From: Ecdyonurus torrentis
Taxonomy: Eukaryota; Arthropoda; Insecta; Ephemeroptera; Heptageniidae
Direction: 5' to 3'
Length of the DNA stretch: 64,000 nucleotides
Assembly (NCBI GenBank): GCA_949318235.1
Contig: OX439130.1
Location: forward strand, 37,437,851-37,501,850
In this document: positions 1 to 64,000 of the stretch, piece after piece
How positions within the stretch are numbered: the first letter of the stretch is position 1
Layout of the letters: each line of letters begins with the position of its first letter
Notes under the pieces: generated by a model
Seen by the model: only the letters and a program-made list of their open reading frames with translations
Told to the model about the DNA's origin: nothing
The model's database searches: none
Made by a program: the position numbers and the translations under genes

Positions 1-3000
1 TGTCGGAGCACGGGCTTGTCAATGGTGAGTTTAAAGCAAGAGATGACAAATGAAAGCAGCACTGTATCATTGGTGTTGTTATTATTATACAAATAAATAA
101 ATTGAAAATTTAGACCAGAGAGTAATTGAAATAAATTTGTCCAGATGAGCTGAGGAAAGACGCTTGGCCCCTGTTGCTAGACCTTGATGAGCAAAGCATA
201 AGTGCAGCTCCTACACAAGAGGAAGTAGAAGAGCACACAGAGTATCGGCAAGTCGTCATGGACGTCAATAGGTCTCTGAAGAGGTTTCCCCCAGGTATGT
301 ATTATAGTGGGAATTAACTGTCCGAGTTATGTCAATTTTAAGAACCTACGCCACTCAAAGTTCATCAGCAACTATTACACAAGCTTCTCCCAGAATATTC
401 CTATTTTATTTTAGTTTGAAACAAGCTATGAAGTCGTGACTTGGGTGCATTCCTTGCAACAGTTTGGGTTGAGTTGAGTATGTAACAACAATAAATTTTG
501 GAAGGGACTTTTGTGATAGCAGCCGATGAAATTTTTGCACTTATTGTGTACTGTGCTGTTTTATATAACTGCACTTGATGGTTGATCTTGTAAGTGGATG
601 AAGTACTAATAAATATAAATTACAGGCATTCCATATGATCGTCGAGTTGCATTACAAGACCAGCTGACAAGGCTTATCTTGCGTGTGATCATGAAGTACC
701 CTCACCTCTGCTATTATCAGGTTTTTATTTCAATAAAATATTGCAAGTATATTATGCGTATGAATATTTAAACAAACAAATTTAAAGTTTTAAAATTTTT
801 AATAGCTTACAATATCATTATTAATGTTAAGTAAATGAGAAAATAAAATACGTAATATTATTTTCAATGAAGGTGTAATTATTTGTTTACTTATTGATTA
901 GTAATCAATAACAATTATGCTTAGTTATAATATAATGGAAAATGGAGCTTATCGGTTTAGCGTGCGGGGAGACGCGGGTAAAGCTAAGGGTTCCCTAATT
1001 TAACATTAGGCCTACGCTTATGGGGTGGAACTCTTTTTTTTTTTTATTATTATTATTATTATTTTTTTTTTTTGCGATTTTTGCGATTTTTGAGAAAACT
1101 ACTTTACCTATTTTGGAGAAATTTAAAAGAGAAATACTAGATATAATTTTACCTGTTTTAAGCCTTAGTAAAAATTTAAGAATTTTTTGAACTGATAACC
1201 TACATTCAAAGAGAAATTGATAACTTGATTAGTTAAACCACATAATGAAATAGTTATATTCTTAGGGGTACCATGATGTGGCAGTGACATTTCTATTGGT
1301 GGTTGGCGAAGACGCAGCATTCAGGATTCTTGAGCGTCTGTCAACTGAGCACCTGCGTGAGTGTATGGAGCCCACAATGGACACCACATCACGTTTGCTC
1401 AACACAATCTACCCACTAGTCGCACGCAGAAACCCTGCTCTTCACGACCAACTTGAGAAGTATGTAATATTTTTATTTTATTATTGTTTTTAATGATGTT
1501 TAAAATTATATTTTCATGTCTTTTATCTAAGTACATATTGATTAATATTTACATTTTACTACATATATCCTAATTGTAACTACTAATATTTTGCAATATC
1601 TTTACTTCATGGAATCTTTCAGGTCTGAAGTGGGGACGTTGTTCTGCTTGCCTTGGTTCCTTACTTGGTTTGGCCATTCGCTCAGTCGGTACTCTACTGT
1701 GGTCAGACTATATGACTTCTTCCTTTGCTCAGCGCCTCGCATGCCGCTCTACGTAGCTGCAGCCATTGTGCTGCACCGTGCACCAGAGCTGCTTGCCACG
1801 CCAGCACAGATGGACTGTATGCACCTTCTGCTCTCACAGGTCAGTCCTCAACACCATAAAACCATAAAGTCTGTCAATATCTCCTTACTCTTATTACCCA
1901 ATTTTCATTATCTATCTTTGTTACTGTGTCAAATATTTGCATTGGCTGGGTTTGTACCGTATTCACTTGCGAGCGCTGAAAGTGCTGACAAAACGTGCCG
2001 TATCACCTCTGTCAGCAATTCACAGCGTTCACCGAAAAGATCCGAACGGGCAACAGCTGATGCTGAGAACCTCTGCCGGCTTCTGGAGGTGAATAGGTGA
2101 GGCGCTCCACAGAGGTTGGGCGTACCGTATTTGCTAGCGCAAAGTATCCAAATTGCTCAGAAAACGTACCGTATTGCCACAGCACTGCACAGCGCTCTCA
2201 TTGAAATACGGTACGCACCCTAAGTATCACAGAAGACTTACAAAAGAAGTTAAAAAAAAAAAAAAAAAAAGATATAGATAAAAAATAAATAAAAAAGCTC
2301 AACAATATTAAAAAAAAAAGCTGACATCTTTAAGACATTTTTGTGATCCTGTCTTGATTTATCATGTGTTTTTTATGGGGGAATGAAGTTAGACACTCCC
2401 CCCCCCCCCCCCCCATGCCCCCAATGAATTTTTAATGCAGCTTACAGGGCTTTTAATGCACTTTTGATTCCCACCCTGCTGATCATTTTTCCCACTTTCT
2501 TTAACTGTAAAATAAAAGTAATAAATCAATGATAATGAACCATTTTTAATTTTAGTTACCGGTACTGTCTAATGCAGAAAAGAAAGAAAAAAAAGAAGGA
2601 AAAAAATAACTACAACAGACAAAACGTACCATTATTTTCATTTAAATCAATGTATTTTGTATGTTCAGTTGCCTGAGGATCTTCCCTATGAGCAATTGTT
2701 AGTTGAAGCAGCCAAAATGTACCAAGATTTTCCACCAGAGAGTATAGAAAATGAGGTGCAAGAAAGGACTCAGAAAGAGTAAGTCATGTGTCAAGACAAA
2801 AGTAGCACAAATTTCACAACTCTGGATTATAAAATTGTATTTTTATATTAATATTTTGTACACCCCAAAATTTTTCAATATGATAAAAATATTATTAAAA
2901 TATGTATATAAATTGTATGTTTTAGGCAAGAGAAAAGACTGAAGTATCGTGTGTTGCAGGTTAGAGCAAAGACTGAAGCCAGTAGGAGGTCGTAAGGTGG

Positions 3001-3167
3001 TGAAAAAGAAGGAAAATGCAGGTGACTTGCTTGTACGATGTCGTCGCTTACTTGCAGTTCCTCGACCACGTAGCTATGTACAAGTACTTGTTGCCACAGC
3101 CTCTCTTGTTTTTAGTGTCTACATGTATATGCGCACTGCAGGTGGTGATGATTTGGCACCCAGCTAG
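1..3167 (+). CDS. TBC1D20: TBC1 domain family member 20 (Rab1 GAP), 5' end outside window
   Basis: Coding exons read by splice site and phase: <1-24, 145-294, 626-720, 1266-1459, 1623-1839, 2669-2778, 2960-3167 (stop). The product resembles TBC1D20, an ER-anchored GTPase-activating protein for RAB1. Visible TBC motifs are the RKDAWPLLL block, the arginine-finger motif VVMDVNRSLKRFPPG, the glutamine-finger YYQG joined across the 720/1266 junction, then GYHDVAVTFLLVVGE and the EVGTLFCLPWFLTWFGH block. The last exon ends in a hydrophobic segment (YVQVLVATASLVFSVYMYM), matching the C-terminal membrane tail of the family. Exon phases join without a break. The N-terminus lies left of the window. 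A second possible acceptor at 2924-2925 would give a shorter tail (see findings). It converges with EIPR1. Confidence 0.93.
942..1133. repeat. Dispersed repeat, copy 1 (in TBC1D20 intron)
   Basis: This segment matches, in inverted orientation, 23843-24010. Shared blocks are the 'cttatcgg..tagcg' start, 'gggagacgcggg', 'taacatta', a poly-T/A core and 'ttttgagaaaact'. The two copies differ at many positions. No coding capacity was seen. Confidence 0.7.
1947..2221. mobile_element. MITE-like element with GTACCGTATT inverted termini
   Basis: It lies in the intron after 1839. The left end reads gggtttgtaccgtatt and the right end aatacggtacgcaccc, an imperfect terminal inverted repeat. Inner copies of the same motif (ccgtatc, cgtaccgtatt) give a sub-terminal repeat structure. 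A 275-bp non-coding element of this kind is best read as a non-autonomous DNA transposon. No clear target-site duplication was found. Confidence 0.7.
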
Positions 3168-4430
3168 CCTTCACTCATCATTGGTAACTAGAGAACTTTT
3201 TGAACGAATCAATCACATATTTCACATCAAAATTTTCAAAGGAAAGTGTATAGTTGAAAAGTTAAGTGTTTTATTTGTAAAGAAGATGTGCAGCTGTGAT
3301 CTTTCTCCCTTTGATGTGAAGTGCAAAAATCAATATTTTTAACCATGTTGGTTCAGAATATGTGGTTGTAAAATAAATAATAATGAAGGGTTAAAAACCT
3401 TTTTCTCTAGTTACTGCATCGGAGATTATTCATGATATAAAAATTAATATAAATATACATATTATAAAGCTTTATTGTCAAAGATATGCTGTTGTTTATT
3501 TTAAGTTTTTATATTTTATTTTTTCCATTTATATCTTTTAATGTATGTGAACGTCAGTCAGTTTTGTGGGGTTAAAAAAAATTAATAATAAAAAAATGTA
3601 GATATAAAAAATAAATTAAGGAAAAGAAAGTTCGCATTATAGTATGATGTATAGGGTATATGTAAATTAAAAAGAAAGGTACTGTAATTAAAAGGATATG
3701 ATAGTGGAAATTAAGGACACTAGTGGAAATCAGCACAAGCTTCACCATATAGTTAACTGATGTCCTACATTAGTATGAGAAGTAAAGGCCGTTGCTGGCT
3801 TCTGCTATCATTTCCTTTAATGTTGTGTTTCATGTGTTAGATATCAAATTACTTTTATAAGTTTAATATGTCAAAGTAGTTTTTTTTAATGATTAATGTT
3901 TTTTTTATATTATGTAAAACTCTGTACCAAAATGTGTTATTTTTTCATTTGATTCTGTAACTGTTACTATAGTAGTGCAATTTTAGCCAATGAAATGCAG
4001 CACATTACTATTTAATATGTTTGGTTTTCTGCTCGTTTTTTGAGCATTCTGCCTGCTAGCTTGCATGGCACTAAAATTCAATAATAATATTCTGTGTTCA
4101 CTGAACTGTTAATAATTCTTCATATTTCAAAGACAGTCTAGTCTAAAACAATGTAAATTGTATGTTTTGATGTGTTAGGAAATGAATGGAAAAAAGTTAC
4201 ACTGCTGTTTTGAACTCTCTGTAAGGGATCTGAGGTGAAAATGATACGTTAGCAGTTTAATCTGCAAACTCAATGCTGTTCCACTTTTTAAAGTGCTTGT
4301 ACTCAATGTTGAATTTTTTTTATTTAGTTCAGTGTTTGGCTGATCAAGATATTATAAAATAGTATTAAAATGCTCCAAATGCTGTGTTTTCATTGTTGTA
4401 AATTTTTTTATAAATAAATAAAGGTGTTAT
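3168..4430 (+). other. Probable 3' UTR of TBC1D20 and poly(A) signal
   Basis: AT-rich, non-coding sequence follows the TBC1D20 stop codon. Overlapping AATAAA hexamers at 4413-4422 are the best poly(A) signal candidates. I see no other gene between here and the SINE at 5204. The stretch 4430-5200 is AT-rich, with short (TA)n, (GA)n and (TTA)n runs. Confidence 0.5.
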
Positions 4431-5203
4431 TATATATATATAATAATAAAATAATATTAATAATGGTGTCTTATTTTATACTCTAAAATTAAACTAGTGC
4501 TTTTTAATATACAACAATGAACATGCTACAAGCTACATAATAATGGGAGATAATGTGTAATTTATACATATTTAACATAACAACCACAATTTTTTCACCT
4601 AATTTTTATATACTGTACCTTGCATTCAACAATAATGTATACTACTGCATGTACTTTTTAAGACGACTATTTTTTTTTAACATTATTTTAGAGAGAGAGA
4701 GAGAATAATGATATTGTGACATACATTACATTATAATATTAGCAGTTTAGTTCTTTGGATTTTTCGTCTGTAGAATGATTTTTACAGTGAGGCTGCCCAT
4801 ATTTTAGATCTATGCACTCAAGTACTAGCATGATTTGCCACGGGTTGAAATTTGAATACAAATATATTATACCACAGTCATTATTACAGTTGAATGCTGT
4901 CTTCTTGCTCTCCTACAAAGTGTATATTAGTACCTCTATACTTTTTTTTGTTTTGTATGTTTTTTTGTGACATGTAGCCTCACCAAAATGACAATGGAGT
5001 AATTTCTTTCATATGTTTAACTAACATATAATTATACAACTATATTTATTATTATTATCATTATTATTATTATTTTTTTTTTTTACACACACAAATTACG
5101 TTTATACCATTCAGACCTGATTTGTTCTTGTGACGGTACAAAATTTCTCTACAAAAAAAAATATAAATCATAAAACTAATCTGAACCGTAGATAGCTACA
5201 CTG

Positions 5204-5525
5204 AGCCCAAGGTGTAGTGGTTAGCGTTGCTGCCTACTGCTCGGGAGATCCACGGTTCGCTTCCCACCTGGGGAGGGCGTGGCTTATCCTGAGAAGTGGT
5301 GGCATATACGCTGACTGCCCGCGCTTTGGAGCATTCGGGAGATACTGTTTAGGTAACTGACCAGTATTGGCTGTCTTCTCCAAGGTTTCTATGGTTCCCT
5401 TGGACGGGTAGGTAAATACCGAGACAGTTCCCATTGGGTCACAGCCACCAAACCTTCCCTTCAACCCTTCATCCTACCTCCTATCTACCCTGTACTTGAA
5501 TGCTAGAACATTCTGAGGAAATTGA
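5204..5525 (+). repeat. tRNA-derived SINE
   Basis: Near its left end the segment carries an RNA polymerase III A box (tagtggttagcg, 5217-5228) and a B box (ggttcgcttcc, about 5254-5264), spaced as in a tRNA. A much more GC-rich body of about 260 bp follows and stands out from the AT-rich surroundings. It has no tRNA cloverleaf 3' half, so a tRNA-headed SINE fits better than a tRNA gene. Only one copy is seen in this window. Confidence 0.75.
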
Positions 5526-5842
5526 CAATTCCATAAATAACCTTCAACAAGTGCATACAGTGCATCTTGATTGCAAGGAGAATGAAAGTATAGGGCAAAA
5601 AAAAAAAAAAATGTTTCCAAAGTAAATTAAGGTTTCACTTGCCAGTGGAAAAAAAAACAACATAATATATATAATAAATATATATAATATTTTATAAATT
5701 TTAATAATTATATAAGATACAGGACAAAAAAACAATAAAATTTTAAGTGCAAAAAATATACACTTCTATAATATTGGAATGCGACAAATGTAATCAAAAT
5801 AAAATAATTTGCTAAAATAAGCATCCAAACAATTAAATTTGA

Positions 5843-8800
5843 TTACAAAAGAATTCTGTATTTCTCTGATCTTGGCACTTTATTAATAACCAGTCTACCA
5901 TCATAACTAAGAGATGCAAAAGTCCAGGGGTCCACAGTGGACCATTCAACTGCATAGACAGAATCCTCATGTTCCTCGTAAGTTGCAAGTACACCATCTT
6001 GAATTGGCTCAGGTCTGCACAAACACAAACAAAATGATCAAAACTACAGAAAACAACAGTAAAAATAAATATGTATGTATGATATAAAGCCACGCAAACA
6101 CACATTATTATTTTTCAACTTAATTTTAATTCATCTTTTTAGCATGCTTTTACAAATTGAAAAGGTCAATAATTGGGGTTGTTTTATTATAATTCATTCA
6201 TGGTAAATTCTATTTCTAAATATTTAAGAAATAAAATATTGAATAGTATAATAATGATTGCACCAGTACTTCATAATAATTAAGAAACAAAACTTTAATT
6301 TAACCATGCATAAATCTATTAAATTGTCTTAATTGATTAAAACCTTGCTAATTTAATACAGCAACTCCTAACTAAAATGATTGACTGATAAAGGGACAAC
6401 TGTTTTGAGGCTGACTTCAAGCGATTTTGCTCACATCCGCTTTGACTTACTATGCATGCACAGTACGTTGATACAGAAGCGGATTTAAACAATATCGCTT
6501 AAAGTCAGCCTTAAAACAAGTTGTTTCTTTAGTAGCCAATTGCCCAAAATTGTTACTCACTTGTCTTCCTCGTTGATATCAAGCTCATCATCCACAACAT
6601 GACCAAAAGGCTCAGAGGATATTGAAGCTGCACTGACTAGTATCACACGTGAGTCAGTGCTTGAAGTGAGCACCAACTGGTCGTGAAAGTGGTTGTATCT
6701 GATGCTCCACACCCTGAGGTTTATAGATTTATACATTAAAAAGGGGAAGAGGAAAAAAAAAATGAAGAAGAAGACGACGAAGAAATACATAATTCATTAA
6801 AAAAAAAATACAAAGTACATTTTATCCTAGTCCCGAGTGATTCGTTTTCGCCGATAATTTGCGGATGGTATTGCAGCGACCCAACTCGGATAACACCCCA
6901 ACTTTTCCATGCGATGGGACAGGTTATCCGATGTTTGTCGTGTTTAAAACTTTGATGTTTGTAGATGCCGCTTTTAGCATAATTAATGCAATTCTACTTA
7001 TGCCGGATGGTGCCCCGACTTTCATCGGACGCGCGCTCGATAATTATAAGATTCTGACACGATATTTTGCAGATAATACTTCGATTGTAATCGGCTGATT
7101 TTTACCACCCAAATCCACCCTACCCACACCCCTAGGATTGGAATGCAGGAATACACTGTTGCCACATGTTTAAGAAATACGTTGTGATATTTCTTTATTA
7201 ATAGTACATTGATGATTCAGAGCAGGTTCGCGCAGATTTGATTTGCGATGAAGTCCCATATCAAGTCATAATATCCTCGTCTCTCACCGTGGCTGCAGAC
7301 GTGGTTGTACCTATAACAATTAATATAAGAGATTAAACAAAGTACAGCGTTCAATAAATTTGATTATTCAACATTTTTATACTTCCCGTGTTCAAGTAGC
7401 ACTGCCTAGATGAAAATATAATATCTCCGCGGCTGTGCAGTTGATCAATTTGCGCAAATATTTATAAGCTTTATTAGAGCGTATGTATATTACATCCACA
7501 CTAGAAGCTCCAACTTCTCCAACTGAAGCTGAAAAATGTTAAAGTCTTGAAGTTTGTAACGAACTTTTCTTTTTTTCCCCTAAAAATATTTAGTCTCCTC
7601 CTATTTTTTCACTGTAACCTGGCAAAAATACTAAAAATTATAGAAAATAATCGAAGGGTTATCCGCGATAGTGTTGTCTAGAGGACATCCGAGCTATATC
7701 GGCGATGTATCGAGTAGATTTTAGTGTCTCAGGTGTGTCCGATAAAAGTCTAGGCCGACAATTTCACGCGAGGGGAGAAAAAAATCAAGTGATCATCCGA
7801 GTGCACTTGCATCTGCGGTGTATCTGATGATTGTCAGCTTACCACCCGGCTAGGGAACCGAGTCGACGGCGTATCTGCTAAATGTCGTGGTAAAATAATT
7901 TCTTCACTTCTACCAATTTTTTATTATCCGAGAAGATCGTGTGATTATCCGCCTAAAGTCATTTTTAAGCAGCAAAAATGAGCACTATTGGACACATATC
8001 GCGGTGTTATCCGCTATTTGTCGAGAAATCGAGTCACTCGGGGTGTTCTCATTTACACTGATACACTTCTAAAAGTTGACATTCTAAACGATGGCTCAAA
8101 ATTATTATAACTGTATACTATTTTCTTGAGAAAAAAAAATGCAACACGTAGTTGTTTTTTATTTCAATTTCAACGTGATTCCACAAATATCAGTTATAAA
8201 CCAAAATACTATATTCACTAATAATAAAATAAAAGTGACCAGCAGTATCTAAACACTATGCAAAATTATTAATAAATAAATCAAACTGACCAGTGAGAGT
8301 GATCTGATCTAAACATAACAGGTTCACTTGGCTTGCGGATATCCCAGAACTTGCTGTGTCCATCATCTCCACATGTTGCAAGGTAGTATTGGCGATTGGG
8401 GTTGAAATCAACATCTCTGAAATGTTGTCATTGTTCATTAGCATATAATCTAACAGAAATAAAATTTATAGAGAGAATTTGAGAAAAGTCGCGACCTCAC
8501 CTGACTAGCTGGCAATGAGCCTCATCAATTGTCCACACTGTCTGTGCATTACGTGTATCCCAGCCTCGGACTTGGGTCTCATTGGCAGTCACTACCTGCC
8601 CATTACTTTGGTGAGGATTCCACTTGCCAACAGTGAAGCACGGCTGACCCTTGCCTTCAATAATGCCTTTGTTGACAGGCTAAATGCATTGAAATCAAAT
8701 TAAAAAATAAGTAAAGGTAATTAAATCAATGACAATTATTTAAACTGTAGCATTTAATATTGTACATACACCCCTGGGCAAAAGTTTTTGAATGATTTGT

Positions 8801-9692
8801 ATAAGCAGCCCGCAAGCACACTATATTATGCTATTTCTATGGGAAAACACAGCGGACGCCGCAGCCCTATTCAGGAACTTATTTTGAGGAGTGTGCGATC
8901 TCTTCTGACTCACTTTCTCACATTAATGCAAAGTTCAATATGCATTACCTGATTTACTATTCCTCCAGCTGTAATATCCCAAATTAAGTAATGGTTATCT
9001 ACAACTGAGAGCAGTTGATTTGCTTCAGTGGGATGGAAAAAAGTACACTTGACGTCCTCGCCAAAGCTTTCAGCATCCAGCCTACATAGCTGCTCTAGCT
9101 CTGGTATCTCATCTCCTCTCTCCTCAACTTTCAACTCAGGAACTCTCCATACAGCTGTATATTTTGTACAAGTCTTCTCAACTGAAATTTCAAGTGTGAT
9201 TTAAACGCGGGGGGGGGGGGGGGTGATAATATTTATACATATTATACGTAATACTAATAATACCTGTGACTTTGTTAAAGCATGTTGCGATAACTTGGGG
9301 GTCAGTTGAAGAAGCAGAAATATGCCAAATTTCCCCTTCCTTGTGCAGGAAAACGTCTCTGTGAATTGTGTTGTTCTCTTCGTCTACTTCCACTCGGTGC
9401 ACTTGATTATCAAATTTTAGAGATTGAGTCCCAATAAAAAATCGTATCACGTCTGGTTCTGCTACCTGAGGTGTAAGAGCTCTTGCCTTTATTGAAAATT
9501 AATTAAGTCATTAGTTTATTATCATATATTTTTCGTTGGTTATAAAGCGGCCTAGACTGCACTCTACACAATGTAAATGCGATAATTTAAATGCATTTTT
9601 TTTTATGACCACCGATTCATAAAATTTATTAATTACGTATACATACATACCTGAAATTCTAATCCATAAATGATTGGAGTATCTTCTTCCAT
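5843..9692 (-). CDS. EIPR1: EARP and GARP complex-interacting protein 1 (WD40)
   Basis: Seven exons on the minus strand: 9651-9692, 9264-9486, 8949-9181, 8501-8679, 8291-8416, 6561-6713, 5843-6014. All phases join and give 375 aa, close to the vertebrate protein. The start reads [14 protein letters not shown], then ARALTPQ, the block [18 protein letters not shown] and [10 protein letters not shown], all typical of EIPR1/TSSC1. WD repeats follow ([45 protein letters not shown]), including [13 protein letters not shown]. In animals EIPR1 binds the GARP and EARP tethering complexes at the trans-Golgi and endosomes and acts in retrograde traffic and dense-core vesicle biogenesis. The first coding exon is only 42 bp. 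Intron 5 (6714-8290) is enlarged by a transposon-like element. Confidence 0.95.
6381..6539. mobile_element. MITE-like inverted-repeat element, copy 1
   Basis: The element is bounded by ttgactgataaagggacaac and its imperfect inverse (ending tttctttagtagccaa), and its arms can be paired for about 45 bp. A second copy lies at 35766-35923 with the same termini and core (cacatccgctt, gcatgc.cagtacgt). It sits in the last intron of EIPR1. Confidence 0.8.
6832..8043. mobile_element. 1.2-kb inverted-repeat element with sub-terminal repeats
   Basis: The left end reads cccgagtgattcg followed by cgccgataatttgcgga. The right end, read inversely, gives cccgagtgactcg followed by cgacaaatagcggata, an imperfect terminal inverted repeat of about 30-35 bp. 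Degenerate 'ttatccg' and 'gtcg' motifs are scattered throughout in both orientations. Composition differs sharply from the flanks (many CpG). No transposase is visible; the only open stretch (6859-7098) resembles nothing I know. It is probably a non-autonomous DNA transposon. It lies in EIPR1 intron 5. Confidence 0.6.
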
Positions 9693-11562
9693 GATCCAAA
9701 TATTATGTATGTTCTATTAAAAGTCTTCCAACTCTTCCAAAGAGTTCTTACACCTGATAAGCAGGTTCCTAAGGTTCCAAGCAGTTCCAATTCCAAGTAA
9801 GTGCAGAAGTGCTAACAAAATATTAATTTTTGTTTACATGTCACTCACTGTGGCCAACGTACAAAAAATAGCGCTGCTTAATAAACATTTATTTTTAGTG
9901 TTTTTGCAAAATAAATTGCATTTAAACAACTATATTTAGATTTAAATTATTGAAGTAAAGAAGCTGTTTTTAACTTTTTGTTTCTTTTGAAAAAGTTATT
10001 CTCATATTCTACTTTTTATATTCTGCGTTGCTTAGTAATTTTACTTTATTTTGTTGGCTACCATTAGTAGGCGTACCTTGTTTTGAAACATTTCAGCCGG
10101 AGATTTCAGCTGGATGTGTTGCTTTACAAAGTTGTAAACTGAAAAAAATGTGTGATTTAAGCCTTTTAAGTGATTGTATTGCTTGTTTAATTATATTTAT
10201 GTAATCAAGAGATTATTTTTAAGCTCTTCAAAATGAAGCATCGAATATTGTGAGTATATTACCTTTTTAAATGACATGAAATGGTATGTATGTATGTATG
10301 TATGTATACATTATGATTTTTTCTTAGGTGTGCCGGGTGTGCGTTCGCCCTTCTTACATTACTATGCTGCTATTTATATTTAATTCAAAAATTTCATTCC
10401 TTATCCTTATATAGATCTAATAATTTTAGTTTCAGATATTACTAACTTACATATGTTTGTATACATACCGGTAATATCAAATCATACATATTATGTATTT
10501 TACATATATATAATATAATACATATACACATGTACATGTACATATAAATAGACGCCATACATACATACCATTTAATTCCACGATCTTTTGCGTTTGCCGG
10601 CTGTCTGCATGCATACATAGTATGCTGGAGCTAGGGCGTATTTAGGGGGGGGGGGGGCGAGAAAAAAGCATGGGTAAGAGGGGCTCTTTCCCCCCTTTAG
10701 ACTTGCTTTACCTATATGCCCACCAATCTCATTGTGGACTTGACTCCCCCCCTTGCACAATCCTGGCTACGGCCCTGTATGTATGGCATGTATGTATTTT
10801 GTTAGTATGTATAATGTATGTATGGTCAAAAAAAATTGGTAATTGGTATCCTATAAAAATTAAAGCTTGTTACCGGTGATCTCATGGAATTCATCAAAAG
10901 TGTGCTGAAAAAACGGCGACCTCTAATTTACTTATCCTTTAGCATTGCCGAACCATAAAGGCGTAGAACACCATGAACAAAAAATTTGCATAATATCCTA
11001 ACAAACCTGAAAATCAACGTTGATTTGGCCGGAGTCATTGATTTCTAATTTATTTTCCATTCACAAAATGCCGCTGCTGGTCACTAACGTCACAGCTCGC
11101 CTGGTCCACGCACAAGTAAACCGGGCGAGCTGTGACCTCAGTGACCGGCAGCGGCATTTTGTGAGTGGAAAATAAATTAGAAATCAATGACTCCGGCCAA
11201 ATCAACGTTGATTTTTAGGTTTGTTAGGATATTACGCAAATTTTTTGTTCAAGGTGTTCTACGCCTTAAGCAATTTTAGAGTAAATTATATACATATACA
11301 TACTGTAGTAAATTAAGACGGTGAAATTTAAATAACACATATTTATTTATGCAAAAATATTCCAATTATCTTTGTATTGGGCAGATTGGGATTCGTTCAT
11401 GCAATCTAAGAGAAAACAGTGCTGAAATTAAACACCCTGATGGGTCTATTACTAGTGCACATAACATAAGCTTTGTTGGCTGTGACAAAAATTTCAAAAA
11501 TTATTTACTCCCTAACTAAAGCTCATAGCAACCCTAAATTGAAAAAAAAAATATATATAATA
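9693..11562. other. Intergenic region upstream of EIPR1
   Basis: No gene is seen. It contains the EIPR1 5' flank, a (TATG)n run near 10282-10310, a poly-G tract near 10638-10650 and the long hairpin element at 10959-11266. Confidence 0.6.
10959..11266. mobile_element. Long-hairpin MITE (AGGCGTAGAACACC termini), full copy
   Basis: The element starts aggcgtagaacacc and ends ggtgttctacgcct. The two halves are near-perfect inverted copies for about 140 bp each, so the whole can fold into one hairpin. A half-length copy at 29050-29220 has the same termini and is flanked by TTAA on both sides. This copy has ATAA on the left and TAAG on the right, which fits a decayed TTAA target. TTAA duplication is typical of the piggyBac and Kolobok transposon groups. 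Confidence 0.85.
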
Positions 11563-11567
11563 ATAAT

Positions 11568-11812
11568 TGTGGTGGTATTAATAAAGTAAAATCACATAGA
11601 TTAGATGTCACTGATAATGTTTATTTAAGATAACGGATCGTGTTATAATTACAATCTCATTCTCCTAGCGTGTTCCAATCCCCTAGTGTACCATCTTGAT
11701 TCCCCACACGCTCTCCCCTCCCCACTTACAACAGCTGTTTTCCCCTCCCAAAATCATATGCATAGTATGGGAACATAAGTGGGTTTGGCAAGCGGGGTTC
11801 ACAATCATAACA
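11568..11812 (-). repeat. 3' LTR of the Ty3/Gypsy element
   Basis: It is a 245-bp direct copy of 16519-16763, ending in the same ...cataaca (plus strand) sequence. It is preceded by ATAAT, half of the target-site duplication. Confidence 0.95.
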
Positions 11813-11827
11813 ACTCCTCCCTTTTTA
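11813..11827 (-). other. Polypurine tract
   Basis: Read on the element strand, aaaaagggaggagt directly abuts the 3' LTR. This is the expected primer for plus-strand DNA synthesis. Confidence 0.75.
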
Positions 11828-12081
11828 GAAGGACCTGAAGTAACCAAAAACACAAAACAATGATGCTATCCACTCATCAAAACAATTCATTAACACAATT
11901 ATTATACATAGAAGTTGTATGTAAAATGAACAATAAAATTTTAAGTATAAATTGCTTACGACTATTATTTAAACCTGAACGGAATACATATTCCAATGAA
12001 CTTTGAACTACCAAGTTCATCTTAACTTACAGTAACTTATTTTGTACTGCTTACTTGTTTAAAACAACAACATAATCCAAT

Positions 12082-15000
12082 TTACTCCACATAATAATCT
12101 CCTAGCCTTCTAGGAACTCGTGGTGTTCTTTGGCTTCGTCTAATAGGGGTAGACGTGACCAACTCAGGTGAGTTAGTACTGTTAGCAGACAGATCTCCTA
12201 CTCCGCTAATGGAACCAACCGGGGTTCGGCTGGGAGTACAGGCGTTGGTTGATCTGCCTGACTGATTTCCTGAGCCTGGTGATCGGATGGCCTCTCTGCT
12301 TGTCTCGTTTGAACCATTCCTGCTGGACACTGTAGGTTCTGTAACGTACGTAACAGGGGTTAACTTAGGCAATGCATTAGTTACAGGGTTACAAGTATAT
12401 GGTGATTTTTTCACTGGTAACTGAGTATGGAGGCTGGAACAATCAGGATTAAAAACATTTGCTTTCTCAACATAACGTTTCTTCATGTTGTCTGGATGGT
12501 AGAATCTTGTGGTTTGATTGTCAAACTGTACTTTATATTTTCTCGGCCCCAATACTTCAACTACCCTAGCTGGCAACCATGCTAGTTTCTTCTGTTTATA
12601 ATCTTGCGCCCATACCAAGTCTCCCACCTGATAATAATACTTGTAGCTCTGTGTTGCTTGTGCTGCTTCTTCCTCCCTTTTTGGATATTCTTTACGTTCA
12701 TACAATGGATGGAATGTGTCCCAGAGCGTTCTAATTTGCCGTCCATACATTGCTTGTGAAGGAGATATTCCTGTGGTTGCTGATGGAGTGGTCCTCAATT
12801 CTAGTAATATTTCAGGAATTTGAGCTGACCATTTTTCCACTGGAATTTTTAACATCATATTTTTAATTGTCTGTACTGTTCGTTCGGCTTGCCCATTACT
12901 AGCGGCATGGTACTCTGTCACTGGAATGTGTGTAATATTATACGTATTTATAAATTTGGTAAATTCTGCAGACTTGAATGCTGGTCCATTGTCACTTACG
13001 ATTATATCTGGCAATCCCCAGTTTGCGAACCAGTTTTTTAATATTTTCACTACTGTGTTGGTTGACAATGACCCGTGAGTTTCTTCAACGGCTGCCCACT
13101 TGGTGCTGGCATCCACTGCTATGAAAAAAGTTCTTCCTTTCAGCGGACCAAAAAAATCAACGTGTACTCTTGAGGCTGGAGGTGATGGTGACCATGGTAT
13201 TCTAGGAGCTTGTGGTGGACCTCTTTTCATGGCATTACATGTAGCACAAGTTTTTCCTAGATCTTCAATGTTTTTATCAATGTGTGGCCACCATACATAT
13301 GCTCGGGCTTTGTTCTTCATGCCGCTTATCCCGATGTGATGTTTATGCAGCAGCTCTAAGATTTTTTCTCTGCATTTAAGTGGGATGACCACTCGGTTTC
13401 CATACAGTAAGCATCCTTTTACTATGGACAATGCCTCACTATTCTTTTGGTACTCCGAGTGCAATTCCGTCAATGAACCACCATGCATTAGTATAGCCAT
13501 TACTTTAGCTAGTATTGGATCTCCTCTGGTTTCTTTGGCAATCATTTTTACAGACCACTCTTCTGGGGCTTGCTCCATAAACAGAATGCCTGCTGGTTCC
13601 GGAGGATCCTCGACACTGGTTGTGGCTATAGGAAGTCTACTGAATACATCCGCGTTAGCATGTTGTTTCCCAGGTCTGTATACTAATCTATAAGAATAAT
13701 TACTCAAGTATAGAGACCACCTAAGCATTCTAGGAGATACTGTTTCTGGTATAGGTTTATCACACTGAAGTAACCCTAGCAATGGTTTGTGGTCTGTTCG
13801 TATAGTGAAGGTTCTTCCAGCCACGTACATGTGGAACTTCTTGACCCCAAATACTACGGACAGCGCTTCTCTGTCTATTTGAGCATAGTTTTTCTCGCTG
13901 GGTCTCAGGGTTCTGGAAGCATTGGAGAAAGGTTTTTCTTCGCCGCCTGGCATCACATGACTGATTTCAGCTCCCACTCCGACAGAACTTGCATCGGCAT
14001 CTAGGATGATGGGTAGGTTAGGGTTGAATAAGGTAAGCTCAATTTCTGAGCTTAGCACTTGCTTGACATAATTCAGGGCATCTTGATGCTTTTGGGTCCA
14101 TACCCATTCCGCTCCATCTACCAATAGTTGATATAGCGGGTGGAATAACGTAGCCTTATGACGCAGGAACCTGTCGTAATAATTTATATACCCCAATAAG
14201 GATTGCAGTTCACCCTTCTCATTGGGGTTGGGCATCTTCATCAAGGCTTCAACCTTAGACTGGGTAGGCTTCACTCCTTGTCCAGACAAGAAGTAACCTG
14301 CGAACTCTAGCTGCAACACACAAAACAAGCATTTTTCTTTATTAAGCCGGAGCCCTGCTTCTAGTAGTCTAATCAATACAGCTCTTGTACGTTCCCATAG
14401 GAGTGCCACAGATTTTGCAGCCACCAAAATATCATCGTAGTATGTTAACACTCCGTCCAATCCACACATTAATTGTGATATAATTCTCACAAATATGGCC
14501 GGGGCTGATGACAACCCCGGGCTCAATCTTAATACCCTAAATAGTCCCAATATGGTATTAATCGTGAGTATCTTTGACGTCTCCTCATCTACAGTTATCT
14601 GGTTGAAAGCTCTAGCCAAATCAAGTTTCGAGAAGTATTTTACATCTCCTAATTTATCTAACATATTCTGTATGGTTGGCATAGGGAAAACTTCGGTGAC
14701 ACATTGTGGATTGACAGTTCCTTTGTAATCCCCACATATCCTCAAAGTCCCATCTGCCTTTTCTAAATCTATCGTTTGAGAAGCCCACTTAGAAAATAAT
14801 ATGGGCTTCATATAATCATCATTCTTAAGACGAATTAACTCACGCTTGACACGTTCCTCCTTGGCATAGGGTACACTTCTCGGCTTCATGAACTTTGGTG
14901 TAGCTCCCGGCTTCATCTCGATGGAGGCTGGTGGTCCAGTGTACTTGCCCAGCCCGGCTGCAAACACTCCTTCGAGCCCCCGCAGCTCCACAGGGAGTCC

Positions 15001-16440
15001 TATCAGCGCTTGGTCAGCCGTCTCCGCTGAGGTGAAGTGTACTGTCTGTATGCCGCTCACTGCAATTCCCAGGGCTGAAAACCAATTACGTCCTAATAAA
15101 GCAGGTCCTGGTGAATTCATGACTATAAGTGGCAACATGCACGCCCTATCCTTTATTTCCACTAACACCTGGAGACACCCTTTTACAGCTAAACTCTCCT
15201 TTGACCAAGTGTTTATCTTGGGCACGTTAGTCTCCAATGATGTTCCGTCAGGCCATAGTTGAGTAAATGTGTCCTGGCCAATTAAGCTACAACTTGCCCC
15301 ACTGTCTACTTCAAACACTACTGACTTCCCTGCCACTTTTAGACTTAACAATATAGGAGTCACTACATCAGACTCCCCCTCTTTACTATCCGCATGCATC
15401 ATAAACAGGCTATACTCAGACTGTTCCCACTTGTTCACTGCTGGTGACTCGAGTTCTCTCCTCTCCTGCTGAGTTGGCCCCTCGGTGTCCTCCTCTTCTT
15501 CCTCATCTTCCTGTTCTGCACTGACGTAGTGTGCTCGAAAGGTTTTCTCTCTTCTCTCTTTCCCTCTTCCTGCATTATGCAGTATCTGGTTTCTCCTCAC
15601 TACACATACCCTTTGCAAATGTCCTCTCTGCTCACAACAATCACACACAGTATTAGTGTGTGCACACTGGCTACCGTCATGATAGCTTGACCCACAGCGG
15701 AAACATTCCGCTCTGGCACCTCTGGCTTGGGCGCTTCCCCTGGTTCCTCGCCCCACTTGTGTGCCCCTTCCCCACTGACTATGGCCTTGGCCTGGAAAAC
15801 TTCCACGGTTTCCTCCTCTGTTTCTTCTCTCTGTCATTCTATGAATAACCTCCTCCCCCCCTTGATTTTCAAACCTCGCTGCACTCTTCATTGCCATCTC
15901 CGCAGCTTCTGCTTTTTCTCGTACCACCTGTAATGATAATTTTGACATTTCTAAAAATGTTTGACGTAATTTAGAGTCTCTCATTCCCGCTAATATTTGC
16001 ATTAGCATGCATTGTTCTACGTCTGTGAAGTTACATTTGACACTCAACCCGTTCAGTTCAGCAATGAACTGTGTCAAAGCTTCATTTGGTTTCTGCATAC
16101 AACATAAAAATTCATATCTTAACACCCATATGTTTGGTTCTGGATCATAATAACTTTTCAAAATTATGACAATTCTTTCAAACGACAACGATTCTAAAGT
16201 TTCTGGAGCTTTAATAAGTTTTTTAAGTTGCTTGAACACATTCTTGCCTATGACTGTCAATAATGTGTTCTTCTGTCGTTCTGTTTCTCTAATTTGGTTT
16301 GCCTTAAAATAATAATTTAGATGGTCTATGTAATTCGAAAAAGACTCTTCTCCTCCAGGAATAAATTCGTACGTAGTTCCTACCGTACCCAATACCATGT
16401 AGACAGGTGGTGGATGCTTCGTAGACTCGTCTTCTGACAT
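12082..16440 (-). CDS. Gag-Pol polyprotein of Ty3/Gypsy retrotransposon
   Basis: One uninterrupted 1452-aa frame starts 66 bp inside the primer-binding site. The N-terminal third is Gag (retrotransposon-gag-like block, about residues 30-190), followed by an RG-rich stretch and a zinc knuckle starting CFRCGSSYHDGSQC (about 245). The aspartic protease shows VDSGASCSLIG (about 378). Reverse transcriptase has YYDDIL (about 667), followed by RNase H with LDADASSVGVGAE and TDHKPLLGLL. Integrase has the HHCC finger (HHIGIS..CATC, about 1031-1070) and a DDE core with HVDFFG, VSDNGPAF and NGQAERT (about 1093-1185), then a GPY-like module (VVEVLGPRKYKVQ). All catalytic motifs look intact. There is no envelope frame. 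Confidence 0.96.
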   Translation of the reverse strand: MSEDESTKHPPPVYMVLGTVGTTYEFIPGGEESFSNYIDHLNYYFKANQIRETERQKNTLLTVIGKNVFKQLKKLIKAPETLESLSFERIVIILKSYYDPEPNIWVLRYEFLCCMQKPNEALTQFIAELNGLSVKCNFTDVEQCMLMQILAGMRDSKLRQTFLEMSKLSLQVVREKAEAAEMAMKSAARFENQGGEEVIHRMTERRNRGGNRGSFPGQGHSQWGRGTQVGRGTRGSAQARGARAECFRCGSSYHDGSQCAHTNTVCDCCEQRGHLQRVCVVRRNQILHNAGRGKERREKTFRAHYVSAEQEDEEEEEDTEGPTQQERRELESPAVNKWEQSEYSLFMMHADSKEGESDVVTPILLSLKVAGKSVVFEVDSGASCSLIGQDTFTQLWPDGTSLETNVPKINTWSKESLAVKGCLQVLVEIKDRACMLPLIVMNSPGPALLGRNWFSALGIAVSGIQTVHFTSAETADQALIGLPVELRGLEGVFAAGLGKYTGPPASIEMKPGATPKFMKPRSVPYAKEERVKRELIRLKNDDYMKPILFSKWASQTIDLEKADGTLRICGDYKGTVNPQCVTEVFPMPTIQNMLDKLGDVKYFSKLDLARAFNQITVDEETSKILTINTILGLFRVLRLSPGLSSAPAIFVRIISQLMCGLDGVLTYYDDILVAAKSVALLWERTRAVLIRLLEAGLRLNKEKCLFCVLQLEFAGYFLSGQGVKPTQSKVEALMKMPNPNEKGELQSLLGYINYYDRFLRHKATLFHPLYQLLVDGAEWVWTQKHQDALNYVKQVLSSEIELTLFNPNLPIILDADASSVGVGAEISHVMPGGEEKPFSNASRTLRPSEKNYAQIDREALSVVFGVKKFHMYVAGRTFTIRTDHKPLLGLLQCDKPIPETVSPRMLRWSLYLSNYSYRLVYRPGKQHANADVFSRLPIATTSVEDPPEPAGILFMEQAPEEWSVKMIAKETRGDPILAKVMAILMHGGSLTELHSEYQKNSEALSIVKGCLLYGNRVVIPLKCREKILELLHKHHIGISGMKNKARAYVWWPHIDKNIEDLGKTCATCNAMKRGPPQAPRIPWSPSPPASRVHVDFFGPLKGRTFFIAVDASTKWAAVEETHGSLSTNTVVKILKNWFANWGLPDIIVSDNGPAFKSAEFTKFINTYNITHIPVTEYHAASNGQAERTVQTIKNMMLKIPVEKWSAQIPEILLELRTTPSATTGISPSQAMYGRQIRTLWDTFHPLYERKEYPKREEEAAQATQSYKYYYQVGDLVWAQDYKQKKLAWLPARVVEVLGPRKYKVQFDNQTTRFYHPDNMKKRYVEKANVFNPDCSSLHTQLPVKKSPYTCNPVTNALPKLTPVTYVTEPTVSSRNGSNETSREAIRSPGSGNQSGRSTNACTPSRTPVGSISGVGDLSANSTNSPELVTSTPIRRSQRTPRVPRRLGDYYVE

Positions 16441-16505
16441 TTTTCTTCCTTGATCCCTTCACACTGCACACTAAAATCCGTTCATTATGTCGCCATCTCG
16501 CATCT

Positions 16506-16515
16506 CTCGTCGCCA
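16506..16515 (-). other. Primer-binding site, probably for tRNA-Ser
   Basis: Three bases inside the 5' LTR the element strand reads TGGCGACGAG. This is the complement of the CTCGTCG-CCA 3' end found in animal tRNA-Ser(GCU). The match to that tRNA comes from general knowledge; the host tRNA is not in the window. Confidence 0.7.
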
Positions 16516-16518
16516 ATT

Positions 16519-16763
16519 TGTGGTGGTATTAATAAAGTAAAATCACATAGATTAGATGTCACTGATAATGTTTATTTAAGATAACGGATCGTGTTATAAT
16601 TACAATCTCATTCTCCTAGCGTGTTCCAATCCCCTAGTGTACCATCTTGATTCCCCACACGCTCTCCCCTCCCCACTTACAACAGCTGTTTTCCCCTCCC
16701 AAAATCATATGCATAGTATGGGAACATAAGTGGGTTTGGCAAGCGGGGTTCACAATCATAACA
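16519..16763 (-). repeat. 5' LTR of the Ty3/Gypsy element
   Basis: It is a 245-bp direct copy of 11568-11812. On the element strand it starts TGTTATG and ends CCACA. It is followed on the plus strand by ATAAT, the second half of the target-site duplication. Confidence 0.95.
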
Positions 16764-16768
16764 ATAAT

Positions 16769-17274
16769 AAAAATAAATACTGTAAATAAATAAAGGTATA
16801 GTGGAAAAATCAATCTGTACTATGTACTTTATTTTTCGTTTAAGGTTTCCATGTAGTTAGGGGAGTAAATAATAGTCATAAATTTGGCCAAAGCCACCCC
16901 ACTTGTCGGTATACACCGATATGCATTAATTTGAGAAATACACGTGCTTTGCACGATGTAATCGTAGTAATTTGCTATAACAACATGTACGGTAAATATG
17001 CATTTGGATACAGCTTTATGGTCAAAGTTGTATGTACAGTATATTATATTCTTACTAACAAATTATATATAATGCTTCATTTTTATTATCTGATTTAGAT
17101 CTAGTGTACATGAGACAGAATACATAATTATGGTAGCATATCGCGATTGTATTATATTACCTCATAATTAAAATACGTAATGATATATTATATATATAGG
17201 ATATATATATATATATTATTTAGGAAAAAAGCAATTAAGGTCATAGAAAAACTCATTTGTCAAATTTCGATTCA
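16769..17274. other. Intergenic region left of the acetyltransferase pair
   Basis: AT-rich with a (TA)n run near 17185-17215. No gene is seen. A minus-strand AATAAA at 17082-17087 may serve the acetyltransferase that ends at 17275. Confidence 0.5.
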
Positions 17275-17727
17275 TTAAACTTGCTTGGCCATCAGTTTCA
17301 AGGTCTGGTCTTGGGCTGGGAATGTGGTGTACGACTGATGCTGGAACTGAAAGTCAGCAACTTGCGCGGTCAGTAGGGGGTCCCACTGGAGAATGTTTCC
17401 TATTCTTTGTGAGCCTGCAGATGAAAATATCGCAGTACACAGGGGAAGACCCTTAGCCTTTGCCACCTCCATAGCAGCCTTGACCAGCAGCAGGCCAACC
17501 CCTTGTCGGCGTCCAGAACTTGCTGTGGCAACAAACATTACTTCCAGTGACCTCTCAACCTTGTAGTGTGTGAACACATCCAATTGGGAGTCAACCTGTG
17601 AATCCCAAATTTTGTTTGCCTTAGATCCTAATTCTAGTACTGTTGTATACCGGCAATATTCCTTTAGAAATTAGCTACATATTTATTATTTTTTGAGAGA
17701 GAGGGAGAGGGAGAGAGAAAGAGAGAA

Positions 17728-17774
<47 letters not shown>

Positions 17775-18408
17775 ATTATATTTTACTGACTGTGAGTCAT
17801 GCTACTAACCCAGACCATGATATTGATGTACTCTTGTGCCAATGAAGTCTTGCAGTTTTCTTGTCGGAACGCGTCAAAGAATAGTTCCTGATTGGGTGGT
17901 GTCAACTCCTGAACCTTGTTGAAAGCAGCGCCCACCACCTGATCATTCTTAAGCGCTACTAGAGAGGTTCCGTCCTTGTAAGTCTCCACTGTAAGCCGCT
18001 CCAGGTCAGCCACACTATCGGGAAAATCCTGACAACAAAAATGATTCTGTGACCTATGAAAGTTTTTATTATAACATCTCAGGAGAGGACACTTCGTTCA
18101 TATAGGGTGCAATTAATGAACATTCAAAACACAGTTCAGAATTCCTAATTAAGCTTAGAAATCCCAGGTTCTTAGGATTTCTAAGGCTCTTCAGTGACCT
18201 ATACCCTTTGATGAATCGTACTGTACTTATAATGTTTTATTATTTATATTGCTTACAAACTTACGCTGAGTTTGATGCCCTTGGCTACAGGTTCGTCAGT
18301 GTAGAATGCCTCTCGCATCACCTGAAGGGCAGCAGGTAATCTTTCTTCAGTCAAACTAACGATTTTAATACCGCACTCGTTCTCTGCCCAAATCTTTTCG
18401 TCTGCCAT
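17275..18408 (-). CDS. Arylalkylamine N-acetyltransferase-like (GNAT), paralogue A
   Basis: Three exons on the minus strand: 18265-18408, 17810-18028, 17275-17595, giving 227 aa. The start at 18408 (MADEKIW) aligns with the start of paralogue B. The order ERLPAALQVMREAFYTDEP, then GTSLVALKNDQVVGAAFN, then RRQGVGLLLVKAA matches insect-type aaNAT proteins of the GNAT fold. The RRQGVG stretch is the acetyl-CoA pyrophosphate-binding motif (Q/R-x-x-G-x-G/A). The family acetylates arylalkylamines such as dopamine and serotonin or polyamines; the substrate cannot be read from sequence. The first two exons (144 and 219 bp) have the same lengths as in paralogue B. The 321-bp last exon is split in B. 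An in-frame upstream ATG exists, but its extension looks non-conserved. Confidence 0.88.
17696..17772. repeat. (GA)n microsatellite
   Basis: Imperfect, then perfect GA repeats lie in the second intron of acetyltransferase A. Confidence 0.95.
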
Positions 18409-18560
18409 CGCCAGCTGCACTTGTAACAATTTTAATGCTATACATTCTGCTAAACTGTGCAATTTGAGATTTGAATTAAATAATTCTCTGAATCTAGCAT
18501 TATAACAAAAACACACACACACATTATCACTTGCAAGTATTTTGCATTGAAATTAAAGGA

Positions 18561-18907
18561 ATAGACCAGAGAAAAACATAAGCATTTGCATCACAAAACA
18601 CTTGATAGGATTTACATAAATAACATTAGTTTGTCTCAAAACGCAACCGTAGCCCCCCGTAGCAATGATCAGAAATATCGATTTATGCAACCCGCACAAC
18701 ATTTTTATACTAATTTTTGCATGTTTCTGGCGTCATTAACATGAATTTTCACGCAAATTGCATACTTTACAGTTTTTTCACGCTCTTTTGTGAGGCTCAC
18801 ACAGGTGGGGCTACATTAACATTCTGTTAAAAATTGTTATCAGTTTTGAAGATCCCATTTGGTGTTTATCATTCATTAAAAAGCACATGTTATTTTATGT
18901 GGTCTAT
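18561..18907. mobile_element. Dispersed element with ATAGACCA ends, copy 1
   Basis: It begins atagaccagagaaaaac and ends tggtctat, a short inverted terminus. A second copy at 35005-35332 matches along its whole length, apart from small gaps, in the same orientation. It is non-coding, probably a non-autonomous DNA transposon. Confidence 0.8.
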
Positions 18908-20028
18908 GGCTTTAAAGCTTTTAATTTTAAAAATCTCTTCCTCTGACACAAAATAAATAATAATAATAGTAAATTTTTATCTTTATTAACCGTATGAATA
19001 ACTATAACTTACCAAGTTCCGTGAAGTAATTAACTTATTGAGGTTCTGAATCGTATGGACAGTACCAAGTTAATGCAAGACGCCTCCCTCAATTGAAGCT
19101 ATACTTGCTGGCATGCAATTTCAATAGTAAAAAACGTGTAGCTTTGTGTGACCAAATACAAGACTAATGCAGTCAATTATTTAATAAACTATACCTAATG
19201 AAATATGAACGATTATTTACGTAATCGATTATAGTATTATACTATTCAAATCTGTACTGCAAGTTGATGAAGTAAATAAAAAAATAAAAGTGGCAAACTT
19301 GTATCGATTGTCGACTATGATTATTTGTAAGTTTAAATATCGATTATGAGTCCCATCGTAGTATTTCAGCCTTGAGTTGTATATTTTGAAAAGCTTGGTT
19401 TGTGTTGCATAACTAGATACTTCCTTACTGGATTTTAAATTAGCTGCACCGCCAATCTCATCAATCAATTTGTCGCCCAGCAATCTTTTTTCCTTTTTTT
19501 GCTATTGCATTACGTAGGAAAATATTTTATACCACACTAATCTCGGACTAAAATCATAAAGAAAGCAAGGAGATGGAGAGGATAAATCCATGATCTTTAG
19601 CAACAATGTGCCTTAAGCTTGCGCAGTGTATAATTTTTAATTCTCATAAATGAAAATTAAATTGTTAAATTAAATTGTGCGCTGCATATTAAGAAAACTA
19701 ACAAAGATACTACACTAATAATAATAGGAAGAAAACTAATAAATAATATGTTCCTGTGGTAATATTTTATTTACTGTATTTTAATGAAGCATATTTTTTA
19801 CAAAGCATGAACAAAATAATAATAATTTAAAATTTTATGGTATAGTGATATTTTCATTTTTAATCTTATTAATTTATTTATTAACTGTAGGAATTTGAAA
19901 TGTATTTTAACCACTTTTTGTCCTGCAAAGTTCCTTAAAACTTAATTATTAATAACGACTTCTTCGTTTCAACTTGTTACTGAAAAAGTAATTTGTATAT
20001 AATAAGTTAATAATAAAGCAAACTTGCT

Positions 20029-20346
20029 ATAGGGTCTATGCATTCATGTTAGAGTCGACGCCATGTTGGATCACTCAATAACATGGGTGGCATAGGAAAA
20101 TAAATCATTTTGCCAGTTAAAAACCACTATGCATAAATATGCAATATTTTTTAGAGCAATGATGTTGTAAATATGTTGAATTAGTATCTCAAGTAAGTGA
20201 GAAAAATAATAATAACAATAAAATTAACCGATTTCCCAAAGAAATTTGGCTTAAATGAAGTTTGTCCTATGCTGAGCAATGTTATTCACTACTCCAGTAT
20301 GGCCTCTAATCGCATTAAATATGACGTCATCCGCATACACCCTATA
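20029..20346. mobile_element. MITE with TATAGGGT ends, copy 1 of 3
   Basis: It starts tatagggtctatgcattcatg and ends gcatacaccctata. The other copies are at 40631-40933 and 53331-53642, both in inverse orientation relative to this one. All share a central 'tttgtcctatgctgagcaatgttatt' type block and carry the 10-bp palindrome atgacgtcat near the same end (20321-20330 here). Confidence 0.85.
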
Positions 20347-20382
20347 TAATTATGGTCTTTTGTGGTGAAACTAAATTACGTT

Positions 20383-21390
20383 CTAGAGCCTACACGCCAT
20401 GAGAACGAGAGTTTTATTATCGCCCGTGTACTTGCTGTAGGGTTCTCCTTTAAACTCGAACTCGGACATGTAAGCTGTGATCAGTTGGTCCCACTTGAGA
20501 GCTATACCAATTTTCTGCGAATTGTTGTTGGAGAATATTGCTGAACACAGAGGCAGATTTCTGGAGCGTGCTACCGCCATGGCACCCTGCACCAGTAGCA
20601 AGCCAACCCCTGTAGGATAATAATCAAAATTATTTTCATTATTAATTCTATAGTTCAAAAAATAACATCATTAAATTAATTAAGATAATTGTATTTAAAT
20701 AAAAATATATAACCATAGCAAACACAAAATTAGTTTTGCCAAAGAGTGTGCGCGCATTAAAATCGCAAAGTTTACTCAAAACCTTCGCTTATGCTTTTCA
20801 ATTTATTGCAATGATTATGTTTCATATTGTTTTTCAAATATAGAAAAATGTAGATAGAAAGAAAAAAAATGTATTATATGGAACACGGCACATCGAAAAT
20901 GTACTGATAATAATAAATTTACTGAAAAAATGAGAGTAAAAATAAAAATATTTTAAAAATACTCATAACATTATATTATTATATAATTATATTATTTAGG
21001 ATATTATGGGGAGCGGGGACGATCGCTTTACTTACCTTGCTTACGGCTCGATCTTGCGGTTGCAATAAACATCACCTCCATGCTCTTATCTACGCCATAA
21101 TGCTCGAATACATCTTTCCTGGCATCCACCTATACACATTTACAGTATATAATCATAGCATATTTATATTATATTATGGATCGAGGTGTTAATTTATTTA
21201 CTTATATAACCAATTATATGCTGCGGCTGAAGTAAATATAACGGTAACTATTTAGTATGTATCGCAACTGTGATTTTTATTATTATTTTGTAATATACAT
21301 TTAATTTTTTCTAAATATAGCACGTAGTTCTAATTTTGGCACCTACAAAAATATATATATAATATATATATATTTTTGTTATTATTATAT

Positions 21391-21429
<39 letters not shown>

Positions 21430-22354
21430 TGTTTAATGATATACATATAATTTTTTAAAAGAAATAACTTTTAACTTTACTTGATTGTGAGTATCCAAAA
21501 TTTGGTTTACGGTTTCGATGTTTTAATGACTGTTATTTCATTTAACTGACGCACTAAAAATTGAACTTACCCTCATCATAAGATACATGTACTCCTTGGC
21601 CTCCTCGGTTTGACACTCGTGCTCTCTAAAGTGGTCAAAAAAGCTCGTATCTCCCTCGGCAGCTTTGCTCTGTACTTTGTTGAAAGCCACTCCTACTACT
21701 TTGCCTTCTTTGAGTGCCACAAGTGACGTGCCATCTCGGTACGTATGCAGTGTCAGCTTCTCCAGTTCATCTACAGCCTGAGGACACTTCTGCAACAACC
21801 ACACTCAATATTTTAACATTTGAATTTTCTGTTCATATCGACGTATACGACTACGAGTAGATTATACTCGAGTTCAATTACTTTTAATTATCTTAAAACA
21901 ATACAAGGTTTACCTATGCAAGAAAATCTTAATTACAGCCGTATTGCTTACTTTATAGGTCATTAAATTTATTATTGAAAATATATAAAGGAATTTATTT
22001 CCGTTTGTATACTACTGGAAATTAGGAGAAATATTTTTACTATTTTTATCTATTATTTTATCGCAAGTTTACAAATAATAGAAAATAAATTTTTAATACA
22101 AATAAAATTGATATTAAAATATTTCGTTTATTTTTAATTGTAATACTGAATATTGAAAGAAAAATACTGTAACCGAAGTTTACGTAAATGACATATGTCA
22201 CTTAACTTACCAGCAACCTAGTCCCCATTGCCACAGGTTCATCAGTATAGTAAGATTCACGCATGATAGCTAGCGCCTCGTCCAGTCGTTCGTCCGTCAG
22301 GTTGACGAGGATTACTCCCTTGTCGTTGCTCAGCCATACATTCTCTCCAGACAT
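20383..22354 (-). CDS. Arylalkylamine N-acetyltransferase-like (GNAT), paralogue B
   Basis: Four exons on the minus strand: 22211-22354, 21571-21789, 21036-21129, 20383-20609, giving 227 aa, the same length as paralogue A. The start is MSGENVWLSNDKG. Conserved blocks are ERLDEALAIMRESYYTDEP, GTSLVALKEGKVVGVAFN, KSMEVMFIATARSSRKQGVG and MAVARSRNLPLCSAIFS. The acetyl-CoA motif RKQGVG is split by the third intron, which paralogue A lacks; otherwise exon sizes agree exactly. Tandem arrangement, matching orientation and equal lengths mark the pair as a local duplication. The substrate is unknown. Confidence 0.88.
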
Positions 22355-24188
22355 AGCAACTCGCCTGACGAAAATTAAAATATTATTACTATTTATTACA
22401 AATTTCCCTTAAATTACGTAATTTATATAGTTCTGATCATTCAAAAATTTGGATACGTTTGCGAATCGGGCTAAACTATCTCCACAGTTTAAAAAAAAAA
22501 AATATGCGTTAGGAAGAACACCTAAAAATAAAACAAATAAGAGTAACAGAAACTATCTTGAAAGCAATAATCAGTGTCTGTGTAATGATCTAATACTGCA
22601 ATAGTAAACTATAGGAACTCCAGTGCATGTATCTTAGTAATCTTATCTTATATAATCATATGATATGATAAAACAAATACAAATGATAAACTTATGGTTA
22701 CATAAAATAAATATATTTTTAACTGGAGTAATTTTCATTTTACTTTTGAGCTTGATGAAATATCATAGATTGAAATATATTTTAAAACAAAGGATGTCAA
22801 AAATCAATATTATATAATACAGTATAGTTCAACTTACGGTTTGTGCTTGTCGATACGCTAACCGTGCGTGTGCAGAAGTGAAAGAGTCTCGGCGTTTGTT
22901 CGTAGCATGAAAGAAAAAAAATTACGACACATGACCACGTGGCCTCGAGCAATGAACTATGACTTAATAAAAAAGTATATAGGCTTGAATGGTGAATATT
23001 ATCACAGCAAATTTACAGATAAAGTATTCTAGTATGCAAAAATATAGCATATAAATAAATATGCTGAAAATATCACATTATAGTAGAATGTTTACAAATG
23101 ACATGACAAATACACATTATGCTATTTATTTGTTGTTAATTAATTTATCTAGTTTTTTTTCTTGCTATATTTTCCCCCATTCTATGTACAATAATATATA
23201 CAGTACAGTACATGTGAATGAATAATGTATAATGATCATGTGACATTTATTTGTTAAAATTAGATACGCACTCCGAAAATTATGATCAATTGAATATAAT
23301 AAAACAGATACATAAAGGAATATTATATATATTTATATATATATTATATATAGTATAGGGGTATATAATATGAAATATCTGACTTAAAATTATTATTAAG
23401 TGCAATATTAAAATAATGTTAACAAGATTGAAATTCAATGTAACATTACATTATAACATGCTCTTTCTGTTCAAATAAACGATTTGCAAGCTCAGGTAGA
23501 AGTAAACTGAAAATAAGTTTGCTGAACTTACTGTGGAGCTTACTGCAGTTCTACTTTAATTTGTCAGACTCAAAATCGAAAAAAGAAATTTAATAGTTAT
23601 AAAGAAGCAAAATTATTTCAAGGTTTATTTGTCTTTTTTCACTATAATAGTGAATAATATATTCAACTCAATATAAAAACGACAACCTGCCTCACCTTCA
23701 CATGTGTCGAAGGTCACACAAACTTGTGTTTTAATCTTTTTCTTTTTTGTACCAGTGACGTCTAGTTTAAATGGAGTCTATTAGTTTAAAATTTCTTAAC
23801 AAATTTCTATGTCTTAAAACACTTAAAAGTATGCCTGGCAACTCTCATTTAAATTTCTCCGGAATCGTTCTAGCAGTTTTCTCAAAAAATTGCAAAAAAA
23901 CAAAAAAAAAAAAAAAAAACGTGTTTTTCTCTATAAGCGTAATGTTAAATCACCCTTTCCTTATCTTTCCCCGCGTCTCCCTGCGCGCTAAGCCGATAAG
24001 TTCCATTGAGGGAGTGGAGGAAAACACTGCTTTTTCATATTAATTATTATATGCGTAGCCCGCGTATTTATATGAAATTTAAAAATTTTAATTTTAAACA
24101 CGACATACTATTTAATTTATATTTTTTAATGCAAAGAAAAAATATATTATATATTTACTTGATGAAGTCATTTGTTTGGTGTTTACAG
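22355..24188. other. Divergent intergenic region between acetyltransferase B and PIGA
   Basis: Promoters of both flanking genes should lie here. I see (TA)n runs near 23325-23355 and the repeat at 23843-24010. A PIGA 5' non-coding exon is likely, because a clean acceptor (tttacag, ending at 24188) precedes its ATG, but I could not place it. Confidence 0.5.
23843..24010. repeat. Dispersed repeat, copy 2 (inverse of 942-1133)
   Basis: Read inversely it carries the same ordered blocks as 942-1133: cttatcgg.ttagcg, gggagacgcggg, a central A/T tract and ttttgagaaaact near the far end. Confidence 0.7.
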
Positions 24189-24189
24189 G

Positions 24190-26522
24190 ATGGCCTCTGA
24201 TTTTTTCTACCCTAATGTTGGTGGCGTAGAGGAACATATCTACAGTTTGTCTCAGTGTTTACTGGCTAGAGGTCACAAGGTTGTAGTGGTCACTCATGCT
24301 TATGGCAAGACGGTGGGAGTCCGCTGGCTACCTAATGGTCTCAAAGTAAGTTTATTTGTTGTAACAAAGTTTAGGTTTTAGATAGCATCACAATTCTTGA
24401 TACAGTAACATGTAAAATTGCATATATTAATTTGTTCTTTCAAAATCTCAATCATTAACTATACCATCTTTTATTTAACTTCCTCCTTACTAATAAATTT
24501 AAATTTGCGATGTTTACTCACAACCCATTACTTTGCTTGGCAGGTATTTTACCTTCCTTTACGTGTGTTTTACAACGAGTGCGTGCTGCCCACAATGGTG
24601 GCAAGCATCCCTTACATTCGTAACATCCTCGTGCAAGAAAGAATCACCATCGTGCACGGTCATGCTGCCTTCTCCACCGTTGCTCACGAAGCCATGAGCA
24701 CCGCTCGGCTCATGGGTTTACAGGTTAGAATTTTAAACCAATGATAGTTTTGTGAAGTTCTATTCTGACGTGAGGGTAGAAATTTTAGTATTTAATTTCT
24801 GCCATATGATCTACATTTAATTAATTATAATGCTATTATTTTCATATATTTACAGACAGTGTTCACTGACCACTCACTGTTCGGGTTTGCAGACGCCTCT
24901 GCCATCATCACCAACATGTTCCTGCATTTGTCGCTAGGCAACTGCAGTCATTGCATCTGTGTTTCTCACACCTGGTGAGTGTTGCTAACTTTTACCTCAT
25001 AATTATTTGAATTGTTAAAAATAATTAGCAACCTAACCGTACATTTTTTGTATATTATTTTTCATATAGCCATTCAAATAGATAATTTATTTTTTGCTAT
25101 TGTTACCAGTAAAGAGAATACAGTTTTACGCGCCAAAATTCCTACTGATAAAGTATCTGTGATTCCTAATGCAGTGGATACCAAACTGTTCACCCCTGAC
25201 CTTAGTCGTAGGTCAAAAACCAGAGGTTTGTTATTTCTCAAATTACTCTAGTATTTCATAGATAACTAAATATCATGTTTGTCTTTGCAGTGACTGTTGT
25301 GATTGTGTGTCGTCTAGTGTACCGCAAGGGTGTGGATCTCATGGTCAAAATTATCCCTTATATCTGCAGAAAATATCCTGATGTAAGTTAGTGTTTCTAT
25401 TAACAAAGAAAATAGTAGTAATAATAACTTGTGCTCCTTTAATATTGTAAAAATGTCTCCTAGAATAATAATATACAAACACAATCTTGCTAGCATTGAG
25501 ATATAAAAAGTAACACGTATTGGTATTGGATAGTTTTCAGCACTTAACTGTAACTGAGAGAAACGGAGCGTGTTTTGCCTTTGTCAGTCATGATTCACTC
25601 GGACAAAAACTAATCTAGTCTTTTTATTCAAAGTTTATCTCTGAGTCTGTAAGAGCTGACCAAGGCAAAACACACTCCATTTCTTGTGGAGTTTATTGCT
25701 GAAAGCTATTCAATATGTTTTTGTTTTTTTAATCTCTGTGCTAGCAAGATTTTCACTGAATTGTGAGACTCACTTAAGATTTTTTCCTATATTTTTCTTT
25801 CAAGTTTATCATACCTAGCCGTGATGGTTTATTTAACTTAATATTATATGTAAAAGCAAAACATTTATATTATAATGAAACTGATGATTTATAAGTTTAT
25901 TTTATAGAAATAGGAAATTTACCTCAGGGTGTGTTGAATTATCACATTACATTGTTGATGCAATGATGCATTAAACATAATGTTATGTTTTGCATACCCA
26001 GGTGGAGTTCCTAGTGGTAGGTGATGGTCCAAAGAAGTCCAATTTGAAGGAAGTTTTACAGCGTGAGGCTCTTCATGATAGACTTCAGTTACTAGGGGCA
26101 CTTGAGCTTGAGGGGGTGCGTAAGGTGCTGGTGCGAGGCCATATCTTCCTCAACACCTCCCTCACTGAGGCCTTCTGTATGGCGATTTTAGAGGCAGCCT
26201 GCTGCGGGTATGTCACCTCATAAAATTTTAATCTCTCTCTCTCTCTCTCTCTCTTTCTAAGTCTTTATAGTTAGTTGTTATAAAAAAAATATATTATTCT
26301 AGTTCTGTCATCACTTTAAAAAGCATTTTTTCAAATGTTGTAATTCACTTGGTTTCAGGCTTCAAGTTGTAAGCACAAATGTAGGTGGAATACCTGAAGT
26401 TTTGCCTCCTGAGCTTATACACCTTGCAGAGCCTGATGTTGCATGTAAGTTTTATTATTGTTTTTATTAATGTAATAAATTTAATCTTGATGGTACTTTG
26501 CACTTATAAAAAGTAAAGTTAA

Positions 26523-26561
<39 letters not shown>

Positions 26562-28374
26562 TTTGCTCTAAATTTCACAGATAGATATTAGAAATAAGTG
26601 GGGAATGGGGGGGGGGGGGTAGTAATGAGATTAAACTGACAGGTGCGCCATGGTAGAGACAATAATTTCTAATGCAGGTCAAAATATATGGTACTATGGG
26701 CTAGAAATTATTTTCTCTACCACAACATCCTTGTCGGTCTAACGTAAGCTCATTAATCATTACTATCTCCCATTCCCCAATTTTTCCTAATCTATCTATG
26801 TGTTTTTCTATCAAATTTTTTTAGTATCAATCATTGCATAGTCAATTTGTCCACAATTTATTTGTCACAAATCTTGCAATTAAAATATACAGACACTGAT
26901 TATTAAGATGTTCTAATGCAGCATTAACGTCAGCGCTTGAAGGGGCACTAAAGGAAGTGCACGATGGTACTGGGTTGAATGCAGAGCAGCGACATCAAAA
27001 GATCTGTTCAATATACAATTGGTATGATGTCACTCGTAGGACAGAGAATGTCTACAATGCAATCTGTAAAGATAAACCCAAGCCTTTCGGACTACAACTT
27101 AAACACTGGTGAGTTCTAATTATTAGAACATAGAGTATTAGATTTTAATGTTTGTTTTTGGTTTCAGTATGGAACATACCCGCGTGTATCCCTTCTTGCT
27201 GGTACTTTCCCTGTGCTACCTCATCATCAAGTTTTTTGACTGGTACAGACCCAGGCATGTAAGTAGCATCAACAATATGTAGTTAGTTCATAGCTGTAAA
27301 ATCAAATAATTAAGAGGTCTGATGACATGTTATGGAAGTGAAAATATTTTTACTAACGTTTGACAGCTTTTGAAACTTAGTCAACATATCTATAAATCCT
27401 AAAAGAAAAATAGCTTAAAATTGGTAATTATGTTTTTTTAAGACTTGTGACTCTCTCTCTCTCTCCCCCCCACCCCCCTTCCCGAGCAAATGACAGATAC
27501 TAACCTCTAACATAAAACAGTAATGGTGATCATTCAATAGTTTGTTTTCCCTTTACAATATCAATTTAAGGAAAAAACCATCGCGGTTAGGATCAATATT
27601 AAAGAAAAGGATAGAATAACCAGCAAGGGCCTTACCACAGTAAAAGTTCTATGGAGAGGTCGAAGTCTCGCATGGCACAGTGTTTTGTTATAAAAAAGTT
27701 CATTTTATAACTGAGAGCTTTCGAAAGCTCTCAGTTATAAAATGAAATTTTTTATAACAAAACACTGTGCCATGCGAGACTTCGACCTCTCCATAGAACT
27801 TCTACTGTGGTAAGGCCCTTGCTGGTTATTCTATCCTTTTCTTTAATATTGTTCCCTTTACAATAATAAGTAAACTCCCTCATTCGTCACTAGTAGGCTC
27901 TATTTACAAATTAAATTTTCTGTTCCTTTTGCATGTTTAATAAATTTGAAAGAAAAGGATAGGAGAAACCAGCAATGGCCTTGCCATAGTGAATAGAGTC
28001 CCATAGTTTGGTGGAAAAAAAAGAAAAAAAAATCTTTCTAGGACAGAGATAAGAACTAACACATTGGATATATTTTGGTAATAAACTCCAAGAGAGACAA
28101 AGTGCGTTTTGCCTTCATCATTCCTTACAGACTCGGAGAGAAACTATGAATCTTTTGCATGTTTAGATTATTAAAGTTTTATATTTATTGGACCTTGAGT
28201 CTATCATAGAGTTGATTTCAATCCAATATATATTACACATAGAATATAAATTCATTATGAAAATCCTAATATAATAATAATTTTTGCTCATAGCTTATCG
28301 ACATTGCACCAGATTATCCCACTTCCGCGCGGTCAACAAACCATCAAAATCAAAACAATTGTCATCAGCACTAA
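24190..28374 (+). CDS. PIGA: Phosphatidylinositol N-acetylglucosaminyltransferase subunit A
   Basis: Ten coding exons: 24190-24345, 24544-24723, 24856-24974, 25110-25225, 25291-25382, 26002-26207, 26359-26444, 26922-27108, 27168-27258, 28294-28374. All phases join, giving about 437 aa from the ATG at 24190. PIGA is the catalytic subunit of the complex that moves GlcNAc from UDP-GlcNAc to phosphatidylinositol, the first step of GPI-anchor synthesis, on the cytoplasmic ER face. Family blocks: [50 protein letters not shown], and the GT4 donor-site motif [11 protein letters not shown] (E-x7-E), then [10 protein letters not shown] hydrophobic segment near the C-terminus ([15 protein letters not shown]) is the ER anchor. 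The last exon ([14 protein letters not shown]) resembles the family tail but is the weakest call. A poly(A) signal is at 28453-28458. Confidence 0.94.
25483..25751. mobile_element. Fold-back element in PIGA intron
   Basis: The left arm starts aatcttgctagcat and the right arm ends gctagcaagatt. The arms share blocks such as 'attggatag..ttcagca' and 'gtgttttgcc' in inverse order. The same sequence family appears at 59600-59830 and 27950-28150. Confidence 0.7.
26579..26798. mobile_element. MITE-like inverted repeat in PIGA intron
   Basis: Left arm: agatagatattagaaataag then ggggaatggg. Right arm, inverse: agatagattaggaaaaattg then gggaatggga. The arms continue imperfectly toward the centre. A poly-A tract (26528-26557) and a poly-G tract lie beside and within it. 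Confidence 0.65.
27594..27851. mobile_element. Near-perfect long hairpin in PIGA last intron
   Basis: Two arms of about 128 bp, from caatattaaagaaaagg to ccttttctttaatattg, meet at a loop-less centre around gagctttcgaaagctc. Only a few mismatches are visible. Part of the arm sequence reappears at 27950-28010 and about 59605-59670. Confidence 0.85.
27950..28150. repeat. Partial copy of the hairpin-related repeat family
   Basis: It carries the 'gaaaaggatag..aaaccagcaa.ggcctt' block of the 27594-27851 hairpin arm. It then has the 'acattggatat..ttggtaataaactcca' and 'gcgttttgcc' blocks of the 25483-25751 fold-back, in that order. The order suggests it is closer to the parent element from which both hairpins arose. 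Confidence 0.6.
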
Positions 28375-28748
28375 CTTTGCTGTCTTGCAATCATTTTATA
28401 CTATACCAAAATATCTGTTTCAGTATTCTTTTTACTTGCTTTTACCAAATAAAATAAATTTTATATTGATTGTTGTTTCAAAAAGATGCAATGGTATGAT
28501 TTTCTTAACCTAATAGAACCTATAGAAAATATATAGTACTATAGTAATTTTGGAAAGGAGTTTTTAAAGTTTTTTTAAATGAAAATGCAGCTTGAATTAA
28601 AATTTTTTTCTTAATTTTTTTTCCTTCAAGATTTTATTTTTGGCGAAGTTAATAAAATCTTAAATCAGCCAATTGAAATAAGTAATTCTCATAAGGCTGA
28701 ATTTTTTGAATTTATAGTTTAAAGTTTTTACTATAAAAGCATCTTTCA

Positions 28749-28872
28749 CAACAGTGTTGTTCATAAACCTTGTTTTGTCGCACCAAAAAATGCGGTTTAT
28801 ATTGCAATATCGTCATATTTCAAATCGTCATTTTAGTAGCAGAAAACTGGGTTTATAAACAGCATTATTGAA
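28749..28872. mobile_element. Short MITE with tgtttataaacc termini, copy 1
   Basis: The left part reads gtgttgttcataaacc and the right, inverse, aatgctgtttataaaccc. A related copy with similar ends lies at 57008-57130. Confidence 0.6.
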
Positions 28873-28888
28873 CGTAAGATTCTTTGTA

Positions 28889-28974
28889 AAGTATCATTCA
28901 CATGGAGGGAAAACTTGACTTCCATCGACAGACGCCAAATTTTTACTCCATGTGAATGATACTTAAAACTGACT
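28889..28974. repeat. Short inverted repeat
   Basis: aagtatcattcacatggag at the left is an exact inverse of ctccatgtgaatgatactt at the right. About 48 bp lie between them. Confidence 0.8.
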
Positions 28975-29049
28975 TTAATTTTTGCAACAATGCAAGTAAA
29001 GGTCATTTAACACACAAGTTTACGTCCATTGTGTCCATTCAACTATTAA

Positions 29050-29220
29050 AGGCGTAGAACACCTTGCGCGTAAACCGGACGAGCTGTGACGTCAGTGACC
29101 GGCAGTGGCACTTTGTGAATGGAAAATAAATTAGAAATAAATGACTCCGGCCAAATCAACGTTGATTTTCAGGTTTGTTAGGATATTACGCAACTTTTTT
29201 GTTCAAGGTGTTCTACGCCT
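29050..29220. mobile_element. Half-length copy of the AGGCGTAGAACACC MITE with TTAA duplication
   Basis: It starts aggcgtagaacacc and ends ggtgttctacgcct, flanked exactly by TTAA (29046-29049 and 29221-29224). Inside it corresponds to one arm of the 10959-11266 hairpin, so the left arm has been deleted to its tip. Confidence 0.85.
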
Positions 29221-30324
29221 TTAATACTATTTGATTATTTGTGATTTTTCTCATTTACTGTATTATTATTATTTTTTTATATATATATATATTTCTGCTG
29301 CAAACAATGGAAGTGGGAAAGAAATACAACATTTCTAGATATATATTTATATATATATTATTTTTTATAGATACGCATTTAATAATTGATTGTTGTTTCT
29401 TTTATTTACTCTTAAGTTGGTTCCACATATGGCAGTATTCATGATTTTTGCAAAACAAAGTGTAAAGCAAAATCAGTCAATGTATTTAAATGGGTAGAAT
29501 TTGCACATGAAAATCGAGATGTGAAAATGCCTTAAAGAAGTCAAAAGCTAAGTTAGGCTATTTTGTAATATTATTATCACTATTAATTTGTTAGTCCATG
29601 CTCTATAGCTAAAATATATTAATATTAGTTGCTGATGATTAATAATATAATTATTAGAATAATATTTTGTTAGAATACTATATAAACTGTATTCTAACAA
29701 ATCTTTCTATACTTTTCATTTGAAATTTGTATTAAAGACGATAAAGTGCTATAATTGGGAGATTCATAGTACAGTATAAACTGTTTGAAGTATTATACTG
29801 TATATAGTAACAAAAAGTCAAATTTTAAATTTTGCAGGTAAGTTTATTAGTTACTTAACATAAAGGTATATTATGCATACATAATCAAATATTTCAAAAT
29901 GTGCAGCTCAGTTTCGATGGAAAATTTGAAATCTATGATTAGATTTGACGCAATATCCCTAAAAAAAATTTCAGGAACTCTCATCACATAATTGAATATG
30001 TGAATTAAAAAAAATAAATATTTCAGTTACTTTTTGTGTCATAAAATTCTTGATTTTGTGATCAAAATAAATTGCTAGCGTTCTTATCAGTAACAAAATA
30101 AAAATGATTTCTCAAATAAAAACTTATAAAGTTCAGTAACATATAGTAAAGATCACATAATTTAATTGTCTAATGGTTAATTTTACTGAAATCTTGAATT
30201 ATTTTTGACTGACTTATTTAACAATGTGATGCAAGTCCCTGAGCCAAGGTCAAAATCCATTGAGTATTGCATTAGTCAAGTTAATCAAGTGACAGCCAAA
30301 GTTAAGTTTATGAAAGTTTTGGTT

Positions 30325-33300
30325 TTACGCGGCTGGTGCGTCAGCTGCAGTGGTTGCCGAGCTTGTTTGAGATGTATTGTCGCCACCCTTTGGCTTACTC
30401 TCTTCTGCAGGAATCAACCATGGCATACGCTTGTTCATCTGCTCCCTGAAACACAAGTCAATTGTTAGTTTTTCTCCCTACTTAGTACTTAGTATTGATA
30501 AATACTCGTCTCATTTTTAAAGAGTATATTGATACTAAAAGAATTTTTAGTATTAAGTATAAAGCATTATTAAATTTAAATATTATTAAACTAAATAATT
30601 TTAGATATTAATTTTCAGTGAATAATTTGTAATACATGTAATTCACACTAGTTGAAATGAATGACTTAAGATTAATTAGAGCAGTTAAATTAACCTGAAT
30701 TTGGGGTGACTGATTGCATACACCCATGGGTCGATGCAGGCCACGGTCTTAGAGAACACGGCAGGTACCATGGAAGCGAAAGGTGTAAGCACCGCGCGGT
30801 TGGGGTGGAAGGCGCCCATCATGGCTACAGTAGCGTAAGGCGTCCAGGCCGACAGAAAGAGGAAGAAAATTCCGCAAGCAACTTTTGCAATTTTGATCTC
30901 TGCAGATGTCTCGTCACCTTGACCGGCAGAGAGAGATTTGACTCCCATTTTCTTAGCCTGTAAGCACACAAAAGTATGAAGTGGTCCATATGCTTATAAT
31001 TCTTGGCCGGAGAAAAAAAAAACTTTAAAATATTATCATTTAGTATTGATTCACATATTATTGATCATATAGCAAGCACTTTATACAGCCTCTAAATAAA
31101 AGCCACAATTATTATTTTGATTATTATTTTAAAAAAAGTACAAAGTATTAAGAGCAATAAGAATTAGAATAATGTATTAATTCTATGTAATTTTTGTTAA
31201 GAAATTTTCATTATGGTTATTAGACTAAGATTTTCATTAAAAATTGCATACTCCTTGACACGGAGAGAATGCAACCTGCACAACAAATATACACAAACAG
31301 TTGCCTATTGTACAGGCGCTCTTGTAACTGATATTACCTGTTCAGCTAACATCTTTTGATGCTCCCGAACATGTCCAAGGATCTTGGAATAGAAGAAGAC
31401 AAGAGCGATTACGGGAACCAGATATGAGTAGACAAAGATGCAAATGGTGAATACTTTAACGTCCTCGGAGGGAGTTAAGTAGTCGAAAGAGCAAGTTGTC
31501 AAATAGCCCTCTGTGAAAATACAATTTAAAGGATGAGTTGAGATTAACATGCAGAGATAAAATAAATATTATTATGTTAAGAGTCAGTCAGTATTATAGT
31601 TACGTGTTTAGGCAAAATTTATGACACTACATTATATTGACTATTTTACACATAAAACTCTTTTTGTAGATATTATCGAAGAATTATCGCCGTTATCGCA
31701 TAAATACTATTTTAATTGTTCATAATTCATAATATACCAAAAAACTTTAAAAAAATGCACACTAGAAAATATTTTACTGTACAATTCAAACTATAATCTG
31801 CATTAAAGCTTTAAATTCATATTTAATATATTACCTGGGATAAATCTGTTCCAGATTTCAAAAGTTGGCATCATGGAGAAAGGCATTGCCCAAATCCAAA
31901 CACAAATTACAAAAATTGCGGCGGTTTTCATTGACATTCGGCCATCCATAGGGTTGGAAATACTCCTGTAATTTTCATTCAATTATACGTTAACCGTTAG
32001 TATATATTTTTTAATTATAATAATTTAGTAACTTTATGTTTTCGTGCACAACACAGCATAGAACATAGTAATCTGCTTGCATGCTGATATTTAATGTGCA
32101 GGAAAATGAAATAACTCATTTAAATAATTTACTATAAAACATAATGCTAAGTATTTATTATTTTTTATAATTAAAATAAATGCCAAACACATGAACATAT
32201 TTATATACTGACCGGTAGCGATCATAAGCGATTGCAACGTTGTTTACTGCAGCTCCCATGCCAGCCACTGCTCCTAAGGTTCCAAATAATGTGCAACCAA
32301 TTTTGCCCATTACTTGGCCTTGGTAAAGGGAGTTGGCGATGAAAATAGGAAGCTGTGACATCATGATCATGTCAAGGACCGCTAAGTTTGCGACAAATAA
32401 ATTTGATGATGTGCGTAGCGATTTAGTACTGGAATCATAGAAATTATCAGAAATGTTAAAAATATGGTTGAAATTATTAAACCTTCACTATATGTATACG
32501 TATTGTACTGCCATTGAAATATGTATTTTTTATTATTTAATTACTTAAATTTTTTTATTTAAACTGAGTTGAATTTATTAATTAATATCAATGCATGCAT
32601 ATTAATTAATGCATATCAATCAGCATCAGCTTATTTAAATTTTTAGCTTTTTTTTTTTTAAATTTAATAACATTCATTATAATTTTTTATAATAGTATAT
32701 TTCATTTTTATGAAACTTTCCTACTATCCTATATATTTACTGCAAATAAATCTATCAGATAGATAGCATACAAATCTCCAAAATAATGCATAAATTTGGA
32801 TAAAGACCTATAAACATTGCGTTAATATGTACATTGTCATGTAGTATAGTGCCTGCTGTAATATTTTGGAAAAAAAAAAAAAAAAAAAAAAAAAGAAAAA
32901 GAAACTTACGTCGCAAAGATCCACAGCACACAACCATTTCCAAAGACTCCAGCGGCGAAGACGAAAATATAAACAAAGCCGAGAATAAAGTGGTCCGTGC
33001 CTGAGGCTGGAGGGAAGCTTAGCCAATGTGGGTCGACAAGATTAATAAGTTCTGGTGGCAGACCAACGCCCTGCACGTCCTTCATATCTGGCCTGTTGGA
33101 ATTAAATATACAAAATTGTTAGTTGATTTATTTCTTTGCTCATTGTAACAGTTATAAGAGTCGTATTTGATTTGATTTTTTTATTATTATTATTATTTTT
33201 TTTTTTTTTGCTCAGCATTTTGGAAAACTATATTTTATAATTATATAATATGCTAATATTATTCTTAAAAAATACTATTCATTATTTGAAATTTATTTGA

Positions 33301-33453
33301 CTTGAAAATTGTTTGTGAAAGAAAGTAAAATTATAATTACATTTAATAACAATTTTATTACAATTAAGAAAAAAAAAAATCTTACGTTTTGAGAGCCTCC
33401 ATGCGTGGTGCATAGCTCGAGTTGTCGAGTGGTAAACTTGGGTTGAGGATCAT
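30325..33453 (-). CDS. Rhabdomeric opsin 1 (arthropod short/middle-wavelength clade)
   Basis: Seven coding exons on the minus strand: 33386-33453, 32910-33092, 32213-32428, 31835-31965, 31338-31510, 30695-30957, 30325-30445, giving 384 aa. Seven-TM visual pigment features: N-glycosylation site NSS near the N-terminus; disulphide cysteines in IGCTLFG and LTTCSFDY; DRY-type AYDRYR at the end of TM3; the retinal-binding lysine in FSKTVACIDPWVYAISHP; and the HPK tripeptide of Gq-coupled invertebrate opsins. EGYLTTCSFDYL carries the likely E181 counterion. ACIDPWVYAISHP and the tail KRMPWL resemble arthropod UV/blue rather than long-wavelength opsins. A 5' UTR intron (33462-34250) separates the ATG from the promoter. 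Its tandem paralogue ends at 38268. Confidence 0.95.
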
Positions 33454-34250
33454 TTTTAAGTCTGAGAATGAAACAAAATAAAATATTATTGTAAATACAG
33501 GTCCCAGCATACAATAAAACTATATAGAAGTAATGAACGGATTAAATAAAATGAAGACACAATATTTTATATTTGAAATATTGATGTACTTTGGCAAATT
33601 TGAAATAGCCTAAAAATAGGTGCAATAAGGTTAAAAAAATCATTCTTTTCAAATATTACTTTTTAACAGAAACAACAGCAACATAATATAAAAATATTGA
33701 AGTCAACTTCTATTATATTCTTCATGCATGCGTCATGCGTCTAAAGATTATTATTATTATTTTTTTAAATTTAGGTTCGTATACTGTATAATAAAATATT
33801 TGCAATATTTTATTATATTTATTAACTCAATCATAAGAGTTACTTAATACTTAATAATAAAAGATACATTAAAATTCAAGGTGAACTTAAAATAAAATAT
33901 ATGCATTAAATATGTTGGTAATATTAATGAATGATGAAATATAGTATATTGGTTCACGTAGGAAACGGAAAGTGTATAGTTTTAAAAGTAAGTATACAGT
34001 ATAATTAAAAAAATGTTACAAAAGATGAAAAAAAAAAAAAAAATTAAAAAAGGAGGAGGAGGAGGGTGAGATGCAGAAAATACACATAGATGCAGAAAAC
34101 TAGAGGTACGATTCATCAACGTCCCAAAAACAAAAGACAAAGACCAAAGGAATATCCTAAGATCCTAGAAATTTTTTAAAAATAGTTAAAGCTTTAATAA
34201 GTGTTTTGGTGAATCGAACCCTAGGTGTAATGAAAACACTGTAGTCTTAC

Positions 34251-34343
34251 CTTTGTTTCTTACTACCGAAGTTTAGAGAGAAAGGGAAGTCTAGATACAG
34301 AGACCAGCTGCTTTGTTTCTTATGAGCTGCTCGGAAGAGCTGG
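34251..34343 (-). other. Probable 5' UTR exon of opsin 1
   Basis: A good donor (aaag/gtaagac) on the minus strand at 34250-34251 lies about 120 bp downstream of a TATA box. A matching acceptor (tctcag, 33462-33464) lies 8 bp upstream of the ATG. The left boundary (donor) is firm; the transcription start is estimated from the TATA position. Confidence 0.6.
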
Positions 34344-34366
34344 TAACGTTCTTTGCAATCCACTAG

Positions 34367-34394
34367 CTTTTATACTCTGTCTTTAATCTAATTA
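34367..34394 (-). promoter_or_regulatory. Opsin 1 core promoter: P3-type site plus TATA box
   Basis: On the minus strand TAATTAGATTA (34384-34394) fits the P3 homeodomain dimer site TAAT-YNR-ATTA, the core of the RCSI element of insect rhodopsin promoters. TATAAAAG (34367-34374) follows, with 9 bp between them. The same layout precedes opsin 2. Confidence 0.7.
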
Positions 34395-35004
34395 GCAACG
34401 TCAGGGGGTAAAATCAAGGAGTTTATAGGACGGATTTAAACTTGGCTTCCGGAGTATATAGGCACAAATTGTGTTAACTTCTGCATTATTGTATTGAAGA
34501 AATGCAGTGTCGACATAATACAATTATAACAATGATAAAAAAATATATGCATTTCTCTTCAAATCGATTCTATTTTTAACCTTTTAATCCGCTTATATGT
34601 GTAATCGTAGTTTTTTTTTTTTTTTTTGCACAATAGTTTGTTTTATTTCAAATGGAAAAGTAGGTTTCCTTGAAAAAAAAAAAACTTTTATGTAAGTTTA
34701 AGTTCATAAATATAATTCAATTTGTATAAGAAAGTATTTGTTATTAAATATTGTTGTCAGCCTTTTTATTTTTCTAATATTTTTATGTATGTGTCTGATT
34801 ATAATAGAATTTTATGTATAATATATTTTAACTGTGATATTATAATTTCATTGCCATATTACTTTTGTAATAATCTTTTTATAATAATTTTAAACAAAAT
34901 ATCAGTTTTAGACTCAACAATGCTTTGTCTCTTCCGATAAGTTTAGACAAAAAAAAAAAAAAAAAAAAAAAAAACTAGTATAGTTTTTTGTCGAACTTTT
35001 AGGA

Positions 35005-35332
35005 ATAGACCAGAGAAAAACAAAGCATTTATATCACAAAACACGTGATGGGCTTTACATAAATAAATTTATTTTGCCTTAAAACCAAACAGTAGCCCCG
35101 TATAGCAGTGATCAGAAAATTCGATTTATGCAACCCGCACAACATTTTCACACTAATTTTTGCATGTTTTTGACGTCATAAACATGAATTTTCACGCAAA
35201 TTGCATACTTTACAGTTTTTTTACGCTCTCTCGTGGGGCTACATTAAAATTCTGGTAAAATTTTTATCAGTTTTGAAGATCCCATTTTGTGTTTATTCAT
35301 TAAAAAGCACATGTTATTTTATGTGGTCTGTG
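35005..35332. mobile_element. Dispersed element with ATAGACCA ends, copy 2
   Basis: It matches 18561-18907 over its length, including 'cgatttatgcaacccgcaca' and 'catgaattttcacgcaaatt'. Compared with copy 1 it lacks a short 'aggctcacacaggt' stretch. Confidence 0.8.
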
Positions 35333-35765
35333 GTTTTATACTTATACTATGGTCAAACTTTTTATTATTATTATTATTATTGATGAGTGATGATATTTCA
35401 AGTAATTTTTAATCTTATAGCTTATTCTCAATGATTAGTTGTCTCATCCCATCAAAAATGTTGTAAATATTTAAATGATAAACATAAATGCAATAATTAC
35501 GTACAGAGTATTATCATTTACTCAACGCTGCGTGATTGGCAGTTATAAATAAATAAAACATTATATTTTATACTTATTGAGATTCCATTTTTTTAAACAA
35601 AATATAATAAAATTTAAATTATATATAATATATTATATAACTATAAACTCTGAACAACAGAGAACTAAACATAATAAGGACGCTTCATATAAAAAAAATA
35701 TTAAAAAAAAAAAAATGCAAATATTGGCATGAGCTGCCGGCAAAGGTCATTTTGATGTTTATATA

Positions 35766-35923
35766 TTGGTACTGATAAAGGAACAACTGTTTTGAGGCCG
35801 ACTTAAAGCGATTTCTCTCACATCCGCTTCTGTTTCGACTTACTTCGCATGCGCAGTACGTAGAAACGAAACCGAAAGTAAGCAAAATCGGCCTTAAAAC
35901 AGTTTTGTTCCTTTATTAGTCAA
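35766..35923. mobile_element. MITE-like inverted-repeat element, copy 2
   Basis: It shares termini and core with 6381-6539: the left end contains actgataaaggaacaactg and the right, inverse, actaataaaggaacaaaac. Its inner arms pair around gcatgcgcagtacgt. Confidence 0.8.
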
Positions 35924-38267
35924 TTGTATTTTTCGGCTCGATATAGTCGATATAGAGCTTACCATGAAGCATTGAATTTTTTAAAATTTCAATTGCTCTC
36001 TTCGAAAGTTCTGAATTAAAACTCTCGGTAAATTGCATATCATCATAAAGTAAAAAATACAACTCAGAAAGTATTTAGGATGTGAACTAGGTAGAAAAAG
36101 TTGACTCCGTCAAATTTAAAATTCATTTTTATCTACAATATTAAAAATAAAAAGTTGTTTAAAATTTTTTATTTGTGTTTTTATATTATGTTGAATACTA
36201 TTCACTTATAAATGTTACATAAGTTGAATAAAAGTAAAATTTTGTGTTCTTAACTTGAAAAATTATTGCAGAAATATGGTGGACGTGTTTAGATTGGAGT
36301 ATGCAATGTTATATATTTGCGATAAAATCAGATAATAGTTACATAATTTGAACGTAACTCGAATCGTCTTAACTTGATTAGGTCAGTGATTGCATAAAAA
36401 TATAGCGTATAGAAATGATATATGATATCAATTTTGTGTCTTAAATTTTGTAGTGTATTTCCTTTGCTATTTCAATCCAATGCTCACAACTTATAATTTT
36501 CTTAGCAATTGTTATAATTAAAATAGCATTCGCATATATGTCTAGAATAGAAATTGTTTATATAAAAATAAATCTAATTATACAAAACTCTCTTAGGATC
36601 ACTGTCTTCTTATTTTTATCTCTAGCATTTTATGGTTTTGTTAAAAAAAAAATACAATAGTTCGTGTTCATACTTTACTTGCATGTTGCATGCCTTTCAA
36701 TTGAGTGTAAAATGAAGACAAAAGTATACTTGAAGTGATTCTTTCCGTCTGCCGTCTATCCTCCCACACTCTCAACAACAACTGCATGTATGACCTTGAT
36801 TTTATTATTCTTATTTGAATCGCAAAGAAAATTTATGTATTTTCATGCCAAAAATTTGTTATTAACATAAAATTTTCAACACAAAATTTTGCTGTGAATT
36901 CGTAATAAATTTAATAATAGAAATGTTTGATATAATATTCTATTTAATCAATATTTATAAAGGCTACAAATTTTAAGACATTTATTTAATTGACCTGCAT
37001 TAGTAAACTAAAGTGTAACAATTAAGTTTAAAATTATGGCAGACAATTCTTCAGTTCCAAAATTATTATTATTTTAATTAATAAAGAAATAAAATATCTG
37101 ATAAATAAAGTATAATTTATCATTTAAAAAATTAAAAATAAGTATCGTCTCAATATGTAAGAAAAAATCAATTCGCGTAACATTATAAGCGTAAAAGATA
37201 AGTTATATTAAAATTTGACGATCATGTTTTTGTTTTTATATTGTTTCATTTTTATTTTCTTGTAAGTATATATATATATATATATATATTTAAATAATAA
37301 TATATTAAAACTAAAATTAATAAAAAAGAAATCCTGTAATATGACTTGTTATAATAGAAGAAGGGAAAAATTAGAAAGAACAGCATCAAATTTTCTATAT
37401 ATTCACAATGAATCGATATTTGTAAAATGGAGATCAACTTGATCGCATGAACTTTAATGGATTTCATCTTTAAATGGAAATTGCATACATGCAATCATTT
37501 TACCGCACACTGAAAATATTGTATAAATACGTACATAATAATATTAATATTCTCAAATTGTTAAATAAGGAGCTTATAAATGTTTTTTTTACTTGTAAGA
37601 AATAAAAGTTCATGAAATTATATATGCATGAGTTTTTTGTTTTGTTTTTATTATATTCCTATAATATTTAGGTAAAGGAAGAGGTTAAAAAATGGCTTTA
37701 TTGGTAAATTTTCTCAAGATCTGAGATAAATTACCATTAGCTATTATTTTCTTTATCAGTGAAGAGGTATGGGTATAAAATTAAAAATATTCAGTATGCA
37801 TAGTCCATTGTTATTGCAGATTGTTGTCAGAGTTTTTCTTAAAATTTTATGAGAAAATATTTTAACTTTAAGATTACAAAAATTCATTCACATTTTTAAC
37901 AACGTTTCCTCCTAAAGAAGTATAAAAAAATGCAGATTTAAATAAGAGCAGTTAAATTAAAATCCTTAAACAATAAAATTACAATTATTTGAAAATAGAA
38001 AAACAATACTTTAATGTATATTGTCTTTTATTTGGTTTTAAATTAAATTTAAAATGATCATAATTTGTACACTATAAATATTCTACATTATTCTCATCCG
38101 ATGACAGTTATTATTATTATTTTAATTTCAAAGGTTCTGTATAATTACCATAATTATGTAGCATATAATTAAAAAATATATACATTGCATATGTGTGAAT
38201 CTCTCGCACAATTAAGTTAAAATATTTTCAATTTGATATATAATTAGCCGATAAAATTGAAAATTGC

Positions 38268-41200
38268 TTAGGCGGGTGGAGTGTCAACAGTGGTAGTATT
38301 TGATGCAATAGATTTGCTATCACACTCTTTGTTACCCTTTTCTGAAGAAATGAGCCACGGCATGCGCTTGCTCAGTGCTTCCCTATGAAAAGAACAATAA
38401 AAATTAGTAATTAAGTCCAAATATTTATTAAAATACTTTTAATTTTCCATTTGTAGTCTAATCACTGCTATATTAATACCATAATAGTACTTTTAGTTTA
38501 TTAATATTATATATTAATTTTGTATTTAAAAAAAAAGTATCAGACCCTTTTTTTTTTTTTTTTGCATATTTTCTAAATATATGCATATAATTATAAATAA
38601 TAATAATAATAACACTGAAGTAAACATTTAAGTTGAATAGGAATACACATCCGTAAAGTAAAAACTTAAATTGTAAATAAATGATAATAAATAACTGTAT
38701 ATTTTCAAAATAATTTTGTGACTCAAAAGTTTTCTGAGGACTCAAGAAATGATATATAAATGCCAGTGTAATGTTTCAATAGATATCCTTTTTGTATAGA
38801 GCTTAATTAATGGGGTATAATCTGACCTGAACTTAGGATGGCTGATGGCATAGACCCAGGGGTCAATGCATGCCACAGTTTTGGAGAACATGGCAGGTAT
38901 CATGGAGGCAAATGGTGTGAGTACCGCACGGTTAGAATGGAAAGCTCCCATTAAAGCCACCGTGGCATAAGGTGTCCAGGCTGAGAGAAAGAGGAAGAAA
39001 ATTCCACATGCGATTTTGGCAATTCTGATCTCAGCAGATTTTTCATCACTTTGCCCCGCTGAAAGAGATTTGACACCCATTTTCTTCGCCTAAAAGTCAA
39101 CAATTGCAGTTACATTAAAATATGATAAAATTGTAATTGACATAAAAATATTGTGTGTGTAATTTTGTTTGACAAAAGAATACTGCTATGTTTACACACC
39201 TGATCAGCAAGCATTCTCTCGTGTTCCTTGACGTGCATTAAAATTTTTGAGTAGAAAAGCACGAGCAGAGTCACGGGTATGCAATATGCGTATGTGAAGA
39301 TACACAGAACGAACACGCGCACGTCTTGGCTCTCAGTCAAGTAGTCGAACGAGCAAGTTGTCAAGTAGCCCTCTAGACACCAATTATTTGCATGGTTAGA
39401 ACATTTCTTTGTATTATTTAGTGTACATAAGTAAATTTATATTATGTTGTCTACAAAATAATATGTCTTTTTTATACACATTTTTAATTCACAATACTTA
39501 TAATTTTTATAGTCTCATGAAAGAAATAGAATTGATAACTATACGATTAGCACATAGTCATTGGAATGAAGAAGAAGAAGAAGAAAAAAAAAAAAGGTAT
39601 CAGAAAGTTTTATTATTATTTTTATATCATACTTGCAGTTTAACATGCATTTATTAAGAAAGCATACCTGGATTATATCTGTTCCAAATTTGCAGCAAAG
39701 GCATCGTAGAAAATGGTACTGTCCAAATCCAAACCATTATTACAAAGAATATAGCTTTTTTCATTGAAAGACGGCCATCCATAGGGTTGGAAATGCTCCT
39801 ACAGAAAAAGTTTAGTTAAGGGAGTAGGGTACCGACCTTATATCTCAAAAACTAGAAGTGTTTTGGATCTAAATTTAGTGTCATTGTGTAGCTAAGGGTC
39901 ACACCTAGCCGTGATAAAAATTTTATGATGTTTGACCGTCCCGAAAAAAAGAAAAAAATTATTGAAATTGATAACATTGGGTCTTATGGGCTTAAAATTT
40001 CAAAAAATCATATAAAATTAATTTCCACGGTGACCCTCCAAAATTTTTATATATTTGAAATTGTCTCAGGCTGAAGTATCATCGTGCAAAAGTTCAGATT
40101 TTTTTGACGAGAAAAGTTTGAGTCTAACGGCCGACGTCGGTCCCCTACTCCCTTAATATGATAACATTTATGCTATATGCAGAACACTGCGGATCATCAT
40201 TAAATTTTATCCTTGTAATTTTTTAAAATAATTTATATTTTAACTTTTTGTTTTAGAAAAAACTACGTTCTATAAAATTGGAATAAATTATAAATTTTAC
40301 TTATTTATAAATAATTTAGTAATTTTAACAATGTTTAATAAATAATTAAATAATAAACTTTTATTATCAGTTCAGATGAGATCTTCAAAATTGCAACCTT
40401 CTATTATTATTAAACACAATTAATGGTTTAATTGCGTTTTTTGTTAATGTTTTTGAACAGTTTTATTGCTTTTTCTTATTATTAAAATATATATAACAGT
40501 CAATTTTATAAGTTTGGTGTGTATACGCGATTATTAACTGTACTCATTAATTATAAGTTATAACTGATTTATATTATAAGTAAAAATAAATATACCGCGT
40601 ATTGTTGTGTGTTGTATGTCAAAGTAAAGCTATAGGTTGTGTGCGCATGACGTCATTCTGAATGCTTTTCGATGCTCTTTTGAGCAATGAATAACATTGC
40701 TCAGCATAGGACAAACGTAGATTTTTGCTATTTTCTTTGGAAAATAAGCTAATTTTTTGTTATTATTTTTCTTGCATACTTGAAAAATAATTCAACCTGT
40801 TAACATGAATGCTCTCAAAAATGTTTTGAAGTATTTTTAAACTGGCAAAATGAGTCATTTTCCTATACATGGTCCATGTTTTTAGCGCTCCCTTATGGCG
40901 TCGACTTTAACATGAATGCGAAACCACCCTATATAGAGTCTATAATTATTGAGTATTTAAAATTTTAGAGTAAAAAAAAAAAAAAAGTTTTCCACTCACC
41001 GGTATCTATCGTAAGCAATTGCGACATTGTTCACCGCAGCTCCCATGCCACCGACGGCCCCCAGGAATCCAAACATATCGCATCCAAACTGGCCCATCAC
41101 CTGGCCCTGGTAGAGCGAATTAGCGATGAAGATTGGCAATTGCAGCATCATGACCATATCAAGAACCGCTAAGTTTGCAACGAATAAGTTGGAGGACGTA

Positions 41201-41912
41201 CGCAGAGACTTTGTGCTGTAGGAAAACTAAATTAACATTATATACGCAACAGTATTTTTTTAAATACCAATCATAAATCTTAATTATGCTATTTACATTT
41301 ATGTATTTTTTTTATCTATTTCTTTAGAAAATTGAAAGGAAAAAAAAAAAAAACAGTTTGTCACTTCATTTGGCTCAAATAATTCCGTTTTTATGTAATA
41401 ACACAATTTTAAATTGTTAAACTTTTGATTTAATGAATTTACGATCACATTTTATTTAGTGCATTCAGTGTTTTATGCAGTGATTTTTATTCAATTCTAT
41501 TTTTAAATAATACAAAATTTGAAAAAAAAAAAAAAAAAGTGACAAATAAAGAGAATGACTCACGTCGAAAAGATCCACAGCACGATGCCGTTGCCGAAGA
41601 CACCCGCAGCAAAGATAAAGATGTAGATGAAGGCGAGAATGAAGTGGTCTGCAGAGTTGGTAGCAGGAAAGCTAAGCCAGTGTGGGTCCACGTACTTCGC
41701 GATCTCGGGTGGAATCTGTATGCCCAGCATCTTGTCGTGCAACCTAAATTTTTTTTTTTTTTTTTTTAAGTTGTTTACGAGAAATTAAACAACACAGTGT
41801 ATTTTCATAAATAATTTAGCTTAAATAATAATAAAAATACTAACGATGAATAAGCTTCCATGCGAGGCTCATACGTGAAGTTTTCGTGCGGTAAGCTTGG
41901 GTTGAAAATCAT
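38268..41912 (-). CDS. Rhabdomeric opsin 2 (tandem paralogue of opsin 1)
   Basis: Seven coding exons on the minus strand: 41845-41912, 41564-41743, 41000-41215, 39668-39798, 39200-39372, 38827-39089, 38268-38382, giving 381 aa. Exons 1 and 3-6 have exactly the lengths of those in opsin 1 (68, 216, 131, 173, 263 bp). It keeps the N-terminal glycosylation site NFT, the cysteine pair, AYDRYR, the Schiff-base lysine in MFSKTVACIDPWVYAISHP and HPK. It differs in the N-terminal segment after exon 1, in TM4 and in the C-terminal tail, which ends TTTVDTPPA. A 5' UTR intron ends at 41918, just before the ATG. Intron 3 is enlarged by two MITEs. Same clade inference as opsin 1; the pair may tune to different wavelengths. 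Confidence 0.95.
39820..40152. mobile_element. MITE with TTAA duplication in opsin 2 intron 3
   Basis: The termini are gggagtagggtaccgac and the inverse of gtcggtcccctactccc, flanked on each side by TTAA (39816-39819 and 40153-40156). It is non-coding. The TTAA target suggests a piggyBac- or Kolobok-type transposase source. Confidence 0.85.
40631..40933. mobile_element. MITE with TATAGGGT ends, copy 2 of 3
   Basis: It is inverse to the 20029 copy. It carries atgacgtcat at 40647-40656 and ends accctata. It lies in the same opsin 2 intron as the 39820-40152 element. Confidence 0.85.
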
Positions 41913-42577
41913 CTTAGCTGCAAATAAAATTTCATTTTTTTTCCTATAATTAACATTTACTTTGTCATGGTTACGTTCATTAATAGTTTAATTTATATTG
42001 AATATCCCAAGAAAGAAGATGATAACTGCTCTAGTAAATTAAATATGAAATAAGAAATAAGAAAGCCAGTTTTTAGGGGCATAAATAAAGAATCCAATCC
42101 TGTTATTAGCCTTGATAAAAAATTTAACATCGATTTTTTTCATAAAATATCATATACACATCAAATTGGAAGTCATAACTCATAACCTATTATAAAATGT
42201 CATAATTTTCACCGCGGTGCGTTAAAGTGCTATTCTCTATATAATACTGTATACCGAAACTATGGTATACATTTTCAATAATAATTTGATTTTAGTAATA
42301 TTTAAATTATAATATTAATTACTAAATAATCATATTTATAGCTAGAAAGAGAAAGAAACGTTTATAATACACTTCAGGGGAGAAATGCAACCTGCGCTAC
42401 ATATGTTCACAAAATGTTGCCTAACTTATAGGTGCTTATGTATTTATACTTGCCAACTTTGAGATACTAGATGATAGAATGGAGCAGGTACGAGCAGTAG
42501 TGATGATGACCAAAGTAAGGACAGACCAGCAATCGTGCTGCTTCTGACCTGCTGGTGCAAATAAAGTCAAGTCGTCA

Positions 42578-42605
42578 CTTTTATACCCCTCAATTAATTA
42601 CATTA
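42578..42605 (-). promoter_or_regulatory. Opsin 2 core promoter: P3-like site plus TATA box
   Basis: On the minus strand TAATGTAATTA (42595-42605) is a TAAT-N3-ATTA palindrome, one base off the P3 consensus in its spacer. TATAAAAG (42578-42585) follows after 9 bp, the same spacing as upstream of opsin 1. Confidence 0.65.
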
Positions 42606-46955
<4,350 letters not shown>

Positions 46956-47112
46956 AAATAGTTGGTAGAGATTAGAGCTTGTTAAATTGAAAATAAATAA
47001 AATGTAAAGATTCTCTAATTTATATAGTAAATTGGGACTCAATAAATTATCTAGAGAATCTTCACGTTTTATTAATTTTCAATTCAATCTGCTCTAATCT
47101 CTACCAACTATT
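46956..47112. mobile_element. MITE-like hairpin downstream of glutathione synthetase
   Basis: The left arm starts aaatagttggtagagattag and the right arm is its inverse (ctaatctctaccaactattt). Pairing extends about 60 bp on each side with few mismatches. It lies just beyond the probable GSS poly(A) signal (minus-strand AATAAA at 47222-47227). Confidence 0.85.
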
Positions 47113-47376
47113 TTCATAATACTTTTTTAAACTTTTTAATACCAACTGCGGTGTTTTTTTCCTTATATACATATAACTTCATTAGTATAAAAATATATTT
47201 CATTTTTTAATAGCATTGCTCTTTATTGTTGATTACAGTACGTTTTTTGTAGCATCTATGTTTGAATAATCTGTATGCAAACAATTCAAAAGCAATGTTT
47301 AGTTTTATACGTTGAAACTCTTTCAACTAAGTGATAACTTAAAATGTCACTTATGTGAAAGCAGGTTAGCTAAGTT

Positions 47377-48873
47377 TCATTGACAACAGCTCTCGACATC
47401 AACAAGATATGGACTATCGAGAGCTCCAAGGCCTGCTGCCACACCCCCTTCATTTGTGGTGCTCAACTTGGTGCGCAGCATATGACCAACTTGACTGTTC
47501 TCCAGTATCTGCTCAGCGTCTCTGCAGAAAATCATCAAGTCAGTCATTAGTTATAGTTGAGCAAGAAGCTAATATCACAATAAAAAATGTGAAATAAAAT
47601 AGCCACTTGATCATATCATAATTAATTGGTAATGTAATTTTTATTTCAATACAATGAAAAAAATAAAAATAAAAATCTATATCAACATCAATGACAGATT
47701 ACTATTCAAGTCTAGGGCTTAAAATAATTAATTATTTATATTTGCTCACCCTATAATGACACCAAATATTCCAAGCTCTCCTACAACGTCAACAAGAGGT
47801 GGTGAGCAGTTTTCAGGATCACCAGGTCGCACCATGTAGTTGCTCTGCATGGGGGGCACAATCCTCTCCATCAAGATCCATGCTGAGCGCTCCGAGGAGT
47901 CCTTCATGGCAGCCAGTGCCGAGCGAACCTCCTCTCCATACACATTATTGCCCCCACCTTCCCTCTGAGGCTTGAGCACGTAGTGGCCAGGCCTCTTCAT
48001 TGCCATCTCAACTGCTTGCTCTCCAAACTCATCCTAAATTTAAAAAAAAAAAAAATTGTCAGCATTATTTCCTTAGAGTAAATAGTATTCTATAAAAATA
48101 TATTTAAAAAAAATTAATGTGAGCGTACTTGATCTAATGAGTAAAGTCCAGTGAAAATCTCCCGCACTGCCTCCCACTTGTCAGGTGACCCTAGCAGTTC
48201 CTCCAGTATTCCAGGCCTTGCTAGTGACTGCTGTACCTTCTTGGTACCTGCCAAGTGGTAATGGATGCTGGGACACTTGATGGCTGCCGAGCGCTCTATT
48301 TTTAACCTCGCTTCCCACTCCAGTTCCCCGTGGTAGTGGCCTGGTTCATACCCTGCACGGAAGTAAACTACTGCTACTTCGTGACCGTCACTGCAAGCAA
48401 ACATCACATTAGTGATTGACTTTTTTTTTTATTATTTTTTTTTAGCATTTTACATTACGTAGTTAAAAAGTATATTTTCAATAAAAATACTTCTTTGTCT
48501 CAAACTTAAAAGATTTTTTTTCCCCTGAATTATGATTACTATGTTTTCAAAAACAATACTAAATAAATAAAATAATTTGATGATGCTATTTTGAATCCTA
48601 TTATTGTTACTCACACAATCAGCGATTTGGTTGGAGAGAGTGTTGCATTGCCCAGTTGTGTCAATGTACGTCGCAAAACTTGAACCTCGGGGTTTTGTCT
48701 CCGAATCTCAAACTCGTGGAATCTCTGGTCACAGATGTTGTATGACACATCTTCAATCACGAACAAAACCACTGCCCTGAACCAGAACAACAGGTAGCAT
48801 GTTAATTAACTTGCTATGAGATCTTATTTATTTAACCCCACTTAACAAGTTAAGTATTCCCCTCAACACACAA

Positions 48874-48928
<55 letters not shown>

Positions 48929-49967
48929 ATACTGATATATAAAAAAATATATGCAGACAAATTGTCTTGTTATTTGTCTTGTTTTTATTGACACTACAAC
49001 ATTTTGAACTGGAGTTAGAGAACACTTACTTTGGATTATTGTATATTTTCCACGCATGCAACATCCCTTGACACAGTCCTTGTAGTGCGTTATTCTCAGG
49101 CAACTTAAACATTAAGATAAACATATGAATTAAACTTAAGAATTTAAGTATATATTATACACTATTATTCAAAATAAATATATTTATATACAGGGAATAA
49201 TTTATTATTATTATTTTTGCAACATATACATAATATAATATCATTCTACTTCAGAATGCACGTATTCAAAATCATGTATGTAAACCAACAAGTAACAATA
49301 AAAGGAAAAATATTTCATACTATGGTGTACTATTCATTTTGTATTTAGTTAAATATCTTGCCCTTGTTGCGTCCAAACGGTGTACTTGCATTTCAAGGTC
49401 GTCTTACAAAAGGTGTAATTGCATTTTTATCCAGTACCACAAAGGACGTACTTGCACTTGGTTTTACATGTTAAGCTTATGGCAGATGCGCATGCAGCAT
49501 CAAATGTAGCCAAATGCAAGTATGCCCCTTTGCGAAAAAGTATCCAAATGTAAGTATGCCCTTTGGATGCAACAAGGGCGATCTATTAGTTCAAATGGGA
49601 AAAATCTGAACAGGTATTTTTCTGAAAAATACATTCTAAAATAATAAAAATGATAAAATTAATAAACTAACAAATATAAAACATAAAAGAACAAATTAAT
49701 GAATAATTAAAAAGAATTATATGAAAATAAATATATTGCAGTATTTAAATTGATATTTTTTTCTTTATTTCTTGTTTGCATATTGCTGTTTTAAAATACA
49801 TTTAAAAAGGTTTGTTAAACCAAGTAACATGTATTTATTTTCTGTATATTATGCCTGTGGTCATTTGTATATAAGAATATTAAATCATTATACATGTAAA
49901 AAAAAAAAAAAACTTTTTTTCATTTGCAAAATGAGGCTGAAAACGGCAATGCAGTGTTCTTATTAAG

Positions 49968-50007
<40 letters not shown>

Positions 50008-53000
50008 GAGATAAAGGTTTAAATAACTTACATTTTTTAACATATCACGATGTCCAAGTTCCTGAAGAACATATCTGCAAGAAATGAAGAGCATTGTTGT
50101 AGGTTACTGCTCATGATGCAAATTTAGTAACATGTTGCCCATTTTTGCTAGCAGTTATTCATGTATAAATTTTATTTCAAATTTATTACAGTAAAAAAAA
50201 AAAAAAAAAAAAAAAAAACATGCCTGTAAAACATATAAAGTAAAAGTCAATTAAGCATATTTAATAATTGCGTAGTTATTAATTTATTAAAGTGTATAAA
50301 TTAAGAATATTAATGATGCTTTAATTTTGCAAATTAAAGTTAAATAATATTTTGTATAGCATTATATTTTATAAAGTAAAAAGGGAAGACATAATAATAT
50401 AATATTAATTGCTGTAAAAGCTTTTCATACCCAAAACGATAAAAAAAATCATTGAAATTAATACAAAAATATAACCAAGCAGATACGGCCCAGGTAAATA
50501 AAAAAGATACAAAAAATATGAAGGCAAATAAATGAGTAAACACAGAACATTAAGACACCATGCATATAATTATAAATATTTAAAATGCAAAACTCTATCT
50601 CCCCCTCTTTCAAAACGCTCAGAATTGTATTGTTCAATTCAAACAAATCACGAAATTTGAACTTTAATTTGCAATTTCGTTATAAATCAACCATTTCTAT
50701 ATTTTATATAGTAAATTATTTGTCGCTAATTTTAAGCGCAAACTTTAACATTGCTATGTACATATATACAGTAAGTATACTGTACATAAAAGCTTTAAAA
50801 CCGCATATTTTATATTCACACTCCTACCATTAAATTTGTGTTCCTTAGTATAGATTCAGCAGACTTTAACAGCTCACTTTTAACGATTTTATTCTTATTT
50901 TATACACGTTCTTTATTTCATAATATAAAACTATTTAACCATTAGTTACAGGGGCAATTTATTTCCATTTTATGCAAATAATTCACACATATCATGCAAT
51001 ATTCAGAATATAGAAAGAGTGTATGTGCAATTTTTTTTATAACAAACAAATGATAATAATAATATATAATACTGTATATAAAAAAGGGTTGCTTGCTTAA
51101 TTAAACCAAGTAATTTTGTACCTTTATCAGTCAATCAATATGTGCTCAAGCTAATTTATTGTTATTGTCGATATACAGACACACTGCTGCAAAGAAACGC
51201 TTTTAGTCTTCAATCCATGCAATATAAAGTGCAATTTTTATTGTTGAGCATGATATGACACAATAAACCTTGCTTTTTTAATGTCGTTTAATTTATTTAT
51301 TTTTCATTTCGATTTTATTTCAATAAACGCTTTTTTTTTTTTTTTTTAATTTAGTGCATAATTTGTGTACGGTCGGTATGGTAGGTCAAAATAACAAATG
51401 ATTAATATGTAAATATTTTCAGGGATACTGCTATGCTTTTCACAAAAAAATTATAGGCCAAGATTGTTTGCTTTAAAAAACAACTCACTGCACCAAACAG
51501 TCTATAAATTATGCATAAGAATAATATAGTAGAATGTGTTGCGTACCTATGCATAGTCACTAAGTGAGTAGAAATACCGCCAAAGCTAGAGGCGACCGTG
51601 TTAATCTCGACTTGTTTTATTTCTGAGCCAGTGTCACAATTGAGGAGATAGTCCGAGCGTAAGAGTCCCAGGCTGACGCGCTGCAACAATCAAGTCAAGA
51701 CATTTGCGCCATAGCAGCCATGAGGAGAAAGAAAGAGAGATAGAGATCGCAAAATGGTAAATAATAATACTAATACTAATAAAAAAGTCAACACACACCA
51801 CGCAGAAATGCGCATGCAATACATTACTGCTTGTCAAAAATATCTGTGTTTGTGAGCAAATTAGGCATTTCAGTGGCCTAGTGATAAGAAATAACTCACA
51901 TAATAAATAGTAGTCATTTTAACAAAGTTGTTATTTTCTTCATCATTAAACGATTTAAAACTTTTCCTATCACTAGACTGCTAAAATGTCAGTCAGAAAA
52001 TGGTTAACAGGGCTGCGTCATTAGGATCCAGAAGACGGAAGTACCTATGAATGACCCCCGATGCTGGTCCTAGCCAGCCAAATCCTGAGGCTATCGTGTT
52101 GATTTCCACTTGCTTCCAGCAGCAGAATGGGCCTTGCTCTGAGCTGCATTTATCCGAGCAACTCGACTCCAGCATGATGTCCGAGCGAATCAGACCAAGG
52201 CTTATAGGCTGTACAGTTGTGGGGTCAAAAATACATAACATGCAAATATCAAAATTGATACTGTGTCAGCTAAATGCTAGACCACCTTTAGCGATTTTTC
52301 AAGCTATTGGTAGCATTAGATTTAAAGCAAATAGATCATTGATAAATATCATTTTATATTATTTCGCTGATAATAGAGAGTACCATATATTATTACCATG
52401 GTATAATTGTTATCTAAGAAATATATATTTATGTTTCTATTAAAAAATAAATAAACATCAATCAATCAATTTCCACGGCCAAATGCATGCAAAATGATAT
52501 ATTTTTAGAGTTCTTGTGTCTACCTGAGTGATGCCTTCTTTCCTCACAGTCTCGTAAAGTTTAAACAGACGTCCTGTAAAATTGTCCACTTGAATTGTAC
52601 TGAAAAAATTAGGGATAGTTATTATTATGTAATTAGATTGGTCTAAAATCTAATTGAAAGGGGGAGAGCTTCATCAAAAACTCGTCAAACATAATTATAT
52701 TTCTATATAAGTACAGAAAAATTGTCTCTTAAGTTCTGATGGTAGTTTAAATTTCTAACACATGCTATGAATGCTCATAGTTTATAGAAACTTTTTGTAT
52801 GTAAACCTGTACTTTGTAACGTATGGTATCAATGTGTACATATAATAATTTTATTGTCCATTTTATGTCTACCTTTGTAAACTGGAGAGTAAAAATTCAT
52901 AGTCGTGAGCTACTTTGTGCATCAGCTCATTGAGGACAGGCTGGATAGCTACAGCTTTCTCAAACTCCTTACGAGGAAAAGTTGATGGCAGCAACACGAA

Positions 53001-54522
53001 TGGAGCAAATTGAAGTACGTCTTTGTTCAAGTTCACTTTAGAACGCATACAAGCACCTGTTTATAAGACAATCGTGTAATTTTAGTATGTATCCGGTATG
53101 TGTATGAATATGAATGTTTACATCATATGCATGTACAGTCACTATAGTAAGAAATGAATTTTGCAGCACGCATATATGGGAAAACCATATAAACATACAC
53201 AAAGAGTGGGTGGTGGGTGGATGTCTACATATTGTATGCAAGGTCTGGGTGGGTCTGGGTGCCTCACGACAAGAGTTCCCAAGCTGCCTGCTTGCTGTAT
53301 GCCAAGTTCTAGCAAACAAAAAGAAATACATATAGGGTGTATGCGGATGACGTCATATTTATTGCGCTTGGAGGCCATACTGGAGTAGTGCATAACATTG
53401 CTCAGCATAGGACAAACTTCATTTAAGCCAAATTTCTTTGTGAAATCGGTTAATTTTTTGTTATAGTTATTTTTCTCACATACTTGAGATACTAATTCAA
53501 CATATTTACAGCATCAATGCTCTCAAAAATATTGCATAGGTAGTGGTTTTAAACTTGCAAAATGATTTTTTTTCCTATGCCACCCATGTTATTGAGTTAT
53601 CCAACATGGCGTTGACTTTAACATGAATGCATAGACCCTATAGACACTATATTTTATTGGTCTATAAACCATGTGGATTGTTGATGACAAAGATTTCTCC
53701 TCTCTTCTCAACTATCCGTAAGTTTGTGGTGGGAGATAACTCACCCACCACAAACTCTCCCTAGTTTGTGGCTGGTTTGTGGTGATCAAGATGACCCCCC
53801 CCCCCCCCCCCCCCCCGCTTAATACGTATTACCATAGAGAAACAGTATAGAGAATGCAGCTAAGGCAAAATTGATGTCGTTGAAAGTGGGGGAATGTTTA
53901 CTAATGTTGGAAGCAGTAGCAACCTTGACAAAGAGAGGGCGCTGAGTGTATTTTTTATTTACAGAACTTAATAAATTTCTGTAAATAAAAAATACACTCA
54001 GCGCCCTCTCTTTGTCAAGGTTGCTACTGCTTCCAACATTAGTAAATATTTACGCTTTTTCAACGACATCAATTTTGCCTTAGCTGCATTCTCTATACTG
54101 TTTCTCTATGGTATTACCAGTAGTTTTCTCTGTTGTATTTTGTATTACGTATGCATGGTTTTCCCATTATGTTATACTGTATACTGTATGTAAACGCCGC
54201 AAAATTCATTTCACTATACTTGTACATAGTGGTTGTACGTATGTACAACACATTACATATTATATGCATGATGTTACATTAAATCATTATAGGGTGTATG
54301 TATGTACAGCGTTATCCCAGAAAAGTCGGGATCACAAGTGATCACTTGTTAGAGCCATTTAGAAATCGTTCCATCGGGTCCATCCTTTGCCGTTTCTGCG
54401 AATATGATTTAAAACAACTTACCATGCATCAATGCCCAATCTTTTGCTTTCTCTATAACAGTCTCCAGGACATCTTTGTCAAGTGGTACAGGCAAACACG
54501 GCATCATTCGTGGGTTCGACAT
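47377..54522 (-). CDS. GSS: Glutathione synthetase with two alternative substrate-site exons
   Basis: Minus-strand exons: 54423-54522, 52873-53056, 52524-52599, then either 52045-52208 or 51547-51680, then 50032-50074, 49030-49103, 48615-48776, 48129-48390, 47750-48033, 47377-47521. With the 134-bp exon the protein is 487 aa, with the 164-bp exon 497 aa (human about 474). GSS is the cytosolic ATP-grasp enzyme that joins glycine to gamma-glutamylcysteine. Recognisable are the ligand motifs LxRSD and VEINT, the NICDQR block, [38 protein letters not shown], the ATP/Mg-binding [15 protein letters not shown] glycine-rich loop, ILMERI, ELGIFG and the terminal GHMLRTK (glutathione-binding Arg/Lys), followed by the alanine-rich loop [11 protein letters not shown]. 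Every junction keeps phase. It is divergent from PHOSPHO. Confidence 0.95.
48872..48930. repeat. (AAAT)n microsatellite
   Basis: About 14 tandem aaat units lie in a GSS intron. Confidence 0.95.
49360..49580. mobile_element. MITE-like element in GSS intron
   Basis: The termini are gcccttgttgcgtccaaa and the inverse of tttggatgcaacaagggc. Inside, the motif 'acttgca' (or its inverse) recurs at least five times, giving a sub-terminal repeat structure. Confidence 0.75.
51547..51680 (-). other. GSS alternative exon, downstream version (134 bp)
   Basis: It is bounded by acceptor ttgcag and donor ag/gtacgc. It starts in phase 0 and ends in phase 2. It encodes [13 protein letters not shown], a short linker and [14 protein letters not shown], then HR. 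It is the version closer to the usual animal enzyme, keeping the serine and glycine-glycine of the SFGG loop. It replaces 52045-52208 in the mRNA. Confidence 0.85.
52045..52208 (-). other. GSS alternative exon, upstream version (164 bp)
   Basis: It is bounded by acceptor gtacag and donor ag/gtactt, with the same phases (0 in, 2 out) as the 134-bp exon. It encodes [14 protein letters not shown], then a 10-aa longer cysteine-rich linker ([17 protein letters not shown]), then [14 protein letters not shown]. The metal-binding Glu/Asn pair is kept, while SFGG has become GFGW. It is open throughout. Confidence 0.85.
53331..53642. mobile_element. MITE with TATAGGGT ends, copy 3 of 3
   Basis: It is inverse to 20029-20346 and very similar to it. 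It starts tatagggtgtatgcggatg, carries atgacgtcat at 53347-53356 and ends agaccctata. It is in GSS intron 1. Confidence 0.88.
53832..54111. mobile_element. Long-hairpin MITE with TATTA duplication in GSS intron 1
   Basis: It starts ccatagagaaacagtataga and ends with the inverse. The arms are near-perfect inverted copies for about 130 bp around a short centre near gaacttaataaatttc. The 5-bp repeat TATTA flanks it (53827-53831 and 54112-54116). A pure poly-C tract (about 53797-53817) lies just left. Confidence 0.88.
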
Positions 54523-55731
54523 TGTAGCGCAGTCGCGCAGTATGGACGCCAGGAAACGAATTTCTCTTGAAGAAAATATATGTATATTGCTCTAAGACAC
54601 GATCAAAATTTGAAACTTTTCTTCTTCCAGAAAAGAACTACGTGTGATTAAATTATGAATTGTGCGTGCAAGAGTCTAAAAAATATACTTGTCAGTTTTT
54701 TGCAGTATGCAAATTTCGGAATACTGCTTGCCTGTTATCTATCGCCTGTTGCCACGCCTTCTATTTTCCACCCTGGTTACGCCCACATACGCCCACATTT
54801 ATGTGAAACAGCTGTCTCACTCTCAACGAAGAGTAAACAAAAAAAATTGTTTATATAATTAATTTTACACTGAAAAGATAACTTTTAATTGCATGAAATT
54901 TTAACTTAATTAAAATTTGACCTATATTAAAGTAGTTGTAAGTATGATTAAACAGGTAAATAAGGCAAGGGAAACAAATAAAATTGACCTTGCCATCCAT
55001 CTGTCAGATCGAAGATTAGTCAATGTGTTTTTGGGATCGAGTCAATATTTATTTTGCTGATGAAATTTTCTGTTAACCATATTTATTGTTTGAATTATAT
55101 TAGGTCAGTTGCATATACAACAGCATAGTTGCTGTAAGCTGTATATAAGTGTGAACATACAAAGTTATAAGAAAACGATTAAGTAAGTTCTCCAAATTTA
55201 AAACCACATAGTTTTTTTTTTTTTTTTTTTTTTTTTTGAAACTTCCTGGTTATTGTTTATTTTGTTGTATTTTGTTTAAAAGTTGTAAAGGCATTGACAA
55301 AAATGTACAGTACAACATTCATAGTAATTGTTTACTGTATGTATGTACATATGTATACATATATATATATATATATGGCTATGTTATTATGACTCCATTT
55401 ATTATAAACAATTTTGAGGGAGTCAATCTGTATGTAGTGAAATGAATTCGAAATGTTCATTTAATTTTGTACGTCCCAGCATGCATTTTAATATAATTTA
55501 AATGTGTTTTCATCCCTAATGTAATGGTTGCAGGCTCTAAAATTGCTATCGTAGGTCGTTTGTTACCGGTTTCTATGTTTGTTAAAAAGCTTACAAAAAT
55601 AATGGGCTAACTTTAGAATTTTAGAGATAATACTGGGTGGTATGAGCCTTTCTTGAATGTTTACATATCTTCATCCTTTTTATGCTGGATTAATTATGTG
55701 TTTATAAAAAAAAATCGTTCTTTTTCAGATA
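54523..55731. other. Divergent intergenic region between GSS and PHOSPHO
   Basis: It should hold both promoters. It contains a poly-T tract near 55212-55237 and a (TA)n run near 55362-55377. An acceptor-like tttttcag ends 3 bp before the PHOSPHO ATG, so a 5' non-coding exon is likely, but it was not located. Confidence 0.5.
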
Positions 55732-56463
55732 ATGCGTCGACTTTTGATGGCGTTTGACTTTGACCACACAATCATTGATGACAACAGTGATATTGTGGTT
55801 AGGAACATGCTAGGACAAACTCCTATCCCTGATCACATCAAGAAGATGTACCGCACTGATGGTTGGACAGCGTACATGCAAAATATTTTCCAGCTTGCAC
55901 ACTCTCAAGGCATAACGCAAGAAAGTATCTCTGAGCAGATTGCTAAAATTCCCTATGTGCCTGGCATCGATGTGTTATTGAGCTCGCTAGAGAAAAGAGA
56001 CGACTGTGAAGTGATCATAATATCAGATTCTAATTCAGTATTTATTCAAGGGTGGCTTGAGAGAGCTTCGGTTGATCATATTGTCAATAAAACTTTTACC
56101 AATCCAGCATGGTATGATGAAGAGGGGAGACTCAGGATCAAAAAGTACCATGAGCAAGACTGGTGCAAGTTAAGTACCAAGAACTTGTGCAAGGGTCATA
56201 TTTTGCAGTCGTACATTGAGGAACGAGCCAAAGATGGAGTAACCTTTGAACGTATTGGCTATGTGGGTGATGGGAAGAACGACTTATGTCCTTGCCTCAA
56301 ATTGTCTGCTACAGATCTGGCTTTTCCTCGGCATGGATATTCACTTGCCAAGCTCATAGAGAAACCAATGGAACACAAGATCAATGCTCAGATCCATATA
56401 TGGCAATCAGGACATGAGATCTTAGAAACAGTGAATAAGTTTGTGCCACCTAACTTAAAGTGA
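55732..56463 (+). CDS. PHOSPHO1/PHOSPHO2-type phosphatase (HAD family)
   Basis: One coding exon encodes 243 aa. HAD-superfamily motifs are all present: motif I FDFDHTIID (D-x-D-x-T, nucleophile and acid/base), motif II IIISDSNS, and motif III/IV YVGDGKNDLCP. The blocks NSDIVVR, YMQNIF, CKGHIL, FERIGYVGDG and DLAFPRHGYSLAKLI match the PHOSPHO family. Vertebrate PHOSPHO1 hydrolyses phosphocholine and phosphoethanolamine, and PHOSPHO2 pyridoxal 5'-phosphate; invertebrate members cannot be assigned to one substrate by sequence alone. The coding part lacks introns, although a tttttcag just upstream suggests a spliced 5' UTR. A poly(A) signal is at 56873-56878. Confidence 0.95.
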   Translation: MRRLLMAFDFDHTIIDDNSDIVVRNMLGQTPIPDHIKKMYRTDGWTAYMQNIFQLAHSQGITQESISEQIAKIPYVPGIDVLLSSLEKRDDCEVIIISDSNSVFIQGWLERASVDHIVNKTFTNPAWYDEEGRLRIKKYHEQDWCKLSTKNLCKGHILQSYIEERAKDGVTFERIGYVGDGKNDLCPCLKLSATDLAFPRHGYSLAKLIEKPMEHKINAQIHIWQSGHEILETVNKFVPPNLK

Positions 56464-57541
56464 TTAAATGATTAAAAAAAAAAAAAAAATCATAAAATGA
56501 ACTGTTAATGTTACTATTACCCCTAAGTATATAGGTGTCCAATTGTTTAACATTGCAAAAGGTATTTCCTTGCCAGATTTGAAGAGGCAACTCAAAGTTG
56601 ACTGGTAGTTAGCTTAGAGGAATACACAGATGCAGTAATTTCTGTTATGTTAGTTTGTAAACCATAATTATGATCTGAGGTTTTCTGTCCTAAAGTGAGA
56701 TGTTAATTATTAAATACAAATTTTCTTTTTAACAATTGTCATAAAAAAAGGCTTAATTCCATTAAGTATTCTAGATTATATTGCACAATACATTATTATC
56801 ATGGCCTTTTCTCCTATAATTTTACATCCAACTGAATTGAATCAAGTTAATTTTAGCTTCATAATTGTTACAAATAAAGGGCTATTTTCCAACCTGGAAT
56901 GGCGTGAGAGATATTTGTAAGAGTTCCAGAATACATTATCCAGTCCACAAGAAGCTTTAAATAATCCTTGCACAGTTTCAAAAATTTTATGTCCATAGTG
57001 TTGTTGCTAATAATGATGTTTGTAAACTCTGTTTTTCGTGCCCCAAACCATAAGAAAAATGATCACCTAATGCTTTTTAAATGGCATTACACATTTTTTG
57101 GAGCAAGGGTACGGTTTACAAACATTATTAATGATAGTAATGATTAATATGTAAAATAATAATAAATAAATAATACTGCACCTATTTTATTAAAGAAATT
57201 ACAAACTCATTAAATTTAAACCAGTTTTTGCCATAAAACTATATAATAATAATAATAGAACACCTTACTATGTAATTTAATCGATATGTATACTTTAAAA
57301 TTGGTTGAACAAAATTTTAAATGTCGCCCTTGGTTTTTCTAATTTCTGCAGAATTTAATTCACTAATGCCGTGTTCACATTGAGCTTTTTGTACATACAT
57401 ACATATCATGACGCTATAATCCCTGTGTTGTTAGCTTTTTGCAATTGCTAATTATTTGATCAAAATAACATGCATTCTTATGGAGCTCACTTAACAATTC
57501 CAATTAGGAAAAGCTCATTTTAAAAACGGCATGACCTTTAT

Positions 57542-57572
<31 letters not shown>

Positions 57573-59048
57573 CGGATGCATCTACGTAAAAATAATTTAC
57601 AAATTTTTATGAAAATATAGCAAGCCGCAAGCCTCCAGAGTCATGATAGTATTTCTATACATATAGCGTCAATATACAATGATGGTAATATGCTAATATG
57701 TATGTCATGTATGTGTCTATATATATTATAAATGTTTGTATTATGTTTGTAAAAAAAAAAAAAAAAAAATCACCATAGTGTTAAACTAAGTAAGAAAATT
57801 CAATTAATTAATCTACATGAATAATGAATCAATATTTTCTTGACCAACTTGTTTTTGTTTTGTTTTTATCTAATTAACTTTATTAATTAGCATTTTATAT
57901 TTTTATTTTGGAAAGTTATAAGCCACAAAAAAATTTAGATAAGATTTTATACTCTTGATAATTAAGGGAAAGCAAATAAAAAAAAATTGCCAAAAATAGT
58001 ATTAATTGATAAAAATTGCTCCTTGCTGTGGTAAATGTAAATAAATAGGTTTATACTTGTTAAAAAATGTACGTTAGACATAGGTATAATTTTTTTTTTC
58101 TCATTTTTATATTTTTATTTAACCAATTATTGTACTGAAATGAGGTAAAAAAAAAATGTAAAAATTTTTAATGATACACCTATATAATTATACCATATAA
58201 GAAATACTAAATATTTTTTCAAAAAAATTATTTTATGAACCTTTCCTCGGAGATTTAATTTTACTGGAATGTGATTGTAATAAGTTCTGTGTACAAAGAT
58301 GTTAATAATAATAATTATCAGGAGATGAAGTTTTCTGATCTCAAAATCATTTAACTCTTTCTCTCTACAAAAACCCATTTTCCTATTTTAATTTGAGTTT
58401 GTGCAATTTTTAACTCCACAAAATTATTGCCTTTCTAACATAACATTATGATATATTTGTTTCCATCTATCAGCATAAGTTCTTAATTAATAATGATAAA
58501 ATCTGAACTGAGGAAGAGGGATGTTGCTCTTGGAATGTCTTAATAAACATTAACATTTGTGAACTATGGTATCAAGTTTTCTCCTAGCTATGACATCATT
58601 GTGGCTAGTGGCAAGTTTTTTTTTTTTCTTCGATAGTAAATGATATAATTTTTAACTCCACAACATTATAGAAAATTATTACTGCCTGAGCATAACATTA
58701 TGATATAGGACATCCAAGGTGTCCAAAAACTCTTTAAGCTTGAAAAATATTTTTGGCTGCAAGTAACCTGAAAAATCCAAAATTTGGCATCGATCAGCCT
58801 TTTTTTCTTAAAAGACCAGGGAAACTACAGACATCATAGAAGAGCACCCTCAATATGATATAGGATAGCAATACCCTAATATGATAAGATAACATCAATA
58901 ATTCAAACTGTACAAAAAGACAAAGGAAAAAAATAATAAAGAAGACACAATTAAAGTACACATAAATTTTTATTTATTAATTAGCAAAATGCACAAAACA
59001 AGAAGAGAAATTAAGGCAATTTAAATTCATACAGAAATGAGCTTGTGT
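56464..59048. other. Convergent intergenic region between PHOSPHO and PSMB6
   Basis: It holds 3' UTRs, poly-A tracts (57547-57570, 57752-57768) and a short MITE (57008-57130). A block of about 55 bp (aatttttaactccacaa ... cataacattatgatata) is present twice (about 58405-58455 and 58648-58705). PSMB6 probably uses the minus-strand AATAAA at 58973-58978. No gene is seen. Confidence 0.6.
57008..57130. mobile_element. Short MITE with tgtttgtaaac termini, copy 2
   Basis: Left end taataatgatgtttgtaaac; right end inverse taataatgtttgtaaacc. It is related to 28749-28872. Confidence 0.65.
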
Positions 59049-62000
59049 TTAACCCTCATAGAAACGTGGAATTTCAGTGCCAGCAACAACAAAGCGCTCA
59101 AGTCCTTCAGAGTCTAACACTCCTAGACGCACGACTCCTCCACTGGAACCATCACGAGACATGGCCAGAGCCAATGCTGAAACACAAGCAGGACGTTATA
59201 GCTTTTACAGGAGAAGGCTTTTATGGATAAGAACATTCAAAATATGTAATTTCAATAAAAACTCAATTTGATGCATTGCTGTGGCTGGATCTGCACTATT
59301 ATAGTAGCATTTTAAAAAGAGATATGACGATTGGGGAAAGAGGTAGTGGGCATTAAGCTAACAGGGATGCCAAGTATGAGAAAAAGAAAAGAAATTTTAA
59401 CCCCTGCCAAAATTAAATTAATAGAATATAATGCGTTTAACAAGGATATGAACTAGTCGCTCATATTACAAAAGTACCCCTGTGAGCTCCCTTTTCTCAA
59501 TCTTTTGAACCTATGAGATTTTTTCTATCGCATCATTTTAATTATCAAGCATAACAAAGTCAAATTTTTCCTAAATAAAGAGTATTGAAAAAAGTAGCTT
59601 ACTCCAAAATTATAAGGAAAAGAAGCCATCCCAGTTGAGTATAGGAAACTAACAAGGGCTTTATGATAGTGACAAGGTGTCTTAATATTTAAAGAAAAAT
59701 CTTGCTAGCACACAGATAATACAGAACAGACATATTGGATAGCTTTTGGCACAAGACTGCACAGGAATGTTTCTTTGTCTTTTTCAGCTGTTTTTAGACT
59801 TTATAACAAACTACTTGAAATTCAGAAAAACAAAAGATTTTAAGGCTTACGAGCTACTGTAAGCATTTCACTATTAATAATTTTTTTGTACTCAAGTTAT
59901 AGCTGCATCATTTACCTATCAGAAAGTATGTTAAATCAAGTCAGTAACACCAAGTCATCTGCCAGTATCAATGGGTTCTATGTTTATTTTCTAGCTAAAC
60001 CCACTTTTGCAAGTGAGTATCCAAACTAATTCTTTGAACTAATATTTTTTTTTTTTTTTTTTTTTTTTTGTGAGACTTGAGACACTTACTGTTGGTGACA
60101 AACTTCTTGCAGTCCTCTCGAGCCATCTTTTCCTTGAAGTTGGCATCAACATAACCATACACATATGTGCTTCCTGAGCCTCCAATGGAGATTGCCTGCC
60201 TCACACACATGCCTCCAATAGACACGGAGTACACCTGAAGCAATTTTAATAAAAATGATCAGCGAGTGAAACTTGAACATCAAGCAGCTTTTTTTTTTTT
60301 TTTATTCTTTGCAACGAAACAAAAGAAAATTTTATTTGAAGAGAGAAAAAGATACTTAATTATAAATTCTACATCTATAATCAATATTATCATTCAACAC
60401 TTAAATATTGCTTGAGCCTTATTCCGCTACCTGAACCACTGGCCAACTTCCAGTAACATGTGAACTCAGGTAAGGCCCAACCTTTTACAATGCTAAATGA
60501 GTGCATAGCATAAGCTTCTATGATGACATACCATATACAGACACTAATGTGATACACAATTTTATTCTAAAATGCTATACATAATGCATTTATATGGAGA
60601 CTTCTATTAGAAGACTTGCAAAAGTAAGTATAGTGAGAAAATAAACAAACTCACAGCTCAACAATACTAACAAAGTGCTAGCAGACAACTTTAGGTTCCT
60701 GTCTCAATTTAACATGCTTTCTTATGAGGCAATGAAGCAGCTATAACTTGAATTAGAATTATTTCTTGGAGCTGAAATTTTTACTGTAGCTTACTGAGTC
60801 TCAAAGCTTTACTTAAAATCCAGGAAAACAACAGTTTCGAAGCTCAGTAAGCTACAGCAAAAATTTCAGCTACAAGAAATAATTGTTACTTGAGTTATAG
60901 CTGCTTCATTGCCCCATAAGAAAGCGTGTTAAATTGAGACAGGAACATAAAGTTGTCTGCTAGCACTTTGTTAGTATTGTTGGGCTGCGTTTTTTCTCTC
61001 ACTAAACCTACTCTTGCAGTCTTCTATTAATATAGTGATCTATATAAATAAATGGAATAAAATTTATATTGCAATGACAATACATAAAATAACATATTTA
61101 GTACAGTACTGTATGTACATATGTACAGTACAGAGCAGCAAAAATGTTAACAAAGGATATGCCGCTCCAATGAGGTATCTGGACAGTTACTGTCATTACA
61201 ACAGCAAGGTGTGTCCACTGCCGCAATTCACCGCCTTCTTGTGCAGTCACTTGTCTATGAAACAACCAAAAGATGCATGCCTCCTGGATGGGCAGTCTCG
61301 TGCACACCTTCTCTCTCTTTTTGTTCTCGCTGCCTGTATCGAGAAAATATCATACACAAACAAACTGAAGACAGCAAAAAATCAACTCCACCTCTCTCGC
61401 TCTCCTAGTTGATCGTGTTGTGCGCTCACACTCACGCACTGTTTTTCCTATAATATAGTATTGGTATGAATTTTAGACAGAGAGAACGAGAGAGAGAGCG
61501 AGAGAGGTGGAGTTGTTATTTTGCTGTCTTCAGTTTGTTTGTGTATGATATTTTCTCGATACAGGCAGCGAGAACAAAAAGAGAGAGAAGGTGTGCACGA
61601 GACTGCCCATCCAGGAGGCATGCATCTTTTGGTTGTTTTATAGACAAGTGACTGCACAAGAAGGCGGTGAATTGCGGCAGTGGACACACCTTGCTGTAGT
61701 GATGACAATTTCTGTCCAGATACCTCATTGGAGCGGCATATCCTTTGTTAACATTTTTGCTGCTCTGTACTGTACATCGTCAGGTTTGTGCTACAACCCG
61801 ACGATATATACATTATACATAGTTGATAAATTTAGCCGTACTGTATAGTTCTTAAAGATAAATGAGAGTATTGTATACCTGTCCTCCTTGACGCTTGTCC
61901 CAGCCAGCGACAATAATACCAGCGGTTAGGGTATCACGATACTCATAGCAGAGCTGACGGAAAACATTGGCTGCTGTCTCCACAAGTGGAGGTTCACCTT

Positions 62001-62535
62001 GCTCCAAGCTGCAAACAAAATTGATAAATGAAGAATCAATACCCATGATACTTAGTTTACAACAAATAAATGAAAACTTACGAGAGAAACTCTAAGTGAT
62101 ACGCCACTATTTCAGCGATTGCTTGTGTGTCGGCGGCAGAACCGGAGCGACAACAGTAAATGTTGTCCGTAACTCGAGTGAGTTTGTCTGTCACACGGTT
62201 TGCAATGTAGGCTCTATTTAAATAAAGAGAATAAATTATGTATGCAATGGTACACCAAATATTATTATTAATAAACTTATTTACCCTGTTGTAGTGCGTG
62301 AGTCGGCACCGATAACAACCCCACCATCGAACTCCACAGCCATGATAGAGGTCTGCAAACATGATTCAGCAAATTTTAGTACAAAGTTTTTTAACATAAA
62401 CAAGAAGGATTTTTATAAATCATATATTTTACTTACTCCTGTGCTGTGTTCAGCATGCATCCAATCCGGAACAAGACCATTTTTTGAGAAATTTGACATT
62501 GTGCCGATTGAACTTGTCATTCCTGCAAGCGCCAT
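59049..62535 (-). CDS. PSMB6: Proteasome subunit beta type-6 (beta1, caspase-like)
   Basis: Six exons on the minus strand: 62437-62535, 62285-62352, 62082-62213, 61879-62008, 60090-60234, 59049-59176, giving 233 aa. Beta1 is the 20S core subunit with caspase-like (post-acidic) activity. The propeptide ends in STG, and the mature protein starts exactly at exon 2 with the catalytic threonine: [20 protein letters not shown]. The catalytic Asp (GADSR) and the Lys in [11 protein letters not shown] are present, then [40 protein letters not shown]-like [15 protein letters not shown] and [13 protein letters not shown]. Two alternative ATGs precede the propeptide (MALAGM..). Introns 4 and 5 are swollen by fold-back repeats. 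It is head-to-head with HENMT1. Confidence 0.96.
59600..59830. repeat. Repeat related to PIGA-intron hairpins (in PSMB6 intron 5)
   Basis: It shares 'aaactaacaagggctttatgatag', 'aatcttgctagcacacagat' and 'catattggatagctttt' type blocks with 27950-28150 and 25483-25751. It may be the fullest copy of the family in this window. Confidence 0.6.
59835..60020. repeat. Half copy of the 60605-61030 fold-back
   Basis: It repeats, diverged, the order agctactgtaagc, 'ctcaagttatagctgc.tcat', 'gaaagtatgttaaat', 'gtcatctgccag' and 'aaacccacttttgcaagt', which is one arm of the fold-back in the next intron. Confidence 0.65.
60605..61030. mobile_element. Fold-back element in PSMB6 intron 4
   Basis: Arms of about 190 bp: left ctattagaagacttgcaaaa to gtagcttactgag, right the inverse ending tgcagtcttctattaata. 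The arms differ at scattered sites. It is related to 59835-60020. Confidence 0.75.
61122..61776. repeat. Long inverted repeat in PSMB6 intron 4 (arms about 285 bp, spacer 86 bp)
   Basis: The left arm (61122-61404) and right arm (61491-61776) are inverse copies with only a few differences, mostly near 61178-61195 and at the inner GA-rich end. The arms are less AT-rich than the intron around them and also hold matching open frames, but I recognise no protein. The outer ends read tgtacagtacagagcagc. Confidence 0.88.
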
Positions 62536-62997
62536 ATTTGTTTTTTGACGTCGTAACACCAACTTACGAAAACAAAAGCGTGATAAAACCTAGATAAAAT
62601 CAGCGTTGAATGCTTGATTAAATACAACACTGATAAATAATCTAAATTTAAATAATTATAAAACAAAATTATACTAATTTTTAACTAAAAGTTAAGTTAG
62701 CTAAAAAAAACAACATTTCATATTATTCTAAATTATGTTGGTATGGCAGTGAAAAACAACAATGGCGGCGTAAATTTAATCAAATGTGTAAAACTGTTGA
62801 ATATATTTAACAATTCTCATTGTAAATCGTGAAAAAATACACATTTGACTATATTTATGTAGTTTTAAAATAGTTATAGTATGATTTTTACCTTTCACTC
62901 ATTATGTATTTTTGTGTGTTATGCTTATAAATTGATACGTTGTGGGCGCGGACTTCAGCAAAAAAAATCTTCTAAAAATTTACATTGTAGTCGTGCA
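62536..62997. promoter_or_regulatory. Bidirectional promoter region, PSMB6 / HENMT1
   Basis: Only 462 bp separate the two start codons, which point away from each other. I see no TATA box at a convincing place. The region is AT-rich and free of repeats. Confidence 0.55.
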
Positions 62998-64000
62998 ATG
63001 GATAAAACAGATTCTGACGATTTAAATGAGAAAAAAAATGTGACTAAAGTAGCTCTTAAAGATGATAAAAGTGTAGCCACTGACCCAGCTTGGTCAAATA
63101 AGCCTGTGGCAGTAGTTGGTAAGGAAGAGGGTGATCTGAAATTCATCCCCCCTGTCTATATTCAACGATATTGTGCTGTGCTTGAAGTTTTAAATGATGC
63201 TAGATGGAAAGACGAAATTAAAAAGGTATGTGTGTACATTATATCTAGTTATATATGAAAGGTAAGGTGTCTAATCCTTGCCCCCCCCCCCCCCTCCCGT
63301 TAAAGGGTTATTGCCATATTTTGCCATTGGCGCTTCACATAAGGCTAAACAAAGAAATGCTATCACTATAGTGATTGCGGTGCGGGAGGAGGGTCACGGC
63401 AGGGTATGTACTTATGATATTGCCTATAAGTATATTATGTGAATGTTATACAATGGACTTATTGATTACTTACGTACTGGGTATAGTTTATTTTTTGTAA
63501 CACTGATTTTAAATTTTGTCTCAAAATTTTCAGGTAGTTGACATGGGTTGTGCAGAACTAAGTTTCTTCCAGCACCTCCGACGCTCTCAGAATCAGCTTA
63601 CTGAAATTGTTTGTGTAGACATTGATGCTTCTGTGTTGGATTATTACTCATGTAAGACTACACCACTAACCACTGACTACTTGAAGATGAGAGATCATGA
63701 CTTGGTTGTCTCTGTGCTTGCTGGAAGTGTTGCTGAATATGATAAGAGCCTAGAAAAGTCAGACGCGGTTGTTTGCATTGAATTGTAAGTTTATCATAAT
63801 ACTGTTTGCAATAAAGTTTTTTTTTTTTTTTTTTTTTTATCCCCTCAAAATCCTGTTATTGATTGATTTATTTTTATTTTACTATTGTGCCAGTTGTATA
63901 CTGGTCTGTAGTAGGATAGAGATTGATTATCCTTAACTATCGAGACTTTATTTTTAGGATTGAACACTTATTTCCACCTGAACTTGAAGCACTTCCTCAC
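62998..64000 (+). CDS. HENMT1: HEN1-type small RNA 2'-O-methyltransferase, 3' part outside window
   Basis: Exons 62998-63225, 63534-63784 and 63958-64000 (continuing past the edge). HENMT1/HEN1 adds a 2'-O-methyl group to the 3'-terminal nucleotide of piRNAs and some siRNAs, protecting them from decay. Visible are FIPPVYIQRY (family FxPPLYxQRY), the SAM-binding motif VVDMGCAE, CVDIDASVLDYY (acidic residue for the SAM ribose), then DYLKMRDHDL and the catalytic metal-site stretch CIELIEHLFPPEL, whose E-x-x-E-H is completed across the 63784/63958 junction. Start chosen at MDKTDSDDL; an in-frame ATG at 62881 would add a hydrophobic, non-conserved leader. The C-terminal half is not in the window. 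Confidence 0.93.

Follow-up and report, generated by a model that had tools for sequence, protein, structure and literature searches.

Our analysis points to a conserved pair of mutually exclusive exons, referred to here as A and B, in a single arthropod glutathione synthetase (GSS) gene, and the sequences make us highly confident that this pair gives rise to two folded GSS proteins. Insects probably make two different GSS from one gene. The gene was found complete and intact on the minus strand (54522-47377) of the window, which is the whole 64,000-nucleotide stretch of DNA that was analysed. It comprises eleven candidate coding exons, of which ten enter each mRNA when spliced in our script, and all of its splice sites are GT-AG. 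The start codon at 54522 is placed by homology. The features of the gene are as follows, with the evidence for each and with a slash marking the boundary at which an exon ends:

54423..54522, minus strand: GSS coding exon 1 (donor ATG/gtaagt, spliced frame)
52873..53056, minus strand: GSS exon 2 (splice sites and frame; alignment to human GSS 2hgs)
52524..52599, minus strand: GSS exon 3, constant, upstream of the A/B pair (spliced frame)
52045..52208, minus strand: exon A, the alternative pocket exon, 164 nt (splice sites, frame, homologues; donor TAG/gtactt)
51681..52044, minus strand: intron separating exons A and B, 364 nt
51547..51680, minus strand: exon B, the canonical-like pocket exon, 134 nt (splice sites, frame, homologues; donor TAG/gtacgc)
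50032..50074, minus strand: GSS exon 5, constant, downstream of the A/B pair (spliced frame)
49030..49103, minus strand: GSS exon 6 (spliced frame)
48615..48776, minus strand: GSS exon 7 (spliced frame)
48129..48390, minus strand: GSS exon 8 (spliced frame)
47750..48033, minus strand: GSS exon 9, with the ATP-grasp loop (spliced frame)
47377..47521, minus strand: last GSS coding exon, with the stop (spliced frame)

Exons A and B are adjacent homologous exons of one gene, in the same orientation. Exon A is bounded by acag/CCTATAAG and CATTCATAG/gtactt, and exon B by gcag/CGCGTC and TATGCATAG/gtacgc, in each case an AG acceptor and a GT donor. Both are entered in phase 0 from exon 3 (end 52524) and left in phase 2 into exon 5 (start 50074). 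An earlier note on this DNA had described two such blocks, 364 nt apart, each with an acceptor, a donor, an open frame and phases 0 and 2, and its description holds to the base. Its argument that lengths of 164 and 134 nt would break the frame if both or neither were included was also borne out: joining A to B through the canonical sites gives a stop at codon 196, and leaving out both gives a stop at codon 130. Spliced in the same script, exon A alone gives a protein of 497 amino acids and exon B alone one of 487, each with a single terminal stop. As the other combinations available through canonical sites stop early, the frame itself forces the choice between A and B. Exon 3 would thus be followed by one of the two, and this in turn by exon 5, with skipping or double inclusion breaking the frame. 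Splicing factors would presumably pick A or B, and nonsense-mediated decay would clear the remaining combinations.

The two exons encode homologous segments, as the note had also proposed, with 47% identity across the aligned segment. Over 38 aligned codons, identity at the three codon positions is 0.63/0.79/0.32, a pattern of coding constraint which indicates that the resemblance is more than chance. Among codons for identical residues, 11 of 20 are themselves identical (6.9 expected at random), which is too small a set of codons to date the duplication by synonymous divergence. With regard to the choice between the exons, the donor of exon B (gtacgc) has a G at +5 and is the same as that of exon 8, and the donors of exon A (gtactt), exon 3 and exon 2 (gtagac) do not have this G. 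Splice-site strength is therefore not diagnostic. A low-power search for competing RNA structure among the three introns around A and B, covering one genome and the first and last 500 nt only of the long intron, gave no candidate: the lowest 60-nt duplexes were matched by 13, 3, 2, 14 and 11 of 30 shuffles.

Several other features were observed in the window. Intron 1 of the GSS gene contains a near-perfect palindrome (53826-54117), with 144-nt arms that are 94% complementary and 4 nt between them, which resembles a foldback mobile element. Just upstream of the gene, on the opposite strand, lies an intronless frame of 251 amino acids matching PF06888, a putative phosphatase (55708-56460, plus strand). 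A single open frame of 1458 amino acids with aspartyl protease, reverse transcriptase, RNase H and integrase domains (12085-16458, minus strand) is a Ty3-like LTR retrotransposon polyprotein. An exon-like frame at 38745-39089 (minus strand) matches the rhodopsin-family 7tm domain, and we take its SKTVACIDPWVY stretch to be like the retinal-lysine region of an opsin.

Both isoforms score above the curated cut-off (329.8 bits) of TIGR01986, the eukaryotic GSS equivalog, with 476.3 bits for A and 500.2 bits for B, and each aligns to human GSS along nearly its full length. The proteins nearest to the exon B isoform, among the best 120 of 5515 matches, are those of Cloeon dipterum (77%), Neocloeon triangulifer (76%) and Ephemera danica (73%), with other insects at 70% or less among the same matches. 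All three are mayflies, and the window is thus probably mayfly DNA. The two isoforms share with eukaryotic GSS (TIGR01986; human 2hgs, yeast 1m0w, potato 5oes) this near-full-length alignment together with Arg125, Glu144 and Asn146, and the fold is also predicted for the A-type relative P0002. Unlike in these enzymes, Ser151 is replaced by Gly and Gly154 by Trp or His in A, which also contains a Cys-rich insert, and in both isoforms Ser149 is mostly Ala and Glu214 mostly Thr or Ser. The equivalent of Ser151 is missing from isoform A only, which is a family member by score and by predicted fold.

The same pair was found in many other species. The exon A part alone, used as a query, gave 187 matches, with E values down to 1e-32, and the A segment of the copepod Tigriopus gave 174; the best 120 were taken from each. 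When the 243 fetched proteins were typed by their better match to the A or B segment of the window, 141 were A, 85 were B and 17 carried both, with A before B in all 17, as in the window. The Drosophila melanogaster protein P0240 carries an A segment. No A-type protein outside hexapods and copepods was recognised among the named matches (best 120 of 187 and best 120 of 174), many of these records being nameless. Outside the segment, A- and B-type proteins compared by local alignment were 100.0% identical in 21 other named species (Folsomia, Chrysoperla, two Tribolium, Arctopsyche, two Anopheles, Menopon, Uranotaenia, Ischnura, Hetaerina, Ctenocephalides, Gryllus, Graphocephala, Bacillus, Nicrophorus, Onthophagus, Zophobas, Periplaneta, Cloeon and Neocloeon) and 99.8% identical in Anoplophora. 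An unnamed A protein and the B protein of Tenebrio were likewise 99.8% identical. For Tribolium castaneum, the B partner with the best score, P0141, is an unusual model in which exon A, read in a different frame, precedes B; isoform X2 (P0128), which is regular, likewise shows 100% identity outside the segment. The identical Cloeon pair is P0003 and P0124; a separate record, P0122, reaches 97%. Inside the segment, A and B are only 41-59% identical across the 22 species (47% in the window). Near-complete identity outside and this divergence inside indicate one gene with alternative exons rather than two genes. The exon pair that the earlier note had proposed to look for in related genomes was thus found at the level of database proteins, with 22 named species having both types, although these database isoform pairs are in part the product of automatic gene modelling.

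With regard to the substrate pocket, the alignment with human GSS comprised 129 of 142 A segments together with the full set of 86 B segments, the window included; the remaining 13 A segments, set aside, are from drosophilids, measure 108-132 residues and contain a long insert. Arg125, Asp127, Glu144 and Asn146 (human numbers) are invariant in both sets. The pocket residues to which the earlier note had drawn attention, the Arg and the Mg-binding Glu/Asn, are therefore present, but they are identical in both exons and are not what distinguishes them. The exons of the window differ at Ser151/Gly, Gly154/Trp, Tyr128/Ile and in the intervening loop. B segments have Tyr128 in 86 of 86 cases and Ser151 in 84. 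A segments have Leu (100/129) or Ile (21/129) at position 128, Met129 and Leu130 in all 129, Cys138 in 127, Trp140 in 124, Gly151 in 129, Trp or His at 154 in 126, Gly156 in 129 and Pro157 in 126. Ala replaces Ser149 in all 129 A and in 82 of 86 B segments, and a motif count found Thr or Ser at human Glu214 in 237 of the 243 proteins fetched in the insect searches, covering both isoforms. The A loop is Cys-rich, usually ending in CCW, and contains three to five Cys, those of CCW included, in 123 of 142 A segments; the corresponding loop has no Cys at all in 51 of 86 B segments. In the part of the report on the Trypanosoma brucei GSS structure that was available (PMC2845819), the gamma-glutamyl moiety of glutathione bonds the equivalents of human Arg267, Ser151, Glu214 and Asn216, and the cysteine part bonds those of Arg125 and Ser149. 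As A has Gly where the gamma-glutamyl-binding Ser151 stands, it would lose one gamma-glutamyl contact.

On these grounds, B would be the ordinary enzyme, joining gamma-glutamylcysteine to glycine. A would be a second folded GSS, in which the catalytic set of Arg, Glu and Asn is kept and the gamma-glutamyl subsite is rebuilt through the changes of Ser151 to Gly, Gly154 to Trp or His and Tyr128 to Leu or Ile, with the Cys-rich loop beside it. If both exons are real, we consider the chances roughly even that A is an active ligase with an altered substrate (donor) preference or altered kinetics. Its cysteines could also make A a redox- or metal-responsive form, which is possible but rather doubtful.

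One alternative is that the A isoform lacks catalytic activity and serves instead as a regulatory subunit when paired in GSS dimers. The Gly found at Ser151 in every one of the 129 aligned A segments could be read in this way, given that this Ser bonds the gamma-glutamyl group in known GSS and that the T. brucei enzyme is described as a dimer, both according to the accessible part of the structural literature. Nevertheless, the catalytic Arg125, Glu144 and Asn146 are invariant in A, and the fetched proteins include 47 hymenopteran records, isoforms X1 and X2 of Bombus fervidus among them, all of them A-type, which would be surprising for a form unable to make glutathione. We therefore regard an inactive A as unlikely, and the reading of A as an active enzyme gains support from these all-A records as a lead. 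The 47 records were, however, fetched by the exon A searches. The search with B yielded no hymenopteran B-type protein among the recognised names of its best 120 of 5515 matches. If B is truly absent from Hymenoptera, A must make glutathione in this order; loss of B is at this stage a lead.

Two further observations concern the constant part of these proteins. A Cys at human position 268 (RCGY) occurs in 66 of 141 A-type as against 1 of 85 B-type proteins, and a Cys inside the KPQREGGxNN loop in 41 of 141 as against 0 of 85; both are present in 5 of the 12 hymenopterans looked at. This suggests a change in the constant region where A may stand alone. Many hymenopteran GSS models among the matches listed, of 592-741 amino acids (P0018, P0023, P0028 and others), carry an extra PF02582 domain, reflecting either a fused gene or read-through models.

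A second alternative is that A and B are included together, via a donor inside exon A, to give a third, longer enzyme. Both segments are present in 17 of 243 proteins, from several insect orders and a springtail, and in 9 of these 17 they are joined exactly after GFGxLGP. All 17, however, are genome-annotation or reference-database entries, and in the window the union of A and B by canonical sites gives a stop. Evidence closer to transcripts was sought in 52 hand-picked records of relatives that derive solely or mainly from a short contig of 1.3 to 8.4 kb and that we take to come from transcript assemblies; the 273-residue P0037 was left out. These cDNA-like records comprise 32 with A, 20 with B and none with both. 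In the 37 records on contigs below 2 kb (23 A, 14 B), no more than 50-522 nt lie beyond the frame, and with so little additional sequence these are almost surely spliced transcripts; we are less sure of this for records on contigs of 2 kb or more. A third enzyme is accordingly quite improbable, and the tandem models could represent either artefacts of gene modelling or a third form that is rare.

The A/B pair appears to be ancient, extending from springtails to flies, with an A-type protein also in a copepod. In a tree built from 55 segments (29 A and 24 B, plus human and potato GSS as outgroup) on 45 usable columns, with a bootstrap that had not settled, the A segments grouped in one clade (support 100/97), including those of the springtail Folsomia and the copepod Tigriopus. 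The B segments did not form one clade (2 changes), and those of Menopon and Folsomia lie on long branches. The timing of the duplication therefore rests on the A clade and the paired species, not on a rooted split. Conservation was compared over 44 shared columns in 24 A/B pairs (the window, the 22 species and the Tenebrio pair). Mean identity was 0.77 among A and 0.61 among B, and in 275 of 276 species pairs conservation was higher for A than for B. Constraint is thus stronger on the less orthodox exon, which argues that it is not a decaying copy. That exon A is a dead or decaying duplicate, never used, could be supposed from the absence of the gamma-glutamyl-binding Ser and the variable length of the loop; its open frame with correct phases, its stronger conservation and its occurrence in the 32 short-contig records led us to reject this explanation as extremely improbable. 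Two separate genes for A and B, or merged models of them, would recall the recent tandem GSS duplication described in the available part of a Drosophila melanogaster report (PMC6814777), but we reject this as hardly credible because both exons lie inside one gene in the window and the rest of the protein is 100.0% identical in the 21 other species.

The central proposal of the earlier note, that one gene makes two enzymes differing at the substrate pocket, is thus supported at the sequence level by the 22 species pairs, the short-contig records of A and of B and the Ser151 difference. It is possible, if less likely than not, that hexapods, by alternative splicing, and at least one copepod lineage keep a second GSS whose rebuilt gamma-glutamyl site and Cys-rich loop have a separate job, which could be the synthesis of another gamma-glutamyl peptide or the sensing of thiols or metals at the active site.

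Mutually exclusive exon pairs that retune an enzyme are known, as in the pyruvate kinase PKM. Exons 4a and 4b of OGDH form another such pair in the portion of the source available (PMC7969005). As far as these accounts go, the arrangement is likewise one of two adjacent alternative exons in an otherwise constant enzyme. The GSS pair differs in that the exon holds part of the substrate pocket and also in its range, from springtails to flies, a copepod having an A-type protein as well. Soybean homoglutathione synthetase (3kal) and the potato cyst nematode GSS-like proteins (5oeu, 5oet) are predicted to share the fold, as they rank 2, 5 and 11 among the structural matches to the A-type model. These soybean and nematode proteins are encoded by separate genes, whereas the change in GSS described here comes from an alternative exon.

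Our literature search found no description of the A/B pair, in keeping with the remark of the earlier note that it knew of no described case, although automated annotation already carries the isoforms. A 2009 study of Drosophila GSS and arsenic, reportedly in Toxicological Sciences, and a 2013 catalogue of Drosophila mutually exclusive exons, said to be in Nature Communications, may list it. Drosophila Gss1 and Gss2 are treated as duplicates, and the exon pair is unmentioned, in the parts of PMC10449164 and PMC6814777 that were available. The only paper joining 'glutathione synthetase' and 'mutually exclusive exons' concerns FAM50A in its accessible part; a term search showed 'glutathione' to be absent from the main texts of PMC3228551, PMC6071210 and PMC3303723, which deal with such exons, and the available parts of PMC5535947 and PMC2656526 held nothing further on the pair. 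Neither mutually exclusive exons nor GSS relatives with altered roles are new as such, and automated annotation names the isoforms X1, X2 and so on. What is unusual here is the active-site location of the exon pair and its pattern of conservation.

Glutathione has a central place in the detoxification and redox balance of insects, and GSS is generally regarded as a single enzyme. Should a second, splice-chosen pocket be in use in many insects, RNAi, knock-out and expression studies that pooled the forms would have dealt with a mixture of two proteins. It is unexpected that the version without the substrate-binding Ser is the more sharply conserved, and this makes a direct biochemical test possible.
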